This document shows, piece after piece, positions 1 through 64,000 of a stretch of 64,000 nt of DNA. Positions within the stretch are counted from its first letter, which is position 1. Every line of letters begins with the position of its first letter. Source of the stretch: a bacterium (GTDB lineage: Bacteria; Patescibacteriota; Gracilibacteria; UBA4473); the NCBI GenBank assembly GCA_018648585.1, contig JABGQW010000016.1:22483-86482 (forward strand), read 5' to 3'. A model generated the notes under the pieces. That model worked only from the letters and a program-made list of their open reading frames with translations. It was not told the origin of the DNA and made no database searches. The position numbers and the translations under genes are program-made.

Positions 1-1
1 G

Positions 2-949
2 CTGTGCAAACCCGGCGACACAATTCTTGGAATGGATCTCGGACACGGCGGACACTTGACGCACGGACACCCGGTCACGCATTTGGCAAAAATTTTCAAT
101 TTTATTCGGTACAAAATGAAAGATCCGGAAACCGGAGAAATTGATTTTGACGAACTGCGAGAAACCGCGCTCCGCGAAAAACCAAAAATGATTTTGGCGG
201 GATTCTCTGCGTACTCGCGAAACCTGGACTACGCAAAATTTGTGGAAATCGCAAAAGAAGTCGGTGCGATCACCGTGATGGATGCCGCGCACATCGCCGG
301 ACTCATCGCCGGAAAAGCACTGCCAAATCCGTTCGATTTTGGATTCGACGTGATCACGACCACCACGCACAAAACTCTCCGCGGGCCACGCGGCGGAATG
401 ATTTTGGTTCGCGAAAATGCAGACTTCGCAAAAGCGATCGACAAATCAGTCTTTCCTGGACTCCAGGGGGGACCTCACATGCATTTGATCGCGGGAAAGG
501 CTGTGGCGTTCGGCGAAGCGCTGAAACCCGAATTTCAGACGTACGCGCAGCAAATTTTGAAAAACGCAAAAGCGATGGAAAAAGTTTTTCTCGACGCGGA
601 CATCCGACTGCTCGGCGGCGGAACTTCGAATCATTTGTTGCTGGCGGACGTTTTTGGGTCGCTCGGCGTCACTGGAAAAGACGCGCAGTTTGCGCTCGAC
701 GAAGTCGGAATCACGCTCAACATGAATTCGATCGCGGACGATCCGCGCAAACCGCTCGATCCGTCCGGAATCCGATTTGGAACACCGGCGGCGACAACGC
801 GCGGATTTGACGAAAAAGATTGCGCGCGGGTGGCAGAATTGATGATCGAAGTTTTGAAGGATCACGAGAATTCTGATCTGAAAAAACGCGTTCGCGAAGA
901 AATCCGAAAACTCTGTCTCGCACGTCCGATCCCGGAGAGCTTTCTCTGA
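2..949 (+). CDS. glyA: Serine hydroxymethyltransferase (5' truncated by window edge)
   Basis: Frame open from the window edge (LCKPGDTILGMDLGHGGHLTHG); THKTLRGPRGG PLP-lysine motif; LQGGPHMH. Confidence 0.95.
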   Translation: MCKPGDTILGMDLGHGGHLTHGHPVTHLAKIFNFIRYKMKDPETGEIDFDELRETALREKPKMILAGFSAYSRNLDYAKFVEIAKEVGAITVMDAAHIAGLIAGKALPNPFDFGFDVITTTTHKTLRGPRGGMILVRENADFAKAIDKSVFPGLQGGPHMHLIAGKAVAFGEALKPEFQTYAQQILKNAKAMEKVFLDADIRLLGGGTSNHLLLADVFGSLGVTGKDAQFALDEVGITLNMNSIADDPRKPLDPSGIRFGTPAATTRGFDEKDCARVAELMIEVLKDHENSDLKKRVREEIRKLCLARPIPESFL

Positions 950-973
950 TCGACAACTTTATTTTGAAATACG

Positions 974-1004
974 AACAAGTCCCACTCCGGGGCTTGTTTT
1001 TTTT
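974..1004 (+). terminator. Rho-independent terminator after glyA
   Basis: aacaagtcccactccggggcttgtttttttt hairpin plus T-run. Confidence 0.75.
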
Positions 1005-1048
1005 AGAAAGTTCTGGTAAAATGTCCTGATTTATTCGTTTTAAAAAAA

Positions 1049-2869
1049 ATGCAAAATAATCCCATGGAAAACCAACAGCCGTTGCTGGACGCAAATATTC
1101 CTGAAAGCAACGTCACCGAAGAACAAAAACCGTTCGATCAGCTCGTCACCGATTTTGAAGCTGGTGTTGTAAAACCACGAAAGGTTGATGATCGGGTGAC
1201 GGAGATTTTAAAAAACGTCAACCGGGAAAATCTCACCGCGATGGAAAATGCGCAAACCGGTTTGGCGAATTTTTTAGACAAAGTCGGAGTCAAAAATGAC
1301 GGAACTTCCGAAACCATCGAGCTTCGAAAAAAACAAAAAAAAGAACTCCATGAAATGAAGGCTGAATTTGATGCGGAGATTGAAAACGCAAAAGACGAGT
1401 TCGCCCAAGAATGTGAACGAGAAGAAAAGGAATACGCCCTTCTCCAGACAGAATCCAACGCAATGATACAGATGGATGAAAAAGTTTCACACATTGCAAA
1501 TCAACCCACGACGCCTCAAGAAAACGTTTCTGATAACACGGACGAAAACGCCACCATACAGTTGGAGGAAATAGCCATTGACGAAGAAGAGGAAGAAGAA
1601 ATGGAGATTCCTGAAGAAATACAAGCTGAAACAAAAAAAATAGTTCAAACACAAGAAATGGAAAATGAACTTTCTGACGGACTGCTCCAACTCCGCAAAA
1701 ACGGACAGGGTTTTCTCGCAAAACCAGAAAATATTGCGTTGCTCCACGATCTCGGAATTTCAAAAATTCCAACCGACGATTTTGGCGCACGCGGCGGATT
1801 GCAGGCAATCCACGATTTGCAGGCAGCGCTAAACTCAAAATTAAATACCGGGCTCGTGGAAGATGGAATTTTTGGAAATAAAACAAAAAATGCCATTAAA
1901 ACTTATAAAATCGCAATAAATCCTAACGCAGAAGGACCATATCAATACATCGGAGACAACACTGCGCCAGCAGAAAAAACTGAATCATGGAAAATCTTCG
2001 GCGAGCAACCACTGCCCGGACCGGTTATTGAAAACGGCGCCACGGCGCAACCCGCCGAAGTCGCTAATAATGACATTTCTGTTGCCTCGAATTCTGAAAA
2101 CTTAAAGAAGCTGGGAATCGCCATTGATGCACAGGACTGGGATGATGTTAAAAATATTCCAAAAGCAGACCTCAGGGCGGTCTTTAAATTAAAAGAAGGG
2201 TGGCGAACCTGGGTAAACAGAAATCTCTCAGGAAGCTCTGTCGATACGGCGACGTTTCTCGGAACGGGAAATGAAACGGGGTTGCCAATAAGTGAAAATA
2301 TCGATCGGATAAAGACATCTGTTAATCTTGGACCAATTGACATTCGAAGATTTAGTAATTGGGTTAACTCGCCTAAGGGAGATGCTTTCTTAAGTAGCAA
2401 CGCAAAGAATTTAGGCGAATACGTTAAAACTCTCGCGGGAACTGATAAACAAAATACCAGTACTCCGGCAGCAAATAAGGTCCCTGTTTCGGAAAATACT
2501 GCAAGCGAAACACCCGAAGAAAAGAGTGCCGATAACTTAAAGAAGCTCGGAATCGCCATTGATGCTCACGACTGGAAGGATGTTAAAGACATTCCAAGTG
2601 CAGATCTCAAGGCGGCCTTTAAATTAAAAGAAGGGTGGCGAACCTGGGCAAACAGAAATCTCTCAGGAAGCTCTGTCGATACGGCGACGTTTCTCGGAAC
2701 GGGAAATGAAAAAACAGGGCGTGAAGATAGCGATCGGATAAAAACATCTGTTAATCTTGGACCAATTGACATTCGAAGATTTGGTAATTGGGTTAACTCG
2801 CCCAAAGGAGAAGCTTTCTTAAATAGCAACGCAAACACGCTCGAAGAATACGTTAAAACACTCACATGA
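1049..2869 (+). CDS. Hypothetical protein with peptidoglycan-binding-like segment and two near-identical C-terminal repeats
   Basis: 606 aa ORF; LNSKLNTGLVEDGIFGNKTKNAIKTYK resembles PG_binding_1; internal LKKLGIAIDA...EYVKTL duplication. Confidence 0.7.
   Translation: MQNNPMENQQPLLDANIPESNVTEEQKPFDQLVTDFEAGVVKPRKVDDRVTEILKNVNRENLTAMENAQTGLANFLDKVGVKNDGTSETIELRKKQKKELHEMKAEFDAEIENAKDEFAQECEREEKEYALLQTESNAMIQMDEKVSHIANQPTTPQENVSDNTDENATIQLEEIAIDEEEEEEMEIPEEIQAETKKIVQTQEMENELSDGLLQLRKNGQGFLAKPENIALLHDLGISKIPTDDFGARGGLQAIHDLQAALNSKLNTGLVEDGIFGNKTKNAIKTYKIAINPNAEGPYQYIGDNTAPAEKTESWKIFGEQPLPGPVIENGATAQPAEVANNDISVASNSENLKKLGIAIDAQDWDDVKNIPKADLRAVFKLKEGWRTWVNRNLSGSSVDTATFLGTGNETGLPISENIDRIKTSVNLGPIDIRRFSNWVNSPKGDAFLSSNAKNLGEYVKTLAGTDKQNTSTPAANKVPVSENTASETPEEKSADNLKKLGIAIDAHDWKDVKDIPSADLKAAFKLKEGWRTWANRNLSGSSVDTATFLGTGNEKTGREDSDRIKTSVNLGPIDIRRFGNWVNSPKGEAFLNSNANTLEEYVKTLT
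2099..2866 (+). repeat. Intragenic direct duplication (about 335 bp units at about 2099-2434 and 2534-2866)
   Basis: Long near-identical blocks, e.g. aaattaaaagaagggtggcgaacctggg.aaacagaaatctctcaggaagctctgtcgatacggcgacgtttctcggaacgggaaatgaaa. Confidence 0.9.
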
Positions 2870-3054
2870 ACCAAAATAAAATCCTCATCGATGCGCTCCG
2901 AGAATTCCAGAAAACAGTGGAAACTGCGCAAAAAAAATTCCTCGACGGCGTAAAAAGTTCGCTCAAACAGTCGATCAAAGATGTCGAAGGAATCTCACAA
3001 AAACAAGAATCCGAAATTCTCGCGGGGCTTGAATCCGAACTCGACGCGCTCTAA
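2866..3054 (+). CDS. Small hypothetical protein
   Basis: 62 aa ORF overlapping the upstream stop (ATGA), followed by a terminator. Confidence 0.5.
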   Translation: MNQNKILIDALREFQKTVETAQKKFLDGVKSSLKQSIKDVEGISQKQESEILAGLESELDAL

Positions 3055-3089
3055 AAATCGCGAAAATATATTCCAAACCGGAAATACAA

Positions 3090-3114
3090 AAAAAGCCCCG
3101 AATCGGAGCTTTTT
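3090..3114. terminator. Terminator hairpin (possibly bidirectional)
   Basis: aaaaagccccgaatcggagcttttt between convergent genes. Confidence 0.7.
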
Positions 3115-3156
3115 CTTTTTTTTCTCTAAACTTTCAACTCTAAACTATTCACTAAT

Positions 3157-3729
3157 TTAGTATCGCGCCAAGTGCGCAAATGCTTTGTTTGACTGTGCCA
3201 TTTTGTGCACTTCCATTTTTTTGTTGAACGCGAAACCCTGTTCGCTCGCCGCATCCAGCAATTCGCCCGCCAACCGACGGTACATTGGTTGTCCTTTTTT
3301 GCTGCGCGCGCCCGCAAGGATCCAACGCAACGGAAGACTTTCTTGTCGTTTTGGCGTAACCTCGATCGGAATCTGATAAATCGAACCTCCCACGCGACGC
3401 GGTTTTACTTCCATCGTTGGGGTTGCATTTTGCAACGCTTTTTCCAGCGCTTTCAGCGGATCTTTTTCTCCGCGACGATGCATTTCTTCAAAAGTATCAC
3501 GCAAAACACGACGCGCAATGGTTTTCTTTCCCGATCGCATCAACATGTTCACCAGTTTTGCCTGGAGCGGATCTTGTTCCGAAAAAGGGTTGTTGAATTT
3601 TTTATCCTTTTTGTCCTCGTTTTTCGGTTTTTCCTCTTTTTCGACTTTCGTTTTTTTGACGGCCGGAGACGGTTTTTCTGAGTTTTTAGAGGCGGCCCCA
3701 GTTGCCGCTACTTTTTTTTCGTCTGTCAT
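3157..3729 (-). CDS. rpsG: 30S ribosomal protein S7 with Lys-rich N-terminal extension
   Basis: LVNMLMRSGKKTIARRVL, RRVGGSIYQIPIEVTPKRQESLPLRWI, YRRLAGELLDAA. Confidence 0.95.
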   Translation of the reverse strand: MTDEKKVAATGAASKNSEKPSPAVKKTKVEKEEKPKNEDKKDKKFNNPFSEQDPLQAKLVNMLMRSGKKTIARRVLRDTFEEMHRRGEKDPLKALEKALQNATPTMEVKPRRVGGSIYQIPIEVTPKRQESLPLRWILAGARSKKGQPMYRRLAGELLDAASEQGFAFNKKMEVHKMAQSNKAFAHLARY

Positions 3730-3741
3730 TTTAAAATAAAA

Positions 3742-4158
3742 TTATTTTTTCTTCGGTCGTTTTGCGCCGTACCGCGAGCGCGCCTGTCGTCGGTCACTGA
3801 CTCCGTCAGCATCCAGCGTCCCCCGGACAATGTGATATCGCACTCCAACAAGATCTTTGACGCGTCCGCCGCGAACCATCACAACCGAGTGTTCTTGCAG
3901 GTTGTGCCCCTCTCCCATGATGTACGCATTGACTTCTTGTCCGTTGGTCAGCCGCACGCGCGCAATTTTTCGAAGCGCGGAGTTTGGTTTTTTCGGTGTC
4001 ATTGTCGTGACCTTGATGCACACACCACGACGCTGTGGCGAAGCAAGCATTTTCGTTGTATTTTTAAGGCTATTTGCCAAAATATTCACCGCGGGAGATT
4101 TTGACTTCCGCTTTTGTTGTTGTCGCGATTTGCGAACGAGTTGGTTGATCGTAGGCAT
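3742..4158 (-). CDS. rpsL: 30S ribosomal protein S12
   Basis: [39 protein letters not shown]. Confidence 0.97.
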
Positions 4159-4173
4159 GAAATTAGAATTATT

Positions 4174-7100
4174 TTAGTGACTTTCGGCAACACTGGCCTG
4201 TGGCTTTTTGGGACGATTGAACGACGCATATCCTGTCCCCGCCGGAATAAGCCGGCCGATGATAACGTTTTCTTTTAGTCCGTCAAGCGTATCTCGACGA
4301 CGCTCCACCGCAGCATTGACAAGTACGCGAACCGTTTCTTGAAACGATGCCGCACTCAGCCAAGAATCCGTCCAGAGCGCGATGCGCGTCAATCCCAACA
4401 AAAGTCGTTCCGAACGAATTGTTCGTTTTTTTGCTTTTGCCAGTTTTTTATTTTCTGCGTAATATTCAATATAATCTCGGACCTCGCCCGCGAGCCAATC
4501 CGAGTCGCCCGCGTCGATCACTCGAATTTTCGACGCCATTTGTTTGACAATAATTTCGATGTGTTTTTCTGAAATATCCTGTCCCTGCGACGCGTAAATC
4601 TGCTGCACTTCGTACAGAATATATTCCTGCACCCGCTCGACAGTCGTCAATTCCATAAGTTTTCGTAAATCCAAGTGTCCAAGCGTCAGCGGCGTTCCTT
4701 TTTCCACGATCGAACCATCTTTGACTTTTGGCGTCATTCTCGCGGAAATTGTGTACGATTTTTTCGCGGCCTCACTTTGGCGAATTACGATCGCCTCGTT
4801 GTCCGCAGAAACAACTGTTCCTGAGCAGCGAGATTTTACCGTTGCTTTTTCTTCTGTTGAGCGAGCAATAATTTGTTTTTCTTTCACGGCGTCGCCTTTT
4901 TTTACTGATGGCTCAAAATCGTAGCCCAAAACGTGTTTTTCGTCTGCGGGTTTGTCTGCCTGAATTGTAATTTTTGTGTCGTTTTTTCCTTTTTTGATAG
5001 AAACTTTTCCCGTAATTTCCGCGAGTTCTGCGGGCATCGACGGCGATCGCGCTTCGAAAAGTTCTTCAACTCGCGTCAATCCCTGTGTGATCGTCGCCCC
5101 CTCTGTCGCAACGCCTCCCATGTGAAATGTTCGCATCGTCAACTGCGTTCCCGGTTCTCCAATTGATTGCGCCGCGATAATTCCCACGGGCGTTCCTTTT
5201 TCGACGAGAAGACTTTTTCCCAGGTCGTACCCGTAACAATGCTGACACACTCCGTCGCGCGTTTGGCAGTACATCACCGATCGAATTTCAATTTCTGCTA
5301 CTTGGTTTTCTCGAATCACTTCAATTTCTTCAGGACCGATCAATGTGTCTTTTTTGAAAATAACTTTTTTTCCTTTTTTCACTTCTGAGTGCGTAAATCG
5401 ACCGTACACACGGCGCTCAAAGTCCATTCCCAGTTCGATGGAATTTTCTCGCGTCACCAATTTTCCGTACTCGGTGTGACAATCTTCCTCGTGCACCACA
5501 ACGTTTTGGACGCTGTCGACAAGTCGTCGTGTCAAATATCCCGCTTCGGCCGTTTTCAACGCCGTGTCTGATTTTCCTTTTCGTCCTCCGTGCGTCGCAA
5601 TAAAATATTCCAAAATTGTAAATCCACGCTTCAAGTTCGAACGAATTGGCAACTCAATCGTGCGTCCAGACGGACTCGCCACCAATCCTTTCATTCCTGA
5701 AATCTGGGTGACCTGTCCCCAGTTTCCACGCGCACCAGAATCAATCTGGTAAAAAATATCGTTTTCTTTGTCGTACTCGTGGATCATTTCGTCCGTCACT
5801 TCTGATTTTACGCGCGACCAAATTTTAATTGTGTTGTTGTATCTTTCTTCGTCCGTGATCAATCCGTGTCGATATTGTGAATTAATATGATTGACGATTT
5901 GATTCGCGTCTTCGATAATTTTTTCTCGTGAAGGAGATTCGTGAAAATCAAACACGGAAATCGAAATTCCTGATTTTGTGGCGTATTTAAATCCAAGATC
6001 TTTGATCGCGTCCGCAAGTTGTGCGGTCGTGTCAATTCCCAGGTCGGTGTAACATTGCGCCAACATTTGGCTCAGTTCTTTTTTTCCAAAAGATGCGTTT
6101 TGATATCCCAGTTCGTCTGGAATTATTTGATTGAAAATCATTCGACCAATCGAGGCTTCCAAGATTCCCCATTTTTCTGTTCGAATTTTAATTTTTGCTT
6201 GCAAGTGGATGTGTCCCGATTCGTAGGCAAAAATTGCATCAGATTCTGTCGGGAACGCGTTTCCTTCGCCTTTTTTTCCGTCAAAAACCTGTGTCAAAAA
6301 GTAACACCCCAAAACCATGTCTTGACTTGGATTGATGATCGGATCACCGGACGACGGTTTCAAAAGATTTTTTGCCGAACACATAATTTCGCGTGCTTCG
6401 GTTTGCGCTTTTTCAGAAAGTGGTAAATACACCGCCATCTGATCTCCATCGAAATCCGCGTTGTACGCGGCACACACGAGCGGATGCAAACGAATTGCTT
6501 TTCCTTCGACAAGTTGCGGTCGAAACGCCTGAATTCCAAGTCGGTGCAGCGTTGGTGCGCGATTCAAAAGAACGTATTTATTTTTGATCACTTCGTCCAA
6601 AATATCCCACACAACTTTTTCTCCGTCGCGAATTAATTTTTCTGCAGATTTTGCGTTGTACGCAAGCTCAAACTCAATGAGTTTCGAAATCACGAACGGT
6701 TTGAAAAGTTCGAGCGTAATTTTTTTTGGCAATCCGCACTGGTCCAATTTCAAATTTGGTCCCACTGCGATCACGGACCGGCCAGAATAATCGACACGTT
6801 TTCCCAAAAGATTTTGGCGGAATCGCCCTTGTTTTCCTTTGAGCATATCCGACAGCGATTTCAATTTTCGACGCTGCGAATAATTCATTCCCGATCGCGT
6901 GCTGCGCGATGAATTCGAAATCAAAATATCAACCGCTTCTTGTAGCATTCGTTTTTCGTTGCGGCAAATAATTTCTGGCGCCCCGAGCTGAATTAATTTT
7001 TTCAAACGCGCGTTTCGGTTGATTACGCGTCGATACAAATCATTTAAATCTGATGTTGCAAATCGGCCTCCGTCCAGCTGAACCATTGGTCGCAAATCCG

Positions 7101-8040
7101 GAGAAATCACCGGAATCACGGTCAAAACCATCCACTCTGGTTTTATTTTATTCCGCATAAACGAGCTGATCAATTTCAATCGTTTCACGGCTTTTTTCTG
7201 TTTTTGTCCGGAAGAATTTTTAATTTCCGCTTCCAATTCCACCGCAAGTTTTTTGAGATCTGTTTTTTGAATAATTTCTCGAATCGCATCCGCCCCAATT
7301 CCAGCACGAAAAATGTGTCCAAATTTCATCGAAATATTTCGGTATCCCAACTCTGTTAAAATTTCTCCAATATTTATTGATTTCAATTCGTCGCGCGCTG
7401 CTTTGTAATTTTCATTTGTTTGCTCCACTTTTTCCACCAAACTTTCTTCAAGTTTTTTGAAATCGTCTTCCGTCATTTCTTCTTTTTTCACGGCAGATTT
7501 CGCCGCTTTTAAACTCTGATCCGTTTCTTCTTTTAATTTATCAATTATTTTTTTGTATTCTTGTTCGAGTCGCAAAATTTCTTCTTCTTTTCCTTTTAAA
7601 TCCACATCAACAACCACGTACGCTGCAAAATAAATTACCAGTTCTAATTTTTTCACAGGTAAATTCAAAAAAAGTCCAATTTTTGACGGCGTTGAAAATA
7701 AAAACCACGGATGCGTCACAGGAACCGCAAGTTTTATGTGTCCCATTCGTTCTCGACGAACAGATGATCGCGTGACTTCGACGCCACATTTTTCACACAC
7801 AATTCCTTTGTATCGAATGCGTTTATATTTTCCGCACGCACATTCCCAATTTTTTACCGGACCAAAAATTTTCTCACAAAAAAGACCATCTGGTTCTGGT
7901 TTTTGTGTTCGATAATTAATTGTTTCTGGTTTTGTAATTTCTCCATGCGACCAGCTCAAAATATCCTCTGGCGAGGCAATTGAGATGGAGATGGAGTCAA
8001 AGAGAATCTGGGTTTGTGGCGCTCTTTTGACTTCACTCAT
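4174..8040 (-). CDS. rpoC: DNA-directed RNA polymerase subunit beta'
   Basis: 1288 aa; [16 protein letters not shown] catalytic motif; zinc-binding [23 protein letters not shown]. Confidence 0.98.
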
Positions 8041-8555
8041 GTGATGGGTGGGAAAAAGACTGAGAAACAGAATTTGGACACAAAATCAACGATTTTCTGC
8101 CAAAAAGCCACGCGATTTTATGAATTTTTTTGATTGAGTCAATTTTATTTTTTACTTTTTTTTTCTCCACCATTTTTAACTTTTTATATTTAGAATTTAT
8201 AGTTTTAAAAATTAATATTTCGTAGTGAGAAAAAGTGGAAACGAATTTCTCGATGAAGTGAGTGTTTTTGCGACTTATTTGAAATAAATTTTTAAGCGGA
8301 AAACAGACTGAGTAATAAATTTTCTACTCATTTTTTAATTAATAAAACCAGGGAATTTTGTGGCGAAATTTTTTCGTTTAAAAAACAAACTTTTTTGGTG
8401 CAAAACTTTCGGAAAACCGGTGCAAAAAAATTCATTTCATGGTGAAAAAGTTTTTTGAGCAATCTTTTCGCATTTTTGGAATAATTTTTTTCTAAAAATT
8501 TATGGAGGAAAAGAATTTTTTCATCGCGCAAAAGAATTGGAAAAGTTGTTGAAAA

Positions 8556-9752
8556 CTATTTGAAAACCTCTCCTGGTGCGACAAATCCAGAGTTTGAAAT
8601 TGTGCGTCCAGGCATGATTTTTGCGCCACTTCCGATCTGTGTACCCGCGCCAACAATAGCTCCGAGTTTTTCTCGTCCAGAATCTAAAACTTCGTCTTTT
8701 ATTTTCACTTTTACATTTTTGTGATCGAGTCTGAGATTTGTCGTGCAACTGAATGCGCCAAAATTTACATTTTCGTCCACGATTGAGTCGCCGACGTACG
8801 CGATGTGTGTTGAAACTTTTTTTGCGAGAAAACTGCGCGCAATTTCTGAGTTGAAACCCACAACACAATTTTCACCGATGATCGAGCCACGCACGAGCGA
8901 TCCAGTGCCAATGATCGCATTTTTTCCGACGAAACACGGACCAGAAATTACCACATTGTCGGTAATTTTCGCTCCCGCAGAAATGTAAATTTTTTCTCCG
9001 CGCAATCGTGCGGTGTCGGCGACTTCGGCGGATTCGTCGACAAAATTTTCGGGTAATTTTTCCAGCCAAAATTCCATCATTTCTAAAACGTGGTGCGGAA
9101 ATTTCACGGCGCACCAGTTGCCAGAATATTCGACGGCGGTAAAATTTTTCTGTTGAAAAAGTTCGTGCAGCGCGCGTTCGTACGCGTCTGGATTCTGAAA
9201 GTTCTGCTGTTTTAAAAGTTTTTGCAATTCATTCGCATCTCGGAAAAAATGTGCCACGATGTTCACCAAATTCGACGGCTCATTTCCCGCGCCCGGCTTC
9301 TCGACGATTGTGGTGATTTTTTTGCGATCAGTTTGCAAATATCCACCGGGAAAATATTTCTCCACTTTTTTCGCTAAAATTGCGCCGTCGGCAGATCGTC
9401 CCTCAAAAACCATTTTTTCATAAATTTTCGGATCAACGGCGTCGTTTCCACCGAGAAGAAAGACCTCGCCCGCGCCGCATTTTTCCAATCCAGCGAGAAC
9501 TCCGCCCGCCATTCCGTCGTCGGGATTCGGCTGCTCGACGATCGTTGCTGGGAATTTGAATTTTTGCAAAACACTCGCAATTTCTCCGGCGTTGTGCTTT
9601 CCGGCGACAACGATGAAATTTTCCAGTCCGCCCGCGGCAGCATTTTTCAATAATTTCACGATCAGCGGTTCGCCGCAAAATTCGAGAAAATTTTTATCTC
9701 CGATCGGATCCATCCGAGTGCTGCGTCCGGCGGCGAGAAAAATTGTTTTCAT
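8556..9752 (-). CDS. Sugar-phosphate nucleotidylyltransferase with left-handed beta-helix (GlmU-like)
   Basis: MKTIFLAAGRSTRMDPIGDK NTP-binding signature; C-terminal hexapeptide-repeat region. Confidence 0.8.
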   Translation of the reverse strand: MKTIFLAAGRSTRMDPIGDKNFLEFCGEPLIVKLLKNAAAGGLENFIVVAGKHNAGEIASVLQKFKFPATIVEQPNPDDGMAGGVLAGLEKCGAGEVFLLGGNDAVDPKIYEKMVFEGRSADGAILAKKVEKYFPGGYLQTDRKKITTIVEKPGAGNEPSNLVNIVAHFFRDANELQKLLKQQNFQNPDAYERALHELFQQKNFTAVEYSGNWCAVKFPHHVLEMMEFWLEKLPENFVDESAEVADTARLRGEKIYISAGAKITDNVVISGPCFVGKNAIIGTGSLVRGSIIGENCVVGFNSEIARSFLAKKVSTHIAYVGDSIVDENVNFGAFSCTTNLRLDHKNVKVKIKDEVLDSGREKLGAIVGAGTQIGSGAKIMPGRTISNSGFVAPGEVFK

Positions 9753-10279
9753 GAAATTTTTTCAATTTTAAATCCGGAATTTTCTCCATCCTCGAGAAAA
9801 TCAATGACACAATTTTTCAAATGGCGCAACGTCGCGGCGGACAAAAATAATTTCACGTCGCACGATTTCAAAACCGAATCGCCCGGTTCTGGTTTTTCCA
9901 AAAAATCCAAAAAGTAGCTCACCTCCTCGCTTCCGGGCGGAAAAAGTGCTTCAATTTTAAATCCAGAATTTTCTTGTCCGGCGGTTTTTTGAAATTCAAA
10001 AACTTTTTCTGCGGCAAGTTTTGTGAGCTCGGGATTTTTTTTGGGCGCAAAAATTTTCAAATCGTCCGCGGCTTCGTTCAAATCCTGCAGCACGTTTTTC
10101 AAATCTTTCTCCGACATTCCGTGTCCGGCGATTCCGTCGGCGAGCGTTTCAAAATTTCCAATCGCGCAGCCGGCGCAGGCCAGCCCGTGTGCGGAGAGAA
10201 TTTCTGCGGCTTCGGGCATTTTTTCCAAAATTTCTGCCACGGTTTCGGTTCCAAAAAATTTTTGTGCAGCGCTTGTCAT
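9749..10279 (-). CDS. DUF1858 domain fused to a cysteine-less HesB/IscA-like domain
   Basis: TVAEILEKMPEAAEILSAHGLACAGCAIGNFETL (DUF1858); LTKLAAEKV...FLDFLEKPEPGDSVL...VIDFLEDGENSGFKIEK (A-type carrier-like pattern). Confidence 0.6.
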   Translation of the reverse strand: MTSAAQKFFGTETVAEILEKMPEAAEILSAHGLACAGCAIGNFETLADGIAGHGMSEKDLKNVLQDLNEAADDLKIFAPKKNPELTKLAAEKVFEFQKTAGQENSGFKIEALFPPGSEEVSYFLDFLEKPEPGDSVLKSCDVKLFLSAATLRHLKNCVIDFLEDGENSGFKIEKIS

Positions 10280-10299
10280 CGGCCGGATTTTAGGGGAAA

Positions 10300-11145
10300 A
10301 TGCGCGCGATGAAAAATGAATTTGACGTTCAGTACCAAAATTTGTTGTCGGAGATTCTCTCGCACGGTTTTGAAGAAAAAAATCTCCGCACCGGACACGT
10401 CTGCAAATCGCTTCCTGGACAGACGATGCGGTTCGATTTGGAAAAAGGATTTCCGCTGCTCGCGCTGCGAAAAATTCCGCTGAAAGTTTTTATCGCGGAA
10501 CAGGCTTGGTTTTTGATGGGAAATAAAAATCTGCGATTTTTGCAGGCGTTCACAAAAATCTGGGACGATTTTGCGGAAGAAAATAATTGCGTCGAATCGG
10601 CGTACGGGTACCGCTGGCGCAAACATTTTGGCCGCGACCAGATCGGCGGTTTGATCAAACTTTTGCAAAAAGATCCGACGAGCCGCCACGGCGTAATTTT
10701 GATGTGGGACCCGAGCGACGACGGGCTCGCCGACGGAATTCAGAAAAAAAACGTGCCGTGTCCGTACACGTTCACCGTTCAAATTATCGGCGGAAAATTG
10801 CACCTGCATTTGGTGATCCGCTCCAATGACATGATGCTCGGGAATCCGCACGATGTTGCAGGATTCGCGCTTTTGGCGCACATTTTGGCGGAAAAATTAA
10901 ATGTCGGCGTCGGAGTTCTCACGGTTTCGATTTCGAACGCGCACATTTACGACATCCATTTTGAGCAGGCAAAAGAAATTATTTCTCGGGGAATCGAGCA
11001 CGCGCCGATCAAATTTCAGTGCCCAAAAAATGCGTTTGTTCGCGCGGAGGAGGGCGACGAAAAACTCGTCGAGGAAATTTTTTCACAACTCCGAGAAAAT
11101 TACGCGCCGCAGGAATCGCTTGGGAAAATGTCGATTGTTTTGTGA
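10300..11145 (+). CDS. thyA: Thymidylate synthase / dCMP hydroxymethylase superfamily protein (start may be 10309)
   Basis: SRHGVILMWDPSDD, VPCPYTFTVQI (catalytic Cys), RSNDMMLGNPHDVAGFALL, NAHIYDIHFEQA. Confidence 0.85.
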   Translation: MRAMKNEFDVQYQNLLSEILSHGFEEKNLRTGHVCKSLPGQTMRFDLEKGFPLLALRKIPLKVFIAEQAWFLMGNKNLRFLQAFTKIWDDFAEENNCVESAYGYRWRKHFGRDQIGGLIKLLQKDPTSRHGVILMWDPSDDGLADGIQKKNVPCPYTFTVQIIGGKLHLHLVIRSNDMMLGNPHDVAGFALLAHILAEKLNVGVGVLTVSISNAHIYDIHFEQAKEIISRGIEHAPIKFQCPKNAFVRAEEGDEKLVEEIFSQLRENYAPQESLGKMSIVL

Positions 11146-11351
11146 TGCGAATTTTAACGGTGGAACTTATTCCGCCGATCGAGGAATTCATTCCTCGATT
11201 AAAAAACACCGAGCAGCGTTTGTTCGTGCGGTTTTTTGTAAAAAGTTGCGGGGAAATCAAGTTTTTGGAAAAACTCGTCGAGGAAATTTTTGCCCAACTC
11301 CGAGAAAATTACGCGCCGCAGGAATCGCTTGGGAAGATGTCGATTGTTTTG
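11059..11351 (+). repeat. Direct duplication of the thyA 3' end (11059-11142 and 11268-11351)
   Basis: 84-nt copies, about 81/84 identical by eye; both encode EKLVEEIF(S/A)QLRENYAPQESLGKMSIVL. Confidence 0.95.
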
Positions 11352-11354
11352 TAA
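11145..11354 (+). CDS. Small ORF ending in the duplicated ThyA tail
   Basis: ATG overlaps thyA TGA (tgatg); MRILTVELIPP...KLVEEIFAQLRENYAPQESLGKMSIVL; may be duplication debris. Confidence 0.35.
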   Translation: MRILTVELIPPIEEFIPRLKNTEQRLFVRFFVKSCGEIKFLEKLVEEIFAQLRENYAPQESLGKMSIVL

Positions 11355-11453
11355 AAAAGTTTGTATAATATGTGACAAAAAGAGCAAAATATGAAAATAC
11401 TTCGTATAAAAACCAGTTATACGCAATCAATTTTTACATTTTGATTTTGCTCC

Positions 11454-11500
11454 AGAGACTTTTTCTTTTTTTAGGAATAAGGAAAGAAAGTTTGATTTTC
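11454..11500. repeat. IR1 left arm flanking the EcoRII-like R-M module
   Basis: AGAGACTTTTTCTTTTTTT and AAGAAAGTTTGATTTTC are perfectly complementary to 14074-14092 and 14048-14064. Confidence 0.8.
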
Positions 11501-11638
11501 ATTTTTTAAGAGGGGGGGAAGCGGATATTTTTTACTCCATACTTCCGTAAAAAATGACTTTTAATTTAAAGTGGAAAAATTTAATGAAATTGTTATATTA
11601 TAGATGTAGGAATATTTAATTATTCAAAACCAAAAATT

Positions 11639-12739
11639 ATGAAATTTATAGATTTATTTGCAGGTATTGGAGGAATAAGACAAGCGTTTGATGCTATTGG
11701 TGGAGAATGTGTTTTTACGAGCGAATGGGATTTGGCTTGTCAAAAAACATATTCTGCAAATTATGGTTGTGATATTGATGAAATTGCAGGAGATATCACA
11801 AAAGTAGATGAAAAAGATATTCCAAAACACGATGTTCTTCTTGCCGGTTTTCCTTGTCAGCCTTTTTCTATTGCGGGAGTTTCAAAAAGAAACTCTTTAG
11901 GCTCTCCTCATGGTTTCTTGTGTGGAATGCAAGGAACTTTATTTTTTGATGTTGCAAGAATTATTGCTCACCATAGACCAAAAGCATTTTTGCTTGAAAA
12001 TGTAAAAAATCTTATAAGCCATGATAAGGGAAATACATTTAAGGTAATTATGAAAACATTACAGGAAGATCTTGGCTATCATGTACAATTTAAAGTTATA
12101 AACGGAAAAGGGTGGGTTCCTCAAAATAGACAAAGGATTTACATTGTAGGATTTAGAGAAAAAAACGACTTTAATTTTGACGATATAGAAACATTTGATG
12201 CAGAAAAAGGTCCAAAATTAAATTCTATATTACACTCAGAAAATGAGGTTATTGAAGAACCCTTTACTGTAAATTCAAAAGATAAAACAAAGCCTAATGA
12301 TAAATATACTTTATCTCCAAAGCTTTGGAAATACTTACAAGGTTATGCTGAAAAACATAGAAAAAAAGGAAATGGTTTTGGTTTTGGATTAAATGATGGA
12401 AATGACACAGCAAGAACTTTATCTGCAAGATATTACAAAGATGGTTCAGAAATACTTATAAAACAAAAAAAAGGAAATCCAAGAAGACTTACCCCTAGAG
12501 AATGTGCAAGGTTAATGGGATTTGATGATAATTTTAAAATTGTTGTTTCTGATACTCAAGCATATAAACAATTTGGTAATTCTGTTGTAGTCCCCGTATT
12601 AAAAGCTGTCGCAAAACATATGGAGTCTTGGATAAAAGATAAAAACAATAAAAAAAGAGTTCCGAAAAAAACAAGAAAAATAATGAGTAAACGTTTTCAG
12701 AGTGTTGAAAATAAAACTCCTTTAGAATTAACTGTATAA
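11639..12739 (+). CDS. DNA (cytosine-5-)-methyltransferase (Dcm/M.EcoRII-like)
   Basis: [54 protein letters not shown]. Confidence 0.97.
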
Positions 12740-12742
12740 ACT

Positions 12743-13987
12743 ATGAAAAAAGGTTTCCTCTCTTCGTATTTTGATGAAATAGCTATAAAAAGGCTGTCTT
12801 CTGTTGAGGTTGATCCAAAAATATCAAATCAACATGAAATAAATGGAGTAAAAGAGTTAATAAAAATGTTTGGAAAAGCTGGGGCAGAAAAAAAGAAAAT
12901 CAAGACAAATTTTCTTTATGTTTCAAATAACGAAGGAGAATATGAAAGTGCAAATGATCTTATAACTTGGTATGACTCAAGATATAATAATCCAAAAAGA
13001 ACAGAGCATAGACTGTATTATCCAAGTAATGATGTTACTAGAAAGTTTTCAGAAAATGATATTTTAGTGATAGCAAAGCAATCAAATGGAGAGGTTTTAT
13101 TTCTTGCGGTAGAAAAAGGTTCTAATTTAGAAAATCAGATACTATGGCTTTTTGATTCTGAAAAAGTTTCAAATCAATTCCAAGTAAAAGATATTGTTCA
13201 TGATGATAAAAAACTAGATTTTGCAACACGCTTTATTCTTGAAGAGATTGGAATACAAATAAAAGATATAAATGAAGATTTCCTAGAAATCATGATAAAT
13301 AAATTTAATGGAAACTTACCAACTACAAAAATATTTTCAGAGTTTGCAAGAAGTACAATAACAGTATCAGAAATTAAAAGTCCTGATGAAGCGATACTAA
13401 AATGGATGGAACAAGAAGAAATTCTATTTAGAACTTTTGAAAGACATTTAATTACAGAAAGATTAAAAAATGATAAAAGTAAAATTTTTGATGAAGATGG
13501 AAATGTTAAAGATGTAGATAGCTTTTTTCAATTCTCTTTATCTTTTCAAAACAGAAGAAAGGCAAGGGTTGGACTAGCATTGGAAAATCATTTAGAGCAA
13601 ATATTTTTATCAAATAATGTAGCCTATTCAAGAGGAGCAAAAACAGAAGGAAATTCTAAACCAGATTTTGTGTTCCCAAGTATCGATTATTATCACAACG
13701 AGAATAGTCAAAATGAACTATTAACAATGTTGGGTTCAAAATCTACTTGCAAAGATAGATGGAGACAAGTTTTAGCAGAAGCAAAGAAAATAGATAAAAA
13801 ACATTTGTTTACATTGGAGCCAAGTATAAGTGAAAATCAAACAAGCGAAATGCAAGAAAGATTATTGCAATTAGTAGTTCCTGAAGGACTTTTTAAGACA
13901 TACAATTCGAATCAACAAGGATGGTTAATGAATCTAAATGACTTTATTTCGCTAACAAAGAAAAGAGAATCAATGGCTATACGATAA
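12743..13987 (+). CDS. Type II restriction endonuclease, EcoRII C-terminal-like
   Basis: KPDFVFPSIDYY...LLTMLGSKSTCKDRWRQVLAEAKKI matches the EcoRII-C pattern; paired with the C5-MTase. Confidence 0.85.
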   Translation: MKKGFLSSYFDEIAIKRLSSVEVDPKISNQHEINGVKELIKMFGKAGAEKKKIKTNFLYVSNNEGEYESANDLITWYDSRYNNPKRTEHRLYYPSNDVTRKFSENDILVIAKQSNGEVLFLAVEKGSNLENQILWLFDSEKVSNQFQVKDIVHDDKKLDFATRFILEEIGIQIKDINEDFLEIMINKFNGNLPTTKIFSEFARSTITVSEIKSPDEAILKWMEQEEILFRTFERHLITERLKNDKSKIFDEDGNVKDVDSFFQFSLSFQNRRKARVGLALENHLEQIFLSNNVAYSRGAKTEGNSKPDFVFPSIDYYHNENSQNELLTMLGSKSTCKDRWRQVLAEAKKIDKKHLFTLEPSISENQTSEMQERLLQLVVPEGLFKTYNSNQQGWLMNLNDFISLTKKRESMAIR

Positions 13988-13998
13988 AACAATAAGGA

Positions 13999-14047
13999 GT
14001 TTCAAAAATTCCAATTCACCCCCGACCCCTCTTGGAATTTTCGAAAC
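13999..14047 (+). repeat. Hairpin with C-rich loop (copy 1)
   Basis: GTTTCAAAAATTCCAA / TTGGAATTTTCGAAAC around loop TTCACCCCCGACCCCTC. Confidence 0.85.
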
Positions 14048-14092
14048 GAAAATCAAACTTTCTTAAAAAATGAAAAAAAAGAAAAAGTCTCT
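14048..14092. repeat. IR1 right arm
   Basis: GAAAATCAAACTTTCTT and AAAAAAAGAAAAAGTCTCT, reverse complements of 11454-11500 blocks. Confidence 0.8.
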
Positions 14093-14184
14093 TACGCAAG
14101 AAGAATAAGGAAAAAATTGACTCACTCCGCTATCGCTCCGTGCCACATTGCATTCTCGTTTCGCTATGCTACACTCGGGGCGTA

Positions 14185-14292
14185 TAACACAGTATATCTG
14201 GTTCGCTCGTGCCCTCGCTCGACCCATATTTGCCAAAAAATAATTGATTTTAAAGGAATTTTGGCAAACATCAGATATACTGGAACGTTAGC
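14185..14292 (+). other. attC-like folded recombination element (copy 1) or structured RNA
   Basis: TAAC...GTTA outer boxes; CAGTATATCTG/CAGATATACTG 11-bp stem; TTTGCCAAAA/TTTTGGCAAA inner stem; shares ACCCATATTTGCCA, TGGCAAACATC and GGAACGTTAG with the 20237 element. Confidence 0.6.
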
Positions 14293-14298
14293 TGAAAT

Positions 14299-14359
14299 AT
14301 TCCTTTTCTTTTCTGGGCTATCGCCCAATTGTTTTAAAAAATTTTCAAATTTCTTTTTC
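14299..14359. repeat. IR2 left arm flanking the R-M-S/DUF6119 module
   Basis: ATTCCTTTTCTTTTC...GTTTTAAAAAATTTTCAAATTTCTTTTTC matches the reverse complement of 20173-20229. Confidence 0.85.
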
Positions 14360-14460
14360 TTTTTTTATAAGGGGAAATATGGTGTTTCCTCCGCTCCGCT
14401 ACGGAAACGATTTATTTGATGAGGGGGGGGGCTGTCTGGCTCTCGCCAGCCAGTTCGGAT

Positions 14461-14491
14461 GTTTTCTCCGCTTCGCTCCGAAAACTTTTTT
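14461..14491 (+). terminator. Terminator-like hairpin upstream of the R-M-S gene
   Basis: GTTTTC TCCGCTTCGCTCC GAAAAC then TTTTTT. Confidence 0.45.
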
Positions 14492-14554
14492 AGAATTATT
14501 CAATTTACTGTATTTTTGGTATAATCCATACAAGTAAGTAACCATGCCCTACAT

Positions 14555-17500
14555 ATGCCTAATAAACAATTTCTACAAAAAATAGGCTTTCTTCCAAAAG
14601 AGGGCACATTGGGTATTTTTCATAAAAATTACTCATCTTATGTCATTCAAGTCAACCTTGAAAATAACACCATAAATTATGGTGGTGATATTGTATTTAA
14701 CAATACAAAAAATACCGTTCAAAATATTACAAAAGCCGAGGATTGGGTAGTACTTGAATGTATAGATAGGCTATTACTGCAAGGCTACATCGCAAAGGAT
14801 ATAGTTTTAGAAAAAATATACCCGACTGGACATGGAACAAGTGGAAGACTGGACATTTTAGTTAAAAAAAATGGCAAAGCATTTTTAATGATTGAATGTA
14901 AAACATGGGGTAAAGAATTTGATAAAGAATTTCAAAAAATCCAAAAAGATGGCGGGCAACTATTTACATACTTTCAGCAGGATCGAGATGCTGAATACTT
15001 AGTTCTTTACACATCTGAACTTGAGAGCGAAATAAAATACAAAAACGAGATTATAAAGATTGAAGAATCGTACCGTGAAACAAGCAATGTCAAAGATCTT
15101 TTCGAGAGGTGGAGTAAATTCACAAAACAAAACGGTATTTTTGACGATTGGGTTAATCCTTATGAATTTAAAAGTAAGGCATTAACTCTTTCTCAACTCA
15201 AACCAATTACACAAAAGGATAGTAGCTTTATTTTTAATAGATTTTTGGAAATTTTGAGACACAATGTAGTTTCAGACAAACCAAATGCCTTCAATAAAAT
15301 TTTTACGCTATTCCTTTGTAAAATTATTGATGAAAACAGAAAGCCAGAAGACGAACTTGAATTTCAATGGATTGAAGGAGTAGACGATGATGTTACTTTT
15401 CAAAAAAGACTTACCGATCTCTACAAGAAGGGTATGTTGGAGCTTCTTTCAAAAGAAGTCACAGATTTGAGTGATGATGAATTTAACCGCAAATTTGGAG
15501 GGATAGATGAGACGGTAAGGAATGAGATTTTGAAAGAATTTACCGCTATTCGTTTACAAAAGAACAACGAATTTGCAATCAAGGAAGTTTTTGACAAAGA
15601 AACCTTTACCGAAAACGCAAAAGTTCTCAAAGAGGTTGTAGAGCTTTTACAGGAATTTAAAATTCGTTATACAGAAAAACAACAATATTTGAGTGATTTT
15701 TTTGAATTGCTACTAACTACTGGGTTAAAGCAGGAATCTGGACAATTTTTCACGCCAGTTCCTATCGCTAGATTTATTTGTCGCAGCATTCCCCTCAACA
15801 AGATTGTGAAAGACAAGTTAAAAATTGGAAATGCGAATGATTTAGTTCCAACAATAATTGATTATGCTGCTGGAAGTGGCCATTTCTTGACAGAATCAAT
15901 GGATGAAGTACAAAAAATTATTGACCAAATAGATGAAGAAAAATTATTACCACAAGTAAAAAGAAAGATTAAGGGTTGGAAGGAAGACCAGTTCGATTGG
16001 GCTTATGATTATGTTTATGGAATAGAAAAAGATTATCGCTTGGTAAAAACGGCAAAAGTTGGTTGCTATCTTCATGGTGACGGACTGGCTAAAGTAATAC
16101 ATGGCGATGGCCTGGGTAGTTTTGAATTTTCAAAAGAATATAAAGATAAGCTAAAAATTTGCGACAAAGACTTCTCTCAAGATAACAAACAATTTGATTT
16201 AGTAATTTCAAATCCGCCATATTCTGTTTCAGCTTTTAAAGCCAATCTTAAAAAAGAGTTTGCTGAGCAAGATTTTGAACTTTATAAGCGCCTTACAGAT
16301 CAAAGCTCCGAGATAGAGTCATTGTTCATTGAACGAACAAAGCAACTTCTCAAGGATGGTGGAATTGCGGCAATTATTTTGCCCGCAAGCATTCTAACTA
16401 ACGGCGGAATTTATACTCCAACAAGGGAAATTATCCTTAAATTTTTTGAAATTGTTGCTATTACTGAGCTTGGATCAAATACTTTTATGGCAACAGGGAC
16501 AAATACTGTCGTGCTATTTTTGCGCAAAAAAAATAACTATGAGTGGCAAAATATCAACACTGCTGTTGAGAGATTTTTTTCAAACTTAAAAGACGTAACT
16601 GTAAATGGAATTGAAAATATTTTCTCAAAATACGTTGCGCATGTCTGGGAAGGAATTACCTTTGAAGATTACAAAACTTTATGCGAAACAAATCCAAATA
16701 AACCAATTAAAGACCATGAAATTTTTGTTGAGTACTCCAAAAAACTAAAATTCAAAGACGAAAAAAGTCTTTTTAATCAAATTATAAACATAGAAAAAGA
16801 TAAAATTCTCTATTTCATTCTGGCATATTCACAAAAAACTGTATTAGTAAAGTCAGATAGTAAAAAAACAGAAAAGGCTTTTTTAGGCTATGAATTTAGT
16901 AATCGTAGAGGCAATGAGGGAATTCACTCCGTAAAAAAAGGAAAGAGCATTGATGAATGTACAAAGCTTTTTGACCCAAGTACACAAGAAAACCCCCAAA
17001 AAGCCAGTACTTATATTCTTCAAGCTTTTAGTGGAGAATTTGAAACAGATATTGATGACTCGCTAAATAAACATATTTCACGAATCAAGCTACTTGACGC
17101 CCTTACTTTTGATCGAGCAGATTTTGATAAATCTATTTCTTTGAGTCTAAAAAAAAAGATTAAATTTGAAAGTAAATGGGAGCTAGTTAAGCTAGGAACC
17201 ATTGCATCATTTAATCCTTCAAAAAGTGCTGTTAGCAAACTATCAGAAAATTTAACTGTCTCTTTTATTGAAATGGCATCTGTAAGTAATAATGGGTACA
17301 TAGTAAAGAAAGTAGATAAAAAATTAAAAGAAGTTAGAAGAGGAAGTTATAAATTTTTTAAAGATGATGATATTTTGATAGCAAAAATTACTCCGTGTAT
17401 GGAGAATGGTAAGTGTGCAATTGCATCAAATTTGACAAATGAAATCGGTTTTGGAAGTTCTGAATTCCATGTAATAACCCCAAATAAAACAATTCTTCCA

Positions 17501-18277
17501 AAGTATTTATTTGCAATGCTGAATCGTGACCTAATACGTAGAGCTGCAGAAACAAACATGACAGGATCTAGTGGCCACAGGAGAGTTCCTGAATCTTTTT
17601 ATAGTGAACTTAGATTACCTCGACCACCAAAAGACATCCAAAGCAAAATTGTGAAAGAAATTGAAACTTTAGAGGTGGAACAAAATAAAGGAGACATAAA
17701 AATACAAGATTTAAAAGGTAAAATCGAAGATTTATTTAAAAACATCTCTTTAAAGGCAAATACTACTTACAGACTAAGTGATAATGGCATTTTTGATATT
17801 TCTATCGGAAAAAGAGTCTTAAATAGTGAATTATCATCCCAAGGAAAAATACCTGTTTATAGTGCAAATGTTTTTACGCCTTTTGGGTTTGTAGAAAAAT
17901 TACTTATTCAAGATTTTACCATTCCCTCAGTTTTATGGGGCATAGATGGAGACTGGATGGTTAATTTTATGCCCGAAGACAAGGTATTTTATCCAACAGA
18001 TCATTGCGGAGTATTAAGAATTAAAGATGACAGCAAAGTAAATGCAAAATATTTAGCATACGTATTGCAAAAAGAAGGCGAGGATCTGAAATTTTCAAGA
18101 GCAAAACGTGCTTCTATTGATAGAATTCAGGGAATTAAAATTCAAGCACCTGCCATTGAGGAACAGCAAAAAGCCATTTCTGAAATAGAAAAAATAGAAA
18201 CTGAAATCGCGAAGCTAGAAAGTAGGTTATCAGAAATTCCAAAACAAAAAGAAGCAATTCTGAATAAGTATTTATAG
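14555..18277 (+). CDS. Single-chain restriction-modification-specificity protein (PD-(D/E)XK nuclease + N6-adenine MTase + type I-like S domain)
   Basis: GRLDILVKKNGKAFLMIECK; motif I DYAAGSGHFLTESM; motif IV SNPPYSV; two TRD-like segments separated by coiled-coil-like helices. Confidence 0.9.
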   Translation: MPNKQFLQKIGFLPKEGTLGIFHKNYSSYVIQVNLENNTINYGGDIVFNNTKNTVQNITKAEDWVVLECIDRLLLQGYIAKDIVLEKIYPTGHGTSGRLDILVKKNGKAFLMIECKTWGKEFDKEFQKIQKDGGQLFTYFQQDRDAEYLVLYTSELESEIKYKNEIIKIEESYRETSNVKDLFERWSKFTKQNGIFDDWVNPYEFKSKALTLSQLKPITQKDSSFIFNRFLEILRHNVVSDKPNAFNKIFTLFLCKIIDENRKPEDELEFQWIEGVDDDVTFQKRLTDLYKKGMLELLSKEVTDLSDDEFNRKFGGIDETVRNEILKEFTAIRLQKNNEFAIKEVFDKETFTENAKVLKEVVELLQEFKIRYTEKQQYLSDFFELLLTTGLKQESGQFFTPVPIARFICRSIPLNKIVKDKLKIGNANDLVPTIIDYAAGSGHFLTESMDEVQKIIDQIDEEKLLPQVKRKIKGWKEDQFDWAYDYVYGIEKDYRLVKTAKVGCYLHGDGLAKVIHGDGLGSFEFSKEYKDKLKICDKDFSQDNKQFDLVISNPPYSVSAFKANLKKEFAEQDFELYKRLTDQSSEIESLFIERTKQLLKDGGIAAIILPASILTNGGIYTPTREIILKFFEIVAITELGSNTFMATGTNTVVLFLRKKNNYEWQNINTAVERFFSNLKDVTVNGIENIFSKYVAHVWEGITFEDYKTLCETNPNKPIKDHEIFVEYSKKLKFKDEKSLFNQIINIEKDKILYFILAYSQKTVLVKSDSKKTEKAFLGYEFSNRRGNEGIHSVKKGKSIDECTKLFDPSTQENPQKASTYILQAFSGEFETDIDDSLNKHISRIKLLDALTFDRADFDKSISLSLKKKIKFESKWELVKLGTIASFNPSKSAVSKLSENLTVSFIEMASVSNNGYIVKKVDKKLKEVRRGSYKFFKDDDILIAKITPCMENGKCAIASNLTNEIGFGSSEFHVITPNKTILPKYLFAMLNRDLIRRAAETNMTGSSGHRRVPESFYSELRLPRPPKDIQSKIVKEIETLEVEQNKGDIKIQDLKGKIEDLFKNISLKANTTYRLSDNGIFDISIGKRVLNSELSSQGKIPVYSANVFTPFGFVEKLLIQDFTIPSVLWGIDGDWMVNFMPEDKVFYPTDHCGVLRIKDDSKVNAKYLAYVLQKEGEDLKFSRAKRASIDRIQGIKIQAPAIEEQQKAISEIEKIETEIAKLESRLSEIPKQKEAILNKYL

Positions 18278-18281
18278 CCCC

Positions 18282-20051
18282 ATGGAAGAAGAAAAAATAC
18301 AGATAGGCATATATCAGATAGCTTTAGATAGCGATATATTTCAGGATGAGAATAAACTCGATACTTTAGCTCAAACAATCGAGTCCAAAGGCTATACAAA
18401 ACAAGAAATATCAGAAGAAATTGATGGATTTTCTCTGAAGCTATTTTACGGAGTGAAGCCACAAAATCCAAAATGGAAGAAGTTTTTGTCGCAAGTAGTT
18501 ACAGACAATCAACCCATATCAGAAGCAAATAAATCATGGACAGAAAGTTTTGTTTTGCTAGCCCAAAATGAAAAAAATATTTACGCCGTGACTGGTGGCT
18601 TGGGCTTTTTTATTATTCAGGACTATATAAATCAAGATTTCGGAATAGACGTTATTTCACGCCTCATAAAAAAGGAGGATAAAATTATTAAAGCAACTAA
18701 AGAAAAAAGTGTCGTTGGTGGCGTGTTAGGTTCAAGTAAGAACTTTAGAAAAAATTACAATCTTTTCGAGAGCGATAGCTTCGGAAAAATCTATCAAGAA
18801 CTAAAAGCAAATCTTGATAAAGGAATACTGCAATCCAAATTTGGCTTCGGTCAAGATGATCTGAAGAAAGACTCATTCTGCATAGCAAAAACCTCTTTCA
18901 GGATAAATAAATCAATTACATTCGAACAACTATTTGAAATAATAAAAGGCTGTGAATATTTGATCGATAATGTTGATGCGATTGCAATAAATAACGTTGA
19001 AAAGATAGTTAAGAAAAAGAACCAAACACTAATCAGTAATCTTGAAAATGAATTATTTAGTCAGCTTTGGAAACGCCATCAAAATCCAGAAGATTACAAT
19101 ATAGATTTTGATCTGTGTCACAAAGAATTTGAAAAATACCTTACTGCAAGCAAATACATTGTCAAAAAAAATCTATCTAATAAAAATTTCTTCGATGATT
19201 TTGTGTTTGAAGAATTAGACAATGTAGATTTGCTCTTCTCGAAAATCAAGGAGCTAGAAGATAGTCCTGATAATGAACAGGGGCTTCGTGAGCTAATCTC
19301 ATCTTTGAAAATATATTCTTACGATGAAAATGACGAGGAATTAACACATGGGTGGTTACATCATCACATACACGGCGATGTTGAAATCGATGAAAAAAGA
19401 TACTTCTTTATTGATAAATCATGGTATCTCATTAAAGAAGAGTTCATTAATGAGCTAAATGAAGGCTGTAAGCATTTTATTTCAGAACATACGAACGAAG
19501 GACTCACAAATAAATGGGACTATCCAACCCAAAAAGAAAACGACTACAATCAGACCTATTTTGACCAGGAAAACACATTAGTTATTGACAAGATTACTCC
19601 CGAAAATATTGAACCTTGTGACATTTTAAAATGGGATGATGAAACTGTGTTCTTTTACCACGTAAAGGCAGGTTTTGGAAATACAATGCGCGACCTTTGC
19701 TCACAAATAATCATTGCGGCCAACAGAATAAACGGAAGTAAATTGGGCGATAAAAAATATCTGAAGAAAATCTATAAACAGATGAAAGATAAATCTAGTA
19801 GCAGTGATGAATACTACAAAAAAGTTGCAAAACAAACAGACAGCTTAACGGAAGACCAATTTTTGTCACTTTTCGATAAACATTTGATATTTGTACTAGC
19901 AGTTTTAGACACTGCGACAAATGAACGTAGCCTAAGTGAAATAGAAAAATTCAAATCAAATATTGCAAAGTTTTCTCTGCAAGAACTTTACAAAGAAATG
20001 AGGAGTATCGATGTTGCATTAGAAATCATACAGATTAAAAAGGTAAATTAA
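18282..20051 (+). CDS. DUF6119 / TIGR04141-like sporadically distributed protein associated with the R-M gene
   Basis: IEPCDILKWDDETVFFYHVKAGFGNTMRDLCSQIIIAANRI resembles the DUF6119 (D...HVK...) core; 4-nt gap to the R-M-S gene. Confidence 0.65.
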   Translation: MEEEKIQIGIYQIALDSDIFQDENKLDTLAQTIESKGYTKQEISEEIDGFSLKLFYGVKPQNPKWKKFLSQVVTDNQPISEANKSWTESFVLLAQNEKNIYAVTGGLGFFIIQDYINQDFGIDVISRLIKKEDKIIKATKEKSVVGGVLGSSKNFRKNYNLFESDSFGKIYQELKANLDKGILQSKFGFGQDDLKKDSFCIAKTSFRINKSITFEQLFEIIKGCEYLIDNVDAIAINNVEKIVKKKNQTLISNLENELFSQLWKRHQNPEDYNIDFDLCHKEFEKYLTASKYIVKKNLSNKNFFDDFVFEELDNVDLLFSKIKELEDSPDNEQGLRELISSLKIYSYDENDEELTHGWLHHHIHGDVEIDEKRYFFIDKSWYLIKEEFINELNEGCKHFISEHTNEGLTNKWDYPTQKENDYNQTYFDQENTLVIDKITPENIEPCDILKWDDETVFFYHVKAGFGNTMRDLCSQIIIAANRINGSKLGDKKYLKKIYKQMKDKSSSSDEYYKKVAKQTDSLTEDQFLSLFDKHLIFVLAVLDTATNERSLSEIEKFKSNIAKFSLQELYKEMRSIDVALEIIQIKKVN

Positions 20052-20054
20052 GAA

Positions 20055-20105
20055 GTTTGAGGGAGGGGCAATTCACCCCCAACCCCTCTTGCCCCTCCCT
20101 CAAAC
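20055..20105 (+). repeat. Hairpin with C-rich loop (copy 2)
   Basis: GTTTGAGGGAGGGGCAA / TTGCCCCTCCCTCAAAC perfect 17-bp stem, loop TTCACCCCCAACCCCTC. Confidence 0.95.
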
Positions 20106-20116
20106 CAGAAATAGGT

Positions 20117-20171
20117 GTTTTGGGTGGCGGGCATTCACCCCTTTAATTCCCCTCTGCCCACCACCCAAAAC
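20117..20171 (+). repeat. Hairpin with C-rich loop (copy 3)
   Basis: GTTTTGGGTGGCGGGCA / TGCCCACCACCCAAAAC (one mismatch), loop TTCACCCCTTTAATTCCCCTC. Confidence 0.9.
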
Positions 20172-20172
20172 G

Positions 20173-20229
20173 GAAAAAGAAATTTGAAAATTTTTAAAAC
20201 AAACGACTATCGTCGAAAAGAAAAAGAAT
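20173..20229. repeat. IR2 right arm
   Basis: GAAAAAGAAATTTGAAAATTTTTAAAAC...GAAAAGAAAAAGAAT, near-perfect reverse complement of 14299-14359. Confidence 0.85.
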
Positions 20230-20236
20230 ACATCAG

Positions 20237-20361
20237 CTAACACTGCGTATGCGGTTACGGCTTGCTCCGTACCTCCGCAAGCCTCCACCCATATTTGCCA
20301 GTGGTAAGCACTTCGTGCAATTATACCACTGGCAAACATCGCATACGCAGGAACGTTAGGC
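20237..20361 (+). other. attC-like folded recombination element (copy 2) or structured RNA
   Basis: CTAAC...GTTAGGC boxes; CTGCGTATGCG/CGCATACGCAG; GGCTTGC/GCAAGCC; TTTGCCAGTGGTA/TACCACTGGCAAA. Confidence 0.65.
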
Positions 20362-20457
20362 GACAAATTTTTCAATTATTTTTCGCGAATGATCGTATTT
20401 CTGATCGTGTCGCAAAACTCAAAATACACGCATTTTTTCAAATTGTGTTTTGATTTT

Positions 20458-20501
20458 GAGCCCGGACTTGGCGGAGTCCGTAGCGAGTAAAGTCCGGGCT
20501 C
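20458..20501. repeat. Strong hairpin at the island's right edge
   Basis: GAGCCCGGACTT ... AAGTCCGGGCTC, 12-bp perfect stem. Confidence 0.8.
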
Positions 20502-20567
20502 TGTGTGCCCAGTTTTCGATTTCGGACAAGCCGGAATGACGACACATTTTTTTCAAAAATTCAAAAA

Positions 20568-21443
20568 TCAAATCTCAACTCCCAGCCACAATCGCGCGGC
20601 GACTCCGATTCCGAAACTCAGAGTGGCGACGCCGAGACTGATGATCGCCATTTCCCAGAACCGTTTTTTGAACGATTCGTGTTTTGCCACGGCGATGTAA
20701 AAATTGAATCCCGCGATGATCAAAATCACGATTGTCAGCGTCGCGCCGAGCGCGTGCAAATAATTTTCAAAAACAAAAAACGGCGTCACGAGCAAAATCG
20801 TCGTGATCACGTACGCGATCCCGGTGTACACCGACGAAGTCAGCGCGTTTTTTCCGCCCTCCGCGCGTGTCGACAAATACTCACTTGCCGCCATCGAAAA
20901 ACTCGCGGCGACGCCCGTGATCAAACCGAGCACGGCAATCGTGCGGGAATTTTGCAGCGCGAATGAAAACCCCGCCAGCGCGCCGGTCAATTCCACGAGC
21001 GCGTCGTTGAGCCCGAGAACGATCGATCCGACGTACTCGAGTTTTTTTTCGTTCAAAAGTTCGATCAATTCCTGCTCGTGCCGCTCCTCGTCTTCGATAA
21101 TTTTTTGCGCTTCGGGAAAAATCGCGACAACTTTTTCGTAATTTTTCTGCGCCTCGGCCTCGCCGCGTTCCATAAATCGCACGCCAAAAGTGAGCCCAAA
21201 AACTTTCGCGATGCGGCTCCAGCGACGCACGCGTCGTCGACTTGGTTCGCATTTTTCTCCGCCTGAAAGTTTTTGCCAAATGGCGGCGTGTCCGAGTTCT
21301 TCGTTCGCAATTTTTGTGAGAACGGCGCGGTTGTGTTCCGATTTGGTTTGCGCCGCCAACCGAAAATAAACGTCGGCTTCGGTGCGCTCGTTTCGCTGAA
21401 AATCGAGCAACAACGTTTTCAAATCCGGCGAAAGTATTTTCAT
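20568..21443 (-). CDS. Ferritin-like N-terminal domain fused to VIT1/CCC1-type transporter (start chosen at MKILSPDL)
   Basis: EELGHAAIW, EERHEQELIE iron-binding-like motifs; VLGLNDALVELTGALAGFSFAL, SMAASEYLSTRAE VIT1 motifs. Confidence 0.85.
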   Translation of the reverse strand: MKILSPDLKTLLLDFQRNERTEADVYFRLAAQTKSEHNRAVLTKIANEELGHAAIWQKLSGGEKCEPSRRRVRRWSRIAKVFGLTFGVRFMERGEAEAQKNYEKVVAIFPEAQKIIEDEERHEQELIELLNEKKLEYVGSIVLGLNDALVELTGALAGFSFALQNSRTIAVLGLITGVAASFSMAASEYLSTRAEGGKNALTSSVYTGIAYVITTILLVTPFFVFENYLHALGATLTIVILIIAGFNFYIAVAKHESFKKRFWEMAIISLGVATLSFGIGVAARLWLGVEI

Positions 21444-21519
21444 CATTTCAAATGTGCGGGAAATTTTTTCAAAAATCAAACAATTTTAAAATTCACGTGA
21501 ACTCGTTTTCAGCGCAAAT

Positions 21520-23088
21520 TTATTGAATTTCCGGGAAAAGCTGTCCCATCGAAATTTTATTTTTTCCGATCTGTAGTTTTACCAAACCGCCCAATTCTTT
21601 TTTGAGAATTGATTCTTTTTTTTCGTGGGGCATCGCGACGTGCGGGTATTGTTTCAACTCGTTCGAAACCGTTCTCCGGCGCGTCAAAACGGCAAAAAGT
21701 TCGTCGCCGGCGCGCGGTTTTCTCAGCGCAAATCGGGAGAAATTTTTCGTTTTATTTTTCACAAAAAGCGGTTTTAGTTTCGGATGTTGCATCCAAAAAA
21801 GTGCTTGGCGCGTGTCTCGCTGTGCCGCGGTGGCGGTGCCGCGCCCCCAATAAAATTTTTGCGGGCAGCGTTTTTGTGCGATTTTTTCCAGAGAAAGCCG
21901 CCCCGATCGGTACCCCAAAAAAGTAACTTTTCCGAGCGAATTTACGTACGAAACAACGGCGCCTGGTTTGAATTTATTGAGCGAATAAAAAAATTCTAAA
22001 CTTTCGGTTTCCGTTGAAAACGTGTCGGACAAAACGGCCACGCCACGGGAAATCCCAGAAAAAGTGAGCGGCTGTTTTCCGTTGCCACCGTCTGGGAAAA
22101 CGGAAACAGTTGTTGTTGTTGGGTTCGCGCTGAGCGCGCCGCTTTTTGTATTTTCGCCGTAAAGATTTTTTACGGTTACTGTAAAATCGTACGATTGACT
22201 ACGATCAAGGTTTGGAATGTTTTTTTCAGCTGATCCCTGCTTTGTTGTGGCGGGAAGAATAAAATCGAGCTGTCCGGTGGTGCCATCGGAAGAAACCCAA
22301 TCAATAAAAAGATCGGTGTTTGTGAAATTTTTTTCAAAATCAAAGGAAAGGTCGATGGACGAATTATTCCAAACGAGATTGAGATTTGAAAGCTCTGGCG
22401 GGGGGCGGGAAATCAGAACTTCCGACAGAGAATCCACTCCGTAAGTATTAGTTGCGGTGACGGTAAAATTGTACCGTTTGTTTTGATCGAGATTCGGAAC
22501 ATTTACCGAAAAAGGAATGAGGGCCGACAATATTGGAGTAAAAAAAGGAGAAAAGGCTGGCGTTGCTTGCCCGGACACGGTTCCATCCGAAGAAACCCAG
22601 CTAATTAAGAATTCCGTTTGAGTGAAAACATTTTCAAATACAAAATCAATTTTTGCAGACGAATTATTCCACGAGACAGAAAGATTTGAAATATCGGGTT
22701 CTTTTGCCGGTGGAATGTAAATGGTGTCGATTTCTCCGGTGACACTTCCGTCGGAATTGGTTGCGACAATTTGAATGTCATAAGGTTGTCCCGGGGGCAT
22801 GTCGAGCGGAGTTAATGAGATGGCAACTTCTTTGTCTCCGGTGCCCGAAAGGGGAGATTGGATGGCGGAGAGTTGGCTTGGGAGCGGCGTGCTTCCGCTC
22901 GGTCCCCAGTGAAAAACCACGGTCGTGGGGAGTCCGCCAGGATTTACAGTTGTCACCAGATGAAAAACATTGAAAAACCCATTAATTGTAATATTTGACT
23001 GAATTATTGGTGCTGCGGCGAAACAAGAATTCGCAACGAAAATCAAGCCAGAAACGATGCATAAAAAAAAGAAACGAAGGGTTTTCAT
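21520..23088 (-). CDS. Secreted protein with fibronectin-III-like repeats
   Basis: Signal peptide MKTLRFFFLCIVSGLIFVANSCFA; repeated SNLSVSWNNSS...ISWVSSDGT and LSNLNLVWNNSS...IDWVSSDGT. Confidence 0.6.
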   Translation of the reverse strand: MKTLRFFFLCIVSGLIFVANSCFAAAPIIQSNITINGFFNVFHLVTTVNPGGLPTTVVFHWGPSGSTPLPSQLSAIQSPLSGTGDKEVAISLTPLDMPPGQPYDIQIVATNSDGSVTGEIDTIYIPPAKEPDISNLSVSWNNSSAKIDFVFENVFTQTEFLISWVSSDGTVSGQATPAFSPFFTPILSALIPFSVNVPNLDQNKRYNFTVTATNTYGVDSLSEVLISRPPPELSNLNLVWNNSSIDLSFDFEKNFTNTDLFIDWVSSDGTTGQLDFILPATTKQGSAEKNIPNLDRSQSYDFTVTVKNLYGENTKSGALSANPTTTTVSVFPDGGNGKQPLTFSGISRGVAVLSDTFSTETESLEFFYSLNKFKPGAVVSYVNSLGKVTFLGYRSGRLSLEKIAQKRCPQKFYWGRGTATAAQRDTRQALFWMQHPKLKPLFVKNKTKNFSRFALRKPRAGDELFAVLTRRRTVSNELKQYPHVAMPHEKKESILKKELGGLVKLQIGKNKISMGQLFPEIQ

Positions 23089-23225
23089 TTTTATTTGGGG
23101 GAAATTTTTTTTGGCGAAATGCACGATACACATAAATTTTTTAAAAAACTCTGTCAAGAAGAATCGGGTCTTTTTTTGTGGAATGTCAAATTGTCTTTTT
23201 TTTCAAAATCGGTACAGTTTGAGCG

Positions 23226-23732
23226 ATGAAGGTCACGATGTTGATGGCGCAGACGCTGGATGGTCGGATCGCGAAAAGTTCGAACCATTTTCCCGACTGG
23301 ACAGAAAAAGCCGACAAAAAATTTTTCAAATCGCGAACAAAAGAATCGGGCGTGATGATTTTTGGGCGGACGACCTTTGACACGTTGCCGGGCGTTTTGC
23401 CGGGGAGATTTTCAATCGTGATTTCGCGCAGCGCGGGGGCGTGGGACGAGCGAGCAGAAAATTTAATTTTCACGTCGCTGGCGCCGGCGGAGATTTTGAA
23501 AAAATTAAAATCGCTCGGATTTTCAAACCCGATTTTGTGCGGTGGAACCACGATTAACACGCTTTTTGCGCGGGAAAATTTGATCGATGAAATTATCGTC
23601 ACGGTTTCCCCAAAAATTTTCGGCGACGGGCTCGGGCTTTTTTCTCCGGAAATTTCGCTCGATTTGGCGCTGGAAAAATTTGAAAAACTCGGCGAAAACT
23701 CGCTCGCACTTTTTTACACCGTGAAAAAATGA
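23226..23732 (+). CDS. Dihydrofolate reductase / RibD C-terminal family protein
   Basis: MLMAQTLDGRIAKSSNHFPDW, GVMIFGRTTFDTLP, PILCGGTTINTLF. Confidence 0.85.
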   Translation: MKVTMLMAQTLDGRIAKSSNHFPDWTEKADKKFFKSRTKESGVMIFGRTTFDTLPGVLPGRFSIVISRSAGAWDERAENLIFTSLAPAEILKKLKSLGFSNPILCGGTTINTLFARENLIDEIIVTVSPKIFGDGLGLFSPEISLDLALEKFEKLGENSLALFYTVKK

Positions 23733-24379
23733 TTCTCACGCGACACGAAATTTCGGCGCTGATTTCTGCGAAAAAACTTGAATTTTCGCCGCCGCTGGAC
23801 AAGTGGCAGGATCAGCCGCACGCGGTGGATTTGCGGCTCGGGACGGCATTTTATCTTCCAAAAATCTGGAAACTTTCCGATCGCGGTCGAGAGGTTTTGA
23901 ACGTCGACGTGACGCGCGACGCGGGTGATAATTTTGAAAAAATTGAACTTGTGCCAGGACAGTTTTTCGAACTCGCGCCGGGGGAATCGATCATCGCTTC
24001 GACGCTCGAAAAAATTTCGCTCCGCGCGGACGATTTGATGGGCGTTTTGTACCCGCGCAGCTCGATCAATCGCCGAGGACTTTCGGTGGATTTGACCGGA
24101 ATTGTCGACGCTCATTATTCGGGGTTTTTGATGATTCCGATTCACAACCGAACTTCAAGCCAAATTATTCGCATTTTTCCGGGCGAGCGAATCTGTCAGA
24201 TCGTGTTTCAAAAACTTGCGAGCGACTTGCAAAAAATCGACGCACTCCGACACGGAGCGAGTCCTGCAAAATATGAGGGTGCGGCCGCGGACGAACTTTG
24301 TTCCAAAAAAGATGCCGAAACGGAAATTGGATTTCTCAAATCTGGCGACCTGGACGGACTTAAAAAACATTTGTACTGA
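23729..24379 (+). CDS. dcd: dCTP deaminase family protein
   Basis: HAVDLRLG, LMGVLYPRSSINRRGLSVDLTGIVDAHYSG, ERICQIVFQ; ATGA overlap upstream. Confidence 0.85.
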   Translation: MILTRHEISALISAKKLEFSPPLDKWQDQPHAVDLRLGTAFYLPKIWKLSDRGREVLNVDVTRDAGDNFEKIELVPGQFFELAPGESIIASTLEKISLRADDLMGVLYPRSSINRRGLSVDLTGIVDAHYSGFLMIPIHNRTSSQIIRIFPGERICQIVFQKLASDLQKIDALRHGASPAKYEGAAADELCSKKDAETEIGFLKSGDLDGLKKHLY

Positions 24380-24834
24380 TGAGTGCGAACGACTTGCAAA
24401 AACTTCCGTATCTCCCGCTGGGGAGCGAAATAAAATTTCTCGACGACAAAAATAAATTTTTAATTGCGGCGAAAAAAGTGGCGCTCGAATTTTCCAAAGA
24501 TCCAGAACATCCGACGGGTGCAGTTGTCGTGCGCGACGGAAAAATAATTGGGCGTGGCGCGAACGGTTCCGATTTTCACGAAAAAAACGGGTGTCGGAGA
24601 AAAAAACTCGGAATTCCGACGGGGAAAAATTACGAGCTGTGTCCGGGCTGCGACCCGAAAAATCACGCGGAACAAACGGCGATTGCAGACGTTTCGGCGC
24701 GCGGAAAAAATTCTGCTGGCGCGGATTTATATTTGTGGGGACATTTTTGGTGCTGCGAAAGTTGTTGGGAAAAAATGATCGAGAACGGAATTCGCGATGT
24801 TTTTCTCGTCGAGGGCGCGTGGAAAAAATTTTAA
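24379..24834 (+). CDS. dCMP/cytidine deaminase family protein
   Basis: HPTGAVVVRDGKIIGRGANG, NHAEQTAIAD, CCESCW zinc ligands. Confidence 0.8.
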   Translation: MSANDLQKLPYLPLGSEIKFLDDKNKFLIAAKKVALEFSKDPEHPTGAVVVRDGKIIGRGANGSDFHEKNGCRRKKLGIPTGKNYELCPGCDPKNHAEQTAIADVSARGKNSAGADLYLWGHFWCCESCWEKMIENGIRDVFLVEGAWKKF

Positions 24835-25082
24835 AAAACGGGCGCGGCGGGTTCAATTTCGTTCGGAGTTTTTTGCGGAAATTCTGTTTTGATCGCGGAC
24901 GGATCGTCAATTTTTTTTCCGCTGCAGTTTTCAAGTTGCGAGAGCACCAGCATTCCAAACAGCACGATGAAAAAAGAAATGCCGCCAAGTTTTAAAATTA
25001 TTCGATTCTGTTTTTGTTCCGGCGTTTCGTCGCGAAATTTTTCCGCGTGGCGAGCTTGATTTTTTGCAGAAAACAACATCAA
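24831..25082 (-). CDS. Small single-TM hypothetical protein
   Basis: 83 aa, one hydrophobic helix (LGGISFFIVLFGMLVLSQL). Confidence 0.5.
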   Translation of the reverse strand: MMLFSAKNQARHAEKFRDETPEQKQNRIILKLGGISFFIVLFGMLVLSQLENCSGKKIDDPSAIKTEFPQKTPNEIEPAAPVF

Positions 25083-25154
25083 TTTTAAATTTCACACACG
25101 GCGCGCAATTTGTCAAAGTTTTTTTTGAAAATACAAACCGGTACAATTCCCGCG

Positions 25155-25952
25155 ATGTGGAATTCAATTTTGGCTGACGAATATTTTTGGCTCTCTTTTT
25201 TCCCGATCGCTTTTTTGGGTGGCGGATTTTGGCTGCTGTTTTTTGACCGTGCCGATCGCGTCCGCGAACCGCTGCGATTTTTGTCTCTCGCGCTGGTGGC
25301 GGGGATTTTGTCCGCGGTGGCGTACGGATTTTTTGCAGAAATTATTGGGCTCGAAAACTTTTTTGGTCGCGTGGCCGTCGAAGAAGTTTTTAAAGTTTTT
25401 TTCGCACTGCTGGCGATGGAGCTCGTGCGGTCGCGGTTCCGATTTATCTCGCAGGGAATTATGTACGGATTTGCAGTTGGGCTGGGATTTGCTGTCGCGG
25501 AAAATATTGTTTTTCTTGCGAAAGTTCACGAGCTGGCGGCGTTTTCGCCGGAATTTTGGCTGACATTTCAGGGGCGATTTTGGAGTTCGTCGTTGTTGCA
25601 CGCGATTACAACTGGTTTTTTTGGTCTTTTGTACGCGGGCGCGTACTTGTCTCCGACGCTGTTTCGCACAAAAAAAGAATCTCCGCTGCGGGCGTTTTTT
25701 TTTCCGCCGAATTTTCGCCAACTCTGGTTTGCGTTTTCCCTGCGCGTGACGCGGAAAAATTTAGTTTTTCAGTTGCGAAAAAATCTGCACGATCATTCCG
25801 CGCGCGCCGTTATTTTGGAAGGATTGTGGTTCGCGATTTTATTGCATGCCGCGTTCAATTTTGCACTTGAAAAAAGTTTTCCCGCGCTCGCGTTTCTCAT
25901 CGCATTTCTTGGGATGCTCGGGCTCTGGCGTATTTCGAAAAAAATTTCGTGA
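25155..25952 (+). CDS. PrsW-family intramembrane protease
   Basis: VEEVFK (EExxK), GLGFAVAEN, HAITTGFFG motifs; multi-TM. Confidence 0.8.
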   Translation: MWNSILADEYFWLSFFPIAFLGGGFWLLFFDRADRVREPLRFLSLALVAGILSAVAYGFFAEIIGLENFFGRVAVEEVFKVFFALLAMELVRSRFRFISQGIMYGFAVGLGFAVAENIVFLAKVHELAAFSPEFWLTFQGRFWSSSLLHAITTGFFGLLYAGAYLSPTLFRTKKESPLRAFFFPPNFRQLWFAFSLRVTRKNLVFQLRKNLHDHSARAVILEGLWFAILLHAAFNFALEKSFPALAFLIAFLGMLGLWRISKKIS

Positions 25953-25970
25953 CAATATTTTCCGAGAATT

Positions 25971-26561
25971 TTATCGCGAGAGTTGTTGTTCGACAAAATC
26001 CCAGTTCACGAGATTTTCGACAAAATTTTTCAGATAATCTGGGCGGCGACTTTGAAAATCCAAATAATACGAATGTTCCCAAACGTCGCAGCCGATCAGT
26101 GGTTTTTTGCCGAGCACGATCGGATTTTTTGCATTTTCGGTTTTCAAAATTTCTAACGTCCCGTTTTTTTCCGTGAGCCACACCCAGCCCGATCCAAACT
26201 GCGCGCTGCCGATTTTGACAAATTCTGCGACAAAGTTTTCCCACGAATCGAAATTTTTTTCGATCAAATTCTGCATTTTCCCGGACGGAGTCTGCGATCC
26301 GGGCGCCATCAAATTCCAAAAAAATTCGTGATTCCACGCCTGTGCGGCGTTGTTAAAAACAGCGTCGTTTTTTCCGTACGCCGCAAGAAAAACTTTTTCG
26401 AGCGACGACAGATTTTCAAATTCAGAATTTTCAATCAGCGCGTTTGTTTTCGCCACGTACGCGGCGTGATGTTTGTCGTGGTGCAGCGCGAGCGTCTGCG
26501 CGGACATGTGCGGTTCGAGCGCATTTTTTGCGAACGGGAGCGGGGGAAGTACAAATTTCAT
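25971..26561 (-). CDS. Superoxide dismutase (Fe/Mn)
   Basis: KFVLPPLPFAKNALEPHMSAQTLALHHDKHHAAYV, GSGWVWL, DVWEHSYYLDFQ. Confidence 0.95.
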   Translation of the reverse strand: MKFVLPPLPFAKNALEPHMSAQTLALHHDKHHAAYVAKTNALIENSEFENLSSLEKVFLAAYGKNDAVFNNAAQAWNHEFFWNLMAPGSQTPSGKMQNLIEKNFDSWENFVAEFVKIGSAQFGSGWVWLTEKNGTLEILKTENAKNPIVLGKKPLIGCDVWEHSYYLDFQSRRPDYLKNFVENLVNWDFVEQQLSR

Positions 26562-26650
26562 TTTTTCAAAATAAGAAATCGCGCCTATTTTTTCACACAA
26601 AAAAGATTGCGGCAACTCTTTTTTCGTGGAAAATCATTTTCCAGCTAAAA

Positions 26651-26699
26651 AACCAGAAAAAAGACGCACTGACACTGCGTCTCTTTTTTTCCCTGGTTC
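26651..26699 (-). terminator. Terminator downstream of recA
   Basis: aagacgcactgacactgcgtctctttttttc with flanking A/T runs. Confidence 0.7.
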
Positions 26700-26707
26700 T
26701 AAAATTT

Positions 26708-27709
26708 CTATTTTTTTGCAACTGTTGCTCGAACCTCCGTGTCTATTTTTTTCACCATTTTTTCATCCGTTTTCAAAAAATCCACGGCTTTTTGTTTTCC
26801 CTGCCCAAGTTTTATTTCTCCGTACGAATAAAATGCGCCGGATTTTTGGATGATTTCCATTTTCACCGCGGTGTCGAGCAGATCGCTGATTTTGGAAATT
26901 CCCTCGTTGAAGAAAATATCGACTTTTGCCGTTCGAAACGGTGGCGCCACCTTATTTTTCACGATTTTCACGCGCATTTCGTTTCCGTGCGCCTCTTTTT
27001 CGTCGCCGGTTCCGGTTTCGAGTTTGCTGCCTTTTCGCACCTCGACGCGCAGCGATGCGTAAAATTTCAGTGCGTTTCCGCCGGTCGTTGTTTCTGGATT
27101 TCCAAACATCACACCGATTTTCATTCGAATTTGGTTGATGAAAACAATCGTCGTGCCCATTTTACTCGAAATTGCGGTCAATTTTCGCAGCGCCTGGCTC
27201 ATCAATCGCGCCTGCAAACCCATTTGTGCGTCGCCCATCGCGCCTTCGATTTCTGCGCGCGGAGTGAGCGCCGCCACCGAATCCACGATGATTAAATCCA
27301 CGCCGCCCGAACGGACGAGTGCTTCGACGATTTCCAGTGCCTGTTCGCCGGAATCGGGTTGCGACAATAAAAGTTCGTCAACGTTCACGCCCACTTTTTC
27401 CGCGTATTCTGGATCGAGCGCGTGTTCTGCGTCGACAAATGCGACCGTGCCGCCTTTTTTCTGAAACTCTGCAACCGCGTGCAGCGACAGCGTTGTTTTT
27501 CCAGAACTTTCTGGACCATAAATTTCGATCACACGCCCTTTTGGCCAGCCGCCACCGAGAGCAAGATCGATTGAGATCGCGCCCGACGAAATCATTTCAA
27601 TTTTTGGTCGATCGTGATCGCCCATTTTCATCACGGCGCCTTTTCCGAAATTTTTTTCGATTTGCGCGAGAGCAGCTTGGAGTGCGGCTTTTCTTGGATC
27701 TTCTGCCAT
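26708..27709 (-). CDS. recA: Recombinase RecA
   Basis: [50 protein letters not shown]. Confidence 0.98.
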
Positions 27710-27733
27710 TTTAAAAAATTGTTTAAAAAATAA

Positions 27734-28354
27734 TTACACGGTTGGAATTGAGGTCACGACGACGCCCTGAATTTGGAGCTGATCGGTGACGATGATTGGT
27801 TGGTGCCGCGGATTGCTCGATCGTGGAGTGAGCACGACGACGTTTTCACGTCGATGAAATTCTTTGATTGTGGCCTCGTCGTCCACCAACGCGACAACCC
27901 GATCACCATTTTCTGCATTTTTTTGAACGCGCACGAGGACGAGATCTCCGGGCTGAATGTTGGCCTCGTTCATTGAGTCGCCAACCGCGCGGAGCAAAAA
28001 ATGTTGTTGATCGCGTGGGGCCAGTCGTGTACTGACGCGCACAAAACTTTCGATATTTTCTTCGGCGAAACTGGGAACGCCGCATCGGACATTTCCGACG
28101 ACAGGAATGTCGACGGTGTCTGCGGAGTCGAGCGAGTCATCGGAATTTTTGACGAGCTTCAGTTTTCCGCCGTCACCCCGGGTGAGAAAGTTTTTTGTTT
28201 CAAGTTTTTTCAAAATTACTGCCGTCGATCGTGGCGATCGGTACCCCATCGCGGTCATCAGTTCTCGCACGGAGGGGAATTTTCCCATCAATCGAATTGC
28301 GCTGCGGATTTCTCGCAGTGCGTCGGCTTCTCGGGCGGTGAGATTTTCAGTCAT
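27734..28354 (-). CDS. lexA: LexA repressor
   Basis: wHTH N-terminus; GNVRCGVPSFAEENIE cleavage region; GDSMNEANI (Ser) and DDEATIKEF (Lys) dyad. Confidence 0.93.
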   Translation of the reverse strand: MTENLTAREADALREIRSAIRLMGKFPSVRELMTAMGYRSPRSTAVILKKLETKNFLTRGDGGKLKLVKNSDDSLDSADTVDIPVVGNVRCGVPSFAEENIESFVRVSTRLAPRDQQHFLLRAVGDSMNEANIQPGDLVLVRVQKNAENGDRVVALVDDEATIKEFHRRENVVVLTPRSSNPRHQPIIVTDQLQIQGVVVTSIPTV

Positions 28355-28373
28355 TTTTGTTTTGCACACAGAA

Positions 28374-28390
28374 GTATACATCCAGCATAC
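28374..28390. promoter_or_regulatory. Candidate LexA operator upstream of lexA
   Basis: Imperfect palindrome GTATACATCCAGCATAC about 20 bp upstream of the lexA start. Confidence 0.45.
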
Positions 28391-28471
28391 ACCGCGTCAA
28401 AACTTTTTTTCAAAAAACAAAAAAAGCGCGTCGTCGTGCGCGTTTTTCGGTTGAAAATTATTCTCGTTCGC

Positions 28472-28900
28472 TCAGGATTTTGGTGCGCGCGCGGGAGTTT
28501 TCTCTTTTTTTTCTCGTTTTCCTTCGAGATGATAAAATTTTACGAGTGCGTCTTCTCGTCCGGTTGAAACTTTTTTGCTTTTGCATTGTCCGCAGACCGT
28601 TCTTGGGTTTCCGCGGAGTGTTTGCCCAATTCCGGCGGGAACGATGTCCCTGCAATCGTGGCAAAAAAGCGCCATTTTGCAGGTTGGCCAGTTTTCTTCT
28701 TTTTCTGTTTTGTACATTTCGGCAACATTTTCATCCAAAATATGTGTTACCGCGGTGATTGCATCGTCGAGATTTTTCAGGTCAATTTCTCCAGCGGCGC
28801 GCCCCGCTTGCTGCGATTCGCTCAAAAAACTTCGGGCAGCCGAATCGTTCGGTTTCGCGCTTGCGTTTGGATCGGTGACGATGGCGGGTTCTTGAGTCAT
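28472..28900 (-). CDS. Hypothetical protein with zinc-ribbon-like CxxC pairs
   Basis: ALFCHDCRDIVP...VCGQCKSKK. Confidence 0.5.
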   Translation of the reverse strand: MTQEPAIVTDPNASAKPNDSAARSFLSESQQAGRAAGEIDLKNLDDAITAVTHILDENVAEMYKTEKEENWPTCKMALFCHDCRDIVPAGIGQTLRGNPRTVCGQCKSKKVSTGREDALVKFYHLEGKREKKEKTPARAPKS

Positions 28901-29481
28901 TTTCGTTTTTCTGAGGTGCTCGGATTTTTAAAGTTTTTCTCGGGCATTGTCAACGGGAGCCGTGTTTTTTTCGCTGTCGGTTTCGTCTGCGTGGGGAGTT
29001 GGAAAAAATTTGTCACAGATTCTTTTTTCGCCTGCTGCGAGCGAAGACACACCGCGACGATTCCCATCAATTGCAGCGCGGCGCACAGCCAAAATCCAAA
29101 CCGAATTTGTGAATTTTCAAATCCGCGACTTTCTGCTTGCAGCACCGACCACGCGCTCACGATCAAAATTAACTGCTGGATTCCGGCAACAAAAAAAAGT
29201 TTATTTTTCGAAACGCGCCAGCGAAACCAGCTTTTTTCCAAAAGTTCGTCCAAAAAAACGCCCACGCCCGCGAGAGAAATCAAAAAAATGAATGCGCCCA
29301 TCAACCAAATGTGCCCGACAAATGCAGATCGGTAGTACGGATCTCCGTACAGCGGTTCGACGCCGATCCACGGAAAAAAACAAAACACGAGCGTCAGCGC
29401 GTGCGCAAAAAACAAAACGCGAGACTCAAAATTTAGTCGGCGAAAATTTTTTTGCACGAATGCGTATTTTTGTGTTTTCAT
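28897..29481 (-). CDS. Hypothetical membrane protein (several TM helices)
   Basis: MKTQKYAFV start; hydrophobic segments; overlaps downstream gene by 4 nt. Confidence 0.55.
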   Translation of the reverse strand: MKTQKYAFVQKNFRRLNFESRVLFFAHALTLVFCFFPWIGVEPLYGDPYYRSAFVGHIWLMGAFIFLISLAGVGVFLDELLEKSWFRWRVSKNKLFFVAGIQQLILIVSAWSVLQAESRGFENSQIRFGFWLCAALQLMGIVAVCLRSQQAKKESVTNFFQLPTQTKPTAKKTRLPLTMPEKNFKNPSTSEKRK

Positions 29482-29482
29482 C

Positions 29483-30502
29483 TTGATCATCACGATGATT
29501 GTAGATTTTTTTTCACTTCTGCCAAAAAAAATCGAGAAAAAGAAAAAAATAAGTATGATTTCTCCAGAAATGGACACGAAACCAAAACGCAGAAGTCTCA
29601 CGATTGTTTTTTCCGGGGAAGCGCCGTCCGAAACTTTTTTGAAAAATATTAAAAAAACAGTTTCTTCGCTGGGCACGGTGGAGCTGGTTTCCGTGTGCAA
29701 TTGTGCGCAGAGCGAGCGGGCGGCGTGGGAAAAAATGATTCAAAAATTGTCGCCGGATTTTTCTGGCGAATCCGATTCCGGCGGGAGTTTGGCCAGCGCA
29801 GAAACTGGGCTCGGATCGAAACGATTTTTATTCGAAGAAGTCGAGCGTTTTTTGATTGAACTTCCAGACTCCGATGCGTACGAAAAACTTCGGTTCAAAC
29901 AAAATCTCGTGCGCCAAAATTTCGATCGGGATCGGTTGTTTCATCAGCCGCAGTTGATCGAGAGCGTGCTTTTCCCCGTTTTTCTCGAATACAAAAAAGC
30001 GTACATCGACCGATATTTTTCAGAACTTCAAACGTCGCAAGAAGCGCTTCAAAAAATTCAAAAACAACGAGAACCGCTGCGCCAAAAAATTTTTGCGGCA
30101 AAAAAACTTGCGCAACTTCCGTGGATTTCTCGGCAGGGCAGCATTTTGCTGGAGCAGGATTTGGGAGATTTTTTTCAGCAGTACCCCGTTTTTGAATTGA
30201 ACGAAAAAGAAATTCGGCATCATCTTGAAAAAGTTCCCATTTTCCGAAATTTTCGGTTGGGGCAGGGCTGGCCAAAAAACGAGTTTCAAGAACTTTCGAC
30301 TCGAATTGAAACAGAATTGCAGGAAAAAATGAAACAGATTAAAAATCGCGCGGTGGTCGATTTAACAACAAAAAACGACACGGAGGGCGTCAAAAAATTG
30401 TTGGAATTGTTGCATCTTTCTCAGCTCGACGAACTCGTTCCGCTGCTCGCGTCCGAACAATCAGACGCTGTTTTTTTTACTCTTCAAAAAATTTTTCCAT
30501 GA
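29483..30502 (+). CDS. Hypothetical protein upstream of a two-component system
   Basis: 339 aa ORF overlapping the next start by 4 nt; real start may be further in. Confidence 0.55.
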   Translation: MIITMIVDFFSLLPKKIEKKKKISMISPEMDTKPKRRSLTIVFSGEAPSETFLKNIKKTVSSLGTVELVSVCNCAQSERAAWEKMIQKLSPDFSGESDSGGSLASAETGLGSKRFLFEEVERFLIELPDSDAYEKLRFKQNLVRQNFDRDRLFHQPQLIESVLFPVFLEYKKAYIDRYFSELQTSQEALQKIQKQREPLRQKIFAAKKLAQLPWISRQGSILLEQDLGDFFQQYPVFELNEKEIRHHLEKVPIFRNFRLGQGWPKNEFQELSTRIETELQEKMKQIKNRAVVDLTTKNDTEGVKKLLELLHLSQLDELVPLLASEQSDAVFFTLQKIFP

Positions 30503-31182
30503 GAGTTTTAGTTGCCGAGGACGACGAGCGAATGTTGGCGTTGCTCGAAAAAGCGTTGAAAATGGAAAAATTTGACGTGGAACTTGCAAAAGATGGCGAG
30601 ATGGCGCTGCAGCTTGCGAAACAACGAAAATTTAATCTCATCGTGTTGGACATCGAAATGCCGAAAAAATCGGGATTTGAAGTGATCGCGGCGCTGCGAG
30701 CGCTCGGTGATTCGACGCCGATTTTGGTCATTTCTGCGCATGGACTCGTGGAAGATCGCGTCAAAGGTTTGGATTTGGGGGCGGACGATTATCTCGTCAA
30801 AAGTTTTTCGCTCACAGAATTGCTCTCTCGCGTACGAGCGCTGCTGCGGCGACAGACGCCGAATCGTCGAAACTTTTTCAGCGCGGGCGATTTGCTGCTG
30901 AATTTGGCGACGATGAAAGTGACATTTCATCAGCAGGAACTTGAACTTTCAAAAAAAGAATTTGCGCTGTTGTTTGCGTTGCTCAAAAAAAAGGACTGCG
31001 TTGTTTCTCGAAAAGAATTGTTGGAAAATCTCTGGGGAGAAAAAGTAAAACAGACATCAAACGCGCTGGAAGTGCATCTTTGCGCGTTGCGCCGAAAGCT
31101 GGGAATGATTCATCCCGCCGGAGAAAAAATGATAAAAACTGTTCGAGGGATCGGGTTTCGGCTTGTTTCTCCTGAAAAATGA
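30499..31182 (+). CDS. OmpR-family response regulator
   Basis: MRVLVAEDDERMLALLEKAL, VLDIEMPKKSGFEV, LGADDYLVKSF; winged-helix C-terminus. Confidence 0.95.
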   Translation: MRVLVAEDDERMLALLEKALKMEKFDVELAKDGEMALQLAKQRKFNLIVLDIEMPKKSGFEVIAALRALGDSTPILVISAHGLVEDRVKGLDLGADDYLVKSFSLTELLSRVRALLRRQTPNRRNFFSAGDLLLNLATMKVTFHQQELELSKKEFALLFALLKKKDCVVSRKELLENLWGEKVKQTSNALEVHLCALRRKLGMIHPAGEKMIKTVRGIGFRLVSPEK

Positions 31183-32288
31183 AATCAAAAAAATATCGTC
31201 GCCAGATTTCTCCGCAGCACCAAGTGTTGAAAAATGATTCGACGCAGTTGCACGCGGGATGTGTTTCCGAGCGGTGTTTTCAGCAGTCTTTTGGGCGGCA
31301 CTGTCCGTGCGAGGGATGTCCACTCGCCGAAGTTTTAAAAACCAAACAACCGAAAAAAGCAATTCTGCAGCCATTTTCAGATCTGTCACCGCTCGCTATT
31401 TCACTGGAGCCCGTACTGGATGAGGATGGAGAAATCGTTTCAATTTTAGAAGAAATTTCTCTGGCAGCCGTGGAGAAAAAAGTGCCGGAGGCCTCCACCA
31501 AAGAAATGATTCGGGTTCGAGAAGAACGGCGACGACTTCAGCAACACGCACTCAAAAAACATTTGGAAGTGGAAGAAATCGAACGAAACACGGAAAGCCA
31601 AAAAGAATTTTTGCGACTTGCGGCGCACCAAATGCAGACGCCGATCAGCATTTTGCGCGGGTATCTTGAGCTTTTTCTTGCGGATCCATCGAAACAAAAT
31701 TATGTAAATTTGGATCAAACACTCGTTGAACTTTCAGAGCTCGTTCAAAACATGATGTTGTTTGCGCACGCGGCGCCGACGGTGGAAGATTTGGAAAAGG
31801 TGGACGTGGTGGCGGAAACGCAAAAAAACACACAAAATTTTCAGCAAAAATATCCAGAGCACCTGGTTTCTTTTTCATCTCCGCATGGGGTGGGCGAGAT
31901 TTGGGGAATGGCATCTCGCCAGCGTGGAAAACACATTCTCACGGCATTACTTGAAAATTCTGTAAAATATTCTTCGCCCGGGACAAAGATTGAAGTTTCG
32001 GTGGAAGCGACGGCGGATAAAATTAAAATTTCCGTGTACGATGAGGGCGCAGGAATTCCGGAGGAGGAACAAGAAAAAATTTTTGAACCGTTTTTTCGCG
32101 GATCTCGGCGCGTGCAGGGATCTGGGTTGGGACTGTCGATTGTGCGAAAATTAATTCGCAGTCGCGGTGGCGACGTGGTTGTAAAATCGGTTTTTGGAGA
32201 ATTTACAAAAATTACAATTCTTTTGCCGCGGAACATTCCCGAAAAATCGTTGACAGAAGAAAAAAACCTCGGAGAATCAGCTCGATGA
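31179..32288 (+). CDS. Sensor histidine kinase with Cys-containing PAS-like N-terminus
   Basis: LRLAAHQMQTPISILRGYLELF (H-box), VYDEGAGIPEEEQEKIFEPFFRGS, GSGLGLSIVRKL. Confidence 0.93.
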   Translation: MKSKKYRRQISPQHQVLKNDSTQLHAGCVSERCFQQSFGRHCPCEGCPLAEVLKTKQPKKAILQPFSDLSPLAISLEPVLDEDGEIVSILEEISLAAVEKKVPEASTKEMIRVREERRRLQQHALKKHLEVEEIERNTESQKEFLRLAAHQMQTPISILRGYLELFLADPSKQNYVNLDQTLVELSELVQNMMLFAHAAPTVEDLEKVDVVAETQKNTQNFQQKYPEHLVSFSSPHGVGEIWGMASRQRGKHILTALLENSVKYSSPGTKIEVSVEATADKIKISVYDEGAGIPEEEQEKIFEPFFRGSRRVQGSGLGLSIVRKLIRSRGGDVVVKSVFGEFTKITILLPRNIPEKSLTEEKNLGESAR

Positions 32289-33706
32289 AAAAATTTTTTA
32301 CGACACCGATTTTTTACATCAACGACGTGCCGCACATCGGGCACGCGTACTGCACGCTCGCGGCGGACACGATCGCGCGATTTTGGCGAAAAAAACTTGG
32401 CCGCGAAAATGTTTTTTTCCTGACGGGCGTGGATGAAAATTCTCAAAAAACAGTCGATGCCGCGGAAAAATTGGGCGAGCCGATCGAAAAATATTTGCAA
32501 AAAATGGCGACGATTTGGCGCGAAACCTGGGAAAAATGCGGGATCGATTTCGACGATTTTATTCGCACGACCGAGCCGCGGCACGTCCGGACGGTGCACG
32601 AAATTTTACAAAAAATTTACGACGCGGGCGACATTTTCCCTGGGGAATATTCCGGATTGTACTGCACGGGCTGCGAAAGTTTTCTCAAAAAATCGGATTT
32701 GGACGAGCACGGAAATTGTCCCGCGCACAAAGTTCCGCCGCAAAAAATTCAGGAAAAAAATTATTTTTTCCGGCTCTCGAAATTTCAAAAACCGCTGCTC
32801 GAACTTTTCGAAAAAAATCCAAAACTTTTGGAACCAGAAAAACGCCGGAACGAAATTTTGTCGTTCATCCGCGGAGGGCTCGACGACATTTCGATCTCGC
32901 GCGAAAACGCAGAATTCGGCATCCCGCTGCCGTGGGACGAATCGCACAAAATTTACGTTTGGTTCGACGCGCTGATAAATTATCGATCGGGTTGTCCGAG
33001 CGAGGATTTTTGGAAAAATTCCTGCCATTTTCTTGGAAAAGACATCACGCGATTTCACTGCGTGATCTGGCCGGCGATGCTGATTTCCGCTGGAATTTCA
33101 ACGCCCGCGGAAGAATTTGCGCACGGATTTTTTACGGTCGACGGAGAAAAAATGTCGAAAAGTTTGGACAACGTGATTTCGCCGCTCGAACTTTCTCAAA
33201 AATTCGGCAACGACGCGCTGCGACTCGGACTTTTGTCGGCGTTTGAATTTGGGAACGACGGCGATTTTTCGTTCGCGCAGTTTGAAAATTTTTACCGCAC
33301 AAAACTTGCTGGCGGCGTTGGAAATCTTTTCAACCGCGTGATCGTGCTGATTCACAAATTTCTCGCGGGCAAAAAACCAGAAAATTTGAACGCGGAAAAT
33401 GACGAAATTTTTAAAAACTTTGAAAAGCTTTTGGAAACGAAAAAAATCCGGAGCGCGATTGAAATATTTTTCGAAACGGTGGACGGCGCGAACGAACTTT
33501 TGAATTCTACCGAGCCGTGGAAATTGGCAAAAGTTGATCTGCCCGCGGCGGAAAAAGTTTTCGCGAAACTTTTGCAAAAACTCGAAATTCTCGCGTCGAT
33601 GGCGGAAGTTTTACTCCCGGAAACGTTTCCGAAAATGCAAAAAATGTTGGGCGACGAAAAAAAAGTTGGTGCGCCAGAAATTTTATTTCCGCCGGTGGAA
33701 AAATAG
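32285..33706 (+). CDS. metG: Methionyl-tRNA synthetase (short form)
   Basis: TTPIFYINDVPHIGHAYCTLAAD; DGEKMSKSLDNVISP (KMSKS). Confidence 0.95.
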   Translation: MKKFFTTPIFYINDVPHIGHAYCTLAADTIARFWRKKLGRENVFFLTGVDENSQKTVDAAEKLGEPIEKYLQKMATIWRETWEKCGIDFDDFIRTTEPRHVRTVHEILQKIYDAGDIFPGEYSGLYCTGCESFLKKSDLDEHGNCPAHKVPPQKIQEKNYFFRLSKFQKPLLELFEKNPKLLEPEKRRNEILSFIRGGLDDISISRENAEFGIPLPWDESHKIYVWFDALINYRSGCPSEDFWKNSCHFLGKDITRFHCVIWPAMLISAGISTPAEEFAHGFFTVDGEKMSKSLDNVISPLELSQKFGNDALRLGLLSAFEFGNDGDFSFAQFENFYRTKLAGGVGNLFNRVIVLIHKFLAGKKPENLNAENDEIFKNFEKLLETKKIRSAIEIFFETVDGANELLNSTEPWKLAKVDLPAAEKVFAKLLQKLEILASMAEVLLPETFPKMQKMLGDEKKVGAPEILFPPVEK

Positions 33707-33826
33707 CGCGGGGAAATTTTGCGCGTTTTTTCCCAAAAAACCAAAACCAAAACTTGTCAAATCACCGGAATTGTGCTACAAATCTTTTGAGTTTTGTACT
33801 CACCATTTTTTGCGTACCCGCTGGGC

Positions 33827-35872
33827 ATGAAAACATATTTGATCACGATTCCGCAGTTCAAAGCCGAAACGGTTTTGGCGAAAACGGCGAAAGACGAAAA
33901 TATGCGCAACGCGGAGCGATTTATGGATGTTTTCACAAATCTCCACGAATCACTTCCCGGCAAAAAAATGTCGTTTGAGCTGGTGGTTTTTGGACAAAAT
34001 ATTGGGTTTTGTTTCACGTCCGACGCGGCGACCTGCGAGGTGATCGCCGGACAAATTTACGCGATGGATTCGGACGCGGACATCCGCGAAATTCCAGATT
34101 TCACAAAAAAAATAAAAGCGAGCACAAATTTCGTCTGGGCAGACGTGGCGCTGATGCGCAACGATTTGTACCCGATCAAAATTTTTGATGAATTCGAAAC
34201 GGATTCGCTGTCGGGGATTCTGAATGTTTTGGCAAAATGTACGCCGGACGAGGGCGTCTGGATTCAGATTGTCGGGAAGCCGCGAGCAGACACGGGTGCG
34301 CTGCATTTTGTTCTCGGAATTCGAAAAAAAATTGAGCGGCTGCACCGGATTTTTCGTACAAAATTTTGGTTTAAAAAAGGAATTAAAAAAGGATTCAAAG
34401 AAAAAATTCGTGAAAAAACATCCAACGAAATGTTCACCTGCAACATCCGCGTGGCGGCGTTTTCCGACGACCCCAAAAAAGATCCGCGCATAAAATTGCA
34501 GGCGGTTTTTGGCGGACTCCAAAATTTCAACACGTTGGATCACAACAAAATGAAACCGGGACGGATTTCCAAAAATAAAAAAATGGGCGTGCAGCGGTTT
34601 CGATCGCGCCAGCTTTCTGGCGGGTTTTTGCTGTCGCTGCGGGAAATGACGACGCTGTACCATTTGCCGAATGAACAAAAAGTTCCAAATCTGATTCACG
34701 TTCTTTCTCGTCGCTGCGAGCCGCCGGCGGATTTGCCGGTCGACAAAAAAGATTCGGATATTTCCTTTTTCGGCGAAACAAATTTCCACGGAAAACAGAT
34801 TCCGTTCGGTGTTCGGCGTTCGGATCGACGGCGACATTTGTACACGGTGGGAAAATCCGGTTCCGGAAAATCGAAGTTGATGGAGTTGTTGATTCAGAAC
34901 GATATTTTGGAGGGAAAAGGCGTCGGCGTGCTCGATCCGCACGGCGATTTGGTCGACAACATTTTAAAATGCATTCCGGAAAATCGCATCAAAGACGTGG
35001 TGATTTTCGATCCGTCGGACATGAATTTTCCGATCTGTTTCAACCCGCTCTGCGATGTTCCGCCGGAACTCAAAATTCGCGTGACGATCGGATTCATTGA
35101 GATTTTCAAAAAATTATTTGGTGCCAACTGGACGCCGCGGCTCGAACACGTTTTGCGGTACACGACGTTGGCGTTGCTCGACACGCCGGGCACGACGATT
35201 TTGTCGATTCTCAAAATGCTGACCGATAAAAATTACCGCCAGACGGTGGTTCGAAATATTCAGGACAACGTCGTCAAAAATTTTTGGGTGAACGAGTTTG
35301 CCGGCTGGTCAGAAAAATTCGACAACGAGGCGATCACGCCACTTCTCAACAAAGTTGGGCAGTTTGTTTCGACCAACATGATTCGAAATATTGTCGGGCA
35401 ACCGGACAACAAAATCGATTTTCGGGAAATTATGGACGGGCAAAAAATTGTTTTGATGAAAGTTTCAAAAGGAATTCTCGGCGAAGAAAACGCGGCGTTG
35501 ATGGGCTCGCTCGCGATCACGAAAATTTACCAGGCGGCGATGAGTCGCGCGGACACGGCGGAGGAAAATCGCGTGGATTTTTATTTTTACGTCGACGAAT
35601 TTCAAAATTTCGCCACCGACACGTTCGATGAAATTCTTTCCGAGGCGCGAAAATACCGATTAAATTTGACGATCGCGCATCAGTTTTTGGGACAGCTTTC
35701 AGAAAAAATCCGCACAACGGTTTTTGGCAACGTCGGATCGATGGTGAGTTTTCGTGTCGGCGGCAACGACGCAAAAATTCTCGAAAACGAGTACACGCCA
35801 CGCGTCAAAGAGCGCGACTCTCGGCGTTCGGAATTTTTACTGCAAAATGTCGGTGAACGGCGAACTTCGTGA
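33827..35872 (+). CDS. DUF87/TraD-VirD4-like ATPase (C-terminus continues in another frame to 36092)
   Basis: Walker A VGKSGSGKSKLMELL; GVLDPHGDLVDNIL; Walker B-like FYFYVDEFQNFATDTFDEILSEARKYRLNLTIAHQFLGQL. Confidence 0.8.
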   Translation: MKTYLITIPQFKAETVLAKTAKDENMRNAERFMDVFTNLHESLPGKKMSFELVVFGQNIGFCFTSDAATCEVIAGQIYAMDSDADIREIPDFTKKIKASTNFVWADVALMRNDLYPIKIFDEFETDSLSGILNVLAKCTPDEGVWIQIVGKPRADTGALHFVLGIRKKIERLHRIFRTKFWFKKGIKKGFKEKIREKTSNEMFTCNIRVAAFSDDPKKDPRIKLQAVFGGLQNFNTLDHNKMKPGRISKNKKMGVQRFRSRQLSGGFLLSLREMTTLYHLPNEQKVPNLIHVLSRRCEPPADLPVDKKDSDISFFGETNFHGKQIPFGVRRSDRRRHLYTVGKSGSGKSKLMELLIQNDILEGKGVGVLDPHGDLVDNILKCIPENRIKDVVIFDPSDMNFPICFNPLCDVPPELKIRVTIGFIEIFKKLFGANWTPRLEHVLRYTTLALLDTPGTTILSILKMLTDKNYRQTVVRNIQDNVVKNFWVNEFAGWSEKFDNEAITPLLNKVGQFVSTNMIRNIVGQPDNKIDFREIMDGQKIVLMKVSKGILGEENAALMGSLAITKIYQAAMSRADTAEENRVDFYFYVDEFQNFATDTFDEILSEARKYRLNLTIAHQFLGQLSEKIRTTVFGNVGSMVSFRVGGNDAKILENEYTPRVKERDSRRSEFLLQNVGERRTS

Positions 35873-36183
35873 GGCGTTTTCGGGGCGAACGCTCGGGATG
35901 GAATTTCCAGAAAAAAGTTACGCGCAGGAGTGCAAAAATTTTTCCCACGAAAAATACTGTCGCCCGATTGCCGAAGTTGAAAAAATTCTCCAGCAGTGGG
36001 AGGAGGGAAAATACGATTCGAAATCTCCCGCGAAACCGTCAAAAAATTCGTCGCTTGAATTTGAAGAAGATTTCAACGAACCGTTGGTTTGAATCGTTGA
36101 ACGGCGGGGAATGAAAAATGAAGAATTAAAAGTTAAAAATTTTCGATTTTTATTTTTCATTTCGTGCGATTTTTTTTCCAAAA

Positions 36184-37089
36184 CTACCGCCACTCAAAAC
36201 TGTCGTAAATCCACGACAACAGCGTTTTTGTTTCCCCAAATCGATCGGACGAACCGAGAATCACCGTCAAAACGTCGTGCCCGTCGGGAGTTTCTCCGAG
36301 TGCGACGAAACATTGTCCTGCCAAAAATGTGAATCCGGTTTTGACGCCTTTCAGATTTAAAAAGGTGTCGAACAATTCGTTCGTGGAATCTTTTTCGTGA
36401 TAAAATTGCTCGTCAATGCTGGTGCCGTCAAAATGTCTTTTTGCGACTGTTTCGCGAAAAAAATCATCCTGCATCGCGATTCGCACCAACTGCAAAATAT
36501 CGCGTGCCGACATTTTATTTCCGAACGGTTGTCCATTTTCATCGAATAAATCGAGCCCTGTCGCGTTCACAAATTTCGCCGAATTGAGATGCAATTCTTT
36601 TGCTTTTGCGTTCATTTCTTCCACAAAATTTTTCTCGCTCCCCGCGTGAAAAATCGCGAGTGCGACCGCCGCGTCGTTCGCCGACGGGATCAGCGCGGCT
36701 TCGAGCAGCGTGCGGACGGTGAGTTTTTCGTACTCGTACAGATCGATTCGGGCGCCGACGACTTCGGTGGCGGCGAGATCGACGGTGACGACATCGTTGA
36801 GATCGTGATTTTCCAAAAGAATCAGCGCGGTCATAATTTTACTCAGCGACGCGATCGGTTGCGGGCGATTTTCATTTTGCGAAAGGAGTGTTTTTCCTGA
36901 TTGCAAATCAATCGCAAAAATTGCCGTACGCTCGTCCTCGAAAAGAACGGGGGCGATTTTTTCTGCCTGTCTGCGAGGAAGTTCGATCGGATTCAAAATT
37001 TCAATTTTCGGCGTCGGTCCGGGCGCTGATTTCGTGAGAAAATCAGAACTTCCACCGTGCAACAACGCAAAAATTAAAAACTCCAACAT
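36184..37089 (-). CDS. D-alanyl-D-alanine carboxypeptidase (PBP5/S11-like)
   Basis: ASLSKIM (SxxK), SAND (SxN), KTG motifs. Confidence 0.85.
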   Translation of the reverse strand: MLEFLIFALLHGGSSDFLTKSAPGPTPKIEILNPIELPRRQAEKIAPVLFEDERTAIFAIDLQSGKTLLSQNENRPQPIASLSKIMTALILLENHDLNDVVTVDLAATEVVGARIDLYEYEKLTVRTLLEAALIPSANDAAVALAIFHAGSEKNFVEEMNAKAKELHLNSAKFVNATGLDLFDENGQPFGNKMSARDILQLVRIAMQDDFFRETVAKRHFDGTSIDEQFYHEKDSTNELFDTFLNLKGVKTGFTFLAGQCFVALGETPDGHDVLTVILGSSDRFGETKTLLSWIYDSFEWR

Positions 37090-37204
37090 CGCGCGCAGTG
37101 TAGTTTTTTTCGAAAAATTGGCAAATAATTCTTGACAGGAATTAATTTGAAGCTAAATTGCGGTAGCAGTGGAAACAAGATTGGTGATTTTGTTTCTCGC
37201 AATT

Positions 37205-37277
37205 GCGGGGGTAGCTCAGTTGGTAGAGTCCCGGGCTGCAACCCCGGAGGTCGCGTGTTCGAGTCACGTCGCCCGCT
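37205..37277 (+). tRNA. tRNA-Cys (anticodon GCA)
   Basis: Cloverleaf from gcgggggtagctcagttggtagag; anticodon stem-loop CCGGG-CTGCAAC-CCCGG; T-arm; discriminator U; no encoded CCA. Confidence 0.9.
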
Positions 37278-37350
37278 CAAATAGTTGTTCTTCTCGGTTT
37301 CTTTCTCCACGAGGGAATTAAAAAAAAGAAACCAAAAAAAGAAGAACGGC

Positions 37351-37378
37351 GCTCCCAGTTTCGGCTGGGAGTTTTTTT
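37351..37378 (+). terminator. Terminator downstream of tRNA-Cys
   Basis: ctcccagtttcggctgggagtttttttt. Confidence 0.85.
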
Positions 37379-38982
37379 TAATTTTTCACATTCCACGTCT
37401 GCCCGTCCGCTCCGTCGCGAACTTCAACGTGAAATTTTTCCAAAAGTTCGTCGCGGATCCGATCGGATTCTGCCCAATTTTTTTCCGCGCGTGCGTTTTT
37501 CCGTTCTGCCAAAATCGACTCGATTTCGTTTTTTTCAAATTCGTGGATTTCCACTTTCTGCGGAACGCAGTCAAAAATCGGATCAAAATCGTTCTGCAAA
37601 AAATTGAGTGCAGCGCTCGCGGTCGCGCCGTCGAGTTTTTTTTCTGCGTTCAATTTCAGCACGGCGTTCGTGATTTCAAAAACAGTCGCGAGCGCTCCGG
37701 AAACATTCAAATCGTCGGCGAGCGCGGTTTGAAATTTTTCTCGAAAACTTTCTGCAAAATTATTTGGCGGCTCGTGTTCGGTTTCGAGACAGGCGCGATT
37801 TGCCTCGACGATTCGTGCGATCGATGCGCGAGATTGTTCGAGCGATTTCATCGAAAAATCCAGCGTCGATCGGTAGTGCGCCCCGAGGAGCGCGAGCCGG
37901 ATTTCGTTTCCCTGCCAGTTTTTTTCCAAAAGATCGCGGATCGTGAAAAAATTTCCCGCGGATTTTGACATTTTTTTCCCCTCGACCTGCAAATGTTTTG
38001 TGTGCAGCCAAAAATTCACCGAGTTTTTTCCGTCGAAACTGCACTCATTTTGTGCGATTTCGCACTCGTGGTGGGGAAAAACGTTGTCTTCGCCGCCGGT
38101 GTGAATGTCGAACGGGAACCCGAGTAATTTTTTGCTCATCGCCGAACACTCCACGTGCCAGCCGGGAAATCCGCGATTTTTCTCCAAAAGTTCTCCAATT
38201 TCGTCGTCGCTCGTCGCGGGATTCGCTTGTCGTATTTCAGAATACGATTCACTAAAATCTCGCTTGAGTTCCTCGAATTTGGCGCTTTTTGAAGAAAAAT
38301 TTTTCGTGGCGTATTTTTGAATAATTTCGGCGGAAACCGGTTTCCCCGATAAAAATTCCCACTGCATCAAATGATTTTCGTCGGCTTTTTTCCACAGCGC
38401 AAAATCGAGCGGATCTTCTTTTTCAGAATTTACTTCGACGCGCGCGCCGGCGATCAGATTTTCCAGCGAATTGCCGGACAGTTGCCCGTATTTTTCAAAT
38501 TTCCGGGTGCGAAAATACACCGAGCCATTTTTTTCGTACGCAAAATTTTCGGCGATCAATTTTTTCACCAGCTCAATTTGTTCCGCGATAAATTCTGTTG
38601 CCCGCGGATATTCGTTCGCCGGGCGGATTCGGAGCGTTTTTTCATCTTCAAAAAAATATTTCTCAAATTTCCGCGCAATTTCAAACGGATCGATTTTTTG
38701 CTCGCGTGCGGTTTTCGAAATTTTGTCCTCGCCGCCAGCGTCCGCCGTTTCGTCGTTTGTCAAATGTCCGACGTCGGTGATGTTCATCACTTTTTTCACC
38801 TCAAATCCGGCGTACTCGAGCACGCGTGTCAGCAGATCGGACGCGAGAAAACTGCGAAAATTTCCGATGTGCGCAAAATTGTACACGGTCGGGCCGCACG
38901 AATAAATTTTCACCTTTTCTGGCTCGATCGGCACGAATTTTTCTTTTTTTCCCGACAGCGTGTTCGTCAAAAAAATTTCCAT
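37378..38982 (-). CDS. cysS: Cysteinyl-tRNA synthetase
   Basis: YSCGPTVYNFAHIGNFRSFLASDLL; GWHVECSAM; KKMSKSAGNF. Confidence 0.96.
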   Translation of the reverse strand: MEIFLTNTLSGKKEKFVPIEPEKVKIYSCGPTVYNFAHIGNFRSFLASDLLTRVLEYAGFEVKKVMNITDVGHLTNDETADAGGEDKISKTAREQKIDPFEIARKFEKYFFEDEKTLRIRPANEYPRATEFIAEQIELVKKLIAENFAYEKNGSVYFRTRKFEKYGQLSGNSLENLIAGARVEVNSEKEDPLDFALWKKADENHLMQWEFLSGKPVSAEIIQKYATKNFSSKSAKFEELKRDFSESYSEIRQANPATSDDEIGELLEKNRGFPGWHVECSAMSKKLLGFPFDIHTGGEDNVFPHHECEIAQNECSFDGKNSVNFWLHTKHLQVEGKKMSKSAGNFFTIRDLLEKNWQGNEIRLALLGAHYRSTLDFSMKSLEQSRASIARIVEANRACLETEHEPPNNFAESFREKFQTALADDLNVSGALATVFEITNAVLKLNAEKKLDGATASAALNFLQNDFDPIFDCVPQKVEIHEFEKNEIESILAERKNARAEKNWAESDRIRDELLEKFHVEVRDGADGQTWNVKN

Positions 38983-39089
38983 CGCCGCCATCTTCTTCGA
39001 AATTTTGCATAAAAAAAACATTTCCGCTTGCGTTTTTTTTTTTTGATGTAGAATAAACAGAAAAGTTCGTAAAATTTAACCAAATAAAA

Positions 39090-39794
39090 ATGAAAAATCT
39101 TTTCAAATCGGCATCGGCGAGCGGAAATCCCGCAAAATTTATTTGGAAAGAAAAACCCTCTTGGGATGACATCGTTACTCCCATTGTAGAGGAAAAATTT
39201 GGCACGCCCGAGTCTCAATTAGAAATCTTAAAAGACATGGTCTCAGGATTGAATGAAGATGATGAGACGTTGAAAAATAGTTATGGCACCACAAGGAAAA
39301 GATTGATGACAAACATCATTCGCAAAGCGGACAGTTTTGTATATTCAATTGAGCGCGAAATTGAAAAGAATCAAAAAATTGAACTTTTATCCCAAGGCAG
39401 CAAATCAAAAATAAACGAAATAATTGACAATTTTGTAGTTTCCGGGAAAAAAGAAATTGTAATTCTACAAGAAAAAGCGACGCTCCTGCGGGACGCCCAA
39501 AAAGTAGTTCCTATTTTAAAAGGAGTTTTTGAGAGAATGGCAAATATGCAACCACTTGAAAATCTTCAGCAGAAAGATGTAGCGAAATTTTTTGACTTGG
39601 CCAAGCTTTTTGCGGAATTGGTTGAAAGCGAAGAAAGCTTTGTTCAAAACTTTATGCCGGGCTTTGTCGCTGGAGGAAAAAGGATCGTGGATGGAAAGGA
39701 AATTGAAGTTAATCCAGAAAATGGACACGTTTCATCGAAAGAAAACTTTGACAAAATTTCTCCAGAGAATAGACAAATCTATGGTCTTTATTAA
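39090..39794 (+). CDS. Hypothetical protein
   Basis: 234 aa ORF followed by a terminator; no family recognised. Confidence 0.55.
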   Translation: MKNLFKSASASGNPAKFIWKEKPSWDDIVTPIVEEKFGTPESQLEILKDMVSGLNEDDETLKNSYGTTRKRLMTNIIRKADSFVYSIEREIEKNQKIELLSQGSKSKINEIIDNFVVSGKKEIVILQEKATLLRDAQKVVPILKGVFERMANMQPLENLQQKDVAKFFDLAKLFAELVESEESFVQNFMPGFVAGGKRIVDGKEIEVNPENGHVSSKENFDKISPENRQIYGLY

Positions 39795-39823
39795 TAAACA
39801 AAAGTGTCACAATGAAATTTTGA

Positions 39824-39854
39824 GCACCGATCTTCGCGGGTCGGTGTTTTTTTA
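39824..39854 (+). terminator. Rho-independent terminator
   Basis: caccgatcttcgcgggtcggtgttttttt. Confidence 0.8.
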
Positions 39855-40124
39855 ATCCAACAATTTTATCAAAAGTTCGGTCAAAAATCGACCGCCAAAA
39901 TCAATCACGAGCAGCGCCGTGATCGGTGAAAGATCCATCATTCCAATTCTCGCCCAGCGAAACGGGCGGCACAGCGGCTGAACGATCGAATCCAACCAAC
40001 TTCCGAGTTGGCTGCGGCCACGAGCAAACCACGATAAAATCACCGAAATAAAAATTGCCCAGTACAAAATTTTTGTCAAAATCGAAACGAACGAAATAGC
40101 GAATCGAATCAAAGTTTCCGTCAT
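39852..40124 (-). CDS. YggT family membrane protein
   Basis: ILYWAIFISVILSWFARG...WLDSIVQPLCRPFRWARIGMMDLSPITALLVI. Confidence 0.8.
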   Translation of the reverse strand: MTETLIRFAISFVSILTKILYWAIFISVILSWFARGRSQLGSWLDSIVQPLCRPFRWARIGMMDLSPITALLVIDFGGRFLTELLIKLLD

Positions 40125-40501
40125 CCGAGCGAGGGGATCATACTTTGCGGCGCGGAGGATTTGAGCAAATTCAAAAGTTCTTCAAAATATTGTCCGATCA
40201 GCGGGAAATCCACGAGTTGCGTCAAAATCCAAACAATGCTTGCGACCACGACGGTCATTCCGATGACGACGCCGAGCCCGCGGACGACTCCCAGCCCAAA
40301 ATTCCAGAATAATAATTTCCGTGGATTTCGGAGCAAACTCATAAAATCGTCCAATCCGGTGGATTCGAGTGCGCGAGTGAGCGCTTGGATTTCCGCAGAA
40401 AATTCAGCTTTTGTGGCCGCGATTGGCGCCTTTTTTGGTGTCGTTTTTTTGGGAGAACTGGCGGGTTTTGGAGTTGTTTTTTTGTCTGTCATCGGGTTCA
40501 T
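40121..40501 (-). CDS. DUF5665-like membrane protein
   Basis: RNPRKLLFWNFGLGVVRGLGVVIGMTVVVASIVWIL; overlaps the YggT gene. Confidence 0.6.
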   Translation of the reverse strand: MNPMTDKKTTPKPASSPKKTTPKKAPIAATKAEFSAEIQALTRALESTGLDDFMSLLRNPRKLLFWNFGLGVVRGLGVVIGMTVVVASIVWILTQLVDFPLIGQYFEELLNLLKSSAPQSMIPSLG

Positions 40502-40535
40502 TTTAAATTTTCCGGAAAAAAAGTAAACTGCGGCC

Positions 40536-42869
40536 GTGGCAGACGATAAAAAAACGGAATCAGCATTCGCCTTTTCCGCGAAAAAAATCCCGACGGATGC
40601 GGGCTGCTACCTTTTTTTTGACGTGGCGGGGACGATTTTGTACGTCGGAAAAGCAAAAAATTTGCGGAACCGCGTGCGTTCGTATTTTCAAAAAACCGAA
40701 AAATCGCCGAAAACCGAGTCGCTCGTGAAAAAAATTTCTCGAATCGAAACGCGTGTGGTGGAATCGGAGACCGAGGCGCTGATTCTCGAAAATAATCTGA
40801 TCAAAAAATGGCAGCCGCGGTACAATATTTTGCTGCGCGACGACAAAAATTTTTTGTACCTGCGGATCACGAACGAACTTTTTCCGCGGCTTGAAATTAC
40901 GCGCCGAATTGTTCGGGACGGAAGTTTTTATCTCGGACCAAAAACGAGTGCGAAAAAGTTTCGTGCCACGATCGCGTTTTGTCAGAAAATTTTCCAAATT
41001 CGGACGTGCCGACTCGAATTTTCAAAATGCGGAACTGTCGCAAAAAACCCGGAAAAGCGCAGCCTGCCGTGTCTCGATTTTCACATCAAAAAATGTTCTG
41101 GGCCGTGCGCGGCCAAAATTTCCACAGAAAATTATCGAGCGGATGTCGAGCGAATGAAGAAATTTCTCCGCGGCGACACGCGCGAAGTTCTCGTTTCGTT
41201 GCGGGAAAAAATGATGAAACTTGCTGCCGAAAAAAATTTCGAAACGGCGGCTCGCACGCGCGACTTGATTCAGTCGATCGAAAGTTCGACGCAGTCGCAG
41301 TCGGTGCAGTTTTCCGATCTGGTGGCACGCGATTTTGTCCATTTTTTTCGCGATGGAAAATCGGCATTTTTCGTCCGGCTGGTGTTTCGCAACGGAAAAT
41401 TTTTGGATCAAAATGAAGTTGAATTTCACGCTGAAAAATTCGAGTCGGACTCGGAGTTGATTGAGAAATTTCTCCTGCAATTTTACGAGCGGGTCGATGA
41501 AATGCCGTCGGAAATTTTTCTTCCGGAGCGGCCAGAAAACGCGGAAGAATTGGCTGAAATTTTACACGTAAAATTACAGATTCCGGAGCGCGGGGAAAAG
41601 AAAAAAGTTTTGCAACTCGCTCGCAAAAACGCTGAAAAGTTTTTCAAAACGCGGGAATTGGAAATCGAAAGTCGTGCGGAAAATTTTGCGAACGCGCTTC
41701 CTGAACTTGCTGAAATTTTGAAACTCCCCGCGTTGCCGCGGCGGATCGAGGGGTACGATATTTCACATTTTGCGGGAAAAGAAACCGTTGCGAGTCAGAT
41801 CGTTTTTGTCGACGGAGAACCGAAAAAATCAGAATATCGGCGCTTCAAAATTCGGTCGCTGGCGCCCGGAGAAATTGATGATTTCAAATCGATGAACGAA
41901 GTGCTGGCGCGACGATTTTCGGTTTTTGCGAAAAACTTGCAAAATAAAAAATTGGACAATTTCGCGGATTTTTTACAGAAAAATAAAAAACTTTTGCAGC
42001 AGTTTCTCCAGTTTCAAAAAATAATGTCCGGGGTTGATTTTTGGTTGTTGGGGGGATTGGCGGCGGCATTTTCTGTCGGGCGATTTTGGCGGCAGCACGA
42101 AGATTTCGACGTTTTGGTGGAGAAAAAAAATTGGAAAAAAACACAGAAACTTTTGATTGCTGCGGGATTTGAAAAAACAGAAAACACCGAAAATTTTTTC
42201 ACATTTTCCAAAAAAGGATTTCCTCCGATCGACGTTTCTCCGCTCGGCGTGACGCTTCCGATCGGGAAATTTTCCAAAAAAAATACCGATTCGGGTCTCA
42301 AAAAAATTGGAGAAACTTCGGCGCGGGTGTTGAATTTTCAAACGCTGCTCGAAATAAAACGCACGCTCGCGGCGTCTCGCGAAAACGAGAAAGATGGGCG
42401 TGATTTGAAAATTATGACGGAATTTCAAACCGGAGAAAAACTTCCGGACTTGATCGTGATCGACGGTGGAAAAGGGCAGCTTTCTGCGGTTTTGAAAGTT
42501 TTTGCAAATATTTCGCATCCAGGATTCGATCCAAAAAAACAGATCGTGGCGCTCGCAAAACAGGAGGAAGAAGTTTTCGTTCCGGGGCAATCGGATCCGA
42601 TCGATTTGCCCGCGGATTCTGCGGCGTCCAAACTTTTGCAACGGTGTCGGGACGAGGCGCACCGGTTTGCGATTTCGTTCAATCGGTCGTTGCGAGAAAA
42701 AACGGCGATTCGTTCGGCGCTCGACGAAATTTCTGGAATCGGTCCCACGACGAAAAAAAAGTTACTGAAAACCTTTGGTTCGGTGTCCGGAATTCGTGCG
42801 GCAGAAGATGAACAGCTGCGCACGATTATTTCTGCGAAGTCGTTGCAAAACCTGCGAAAAAATCTTTAA
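40536..42869 (+). CDS. uvrC: Excinuclease ABC subunit C carrying an inserted nucleotidyltransferase domain
   Basis: GIY-YIG N-term (GCYLFFDVAGTILYVGKAKNLRNRVRSYF), UVR, UvrC RNase H-like (GYDISHFAGKETVASQIVF...LPDLIVIDGGKGQLSAV), HhH C-term; insert at about 41930-42435. Confidence 0.95.
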   Translation: MADDKKTESAFAFSAKKIPTDAGCYLFFDVAGTILYVGKAKNLRNRVRSYFQKTEKSPKTESLVKKISRIETRVVESETEALILENNLIKKWQPRYNILLRDDKNFLYLRITNELFPRLEITRRIVRDGSFYLGPKTSAKKFRATIAFCQKIFQIRTCRLEFSKCGTVAKNPEKRSLPCLDFHIKKCSGPCAAKISTENYRADVERMKKFLRGDTREVLVSLREKMMKLAAEKNFETAARTRDLIQSIESSTQSQSVQFSDLVARDFVHFFRDGKSAFFVRLVFRNGKFLDQNEVEFHAEKFESDSELIEKFLLQFYERVDEMPSEIFLPERPENAEELAEILHVKLQIPERGEKKKVLQLARKNAEKFFKTRELEIESRAENFANALPELAEILKLPALPRRIEGYDISHFAGKETVASQIVFVDGEPKKSEYRRFKIRSLAPGEIDDFKSMNEVLARRFSVFAKNLQNKKLDNFADFLQKNKKLLQQFLQFQKIMSGVDFWLLGGLAAAFSVGRFWRQHEDFDVLVEKKNWKKTQKLLIAAGFEKTENTENFFTFSKKGFPPIDVSPLGVTLPIGKFSKKNTDSGLKKIGETSARVLNFQTLLEIKRTLAASRENEKDGRDLKIMTEFQTGEKLPDLIVIDGGKGQLSAVLKVFANISHPGFDPKKQIVALAKQEEEVFVPGQSDPIDLPADSAASKLLQRCRDEAHRFAISFNRSLREKTAIRSALDEISGIGPTTKKKLLKTFGSVSGIRAAEDEQLRTIISAKSLQNLRKNL

Positions 42870-42926
42870 AAAAACTTGACAAGTTCGGGGTTTTCTGTAA
42901 AGGTGCGTGGGAATTAACAGAACACA

Positions 42927-43379
42927 ATGTTTGGAACCGATCGATTTGAAAAAAGAGAAGATTTGCTCCAGTGCGCGATTGATTTATTCGAGCAGCTTGA
43001 AAAACTGAAAACGCCGGAGGAGTACGAAGTGTTTGCCGTAAAATTTCTGGGACAAAAACAAAAAAAGAATCTCGGGGAAAAAATAGAACAAATTCTCGAA
43101 GAAATTCGGGAGGAGGTGGAAGCGGTGTTCGTTGGTGAGGATAAAAAATTTGTGATAAAAAAATTTTTTGAGGAATTTAAAAAAGAGATGCAGGAATCTG
43201 TTTCGGTTGCGGAGAAATCTTTTCTTGCTTTAAAAGTTTCCCGATTGGAACAGTTTCAGAAATTGATGAAAAAAGCGTACGAAATAAAAAATACGCCGCC
43301 ACTTTTTGCGGTGCTTGATTTTTCCCAGACGAACTTTGAAGATGCGGTGGAAAGTGCGTACGAATTTGTGCAAAAATAA
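42927..43379 (+). CDS. Hypothetical protein
   Basis: 150 aa ORF between uvrC and yraN. Confidence 0.5.
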   Translation: MFGTDRFEKREDLLQCAIDLFEQLEKLKTPEEYEVFAVKFLGQKQKKNLGEKIEQILEEIREEVEAVFVGEDKKFVIKKFFEEFKKEMQESVSVAEKSFLALKVSRLEQFQKLMKKAYEIKNTPPLFAVLDFSQTNFEDAVESAYEFVQK

Positions 43380-43402
43380 ATTGCGGTTTAAATTTGCGTG
43401 GC

Positions 43403-43792
43403 TCAAAAATCATCCGGTCCGATATTTTCCACGTGTTCGCAAAAAACTTTTGTGCCCTCGATTTTCAAAATTACGGCATCGATGCGAAACTCTGGAATGT
43501 CCGAACGTTGTAATTTTTTCAGAAAAAAATCTTCGATCGCGCGGAGCATTTTTTCAAATTTCGCAGCTGTGATTGCGGCTTTTCCACCACCAAATGCGTC
43601 GTTGGTTCGAGTTTTGACTTCGACGAAAACGTACTCGTCGTTTTCTGGGTTTTTCATCACGAGATCGAGTTCGCCGCCCTGCGCGTGAAAATTTTTTTGC
43701 ACGAGTTCGAATCCAAAATTTTGCTGCAAAAACTTTGCAGCGATCGCTTCTCCGCGAGCACCCAGTGGTTTTTGCAAGTCACTTGCATTCAT
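43403..43792 (-). CDS. YraN/UPF0102 family endonuclease-like protein
   Basis: GARGEAIAAKFL...GELDLVMKNPENDEYVFVEVKTR (PD-(D/E)XK). Confidence 0.9.
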   Translation of the reverse strand: MNASDLQKPLGARGEAIAAKFLQQNFGFELVQKNFHAQGGELDLVMKNPENDEYVFVEVKTRTNDAFGGGKAAITAAKFEKMLRAIEDFFLKKLQRSDIPEFRIDAVILKIEGTKVFCEHVENIGPDDF

Positions 43793-44376
43793 TTTTTGAG
43801 TTCAGAAAAAATTATTTTTTCTGCGTCTGATTTCATTTTTTCAAAATTTCCGTCCTCGACAGAAATTTCATAATCGTACAATTTTGCCTGCGCAAATTCC
43901 GCTTTCATCGATTCCATCCGGAGCGCGAGATCGCGATCGGAAATCGGCGCGCGGTCCCGAATCCGGTGTGCGAGTTCGCCGACACCGCCGGAGGGTTTCA
44001 AAAAAATCGACACAAAATCCGAGCGATTTAGTTTTTCTCGTGCAGCAGAAAATCCCTGAACATCAAATTCGCGGATCACGATTTCGCCGCACTCGATCGG
44101 GTCCAGCAACGGTTTTTTCAGCGTTCCGTACCAATTTTCGTGATGAACTTCTGCCCACTCGAGAAACGCATCCTGTTCAATTTTTTCTAAAAATTCGTCC
44201 TGAGAAATAAAATAGTACGTTTCGCCGTCGATTTCGCCTGGGCGCGGATCGCGTGTCGTGCAGCTGGGTGGAAATTTCCACTCGGGATGCGTCTCGTGGA
44301 GCATTCCGATTAGCGTGCCTTTTCCGACGCCAGAGGGGCCAGAAAAAAAGAAAATTTTGCCGCGAGACTTTTTCAT
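43789..44376 (-). CDS. gmk: Guanylate kinase
   Basis: IFFFSGPSGVGKGTLIGML; TTRDPRPGEIDGETYYFIS. Confidence 0.95.
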   Translation of the reverse strand: MKKSRGKIFFFSGPSGVGKGTLIGMLHETHPEWKFPPSCTTRDPRPGEIDGETYYFISQDEFLEKIEQDAFLEWAEVHHENWYGTLKKPLLDPIECGEIVIREFDVQGFSAAREKLNRSDFVSIFLKPSGGVGELAHRIRDRAPISDRDLALRMESMKAEFAQAKLYDYEISVEDGNFEKMKSDAEKIIFSELKK

Positions 44377-44412
44377 CGATCAGATTCTACGATAAAAAAC
44401 AAAAGAGACAAG

Positions 44413-44440
44413 TTGACAAATGTATTTCTCGTTCTAAACT
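44413..44440 (+). promoter_or_regulatory. Candidate sigma70-type promoter for the sigma-factor gene
   Basis: TTGACA - 16 nt - TAAACT, just upstream of the ATG at 44448. Confidence 0.5.
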
Positions 44441-44447
44441 CCGCGCG

Positions 44448-45080
44448 ATGGAAAAATTGAACGGAGAAAAAAAGTTTTTGGAAAAAGAAGAAAAAGAAAT
44501 TTTAGAGTTTTTGTTCGACGAACCGTTTCGTACGAGTTTGTTCAAAAAAATTCTTTCGATCGTACAAATTCCAGCGGACGCGGAGGACGTTTTTCAGAAC
44601 GTTTCGATAAAAATAGTGGAAGCGGTTCGGGCGGGAAAATATAAAAATCAAGGAACGCCTCGGGCGTGGATTTTTCAAATTGCAAACAACGCAGCGATTG
44701 ATTTTTTGCGCGAGAAAAAAAAGAAAGAAGTGGGAATTGCTTTTTCAGCTGTGATCTCTAATCCGAACGGAATGACGTGGCAAGAAATTATTCCGGATGG
44801 TGCCGCGGCATTTCTCCAAGATGAAATAGAGGCAGAAGAACTTGCAGCGATGATGGTGAAGAAGCTCGTTGCGGTTCTTTCTCCAGATCAGGCGCGGGCG
44901 ATTTCACTGGTGGCTAGGGGAAAGAAAAGACGGGAAGTCGCAGAAATTATGGGAGTTTGCATCAACACCGCGACGGGATTTGTTCAGCATGGGCGAGTGC
45001 GAATCGCAAAAATGCTAGAGTTTGCAGAGATGAAGTTGCCGGTGCAACGAGGAAACGTTAAAAAGCTTCGTCGGGACTGA
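44448..45080 (+). CDS. ECF/sigma-70 family RNA polymerase sigma factor
   Basis: DAEDVFQNVSIKIVEAV (region 2), AWIFQIANNAAIDFLRE, LSPDQARAISLVARGKKRREVAEIMGV...GRVRIAKML (region 4). Confidence 0.8.
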   Translation: MEKLNGEKKFLEKEEKEILEFLFDEPFRTSLFKKILSIVQIPADAEDVFQNVSIKIVEAVRAGKYKNQGTPRAWIFQIANNAAIDFLREKKKKEVGIAFSAVISNPNGMTWQEIIPDGAAAFLQDEIEAEELAAMMVKKLVAVLSPDQARAISLVARGKKRREVAEIMGVCINTATGFVQHGRVRIAKMLEFAEMKLPVQRGNVKKLRRD

Positions 45081-46425
45081 TTGTTTCGGGCGCGGAGTCT
45101 TCCGACAAAATTTCTTCTTCTGCGGATGGCGGATCTTGATTCAAAATTTCCTGCATTTCGTCAGGATTTTTCAAAAGTTCTCGCGCGCGATCCAAAACCG
45201 GATCGATGCCATTTTCAAAATCTTCGGTGGTGCGCTTGATTTCTTCGTCGGGCGTGATGCCGGCTTCGTGGATTGAGCGGCCATTTGGCGTGAGCCATTC
45301 GGCGATTGTGACTTTCAAACTCGATCCGTCCGAGAGCGGAATCACGTTTTGAACGGAACCTTTTCCAAATGTCGTTTCGCCCAACAAAACTCCGCGGCGA
45401 TGATCTTGAACCGCTCCCGCAAAAATTTCAGAAGCAGACGCGGATCCGCGATTGACCAAAACGATCAGCGGAATATCCAAAAATGCGCCACCCGCGTTGC
45501 TCTGCATCGCGCCAGAATCTCCAAACTGTCGTCCTTTTGTTGCGACCAAAACCTGCTGGCTAAAAAACGCATCGCCCAATCGCAAACACGCGTCGAGTAA
45601 TCCGCCGCCGTCGTTTCGCAAATCAATGATCATTCCGCTCGGTTTGGCGAGTGAAATTTCTGGGACAGCTTTTAAAAATTCTTTGACCAAATCGGTTCCA
45701 AATTGTGAAATTTCTAGCACGGCGATGTCGTCTTTTATTTCCCATTCCAGGTTTTTGAGTTGGATTTTGTCGCGCACGATTGTGATCGTGATGGGATTTG
45801 GTTCGCTGTCTCGCGTGATATCAAGAACAACTTTTTCGCCTTTTGGTCCGCGAATTTTCATCACCGCATCGGTGATCGTCATGTCAAAAGTTGGTTCGTC
45901 GTTGATTTTGAAAATATGATCTCCCGATTGCAGTCCTGCGAGTTCTGCGGGCGCGCCTTTGAGCGGGGAGACGACGACGAGTTGTTGGTTTTTAATCGCA
46001 ATTTCTGCTCCGATTCCCTCGAATTCTCCCGAAATGGAATCGTCAAATTCTTTGGTTTCTCCGGGTGTCATAAAAATCGTGTACGGATCGCTCACCGATC
46101 CCACCAATCCTTCCGCGGCACCGTACAACTGATCTTGTGCTTTGAGTCGATCTTGGTACAAAAAATTGTCGTCCAGCTCGTTCCACACTTCCCAAAAAAG
46201 CGACAGATCGACATTTTTTGGATCGGTTTTTCGTCGGATCGGGAGTTTGAGTGTTTTTTGGAAAAAAGATTCTGTTGTTTTTTCCGTCGTTTCGGTTGGC
46301 AGTTTTTCGACGTGTCCCGGAGAATATTGGGCGTATTTTTCATTCAAAATCCATCCCAGCAAAAATGCCAAAACGGGCAAAATGAGAAAAAGAATGAAGC
46401 GAACATTCTGGCGGTAGTGCGGCAT
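45058..46425 (-). CDS. S41 family C-terminal processing peptidase with PDZ domain
   Basis: PYTIFMTPGETKEFDDSISGEFEGIGAEI; NRGSASASEIFAGAVQDHRRGVLLGETTFGKGSVQ. Confidence 0.93.
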   Translation of the reverse strand: MPHYRQNVRFILFLILPVLAFLLGWILNEKYAQYSPGHVEKLPTETTEKTTESFFQKTLKLPIRRKTDPKNVDLSLFWEVWNELDDNFLYQDRLKAQDQLYGAAEGLVGSVSDPYTIFMTPGETKEFDDSISGEFEGIGAEIAIKNQQLVVVSPLKGAPAELAGLQSGDHIFKINDEPTFDMTITDAVMKIRGPKGEKVVLDITRDSEPNPITITIVRDKIQLKNLEWEIKDDIAVLEISQFGTDLVKEFLKAVPEISLAKPSGMIIDLRNDGGGLLDACLRLGDAFFSQQVLVATKGRQFGDSGAMQSNAGGAFLDIPLIVLVNRGSASASEIFAGAVQDHRRGVLLGETTFGKGSVQNVIPLSDGSSLKVTIAEWLTPNGRSIHEAGITPDEEIKRTTEDFENGIDPVLDRARELLKNPDEMQEILNQDPPSAEEEILSEDSAPETISPDEAF

Positions 46426-46515
46426 TTTTTAACTTTTATGTCTCAAAAAATCTCCGCGATTGTACGCAAAATCAGAACTTGCGCAACCCAAACTTTTGGT
46501 GAACTCAGAATGATT

Positions 46516-49326
46516 TTACGCACTGAGAATATTGTGTGCGCCCGCCGGAGTTTTGAACACGGGGGGGGCGGCCGGAGTTTTAAAAAGTGCACGAATGCTG
46601 TCGACCGGAACGATGAGTGGAACGTACCGATTTCGTTGTCCGACGAGATCCGGATAATAAATTTTTGCGTGCGATTCGCTGCAATCGGTGAGATTGTTCA
46701 TGAGCTCTTTGGACGAAAGTGTCTCTAGTTTTTCCTCGTGTTCTCTGTACGTGAGATCCATTTCGTCTCCGAGTTCGAATGTTGCATTTTTGAAAAATTT
46801 CTGAATATTTTCGAGCGATTTTCCAAAAGCTGGCGATTCGATCATTTGTGTGAAATTTTCATTTCCAAAAGAATTTATGCGTCCTTCGACGAAGAATTTT
46901 TGGAGCGAATCGTGTGTTTCTGATTCAAAAAATTGCAACAATTCTGAATTTTTGAAATCTTTCCAATTTTCAAAACTGTGCAAAAATCCCAAAACAGAAT
47001 TTCGGTACACATTTTCTTCGGCGGTTTCCATTCGCCCTTTTTTCGTGTCAAAAGTGAGTTGCTGTTCGTTTGTCAGTTGTGTGAGATCGTTTTTCGTTTC
47101 TGCGTGCTGTTGCGCGTTTGTGGCGAGATTGTACAAATTTTTCACCGCGGCGATGCGTGTCAAAAATTCGTCGAATCGTTTTTTGTGTTTTTTTGGCAAA
47201 TTTTCAAAATTTACTTCTTCGGCGTTCGTGAGATTTGGTGCCTGCGATGATACGTTTTCATTGCTTTTGTAAAATTTCCAAACGGCTTTTCCGTTGACTT
47301 CTTGTTGCTGTGCAAAAAATGGAATGATCGCGCCACGACCAGTTTTTTCGGCACCGAGCGGGATTGTTTTGAATCCAGAAATTCCTTCGCCCAATTTTTC
47401 AAATCGAATGATTTCCCAGTTCTGAATTTTTTCCGATTTTCGATCAAATCCTTTTTTCAAATCGTCGTTGAGTTCGGTCACGAGAACGCCGAGCATTTTT
47501 TCCGCCGCTTTTGTTTTTTCCAAATCGGGTTCGTACGGATCTTTCAAAATTCGTTTATTTTCGCGGTACGTTTTGCGTTTTTTCCGATCTCCAAACGTGT
47601 CGAACGACGCTTTTTTCACCTGTTTGGCTTTGTCCTCGGTTGCGCCTTCGTAGCGTTCAAACGCGTCGTCGAGCATTGAAATTGTTTGTTTGTTGCGTTC
47701 TGCATTTTTCACGAGCGTTTCGTTTCCCACGACGCCGCCGCGTCCCAGATTTTGCTGCGCCTCGATCATTTGAAACTGCGCGTCGGTTTGCCAGTTCATA
47801 AACTTTTCGTACGGATTGTCGGAGTTTGCGAGTGCTGCGATTGACCTATCTTCCATCGCCATCAGTCCTGAATAAATCACGTTGAGATCGCCGACACGGA
47901 GGAGATCTTTGAAAAAAGGAGTTTTGATATTTGTTGCGACGAGCGCCAGACCGCCAGTCAGCGCAGAAGACAAAACGGTGAGCGCGATGTCTTGGGTGAG
48001 TGTTTCCATTTCTCCAGCAAAATGTCCGGTTTTTTCGAATCGTTTTGTCATTTTTTGACAGAGTGCTTCACGATTTTTCAATTCTTCGATCGCGTCAATT
48101 TCGTTTCCCTGTGCATCTTTGAAAGTTTTTCCGTCGAGTCCGGTTTTTTTCAAAAACTTTTCTCGTGGTGTTTTTGCGCCGACAATTGTTTTTCCGAGTG
48201 CGTCGACCCAGCCGAGAACGCCGCCCTTGATTAATCCAGCGTTGTTGGCGATGTCATCCAAATTTTTGAATGCAGATTTCCGTTTTTTTCTTTTTCCGTT
48301 TTTCTTTTCTTCGCCGTACAATTTATCGAACATATTTTTGTCTGCGGTCAAAAACTTTTCCGCTTCTGCCCTGGTGGATTCCACGAGTTTGATTCGTTGT
48401 TCTTTGTTTCCCACTCCGTTGACGACGGCGCTGAGACATTCATTATTTTCGTGGATGATTTCTGGATCGGGCGGAGTTGGTTTTGGCTTGGGAGATTTTC
48501 CCAATTTGATCGCGACAAGATTTCCGTGACATCCATTACTTACGCGAGCCAAAACCCGAGTTTTACCTCCATCAAAAACAACATTGCCCATTTCAAACTT
48601 ATTGAGCAAGATTGGATCGTATTCTGCCATCGCGCCACCGGTCAAAATTTCACATCCGGTTATTTGGACTTTTTCTCCAGAGCTGAGTGTCATCATTCCA
48701 TTTTCAAAAGTAGCCGTTACATTTGACTGACTCATTTTTTTTTCATATCGCATCAGGCTTCCGCCGTTTGTCCATTCTGTTACATTGACGCCCGAATGGT
48801 TCTTGTCGTATTTCATCATACGAGAAGCGCTGTACAACGATTTGTAAACCGTTTGTTCGTATTTTGGAAAGCTGTAAACAGCGGCCATTCCGTGCAACAA
48901 AAATTCGGATAACTGATCGTCGGTGAGTTGTATCTTTGTGCGGTTTTCTTTGATTTGTTCGAGCAATGTCGCAAACATTTCTGTTCGGTACAGTTTTCGC
49001 ATTTCTGGATCGGGAAGCGATTTATTTACGAGATATTTTTCAGCTAAATTTTTCAGATCTACGGTTGCGTTGTTCGTGAGCGCTGCCATCACGCTACCAA
49101 TTTTTGCATCGACTTGTGTGTTTGCTTCTTTTGCGGCACTCATGACAGCAACCGAATAACCAAGTGCGGCGAGTCGCTCTTGGGTGTCTTTTTTCAAATT
49201 TTCTTTTGCCCATTCCTGCGGAGAAAGCGATTCTTGCTTTTCAGCGGAATTATTTTCAAACACGAATTTCGAGTTAAATTCAAAGTTTTTTTGTGCCGGA
49301 TTTTTTAGTAATTTCATGATTTTCAA
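46516..49326 (-). CDS. Large hypothetical protein
   Basis: 936 aa ORF with no recognised domain; G8 tract near the C-terminal codons. Confidence 0.65.
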   Translation of the reverse strand: MKIMKLLKNPAQKNFEFNSKFVFENNSAEKQESLSPQEWAKENLKKDTQERLAALGYSVAVMSAAKEANTQVDAKIGSVMAALTNNATVDLKNLAEKYLVNKSLPDPEMRKLYRTEMFATLLEQIKENRTKIQLTDDQLSEFLLHGMAAVYSFPKYEQTVYKSLYSASRMMKYDKNHSGVNVTEWTNGGSLMRYEKKMSQSNVTATFENGMMTLSSGEKVQITGCEILTGGAMAEYDPILLNKFEMGNVVFDGGKTRVLARVSNGCHGNLVAIKLGKSPKPKPTPPDPEIIHENNECLSAVVNGVGNKEQRIKLVESTRAEAEKFLTADKNMFDKLYGEEKKNGKRKKRKSAFKNLDDIANNAGLIKGGVLGWVDALGKTIVGAKTPREKFLKKTGLDGKTFKDAQGNEIDAIEELKNREALCQKMTKRFEKTGHFAGEMETLTQDIALTVLSSALTGGLALVATNIKTPFFKDLLRVGDLNVIYSGLMAMEDRSIAALANSDNPYEKFMNWQTDAQFQMIEAQQNLGRGGVVGNETLVKNAERNKQTISMLDDAFERYEGATEDKAKQVKKASFDTFGDRKKRKTYRENKRILKDPYEPDLEKTKAAEKMLGVLVTELNDDLKKGFDRKSEKIQNWEIIRFEKLGEGISGFKTIPLGAEKTGRGAIIPFFAQQQEVNGKAVWKFYKSNENVSSQAPNLTNAEEVNFENLPKKHKKRFDEFLTRIAAVKNLYNLATNAQQHAETKNDLTQLTNEQQLTFDTKKGRMETAEENVYRNSVLGFLHSFENWKDFKNSELLQFFESETHDSLQKFFVEGRINSFGNENFTQMIESPAFGKSLENIQKFFKNATFELGDEMDLTYREHEEKLETLSSKELMNNLTDCSESHAKIYYPDLVGQRNRYVPLIVPVDSIRALFKTPAAPPVFKTPAGAHNILSA

Positions 49327-49439
49327 TAAAATCAGGTGATTCTACCACGATTTGCGTAAAAAAACAAGTCACGTTTTCAATGAAAAAAGAGAAATTCCGA
49401 ATGAAACTATTTTTCAAATTGTGTTTTTCCAGAAGTTGG

Positions 49440-49511
49440 TGGATCAGGTGGGGGTCGAACCCACGACCAACTGGTTAAGAGCCAGATGCTCTACCACTGA
49501 GCTACTGATCC
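49440..49511 (-). tRNA. tRNA-Lys (anticodon CTT)
   Basis: Reverse strand GGATCAGTAGCTCAGTGGTAGAGCATCTGGCTCTTAACCAG...GGTTCGACCCCCACCTGATCCA. Confidence 0.93.
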
Positions 49512-49551
49512 ACTCGGTTCGGATTTTCAGGATTTCGCCAAAAAATTCAAA

Positions 49552-52248
49552 TTATTTTTCAGGTAATTTTTCTTGCGCATCGCCATTTCCCTCTGGGAGA
49601 TCGAGGAGGAGTGAGACCGAAGAAACTTTGTCTCCGGCGGACGGTCGCATCAAAATCACGCCCTGCGTGGCACGACCAGACGTTTTGATGTCAGCAAGTG
49701 GGACGCGAATCGTTTGTCCTTTTTCTGCAACCATCAACAAATCTCCTTTCACATCGGGAGAAACGACTCTGGCGCCAGCGATTTTTCCTGTTTTTGCGGT
49801 GACATTTGCCACTTTTATTCCGGATCCTCCACGAGATTGTCCGCGGTACAGACTGACTTTCGACATTTTTCCCAGTCCGTTTTCCATCACAACCAAAAGT
49901 TTCGCGGTATCGTCTCGGAGCAGCTCCATTTCAACAACTTCGTCGCCGGGTTTCAATTTAATTCCGCGGACGCCGGATGCAGATCGTCCCATTGAGCGCA
50001 CGTCTTTTTCTGGAAATCGGATAGACTTTCCTTCGCGGGAAACGATGAAAACTTCGTCTTCCCCGCTGGAAACCCTGACCCAGAGAAGTGATTCCCCGGA
50101 TTTTATTTTTTGTGCGATGAGTCCGGATCGTCGAACATTTTTAAATTCTTCGAGTGCCGTTTTTTTCACGGTTCCTTTTGTCGTGCAGAAAAAGAGATAT
50201 TCTCCGATCGATTGGCTGAGATTCAAAATCTCAGTGATTCGTTCGTCCTGTTGCAGCTGCAGCAAATTGACAATCGGCGTGCCTTTTGCTTGCCGGCTGG
50301 CTTCTGGGATTTCGTACATTGGCAATTGAAATACGCGCCCCTGGCTCGTGAAAAACAAAAGTTCGTTGTGATTTGTTCCGTATCGCGCTTTTGCGATGAC
50401 GTCTTCATCTTTTGTTTTGACGCCGACCACGCCGACTCCGCCGCGGCGCTGCGTTCGAAATGCGCTCGGGCTCACGCGTTTTATGTAATTTTCTTTTGTC
50501 AGCACGGCCAACATTTCTTCGTCTGGGATCGTGTCTTTTGCTTCAAATTTTCCAAGCGCGTGTTTGTGCACGATTGTTTTTCGCGCGTCTCCAAATTTTT
50601 TCGCGGCTTCCAGCATTTCATCGTTGATAATTTTTGCCTGGAGTTCTCGATTCGAAAGAATTGCTTCGAGTTTTTTAATCGTTTCGAGGACTTCTGCCAG
50701 CTCGTCTTCGATCTTTTTTCGCTCGAGTCCGGCCAGCGTCTGGAGTCGCATTTCCAAAATAGCTTTCGCTTGTTTTTCGGAAAGTCCAAACTGTTTTATC
50801 AAATTTTCTCCGGCGATTTCTTTTGTCTCAGACGCGCGGATCGTGGCGATTACTTCGTCGATGTGATCGAGGGCGATTTTCAAGCCCTCCAAAATATGCG
50901 CGCGATCGCGAGCCACTTGCAAATCGTATTCAGTGCGGCGGCGGATCACTTCAAATCGGTGATCGATAAAATGCTGCAGCACTTCTTTCAAATTCAAAAG
51001 TTTCGGGTGAATCCCGTCCACCAGCGCGATCATGTTCAAATTGAACGATTTTTGGAGCTGCGTCATTTTGAACAACTGGTTCAAAATCTTTTTTGGGTAG
51101 CTGTCTTTTTTCAGTTCGATCACGACGCGAATTCCGTCGCGCGCGGTTTCGTCGCGGAGATCGGTGATTCCAGCGATTTTTTTGTCGCGGACGAGATCTG
51201 CAATTTTGATGATTAATTCAGCTTTATTGACCTGATACGGAATTTCCGTCACCACGATCGCATGTTTTCCGCCCTTCATTTCTTCGATCTGCGCTCGGGC
51301 GCGCATCATCACGCCGCCGCGGCCGGTGTGGTACATTTCCGTGAGACAGCCGCCGTCGTAGATTTCTGCGCCGGTTGGAAAATCAGGCCCTTTCACAAAT
51401 TTCAATAAATCTTCAATTGTCGCCCCGGGAGTGAAAAGTAAATGTGATGTCGCGGCAACAATTTCACGCAGATTGTGCGGGGGAATATTTGTTGCCATTC
51501 CGACGGCGATTCCCATTGTTCCGTTGAGCAGCAGCTGCGGCAAAATGCTCGGCAACACGCTCGGTTCGTACGCAGTCGCGTCGTAGTTTGGACGAAAATC
51601 AACGGTTTTTTTCTCAATATCTGTCAGCATCGTGTCGGCGATGCGCGTCATTTTTGCTTCGGTGTATCGCATCGCAGCGGCATTGTCGCCGTCGATCGAT
51701 CCGAAGTTTCCCTGTCCGTCGACGAGCGGGTATCGCAGGCTAAAATCTTGCGCCATTCGCACCATCGACTGGTACACGGCAGAATCTCCGTGCGGATGGT
51801 ATTTTCCCAAAACGGCTCCCACGACGTTGGCGGATTTTCGGTATTTTGCGCTCGCGCGGAGCCCATTTTCGTGCATCGCGTACAAAATGCGGCGATGCAC
51901 CGGTTTCAATCCGTCGCGAACATCTGGCAGCGCGCGACTCACGATCACACTCATCGCGTACGACAAATACGATTCTTCCATGTCGGTCACGATGTCGAGC
52001 TGATTTTTTCCCAGAGTCACCGGGGGCGAAAGCGGAAGCGCCGGAGAATCTTCGTCAGATTCTGGCGTGTTTTCGTTCTCGGTTTCCGGTTCAGTTTTTT
52101 CTTCTGTTTCCAAAACTTTTTCGTCAGAAGTTTTTTCCTCTTTTTCCAGTTCCGCGTCTGGCGCGGGAATTTCGGTGTTTTTTTTCGGATCGTCTCCTTC
52201 AATTTTTTTAGAAGAAAAAAGGTTGTCGTTTGTGTTTTCGTCAGTCAT
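49552..52248 (-). CDS. gyrA: DNA gyrase subunit A with acidic N-terminal extension
   Basis: [66 protein letters not shown]. Confidence 0.95.
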
Positions 52249-52302
52249 TTAAAATCAAGCAAAAAGTCGGGCAGATTCTAGCTTTTTCAGGAAAAAAAAC
52301 AA

Positions 52303-53520
52303 TTAATTTTTCTTCGTTCCGACTTGAATTTTGGCAGGCCACGGTCGGTACACCGAAATAAAATTGTCCAGCCAGCTGTTTCCATTTTTTTTCACGCGGC
52401 GAATCCACTCGGCGCGGAATCCGTCGTGCGCCTGATCAAACACAAACATTTCTCCGGCTGGCAAATCTTCCGTTTTGTACACGATCGGATCGGGAGCGGA
52501 TTTAAATTCAGAAATGAACGGGCCCTCGAACGAAATTTTGCGATCGTCGTTTGTGCCATAAAACACAAAAAAGAGATCATCATTTTCCACAAAAGTTTGA
52601 ATTAAAAGATCGCTGGGCGAATCATTTTCAAATCGAAAATCCTGTCCGCCCAAATAAATTGTCGCGTCGAGTCCGAACGGTTTGTAGTACGGGACGGCGT
52701 ACGAATGATTTCTCCGCACGGGAATCGGGAATCCGCCGCTGAACGCAGCACGAAAAACCGTCGTCGAAACCTGGCACAATCCGCCGCCGAGTTCTTTTTC
52801 CGTTTTGTCGCCCTTGATCACGAGCTCGCGGACAAATCCTTTTTCCTCGGAGACCGATTCGAGAATTTTATTGAACGAAAAAATTTCTCCCTGCGGAACA
52901 ATTTTCCCGTTAAAAAGTTTCGCGCCGGCGAGAATATTTTGGCGCCGAGCGTCGCTCGATCCGGTAAAATTCGATTCTCCGATGGCGATGACTTCGAGAA
53001 TTCCGCGCGTGGCCAGATTTGGATCGACGATCACTTGTGAAAAAATTTTTCGTGCGGGAACGCGAACGTCGCGGACGTGATTTTCGATCGCGGCATCGAG
53101 CAGGTGGACGAGTTTTTCAAAATCAATTTCGTAGCCGTCGTGCGGCGATCCTTCAAACAAAACATTTTCTTTTTCGTCGAGTTGGATTTCCACGGCACGG
53201 CTGGTTTCCGTGCGAAAAATTGAGATTTCTTCCAAAAAAAGATGCAATTTTTCCGGAGAAATTTTTGGCACAAATTTGGTTTCAACTTCCAAAAATGCGT
53301 CCTCGGGCGGCAGCGAATTTCGCAAATCAATCGGAATGCGCTGCTCGTTCCACACCAAAAAATGTTGCGGCACGCGGCGGATTAATTTGTTCTGAATTTG
53401 AAAATCGAGCGTCAAAGTTCGATCGTCAAAAATCAAGTTGATCGTCCGGGGCACATCGGCTGCGCTGGCGGTTTTTGCCAGAAAAATCAGCGGCAGCAGC
53501 AAAAAAATCCAGCGTTTCAT
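52303..53520 (-). CDS. VanW family protein with signal peptide
   Basis: MKRWIFLLLPLIFLAKTASA; GEIFSFNKIL, KELGGGLCQVSTTVFRAA, RRNHSYAVPYY. Confidence 0.88.
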   Translation of the reverse strand: MKRWIFLLLPLIFLAKTASAADVPRTINLIFDDRTLTLDFQIQNKLIRRVPQHFLVWNEQRIPIDLRNSLPPEDAFLEVETKFVPKISPEKLHLFLEEISIFRTETSRAVEIQLDEKENVLFEGSPHDGYEIDFEKLVHLLDAAIENHVRDVRVPARKIFSQVIVDPNLATRGILEVIAIGESNFTGSSDARRQNILAGAKLFNGKIVPQGEIFSFNKILESVSEEKGFVRELVIKGDKTEKELGGGLCQVSTTVFRAAFSGGFPIPVRRNHSYAVPYYKPFGLDATIYLGGQDFRFENDSPSDLLIQTFVENDDLFFVFYGTNDDRKISFEGPFISEFKSAPDPIVYKTEDLPAGEMFVFDQAHDGFRAEWIRRVKKNGNSWLDNFISVYRPWPAKIQVGTKKN

Positions 53521-53566
53521 TTCGGGGCCAGCGTAGCGAAAAACGTGATTTGCGTCACGATTTTTT

Positions 53567-53614
53567 TTCAAAATACGCCAAGAATTCTTCGCGCGGCATA
53601 GTTTCTTTTTTGAG
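53567..53614. repeat. Partial copy of the ftsH 3' end
   Basis: 48 nt matching 54765-54812 with 3 mismatches (ttcaaaata.gccaagaattcttcgcgcg.cat.gtttcttttttgag). Confidence 0.95.
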
Positions 53615-53848
53615 GGAGATGAAAACATTTAGTTGCTTTTATGGAAAAAAACAAATTGACAAATTTGTAGGCTTGGTCTAATAGTTGCTTCCGTAGCCAG
53701 TAGAAAATATTTATTTTCAATGGTTCGTTCTTTCAAAATTTCGTATCAACAGTAATTTGTCTTCAACGAAATCTTTTTTTTGAAAAATGAGGATTTTGTT
53801 GGAGACAAAAACGAGCTTCACAAAATAAAAAAATAAAAAAACAAAACA

Positions 53849-54712
53849 ATGAAAACAATGAAAATGATGGCATTTTTAGTTGCCATTTGGGTTGTTTCTC
53901 TTGGTGGTTGTGGCAGCACGACCACAAGAACAATTATTATCGAACGGGTTCCTGAAAAAGTCGAACCCAAAAAAAGCCGAGCGACGCTAGAAAAAGAAAA
54001 AATTAATCGCGGAAAATGCAGACAGGTGGTGTTTGTTTTTGAAAGCTATGGCGTCCGAGAGCTTCGGGGAGACAGCTTTCGGATGCAAACTGTATTAGAC
54101 TCCCTGTGGGGGAGTTTTTCGTTTATTAAGGAGGCGATCAGGGTCCAGCGCAGCTCAAATAAGTTTCGTTTTGGGACAAAGTATTACAATTTTGCGAAGG
54201 CAATAACATACCCAGCGATTGCTGGATATGACTCGGTGACCGTTCGGGCACGGGGTTCATTTTGTGAAAAAAAACAAAAAAGGGTTACGACTCGTCCTTT
54301 TTTGTGGGTATTTTCCCTAAAAACGACGATTGTGGACACAATTGTTGTGCCGCTATACAAGAGGGGATTAGTCGTGAATGATGGGAGAGAACTCCTGCTG
54401 TCCTATCACAATCAAGACACCACCGTCCAGGTGAGCTGGGCGGATTGGTACGGGGATGATGAACTTGCCATCTATAACCTCCAATTTTTTGTTGGAGGGG
54501 CTAAGAAAAAAAATAAGATCGCGGGCATTACGGATCACAAGGCGGGAGGTTGGCATTTTTCCGCTTCACCGCAAGGTGGCTACGCGAAAAAAGGGTGGGA
54601 TATTTTTGACGCGAGATGGGATCCCTGGCACAGAAACTTTGTTAAAAAGATGCATGCATCTTTTCAAACAATATTAGCTGTGCGATCAGCAGAGGCTGTT
54701 GAGCGAAAGTGA
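53849..54712 (+). CDS. Putative lipoprotein
   Basis: Signal peptide with lipobox MKMMAFLVAIWVVSLGGCGS; 287 aa. Confidence 0.65.
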   Translation: MKTMKMMAFLVAIWVVSLGGCGSTTTRTIIIERVPEKVEPKKSRATLEKEKINRGKCRQVVFVFESYGVRELRGDSFRMQTVLDSLWGSFSFIKEAIRVQRSSNKFRFGTKYYNFAKAITYPAIAGYDSVTVRARGSFCEKKQKRVTTRPFLWVFSLKTTIVDTIVVPLYKRGLVVNDGRELLLSYHNQDTTVQVSWADWYGDDELAIYNLQFFVGGAKKKNKIAGITDHKAGGWHFSASPQGGYAKKGWDIFDARWDPWHRNFVKKMHASFQTILAVRSAEAVERK

Positions 54713-54713
54713 A

Positions 54714-54761
54714 AAAAGAAAAAACGCGACAAATACTTAGTTATTTTGTGGCGTTTTTTTC
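54714..54761. terminator. Bidirectional terminator hairpin
   Basis: aaaaaacgcgacaaatacttagttattttgtggcgttttttt between convergent genes. Confidence 0.7.
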
Positions 54762-56588
54762 TTATTCAAAATATGCCAAGAATTCTTCGCGCGTCATTGT
54801 TTCTTTTTTGAGCAAATCCGTCGCGATTTTTTTCAGCATCGGTTCGTGTTTTTTCAAAATCTCTCCGCAGGTTTTTTCCGCTTCCTCGACGAGTGTTTGC
54901 ACTTCTTCGTCGATCACGCGGGCGGTGGCCTCGGAGTGTTCTTTTTCATTAAAATCCATGAATCCGTTTTGCCGCGCTTTTTCTGCAAAAACGACGGCGC
55001 CGAGTTTTTTGCTGCCCATTCCGTACGTCATCACCATCGCGCGGGCGATGTTCGAAATCCGCGACAGATCGCTGCTGGCGCCGGTTGTCGTCTGACCAAA
55101 AATCAGTCGTTCGGCGATGCGTCCGCCGTGGAGCGACACCATTTCGTCTTTCATTTTTTGTTCCGACTGCAAGTACGTGTCTTCCTCCGGCAAAAACCAC
55201 GTCACGCCGAGCGCGCTTCCGCGCGAGATCACAGAGATTTTGTGCACGGGTTCGCAATTTTTCGAAAAATGTCCAGCGATCGCGTGGCCAACTTCGTGGT
55301 GCGCGATGATTTGTTTTTCTTTTTCTGAAATTTTTCGGCTGCGGCGTTCTGGTCCCATCGAAACTTTTTCGACGGAGTCGTCGATATTTTTTTGAGAAAT
55401 ATTTTTCGCGCGATTTTTGACCGCGGCGATCGCGGCTTCGTTCATCACGTTTTCGAGATCCGCTCCCGAAAATCCAACGGTTTTGCTCGCGATTTTCCGA
55501 AGATCGATTTTCGTGTTCAGAATTTTATTTTTTGCGTGCACTTCCAAAATTTTCTCGCGCGCTTCCAAATCTGGCAGATCAATGTGGACGCGGCGATCGA
55601 ATCTTCCTGGCCGCAAAAGTGCGTTGTCGAGGACATCTGGTCGGTTTGTCGCAGCGAGAACGATTACGTTGGTTCCTGGCTCGAATCCGTCCATTTCCGT
55701 CAAAATCTGGTTCAACGTTTGTTCACGTTCATCGTGTCCGCCGCCAGAACCATTTCCGCGTTTTTTTCCGATCGCATCAATTTCATCGATAAAAATTAAA
55801 CACGGCGCGTTGCGTTTCGCGGTTTTGAAAAGATCTCGCACGCGGCTGGCGCCCACTCCGACAAACATTTCGACAAATTCTGAACCCGAAACGCTGAAAA
55901 ATGGAACATTTGCTTCGCCGGCGATTGCGCGCGCCAGCAGCGTTTTCCCCGTTCCCGGAGGGCCGACGAGCAGAATTCCTTTTGGAATTTTTGCGCCCAT
56001 TTTTCGGTACTTCACCGGATTTTTCAAAAAATCCACCACTTCCGCGGTTTCGTCTTTTGCTTCCTGCGCTCCGGCCACGTCTCCAAATTTTGTCGTGTGT
56101 TTTTTTGAGTCGTACACTTTTGCGCGGGATTTTCCAAATCCGAACGGTCCGCCCTCTCCGCCGCCTCCGCTCGCGCGGCGCGACAAAAATATGAAAAAAG
56201 CGATGATCAAAATAAATGGGACAGCGCCCAGCAAAATATTCGTCCACATTTTTGTTCCCGACGTGTCGATAATTTTCACCTGCGCGCTTTTCAGCGGATC
56301 GTTGAGTCCGAGATCGATCGTCGTGGCGAGCGGCTCTTTTGCGCTTTTGAATTTTTCGCCTTTTTTGCTTTCGGCTGAAATTTTCGAATCTTTGATTTCG
56401 ATCGTTTTGAGTTCGTCGGCTTCGTATTTTTGCAGCAATTCCGAGAGTGGAATTTCCTCGGGTTTTTCAAATTTTAGCGTGTTTCCCGGCTGAAAAACAA
56501 GTGTCAGCGCCGCGGCAACGAGTGCGACGAGCAACAAAATTTTAAACGGGTTTTGTTGTGGACGATTTTTGGGGCCTCGTTTATTCAT
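54762..56588 (-). CDS. ftsH: ATP-dependent zinc metalloprotease FtsH
   Basis: [30 protein letters not shown] zinc motif; [23 protein letters not shown]. Confidence 0.97.
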
Positions 56589-56638
56589 AAAAATGGAGAT
56601 TCAAAATCAGCGCGATTGTACGCAGTTTTTTTGGTTTT

Positions 56639-57118
56639 TCAATTTTTCAAATAATCAGTGAATAAAATTCCGTCGAGATGATCGAGTTCGTGCTGGATTT
56701 CTCTCGCCTCCCATCCGTCAAATTTTCGTTCGGCGTGGTTTCCTTCGAGTGTTTGCCAGCGGACGCGAACTTTGGCGGGACGCGAAACTTTTTCAAAAAT
56801 ATTCGGCAGCGACAAACAGCCTTCTTCCATCGTCGACTGCACCGGCGAAAAATCGACAATTTCAGGATTGATCATCGGCAGGATTTTCATTGGTTTTTTT
56901 GTCCCGACATTTTGTGTGATCAAAACGACTCGCAAATTTACACCGACTTGCGGTGCGGCAAGTCCAATTCCGGTGATTCCTGTTTCTGGATCTGGCGCGA
57001 GCATCGTTTCTTCCATTTCCAAAACGAGTTTTTTGAGTTCGTCGTCAAAATTTTCAATCGGAACAGAAACTTTCCGGAGAATGGGATTTTCCTCGCCAGT
57101 TTGGATTTTGAGCATCAT
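56639..57118 (-). CDS. def: Peptide deformylase
   Basis: GIGLAAPQVG, EGCLSLP, QHELDHLDGILF. Confidence 0.95.
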   Translation of the reverse strand: MMLKIQTGEENPILRKVSVPIENFDDELKKLVLEMEETMLAPDPETGITGIGLAAPQVGVNLRVVLITQNVGTKKPMKILPMINPEIVDFSPVQSTMEEGCLSLPNIFEKVSRPAKVRVRWQTLEGNHAERKFDGWEAREIQHELDHLDGILFTDYLKN

Positions 57119-57276
57119 CTTTTTTGTAGCGCGATTTCAAAAAAATGCAACAACATTTGCGCCTCGCCGGGAATTTCGCGAACCCTGTTTTTTTAAAATA
57201 TAAAAAAAACCGCGAGCTTGCGCCAACGGTTTTTTCAGGTGTTCCTCTTTGCCTCGAGGAGGCAATTTTTCGAAAA

Positions 57277-57678
57277 TTATTCGAGTTCGATTTTTGCGCC
57301 TGCGTCTTCAAATTTCTTTTTGAGTTCTTCGGCTTCAGCTTTTTTTGCGTTTTCCTTGATCATTCCTCCGCTTTCAGCAAGTGTTTTTGCTTCGCCAAGT
57401 CCGAGTCCGGTGAGTTCTCGAACAATTTTGATCACGGCGATTTTTTGTGCGCCGCAGTCTTTCAAAACAACATTGAATGCAGATTTTTCTTCGGCAGCGT
57501 CGTCTCCTGCAGGAGCACCAGCAGCGGCTGCGACGGGCGCAGCAGCGGAAATTCCGTATTTTTCCTCAAAATATTTGGCGACGTTGTTGGCTTCGACGAC
57601 GGTCAATTTTTCAATTGAGTCGACGACTGTTTGCTCGGTTTTTCCAAGCGTGACGGTGACGGTGTTTTCTTCGGTCAT
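57277..57678 (-). CDS. rplL: 50S ribosomal protein L7/L12
   Basis: EKSAFNVVLKDCGAQKIAVIKIVRELTGLGLGEAKTLAES. Confidence 0.96.
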   Translation of the reverse strand: MTEENTVTVTLGKTEQTVVDSIEKLTVVEANNVAKYFEEKYGISAAAPVAAAAGAPAGDDAAEEKSAFNVVLKDCGAQKIAVIKIVRELTGLGLGEAKTLAESGGMIKENAKKAEAEELKKKFEDAGAKIELE

Positions 57679-57708
57679 TTTTTAAAAAAATTAAAAAGGA
57701 GTGAAAAG

Positions 57709-58254
57709 TTAGGAAGAGAATTTGTCTGCGTTTTCCAGGACGTTGTACAGTCGTTGGAATCCGGAGTTGAAAACGTTGTGAAGTTTTTGTGGTCCTGATC
57801 GGAGCATTCCCACAATTTTTGCCAGACTTTCCTCGCGAGTGGAGGTGTTTGCAAACTCGGTGCTTGCAGCCACGTCGAGAAAATTTCCGTCAAAAATCGC
57901 TCCCGCAAAATCAAATTTTGCCAAGTCTTTCTTTTTATCGAAAAACTCTTTTTTCAGGCGTTTGACTTCCTGGGAGGGGAGAACAGTGTCATCGGGTGAA
58001 ACGATCACGGCGACAGAACCTGGGAGCAAATCCGAATCAAAATCTGCGAGCCCCACGTTTTTTGCCGCGAGAGCCATCAGCGTTTTTTTGATGACGGAGT
58101 AACTCATTCCCTTCGATCGCAAATCTCGTCGCACCGTTTGCGCTTCTTCCACGGTGACCTGATCAAACTTCACAAACGCCACGCCAGCAGCGTCCCGAAA
58201 TTTTGTTTCGAGGGCTTCCAGCTGTGTTGATTTTTTACTTCGTGGCGTTGCCAT
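57709..58254 (-). CDS. rplJ: 50S ribosomal protein L10
   Basis: VAFVKFDQVTVEEAQTVRRDLRSKGMSYSVIKKTLMALAAK. Confidence 0.92.
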   Translation of the reverse strand: MATPRSKKSTQLEALETKFRDAAGVAFVKFDQVTVEEAQTVRRDLRSKGMSYSVIKKTLMALAAKNVGLADFDSDLLPGSVAVIVSPDDTVLPSQEVKRLKKEFFDKKKDLAKFDFAGAIFDGNFLDVAASTEFANTSTREESLAKIVGMLRSGPQKLHNVFNSGFQRLYNVLENADKFSS

Positions 58255-58264
58255 GTTTTAGAAT

Positions 58265-58420
58265 GATTAAAAAAATCTTCGGTTGACCGAAGACTTGAGA
58301 CAATTTTGGAGACGAGGTTTGGCAACAGTTCTTTGGCCACACTCCTCGTCAATTCTTGTTTCGTCTCGACTGGTCTTTTGCGCGTGAGCGCCGCCAGTTG
58401 TCTTCGACCAGAGTGAATTT
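58265..58420 (-). promoter_or_regulatory. Candidate L10 leader with attenuator hairpin before rplJ
   Basis: Reverse strand GACGAGGAGTGTGGCCAAAGAACTGTTGCCAAACCTCGTC stem-loop, then TCTTCGGTCAACCGAAGATTTTTTT. Confidence 0.65.
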
Positions 58421-58439
58421 ACGGTTTGAACAAAAAATG

Positions 58440-59009
58440 TCAAACTTTTTTTTGATTTTCCAAAAACGTTTCCACGAACGGAATCACGCAGAGTGATGCG
58501 GCGGCTGGCGTATTTTTATCTTTTTGGTCGGTGGTGTCGGTCAAAAATTGTTTCGCTGCTTCAAAGTTGGGAACCAAAAAAGTTTCGATTTGTTCGGCTT
58601 TGTCGTATTCGGTGTCTGCGATTGGGCGACAAATTTCCGCCAGAAAAAAATGGTACCGCATCGGGCTGCCAGTTGGATCGGCGAACACGGTTCCAATTTT
58701 ATGTAATTTTTCTGCGACGAGACCGGTTTCTTCCCGAAGTTCTCGCGCGGCGGTCAGTGCGGGCGTTTCTTTTTCGTTCACCATTCCTGCGGGGAATTCG
58801 GTCACGATTGTTCCCGATCCGTTTTTGTACGCGCGCTGCAACATTACTTCTCCCGACTGAAAAGTCGGAACGATCACCACTGCATCCGGACTTTTTCGCA
58901 AAAACCAGTTTGTCGAACTTCCGTCGTGCAGTTCAATTTTTTGTTTCTCGATGTGGCAAAATGGCTCGTCCACGATCATTTTTCGGGAGAGCACTTTGAA
59001 TTTTTTCAT
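58440..59009 (-). CDS. NUDIX hydrolase (ADP-ribose pyrophosphatase-like)
   Basis: EFPAGMVNEKETPALTAARELREETGLVA Nudix box. Confidence 0.92.
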   Translation of the reverse strand: MKKFKVLSRKMIVDEPFCHIEKQKIELHDGSSTNWFLRKSPDAVVIVPTFQSGEVMLQRAYKNGSGTIVTEFPAGMVNEKETPALTAARELREETGLVAEKLHKIGTVFADPTGSPMRYHFFLAEICRPIADTEYDKAEQIETFLVPNFEAAKQFLTDTTDQKDKNTPAAASLCVIPFVETFLENQKKV

Positions 59010-59110
59010 TTCAAGCGCATTTTGCAAAAAATTTTCAATTTGTCAAAAAAATGCAAAAAAATCGCACAGAAAAAAGTGTCCCGCAGTGTTAAAACCGTGG
59101 GACAATTAAT

Positions 59111-59449
59111 TTAGGTCAGATTGATGGATTTGAGAAAATCAAATAATTTCTCGGCTTTTTCTGGAGAGCTTCCTTCGATGAAAGTTGAAGATATGGATTT
59201 TTTGAGTTCGATGCGATTTTTTTTGTAAGAAAATTTAATAATCTTGGGAAGGGAAATGAGCTTGGGCCCAACAGAAATAAAAATATTCCATCTTCCGCTG
59301 ATATCTAATTTCATGCTTGTCACGATTTCTTTTTCGATCGTAAAGTCCTTTGGAAAAAGAATTTCAATTTTTTCTCTGGATTTGCGCCAGTTCGCAATTT
59401 TTTCGATGTCGGATTTTGAAATTTTATTGTTGTAAATAAAGTTTTTCAT
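59111..59449 (-). CDS. Small AT-rich hypothetical protein
   Basis: ORF from MKNFIYNNKISKSDIEKIA; composition differs from neighbours. Confidence 0.45.
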   Translation of the reverse strand: MKNFIYNNKISKSDIEKIANWRKSREKIEILFPKDFTIEKEIVTSMKLDISGRWNIFISVGPKLISLPKIIKFSYKKNRIELKKSISSTFIEGSSPEKAEKLFDFLKSINLT

Positions 59450-59627
59450 TTTTTTAAAAAAATTTAGTTGATTAATAATTTCGCATTCCCTCAATCCGCG
59501 AATTTCACGAACTGTTCGGAATGCCAAATTAAATCCTCAAATCTGTCAAAGAACCAAATCATCACGACCACACACGAAAAATTTTCGTTCGCAGTACAAA
59601 TCCTTTTTCGTTGTTTTTCGGAAAATG

Positions 59628-60512
59628 TCAAACTATTTCAAACTCGGTCGGGATCGGCGATTCGATTTCGAGTGTTTTCGCGGAGTCCGGATCGGGAAAT
59701 TTTAATTTCCACGCGTGCAAAAAAACACGATCCGCTTTTTTCCCTCCGTATTTTTCATCTCCCAGAATCGGGAACCCGATCGCGGAAAAATGCACGCGGA
59801 TCTGGTGCGTGCGCCCGGTGGGAATTTTCACCTCGATCAAACTCAGATTTTCAGTGGTGTCGGTTTTGAGTCGCTCAAAAAAACTTTCCGCAGATTTGGC
59901 GCGAGACGAACTTGAAACCGCCATTTTTTGCCGATCTTTTTTGTCCCGCGAAATTCCGGCTTCGATTTTTCCAGATTTCGGTGGCTGGCCGCACACGATC
60001 GCGACGTACGTTTTTTCGACTTTTTTCCAATTTTTCTGCAGCGCGGCGTGCGCCTCCGGCGTTTTTGCCACGAGCAAAATTCCGCTCGTCGGTTTGTCCA
60101 GGCGGTGCACGATTCCGGGGCGTTCGGCGTCGTCGAAGTTTTTCCCAATTTCCGGAAACTGCGCGACGAGCGCGTTCACGATCGTTTCATCCGAATTTTC
60201 GCTCGCGGAGGGGTGCACCGAAATTCCGATCGGTTTTTCGATCGCGATCCAATTTTTTTCCTCCGCCAAAATTTTCAACTCAAAATTCCACGGCGCCAAT
60301 TTTTTCTCCAGCTCGGCGGGGGGACAAAATTTCACCGTCCAGATTTCGCCCGCGGCGATTTTGTTTTTTCCTTTTTTCTCCACTTTTTTCAAAAAAAATT
60401 CGCCGTGCCGCTGCCAGCGCGTCCGCGAAATTTCAGGAAAAGTTTCCGCCGCCAGGATTTCAATTCTTTTTCCGGCATTTTTTTCCGCGACTGTGATTTT
60501 TGCGTCGATCAT
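59628..60512 (-). CDS. RluA-family pseudouridine synthase with S4 domain
   Basis: RPGIVHRLDKPTSGILLVAKT; PTGRTHQIRVHFSAIGFPILGDEKYG. Confidence 0.93.
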   Translation of the reverse strand: MIDAKITVAEKNAGKRIEILAAETFPEISRTRWQRHGEFFLKKVEKKGKNKIAAGEIWTVKFCPPAELEKKLAPWNFELKILAEEKNWIAIEKPIGISVHPSASENSDETIVNALVAQFPEIGKNFDDAERPGIVHRLDKPTSGILLVAKTPEAHAALQKNWKKVEKTYVAIVCGQPPKSGKIEAGISRDKKDRQKMAVSSSSRAKSAESFFERLKTDTTENLSLIEVKIPTGRTHQIRVHFSAIGFPILGDEKYGGKKADRVFLHAWKLKFPDPDSAKTLEIESPIPTEFEIV

Positions 60513-61060
60513 TTTTTAAAATTTTTTTTTAAAAGTTCGTACAATTTCGCGTCGTGCCAGCGGCCGTTTTTTCCAAAATCTTTTTCGAGCGTGCCGACGA
60601 ATCGGAATCCGAGTTTTTCGATCACTTTTTTGCTCGGAATATTTTCCGAAAAATGGTGCGCGATAATTTTGTGCAGATCGAGATTTTCAAATCCAAAACT
60701 CAAAACGGCGCGAGCGGCTTCTGGCATAATTCCGTTTCCGTGAAATTCCGGATCGAGCCAGTACCCGATTTCTGCGCGATCGGTTTGGAGTACTCCGTAT
60801 TTTCGTTCGATTTTTTCCAGCGACACAATTCCGACAAATTTTTCTTCAAAAAAAATCGACCAGACCACGGATTTTTCGGGAAAATCTTTTTGCGTGGATT
60901 CAAAAAAAGTCAGCGTTTCCTTAATTTGTTCCGGCGGATTCCACGACATAAATTTTGGCAAATCCGGATTTTTTCTCGCGACCCGAAAAATTTCCGGCAC
61001 GTCCGATTTTTCAATCGTCCGGAGAAAAAGTTGCTCGGTGCGGATTTCAAAATTTTGCAT
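60509..61060 (-). CDS. GNAT family N-acetyltransferase (RimJ/RimL-like)
   Basis: TEQLFLRTIEKSDVPEIF; EIGYWLDPEFHGNGIMPEAARAVLSFGFENLDLHKI. Confidence 0.88.
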   Translation of the reverse strand: MQNFEIRTEQLFLRTIEKSDVPEIFRVARKNPDLPKFMSWNPPEQIKETLTFFESTQKDFPEKSVVWSIFFEEKFVGIVSLEKIERKYGVLQTDRAEIGYWLDPEFHGNGIMPEAARAVLSFGFENLDLHKIIAHHFSENIPSKKVIEKLGFRFVGTLEKDFGKNGRWHDAKLYELLKKNFKK

Positions 61061-62402
61061 TTTTCGTCTGAAAAAATCGTTTCCACGCGGTGATCCCAAA
61101 AAGTCCCGCGCTCAAAAAATTCGCCGAAAACGTTCCGAGTGCGAGCCCGAGAATTGCCGTGTTTTCCGGTAAAATTTTCAAACTCAAAATCGCCGCCAGC
61201 CCGGTCGCAAAAATCAACGAAACCGCCGAAATTTTCATCGGAGTTTTTACGTCGTCGTTCGCCATAAAAATTCGCGACAGCACCGGAATCGCGCACGCCG
61301 CCGGCAGACTCGCGACAGTCCACCGAAAAACCAGCGCTGCACCGCGCAGCGGTTCGCCGGAGAGATCGAATAAAATTTCCAAAATTTCTTGCGCCCAAAA
61401 AATCCCCACGATCGCCGCGGGAATCGTCGCCAAAAAAATCCACGCGAGCGTGTCGCGCACGATTTTTCGCTGCGCCGCGTGCTGGTGTTTCAATTTCGAC
61501 AGGCGCGGAAAACTCGCACTCGCCAGCGGCAGCCCGACGATCGACAGCAGCGCGTGCCCGAGATTTGTTCCGATCGAAAACGCGCCGACCGTTCCCGCCG
61601 CCAAAAAACTCGCGATCCACACGTCGGCGGATTGATTGATCTGAAAACTCGCGTTGTTTGTCGTGCGGAACGCAAGATCCGAGCCGAAGTTTTTCCACGC
61701 GGAGTCTGGTTTTTTCCAAAAAAATCCGAGCCCGCTGACACGATTTTTCCCCACAAAAAAATACGCGCTCGCGTTCGCCAGCAGGTGCAGCGCGGCTCCA
61801 GCGATGGCTGCGAGACCGATCGCCGCCAGTCCAAATTTTTCCGCGAACCAAAAAATCCCGACGCAGATCGCGCCGGTGTACAAAATTGGAGCGATCGCCA
61901 CCGACAAAAATTTTTCTCGAAACTGCTGCGCTGCCGAAAAAACCGCGCTCGTACCGAGCAAAAATACCGATCCAAAAAGCAGTCGCGCCAAGTTTGCGAT
62001 TTCTCCCTGCGCAGTGGGATCAAATCCGGTCGCAAAAATTTTCACTAAAATTCCTGGGAAAATCGCGCCCACTCCGCACAAAATTCCGAAAAAAACGACG
62101 ACGCCCCAGAAAAAACTGGAAAAAAATTTCACGAAATTTTTTCCGCGCAGTTCTGCCGCTCGTGGCAAAAACAGCGTCGCGACGGTGCCGCCGACCAGCA
62201 AAAAAAAGAAAAAATCTGGAATTCGAAACGCTGCAAAAATAAAATCGAGTTGTCCTGCGTCGGCGAAATTTTGCACAAAAAGTCGGTCGCGCCACAGCCC
62301 CAAAAGTTTCGACACGACGGCCGATCCCATCAAAAGTGCGCCACCGGACATCAGGATCTTTTTCACGTCCCGGAGTGTGCCTCGGAATCGAGATTTTCGC
62401 AA
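61047..62402 (-). CDS. murJ: Lipid II flippase MurJ/MviN
   Basis: GSAVVSKLLGLWRDRLFVQNFADAGQLDFIFAAFRIPDFFFFLLVGGTVATLFLP; multi-TM. Confidence 0.9.
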   Translation of the reverse strand: MRKSRFRGTLRDVKKILMSGGALLMGSAVVSKLLGLWRDRLFVQNFADAGQLDFIFAAFRIPDFFFFLLVGGTVATLFLPRAAELRGKNFVKFFSSFFWGVVVFFGILCGVGAIFPGILVKIFATGFDPTAQGEIANLARLLFGSVFLLGTSAVFSAAQQFREKFLSVAIAPILYTGAICVGIFWFAEKFGLAAIGLAAIAGAALHLLANASAYFFVGKNRVSGLGFFWKKPDSAWKNFGSDLAFRTTNNASFQINQSADVWIASFLAAGTVGAFSIGTNLGHALLSIVGLPLASASFPRLSKLKHQHAAQRKIVRDTLAWIFLATIPAAIVGIFWAQEILEILFDLSGEPLRGAALVFRWTVASLPAACAIPVLSRIFMANDDVKTPMKISAVSLIFATGLAAILSLKILPENTAILGLALGTFSANFLSAGLFGITAWKRFFQTKNAKF

Positions 62403-62570
62403 GTTTGAGAAAATGTTGACTTTTTCCTGAAAAGTGCTAAAAAATAACTATGATTTTGCACAAAATTTTTTTCGTGTGAAATCCGTTGTTTGACAGCTTC
62501 ATCATCAGACACGAAATTAGAAATTTTTAAATTTAACTATATTTTTTAACCAAACAAAAAAGATTTTATT

Positions 62571-63671
62571 ATGAACAGGAAAAATGTAATTTTAGTAATT
62601 TTAATGAGCGCTATGGTTTTGGGCGCAATGGGACAAAATTCTGAAACGAAGGAGTTGTATCCACCGTTTCGTTTTGTTTTACCGACAGTTCCGGACAGCG
62701 TGAGAGCGTTTCCAGAAAAAGTACAGATTTTTCGTCTTGAGTACGCGTTGCGGTTTATGGAAATAAATCAAAAAACTCTGGCAGAAAATCCGATCGTGCG
62801 TCCAGATTTATTATGGCGCAATTTGTATTTTGGTTTTGAATTTCTTCCGAAGGAAATTCGACGAAATGATTCTTTGATTCCAGGGACAGTTGAAGCAGAT
62901 AGTTTTCTGTTTGCGTTGCGAAATTATCAGAAAGAAATTTTGAATGACTTTAAATTCATGCAGGATTCGTTGATGAAAAACTTGGAGCAGCGCGTTTTCA
63001 CAGCCAAAAAGAACGGTGAAATTGTGGATGTTGAAATTTTTTCTGGAAACAATCTTTCTTCAGATCTTGTTTCCGCGTCAACCGATTGGCCATTTTTAAA
63101 AAAAGGCGGAAGTTGGGATCTTTTGAAAGAAATTGAGAAAGATTCTGCGCGGCTTGCAAAGATGGAAAAGTCCGTCATGAAAAATCTTAACACCCTGGCG
63201 AAATATGCGAGTCGAGAGAGTTCGCGAAGAAGGTTGCCGAGAAGGATTTACTCTCTTTTGACTTGGAAAGTTCCAAGCCAAATTGGTGTTTATGAATCTT
63301 TTTTTGATTCATATTTTTATAAGCTCGAGACATTGTATCTTACTGACACGATCGCGTGGGATTCAATTATGGCAAAGCATCAGGTTTTGCTCGAATTTGT
63401 GAATTATGCGGAATACAATTTGTTCCAACTTGGGAACGCGCTTCGATGTAAAATGTCCAAAAGACAAAAAAGATTGTGGAAAAAACAGGTGAACAACTAT
63501 CTTATTTTGCAAGGAGGTGCGGTAATTATTTCCGGCGATCATGAACCAGCGCGTGGTTGGTTTCGAAAAATTCTTTATCGCTACATTCACGGGACCAATC
63601 AAAAAAGAATGGTTCCGAATCAGGCGATCCCAGCACAAGAAAAAAATACGCAGGAAATTTTTCAAGTGTGA
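62571..63671 (+). CDS. Secreted hypothetical protein
   Basis: Signal peptide MNRKNVILVILMSAMVLGAMGQ; 366 aa AT-richer gene followed by terminator. Confidence 0.6.
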   Translation: MNRKNVILVILMSAMVLGAMGQNSETKELYPPFRFVLPTVPDSVRAFPEKVQIFRLEYALRFMEINQKTLAENPIVRPDLLWRNLYFGFEFLPKEIRRNDSLIPGTVEADSFLFALRNYQKEILNDFKFMQDSLMKNLEQRVFTAKKNGEIVDVEIFSGNNLSSDLVSASTDWPFLKKGGSWDLLKEIEKDSARLAKMEKSVMKNLNTLAKYASRESSRRRLPRRIYSLLTWKVPSQIGVYESFFDSYFYKLETLYLTDTIAWDSIMAKHQVLLEFVNYAEYNLFQLGNALRCKMSKRQKRLWKKQVNNYLILQGGAVIISGDHEPARGWFRKILYRYIHGTNQKRMVPNQAIPAQEKNTQEIFQV

Positions 63672-63687
63672 TGAAGCAATAAAACAG

Positions 63688-63721
63688 AAACAGCGGGTTC
63701 GAAAGAATCTGCTGTTTTTAT
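63688..63721 (+). terminator. Terminator after the secreted protein gene
   Basis: aaacagcgggttcgaaagaatctgctgttttta. Confidence 0.65.
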
Positions 63722-63737
63722 TTGCAAATTTTGAGGC

Positions 63738-64000
63738 CGAGATGGATTACTCCTCACTTCGTTCGTCGTGGCTGCGCATCGAACCAAATGGTTCAAATCG
63801 TTCGCTCCGCGAATTAAAAAAAAAATTCCGCAGGGGAGCTTTTTAAAAAATGTCGAGATGGATTACTCCTCGCTTCGCTCGTCGTGGCTGCGCATCGAAC
63901 CAAATGGTTCAAATCATTCGCTTCGCGAATTAAAAATAAAAAAACTCCGCAGGGGAGCTTTTTAAAAAATGTCGAGATGGATTACTCCTCGCTTCGCTCG
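63738..64000 (+). repeat. Tandem repeat array (about 116-119 bp period), running off the window
   Basis: Units start at cgagatggattactcctc: 63738, 63854, 63973; each holds palindromes and a ctccgcaggggagcttttt terminator-like hairpin. Confidence 0.95.

Follow-up and report, generated by a model that had tools for sequence, protein, structure and literature searches.

Evidence for integron-like gene cassettes with structured, attC-type sites in Patescibacteria

Introduction

Of the machines with which bacteria capture genes, integrons are the best known. The lists consulted of phyla that carry them omit Patescibacteria (PMC8618304), and a 2026 review of this phylum leaves integrons unmentioned (PMC13293708). 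Our search of the open-access literature turned up no account of integrons from Patescibacteria, so the absence of one is not proven.

The window analysed here, a 64,000-nucleotide stretch of a Gracilibacteria contig (JABGQW010000016.1), raises the question of what two homologous folded elements that follow genes might be. The original prediction, made from the letters of the window alone, held that the two have segments in common while their outer stems differ and stay complementary, that such compensation means selected structure, and that one copy fits the attC core GTTRRRY. Here we follow these elements from their fold to their distribution, the cassettes that they close and the recombinase found beside their relatives.

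Results

Inspection of the sequence bore out the two elements, their common segments and their compensated stems. Element 1 (14180-14295) and element 2 (20233-20363), both placed on the bottom strand, were delimited as probable attC-type sites from their fold, their covariance model scores (108.3 and 125.4 bits) and pair counts. Element 1 comprises R'' (14180-14188), L'' (14190-14200), a side hairpin (about 14201-14224), an apical stem (14226-14234 with 14263-14271), L' (14272-14282), the spacer GAAC (14283-14286) and R' (14287-14295); element 2 has R'' TAAC at 20238-20241, L'' at 20243-20253, L' at 20340-20350, the spacer GAAC at 20351-20354 and R' at 20355-20363. Their outer stems, formed by 14190-14200 with 14272-14282 (CAGTATATCTG/CAGATATACTG) and by 20243-20253 with 20340-20350 (CTGCGTATGCG/CGCATACGCAG), are each complementary at 11 of 11 positions. 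In the window copies the unpaired spacers measure 1 versus 4 nt, and extrahelical bases are absent from the 11-bp L stem.

Two features had gone unnoticed in the original prediction. Each element contains a side hairpin, preceded on the bottom strand by a conserved GGG patch, which creates a three-way junction composed of the 11-bp L stem, the apical stem stacked directly on it and the side hairpin; the terminal part of the site is a conserved three-way junction and not just variable. The inner stem, moreover, extends outward from TTTGCC/GGCAAA through a conserved top-strand A.C mismatch, which on the bottom strand is a G.T wobble, present in 119 of 142 copies.

That the structure is under selection was upheld by direct counts of paired changes. 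In a MAFFT alignment of six founder copies, 96.8% of cells pair and 11 of 33 pairs show two-sided change, against 28-45% and 0-3 pairs when partners are slid by 1-3 columns. Among 142 distinct copies, 94.8% of cells pair, two-sided change is seen in 29 of the 33 pairs and covariation scores 0.556, compared with 0.140 for shuffled and at most 0.064 for slid partners, so that the slid controls collapse. The larger alignment was fitted to the covariance model and leans toward it; the MAFFT alignment of six copies agrees. Because two-sided changes lie far above the slid-partner controls, chance is excluded.

The strand that folds can be read from the wobbles. With the core and one fixed wobble left out, G.T pairs outnumber A.C on the bottom strand by 82 to 25 (p = 3e-8). 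This bias, like the fold energies, favours the bottom strand as the one that folds, as in attC. As single-stranded DNA, element 1 folds on its bottom strand at -21.4 kcal/mol and element 2 at -36.4 kcal/mol; measured against dinucleotide shuffles, this gives z = -5.6 and -7.3, and the somewhat weaker top-strand folds z = -3.8 and -6.3.

Strong folds that follow genes could also act there as structured RNAs or as transcription terminators, without any role in recombination, and terminators are the commonest stem-loops in such positions. The observed wobbles, however, favour the strand opposite to the cassette open reading frames (ORFs), and the top strand after the structure reads GAACGTTAGC and GAACGTTAGGC, with no T run directly following. 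An Rfam scan of the window returned two tRNAs only, neither element matching a family above its gathering score. A gene-end RNA would have no need of a TAAC/GTTA core and a start/end complementarity that span the whole cassette, nor does it account for ordered arrays and co-occurrence with one recombinase family, all described below. We regard this explanation as extremely unlikely; the outcome that the original prediction had named as fatal to it, that the elements are terminators only, is disfavoured by the bottom-strand wobbles, the ordered arrays and the start/end complementarity.

The search that the original prediction had proposed, with a covariance model built from the copies, was rewarded with hundreds of further covarying copies and with arrays next to an integrase. 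An earlier two-copy model (R1) was sequence-only and was dropped in favour of a structured model built from six copies. With it, elements were detected in 6 of 20 genomes of the family, in 122 of the 353 from the class and, among 379 genomes sampled evenly across the phylum, in 58 (about 15%); an exact-pattern scan of viral contigs gave zero matches. We observed 145 matches in 54 loci, with up to 14 on one strand within one locus, and a tyrosine recombinase adjoins the array at the third copy in the organism's own genome and on 29 contigs of relatives. The named relatives are Peregrinibacteria, Gracilibacteria, Moranbacteria and Magasanikbacteria, and TGA is read inside the integrase gene in several families of the class; from both facts we infer that the class corresponds to Gracilibacteria in the wide sense, within Patescibacteria.

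Elements and integrase occur together far more often than expected: 79 class genomes have both, 43 elements only, 28 integrase only and 203 neither (odds ratio 13, p = 4e-24, 353 genomes). In three genomes of the family, integrase relatives 51-59% identical to that of the organism lie 1-2 kb from elements, and the cassettes there follow the same start/end rule as is set out below. Orientation is equally regular among 40 elements sampled from the 29 contigs on which both were listed, where the folded strand is the integrase strand in 40 of 40 and the element lies on the 5' side of the integrase gene in 39 of 40. The association is incomplete, since 43 of 122 element-bearing genomes have no detected integrase and 28 of 107 integrase-bearing genomes no detected elements. 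Such mismatches might stem from fragmented assemblies, TGA recoding, strict filters or thresholds. Most of the data are metagenome-assembled genomes.

In the window, each of the two elements closes one restriction-modification unit, that is, one cassette of defence genes. Cassette 1 (11417-14287, forward strand, 2871 bp, predicted cut points G11416^TT and G14287^TT) carries genes for a C5-cytosine DNA methylase (11639-12739, forward; PF00145, E 2e-91) and an EcoRII-C type restriction endonuclease (12743-13987, forward; PF09019, E 5e-63). Cassette 2 (14288-20355, forward, 6068 bp, G14287^TT and G20355^TT) carries a Type IIG-like fused N6-methylase/specificity gene (14555-18277, forward), whose Pfam matches are N6_Mtase (1.5e-25), Methylase_S (7e-20) and Eco57I (2e-14), and a gene for a DUF6119 protein (18282-20051, forward; PF19614, E 1e-34). 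The two cassettes sit between thymidylate synthase and VIT1 genes. In another genome of the same genus (G006) these genes are near neighbours with zero cassettes; an exact empty insertion site was not found there, and because a different short gene lies between the two, this genome records an absence and not a clean empty site.

The start of each window cassette is complementary to its own end. For cassette 1, GTTATACGC (11416-11424) matches GCGTATAAC (14180-14188); for cassette 2, GTTAGCTGA (from 14287) matches TCAGCTAAC (to 20241), and the complementarity continues imperfectly over an inverted repeat some 75 nt long, with its 5' arm at 14287-14365 (forward) and its 3' arm at 20167-20241 (reverse), found by repeat search and paired in the modelled circle. 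The rule was examined across the arrays, where 91 of 101 intervals between neighbouring elements were kept for having GTT at the start and AAC at the end and for measuring 200-8000 nt; most are 300-1000 nt long. At positions 5-9, starts agree with their own ends at 90%, compared with 55% for other ends and 57% when the other ends come from one array. Outside the core, own pairs have a local inverted-repeat score of 20.3 and mismatched pairs one of 10.7 (p = 1e-39); 39 of the 91 cassettes exceed the 99th percentile of mismatched pairs by this score, and for 54 of 91 starts no other end is a better partner than the own one. The consensus start GTTRNNYGAAAT and the reverse complement of the consensus end, GTTRNNYGATGT, form nine paired bases, then a two-base internal loop, then the inverted repeat, and the terminal inverted repeats of cassettes reach about 75-100 nt.

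This complementarity, itself directly observed, is what would be expected if a cassette closes as a circle at the G^TT core and is then inserted between two cores of this kind, as in integrons; the circles are inferred. In the modelled free circle the stem continues for tens of base pairs, with energies of -88 versus -52 kcal/mol for cassette 2 and -70 versus -55 kcal/mol for cassette 1.

Terminal inverted repeats of such length, together with the GAAC stretch that adjoins the hairpin, might instead betray transposon ends, whether of composite or passenger elements with terminal inverted repeats or of HUH-type elements with hairpins (IS200/IS605, IS91 or Helitron-like). Pfam detected no transposase among the window cassette genes, however, and the partner is a tyrosine recombinase. 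The element also lies outside the inverted repeat, occurs once per cassette and forms tandem arrays in which half-sites are held in common, and at the junction a GTT core invariably adjoins attI or a further site. Transposon ends are accordingly an extremely improbable explanation.

The cassettes carry diverse cargo. Among 120 predicted cassette ORFs, 98 run in the cassette direction and 22 opposite to it, some of the latter surely spurious, and a scan of 102 cassette proteins returned 100 Pfam families, including methylases, acetyltransferases, phosphotransferases and restriction enzymes. Cassette ends common to different families of the class were seen directly: over its final 313 nt, cassette 2 has 94.6% identity with the end of a cassette in G290, which belongs to another family, and genomes G257 and G330 have a whole cassette in common at 78% identity.

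A second hairpin accompanies the elements. Its first copy in the window (13999-14047, forward) has a variable complementary stem and a conserved loop, TTCACCCC..CCCCTCT, and two more copies lie at 20055-20105 and 20117-20171, both forward. Of 28 such companion hairpins in the arrays and the window, 25 stand 79-432 nt ahead of an element, mostly 79-170 nt, and they share its direction. All four exact loop matches in the organism's own genome lie at cassette ends, and there were none in the two searched genomes without detected elements.

The organism's own genome encodes two tyrosine recombinases, one Xer-like (L004) and the other on contig C29 (G000:C29:11370-12188, reverse strand), identified as integron-integrase-like by NCBIfam and structure matches. 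The best NCBIfam model of the latter is the integron integrase TIGR02249 (222.2 bits, below the cut-off of 265), and its best match among solved structures is VchIntIA (PDB 2a3v), to which the phmmer alignment skips about 30 residues. R133, H222, R225, H248 and Y257 are invariant. The gene points away from a three-gene methylase cassette, and its contig ends in CCTAACACAGT inside the third element. Contig C10, which overlaps it by 55 identical nucleotides within that element and holds the element complete, continues it, and the own genome therefore contains one complete unit of integrase, attI, three-gene methylase cassette and site. The window array has an attI and two cassettes, with no integrase gene beside it.

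The attI-like site of the window (11344-11415, forward) reads TTTGTATAA ... ATGAAAATACTTCGTATAAAAACCA and stands directly before G^TTATACG at 11416. It resembles the sequence between integrase and first cassette in relatives, such as ATGAAAACATTTCGCATAAAAACGA^GTTAGGCG at L030 and those at L068 and L070, and in many of the integrase loci examined TTCGnATAA repeats followed by ATAAAAACGA^GTT precede the first cassette. Judged on sequence, and without binding data, the definition of attI as a site between the integrase gene and the first cassette appears to be met.

A divergent integrase, an attI, R''/L''/L'/R' boxes with a G^TT core, one gene per cassette and a folded bottom strand are all that an ordinary integron would offer, and the system might be just that, with IntI and canonical attC sites, merely uncatalogued in this phylum. 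The integrase does not agree with this. Nearly every Patescibacteria integrase measured has 58 residues between KGxKDR and HxLRH, whereas the IntI sequences measured have 99-101, and the alignment has a gap at the IntI additional domain (around patch III); by both the gap and the spacing, the IntI-specific domain is absent from the Patescibacteria integrases. This domain has been named as a defining trait and as necessary for integron recombination (PMC9668308). With both the domain and the TIGR02249 cut-off failed, the partner integrase is not an IntI in the strict sense. In a quick maximum-likelihood tree, whose root was not inferred, Patescibacteria integrases, IntI and Xer form separate supported groups (SH-aLRT 95, 100 and 99). 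The site, too, speaks against it, with its conserved side hairpin and with single-stranded patches that stay fixed. An ordinary integron is thus very unlikely.

The core tells a similar story. Because cassette starts were selected for GTT, all 91 have it; position 5 is a purine in 47 of 91, position 6 in 57 of 91, and position 7 is Y in 84 of 91. The family core is GTTRNNYG, and the canonical pair of R' GTTRRRY and R'' RYYYAAC is failed by the element family. The attC core claimed by the original prediction therefore holds as attC-like identity and not as strict GTTRRRY; by the same token the elements are attC-like without being textbook attC, given their three-way junction and their core.

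Beyond the phylum, weaker model matches lie beside domain-less relatives of the integrase in Bacillota, Spirochaetota and Bacteroidota. In Bacteroidota every match is downstream of the integrase gene and all are on a single strand, most lack a side hairpin, and covariation is clear (0.385 versus 0.115); as the matches were selected by the model, they are a lead only.

Discussion

Very probably, the two elements belong to an integron-type system of gene capture and serve as its attC-type sites, one at the end of each of two mobile cassettes. By its anatomy the system is integron-like, and by the strict definitions of IntI and GTTRRRY it is not a textbook integron. On this reading it represents a widespread and apparently undescribed kind of integron in the ultra-small Patescibacteria.

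How it might work can be proposed by inference; neither recombination nor contact between protein and DNA has been observed. Most likely, the C29 integrase binds the folded bottom strand and cuts between G and TT of GTTRNNYG, and the cassette would be excised as a circle and inserted at attI (here 11344-11415) or another such site. In an array, the two half-cores come from different cassettes, and so only TAAC/GTTA would close the site. In a free circle the ends of one cassette would meet, and pairing of its inverted repeats would add tens of base pairs to the hairpin stem; this longer stem should make extrusion and re-insertion easier. The window array, an attI with two restriction-modification cassettes, may be served in trans or may have been left behind.

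A bolder proposal, for which we see an even chance, is that this is a second, phylum-wide class of integrons, in which structured single-stranded sites are recombined without the IntI additional domain by way of a three-way junction, and in which long cassette inverted repeats complete a full long-stem site only in the free circle. If so, the domain-less type, with relatives in Bacteroidota, Bacillota and Spirochaetota, would be widespread and possibly ancestral to IntI integrons. The system is found in about one third of the sampled class genomes and 15% of the even phylum draw, and it would explain how accessory genes, those for restriction-modification among them, are gained by and exchanged between bacteria with genomes of about 1 Mb. 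An integrase without the domain makes the requirements for recombination of folded single-stranded DNA, and the origin of integrons, open to test, and would supply biotechnology with a compact recombinase and structured target sites.

Among known systems, the sedentary chromosomal integrons, such as the superintegron of Vibrio cholerae, are alike in having a divergent tyrosine recombinase with attI between integrase and array, tandem and mostly one-gene cassettes with a G^TT core and very diverse cargo, and a folded bottom strand whose R and L boxes enclose an unpaired spacer. In contrast to them, the Patescibacteria system has an integrase without the IntI additional domain, sites with a three-way junction and conserved loops, cassettes that end in long inverted repeats and carry a companion hairpin, and several large multigene restriction-modification cassettes. 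The archaeal integrons of Ghaly et al. 2022 (PMC9668308) likewise lie outside the usual proteobacterial hosts, come from metagenome genomes and include many integrase-less arrays; they were found by standard criteria, with an IntI that has the additional domain and an attC fold like that of bacterial attC (PMC9668308), whereas the domain is absent from the Patescibacteria integrase. XerA, XerC and XerD (PDB 5hxy, 4a8e and 1a0p) belong to the same protein family and are of similar length, but the genome's own Xer-type recombinase is a separate gene in a separate, supported clade.

Cassette cargo and companion elements

A second covarying hairpin family, with a fixed loop (TTCACCCC..CCCCTCT) and stems that are variable but complementary, accompanies the attC-type elements, sharing their direction and lying mostly 79-170 nt upstream of them. 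Copies of this companion hairpin occur at 13999-14047, 20055-20105 and 20117-20171 of the window, at about 15206-15262 in locus L005, and in arrays L095-L106. In cassette 2, a DUF6119 protein (window 18282-20051) is encoded immediately 3' of a type IIG-like methylase/specificity protein, for which it is a possible defence partner. Cassettes 1 and 6 of array L098, each of 505 nt, are 92% identical end to end, pointing to duplication or repeated capture. The attI-like site of the window is immediately preceded by an 85-nt duplication (11059-11143 and 11268-11352; 96% identity) of the 3'-terminal part of the gene for thymidylate synthase, which could be a trace of the array's route of arrival at this locus.

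Integrases within and beyond the class

Numerous in-frame TGA codons were found in integrase genes from several families of the class (genomes G131, G091, G100, G099, G066, G052, G102, G123 and others), consistent with TGA being decoded as an amino acid. Outside Patescibacteria, integrases lacking the IntI additional domain also adjoin arrays of attC-like sites. In Bacteroidota (loci L132, L134, L135, L141, L142, L146, L148, L162 and L163), these sites mostly lack the side hairpin that forms the third arm of the attC-type elements, and lie downstream of the integrase gene; the same association occurs in Spirochaetota (L160) and Bacillota (L126).

What the first reader, a model, noticed from the sequence alone, without database searches (positions are those of the whole stretch)
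41930..42435. Nucleotidyltransferase domain inserted within UvrC
Seen: the uvrC ORF is continuous, but between DFKSMNEVLARRF and LPDLIVIDGGKGQ it carries about 165 extra residues where UvrC normally has a short linker. The insert contains LLGGLAAAFSVGRFWRQHEDFDVLV (GG...G...R.HxDxD), a later FPPIDVSPL and a KDGRDLKIM element. Knowledge: this acidic-triad arrangement is typical of the polymerase-beta-like NTase superfamily (ANT(2'')/LinA/MNT-like). Inference: an apparently intact NTase is embedded in the RNase H-like half of a DNA repair nuclease, perhaps to modify or regulate it (NMP transfer) or as a captured defence/toxin-antitoxin domain. I know of no described UvrC of this kind.
Basis: partly seen in the sequence, partly recalled or inferred. 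Interest (0 to 1): 0.92.

Follow-up and report, generated by a model that had tools for sequence, protein, structure and literature searches.

The report
DNA-repair nuclease with embedded nucleotidyltransferase
In this tiny Gracilibacteria-group bacterium the DNA-repair nuclease UvrC carries a whole, apparently catalytically intact antibiotic-modification-type nucleotidyltransferase inside one of its domains, and the same spot in relatives' UvrC holds other enzymes (mostly acetyltransferases), so one loop of a housekeeping protein has repeatedly accepted complete enzymes.

Summary
uvrC (window 40536-42869, 777 aa) is one open frame. Residues 463-634 (41922-42437) are extra relative to UvrC. 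They interrupt the RNase H-like domain between its first long helix and the strand that carries catalytic Asp643. The insert is a real nucleotidyltransferase (NTase): Pfam PF10706 above cut-off, AlphaFold pLDDT 92.5, best PDB matches LnuA and ANT(2'')-Ia. All three catalytic acids are present (UvrC D523, D525, D566). UvrC's own catalytic residues are intact, it is the only uvrC found, and uvrB is present.

It is not an assembly chimera: G009 ('Candidatus Gracilibacteria' isolate M50B91, another genus) has a homologous insert at the same site. The site is an insertion hotspot within the class. Of 109 UvrCs examined, 89 carry a 105-233 aa insert: 85 acetyltransferase-like (GNAT), 2 NTase, 1 DUF559 endonuclease, 1 serine hydrolase. 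About 35 GNATs have lost the acetyl-CoA motif, yet the domain stays. Related NTases are embedded in leucyl-tRNA synthetase in two other Patescibacteria.

Best reading: an autonomous NTase captured in frame in a permissive UvrC loop, both enzymes working. Substrate and any coupling to repair are unknown.

The parts
40536..42869 (+). uvrC, 777 aa, GTG start, one open frame
   Evidence: TIGR00194 567 bits, cut-off 285
40602..40826 (+). GIY-YIG nuclease domain (res 23-97)
   Evidence: PF01541
41184..41285 (+). UVR motif, UvrB-binding (res 217-250)
   Evidence: PF02151
41712..41921 (+). RNase H-like nuclease domain, first part (res 393-462); catalytic D408 at 41757-41759
41922..42437 (+). embedded nucleotidyltransferase domain (UvrC res 463-634)
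42102..42110 (+). NTase DxD motif (D523, D525)
   Evidence: sequence; invariant in 16 aligned NTases
42231..42233 (+). NTase third acid D566 (IDVSPL)
42438..42662 (+). RNase H-like nuclease domain, second part; catalytic D643 (42462-42464) and H709 (42660-42662)
   Evidence: both invariant in 20 UvrCs
42717..42857 (+). helix-hairpin-helix domain (res 728-774)
   Evidence: PF14520

Best explanation
uvrC here encodes a working dual-incision excinuclease whose RNase H-like domain has a permissive loop, between helix alpha1 and strand beta4, just before the strand that ends in catalytic Asp643. A complete ANT(2'')/Lnu-type nucleotidyltransferase gene was captured in frame in that loop in the window's lineage. 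It folds as its own domain, keeps its GG..G..R..DxD..D active site, and most likely acts as an autonomous NMP-transferring enzyme on an unknown small molecule or macromolecule, made in a fixed 1:1 ratio with UvrC and carried to wherever UvrC goes. UvrC keeps incising DNA. The NTase is not needed for incision: the sister species in the same genus, and about nine other members of the family, have a 12-36 residue loop instead. Shown: insert, fold, catalytic residues, empty sites, hotspot. Inferred: both enzymes active, independence from incision, order of events.
For: Continuous ORF and split UvrC match. Pfam NTase. AF2 pLDDT 92.5, pTM 0.86 for the insert alone. Foldseek LnuA 4fo1 TM 0.66/0.71 and ANT(2'')-Ia. 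Profile against LnuA E 1.2e-24 over 164 positions. Catalytic acids kept in both UvrC-borne copies. UvrC catalytic D408, D643, H709 invariant. UvrC parts fold and match 2nrt, 8b0q, 1yd6. uvrB present and only one uvrC found in the genome. Empty sites in G001 (same genus) and others. Different domain kinds at the same site in relatives. Related NTases embedded in LeuRS of G361 and G419. No intron or intein signature.
Against: Only two UvrC-borne copies are known, too diverged for a dN/dS test. In the full-length model the insert was poorly predicted (blocks at pLDDT 28-68), so the domain arrangement is unknown. At the same site about 35 of 81 GNAT domains have lost the acetyl-CoA motif, so domains can persist there without catalysis. 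No expression or activity data.
Confidence: 0.55

Rival explanations
1. The NTase acts on or regulates the repair machinery: it nucleotidylates UvrC, UvrB or the excised product, or senses NTP levels and gates the 5' incision.
For: The insert ends just before the strand with catalytic D643; both UvrC-borne NTases keep the active site; the fixed 1:1 tether is suggestive.
Against: Close relatives manage without it, or with unrelated domains (GNAT, DUF559, hydrolase), at the same site, and those have no common chemistry that would fit UvrC regulation.
Confidence: 0.2
2. The insert is a trapped passenger: once inside a needed gene it cannot be lost by frameshift or nonsense, so it persists as a folded spacer whether or not it catalyses anything.
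For: At this very site GNAT domains repeatedly lose the acetyl-CoA motif (35 of 81 lack it; about 16 changes on a quick tree) while the domain and frame persist.
Against: All three acids and the GG/G/R motif are kept in both NTase copies at 41% identity.
Confidence: 0.19
3. A captured toxin-antitoxin or defence NTase (MNT/HEPN-, AbiEii- or MenT-like).
For: MenT1 appears among the structural matches (E 1.7e-5).
Against: Best matches are antibiotic NTases; no PADLOC match; no partner domain found by Pfam in the neighbouring ORFs scanned.
Confidence: 0.05
4. Assembly or binning chimera.
For: The genome is an assembly in 32 contigs.
Against: An independent genome of another genus has a homologous insert at the same site; GC and codon use of the insert lie near the range of neighbouring genes; the contig is 111 kb.
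Confidence: 0.01

Closest known systems
UvrC (UvrABC excinuclease subunit C; T. maritima 2nrt, D. radiodurans 8b0q)
   Same: GIY-YIG, UVR motif, RNase H-like domain with D..D..H, HhH; single copy with uvrB in the genome
   Different: 172-residue NTase inserted in the RNase H-like domain, between its first long helix and the strand with the second catalytic Asp; the RNase H-like superfamily survey PMC3985635 calls insertions between alpha1 and beta4 relatively rare
Lincosamide NTase LnuA/LnuD and ANT(2'')-Ia (PF10706)
   Same: Fold, GG..G..R.H.DxD, third Asp, C-terminal KD..D helix element
   Different: 12-19% identity in the structural alignments; below the NCBIfam Lnu cut-offs (25 vs 300 bits); embedded in another enzyme
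GNAT-bearing UvrCs of the same class (found here)
   Same: Same insertion site
   Different: Unrelated inserted domain; often without the acetyl-CoA motif
Lineage-specific domain insertions in RNA polymerase (BEAN/HABAS, PMC11515920)
   Same: Repeated independent insertions in a housekeeping enzyme
   Different: Those are described as insertional domains of RNA polymerase; here the inserts are complete, well-known enzyme domains

Membership tests
UvrC | GIY-YIG domain | tested here: met
   PF01541, 44 bits vs 22.6; Foldseek 1yd6
UvrC | RNase H-like domain with Asp/Asp/His triad | tested here: met
   PF08459 159 bits; D408, D643, H709 invariant in 20 UvrCs. That these are the catalytic residues is from knowledge of the T. 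maritima structure
UvrC | UVR motif and HhH | tested here: met
UvrC | Incision activity with UvrB | not testable with these tools
   uvrB is present in the genome; uvrA not searched
ANT(2'')/Lnu NTases (PF10706) | Curated Pfam score | tested here: met
   28.6 vs 21 bits; G009 copy 31.1
ANT(2'')/Lnu NTases (PF10706) | Fold and three metal-binding/catalytic acids | tested here: met
ANT(2'')/Lnu NTases (PF10706) | Antibiotic nucleotidylation | not testable with these tools
   NCBIfam Lnu models far below cut-off, so not called a resistance enzyme
MNT-HEPN / AbiE / MenAT toxin-antitoxin | Partner gene or domain beside it | tested here: not met
   no partner domain found in the neighbouring ORFs scanned
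Intein or intron | Hint domain or catalytic RNA | tested here: not met
   no Hint model at E<=1; no Rfam match

The most novel reading that the evidence does not exclude
Patescibacteria nest whole enzyme genes in frame inside housekeeping genes (UvrC, LeuRS, IleRS, ValRS, Elp3) as a recurrent mode of genome evolution. The UvrC alpha1-beta4 loop is a hotspot, and the embedded NTase is an active enzyme working where UvrC works.
Probability: 0.35. Interest if true: 0.85.

Novelty: new variant of a known kind. Interest (0 to 1): 0.66.

Why it matters
A conserved repair nuclease tolerates complete foreign enzymes in the middle of a catalytic domain, at one loop, several times over. This gives a natural series (empty, GNAT, dead GNAT, NTase, DUF559, hydrolase) for asking how proteins accept nested domains, whether trapped enzymes are kept for their chemistry or because they cannot easily be lost, and whether nucleotide-excision repair in Patescibacteria has extra enzymatic steps. 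It also warns annotators that accessory enzymes in these small genomes can hide inside housekeeping ORFs.

Tried and rejected
Single origin vs two captures of the NTase: unresolved. G001 (empty site) groups with the window (86/99), G009's position is open, and holding the two NTase UvrCs together is not rejected (AU p 0.38). Target-site duplication: a 9-bp direct repeat (GAAAAACTT) lies at both junctions, but shuffles give up to 10 bp, so it is chance. Recent transfer judged by composition: GC3 45% vs 49 +/- 5%, not unusual. Finding the NTase donor: the genome contigs pattern scan found only G009; phylum hits are 15-23% identical standalone, fused or embedded NTases. My first GNAT-motif pattern was wrong and was replaced. 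Same-site domain insertion outside the class: loops of at most 35 aa in ten UvrCs fetched, though a few long UvrC ORFs were not dissected. dN/dS was not attempted: the two copies are too diverged and the same-genus genome lacks the insert.

Full report
OBSERVATION. The uvrC ORF spans 40536-42869 on the + strand (777 aa) without a stop. Against solved UvrC structures the protein aligns as residues 386-462 and 635-768 with nothing between. The insert is therefore residues 463-634 (41922-42437; translation). Pfam finds the usual UvrC domains plus Aminoglyc_resit (PF10706) inside the RNase H-like domain, above its curated cut-off when scanned alone or in the whole protein. NCBIfam scores the protein as UvrC at 567 bits, and sees weak Lnu similarity far below those families' cut-offs.

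FOLD AND ACTIVE SITE. With a 16-sequence alignment of related NTases, AlphaFold2 gives the insert mean pLDDT 92.5 and pTM 0.86. Foldseek's best solved structures are LnuA (E 2.7e-8, TM 0.66/0.71), then ANT(2'')-Ia entries, then MenT1 and TM1012. A profile of the alignment matches LnuA over 164 positions at E 1.2e-24. The DxD is invariant in the alignment; the third acid is conserved in most rows. In UvrC numbering the acids are D523, D525 and D566. All of G44, G45, G53, R57, D61, D63 and D104 of the insert are kept in the G009 copy. UvrC's D408, D643 and H709 are invariant in 20 UvrCs, and the UvrC part of the full model matches 2nrt, 8b0q and 1yd6. In that full-length model, where only two sequences cover the insert, the insert is poorly predicted; domain orientation is therefore unknown.

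POSITION. In the full-length model the insert follows the start of helix 449-482 (which runs on into it) and precedes strand 639-643, whose last residue is catalytic Asp643. In RNase H-fold terms this is the alpha1-beta4 connection, where a superfamily survey calls insertions relatively rare (PMC3985635). By the topology of the fold this loop should lie at the end of beta4 away from the active site (inference), which would explain tolerance.

NOT AN ARTEFACT. G009, a different genus of the same family, has a homologous insert (41% identity over the aligned insert) at the same place. The public record is 'Candidatus Gracilibacteria bacterium isolate M50B91', contig JAGYLK010000012.1. G009's UvrC is split between two contigs (C12, L007, and C150) whose parts overlap by about 16 residues in query coordinates. 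The window genome has one uvrC and a uvrB. There is no intron by Rfam and no intein model at E<=1.

THE SITE IS A HOTSPOT. I extracted 110 UvrCs from the class and compared the loop in 109; one is cut off before it. Twenty have a short loop of 8-36 aa, including those sampled from the TGA-recoded families f14 and f22 and the window's same-genus relative G001. Eighty-nine carry 105-233 aa: 2 NTase, 1 DUF559 (G002), 1 serine hydrolase (G026; PF06821) and 85 GNAT-type. Pfam finds GNAT in about 30 of 50 of these scanned singly; the rest are recognised only by similarity to them (HMM built here), and a few (f15, f17) are too degenerate to be sure. Of 81 GNATs of the main type, 46 keep an acetyl-CoA-binding-like motif and 35 do not, with about 16 changes on a quick tree: the domain often persists after losing its catalytic loop. 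In the window's family a second GNAT type (L012-L014, L017) scores weakly against the main type, and its similarity begins at an internal Met, as if a whole gene was captured (inference). In a 384-genome sample of the phylum, the class members listed show a UvrC match split at this site, while most others do not; ten UvrCs fetched from outside the class have at most 35 aa in the loop.

ORIGIN. The NTase insert is found within UvrC in 2 of 359 genomes of the class. The careful tree of the family does not settle whether it was gained once and lost in G001 and G002, or gained twice (AU p 0.38 for one clade). Composition of the insert is ordinary for the genome.

WIDER PATTERN. NTases of the same Pfam family are embedded in leucyl-tRNA synthetase in two other Patescibacteria (G419, 1006 aa; G361, 1795 aa). 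The latter LeuRS also carries HAD, Ham1-like and NUDIX domains. DUF559 endonucleases are embedded in long ORFs in seven of 25 family hits: UvrC of G001 and G002, ValRS of G002, IleRS of G009 (with a histidine phosphatase as well), Elp3 of the window's own genome and of G001, and an AroA-like ORF with a NUDIX-like end in G012 (Elp3 in G001 and AroA/NUDIX in G012 by my reading of the sequence, not by Pfam). I found no paper in the open library on UvrC with an NTase or acetyltransferase domain or on this nesting in Patescibacteria. That library lacks most subscription journals.

MECHANISM. The best-supported account is an autonomous NTase captured in frame in a permissive loop, with both enzymes working. 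The shown steps are the insert, the fold, the acids, the empty sites and the hotspot. Activity of either enzyme, the substrate and any coupling are inferred or unknown. The main rivals are coupling to repair and a trapped passenger. The GNAT decay at the same site makes the passenger reading serious; the kept NTase acids in both copies speak against it here.

Noticed in passing
L131 (G419) and L113/L167 (G361): Leucyl-tRNA synthetases of two other Patescibacteria carry an embedded PF10706-type NTase; the G361 enzyme (1795 aa) also has HAD, Ham1-like and NUDIX domains.
   Followed up: partly
L162:1541-3766 (window's own genome, G000:C4): Elp3-like radical SAM/GNAT protein with an in-frame DUF559 endonuclease domain; G001 has the same (L163).
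   Followed up: partly
L165:2-3541 (G009:C42): Isoleucyl-tRNA synthetase with both a DUF559 and a histidine phosphatase domain inserted in frame.
   Followed up: partly
L018:1027-1470 (G001) and L022:1009-1533 (G002): DUF559 units inserted in UvrC at two different sites, flanked by repeat-encoded Pro/Gly-rich peptides; L022 has 34-nt inverted repeats at its ends (85%), as of a mobile element.
   Followed up: partly
L124 (G402): An NTase of this family fused behind an alpha/beta (RBBP9-like) hydrolase, two of the domain kinds also found in UvrC loops; hydrolase part identified by eye only.
   Followed up: no
window 37378-39021: The cysteinyl-tRNA synthetase ORF (547 aa) looks longer than usual, with extra residues before the GFPGWHVECSAMS motif; read by eye only.
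   Followed up: no
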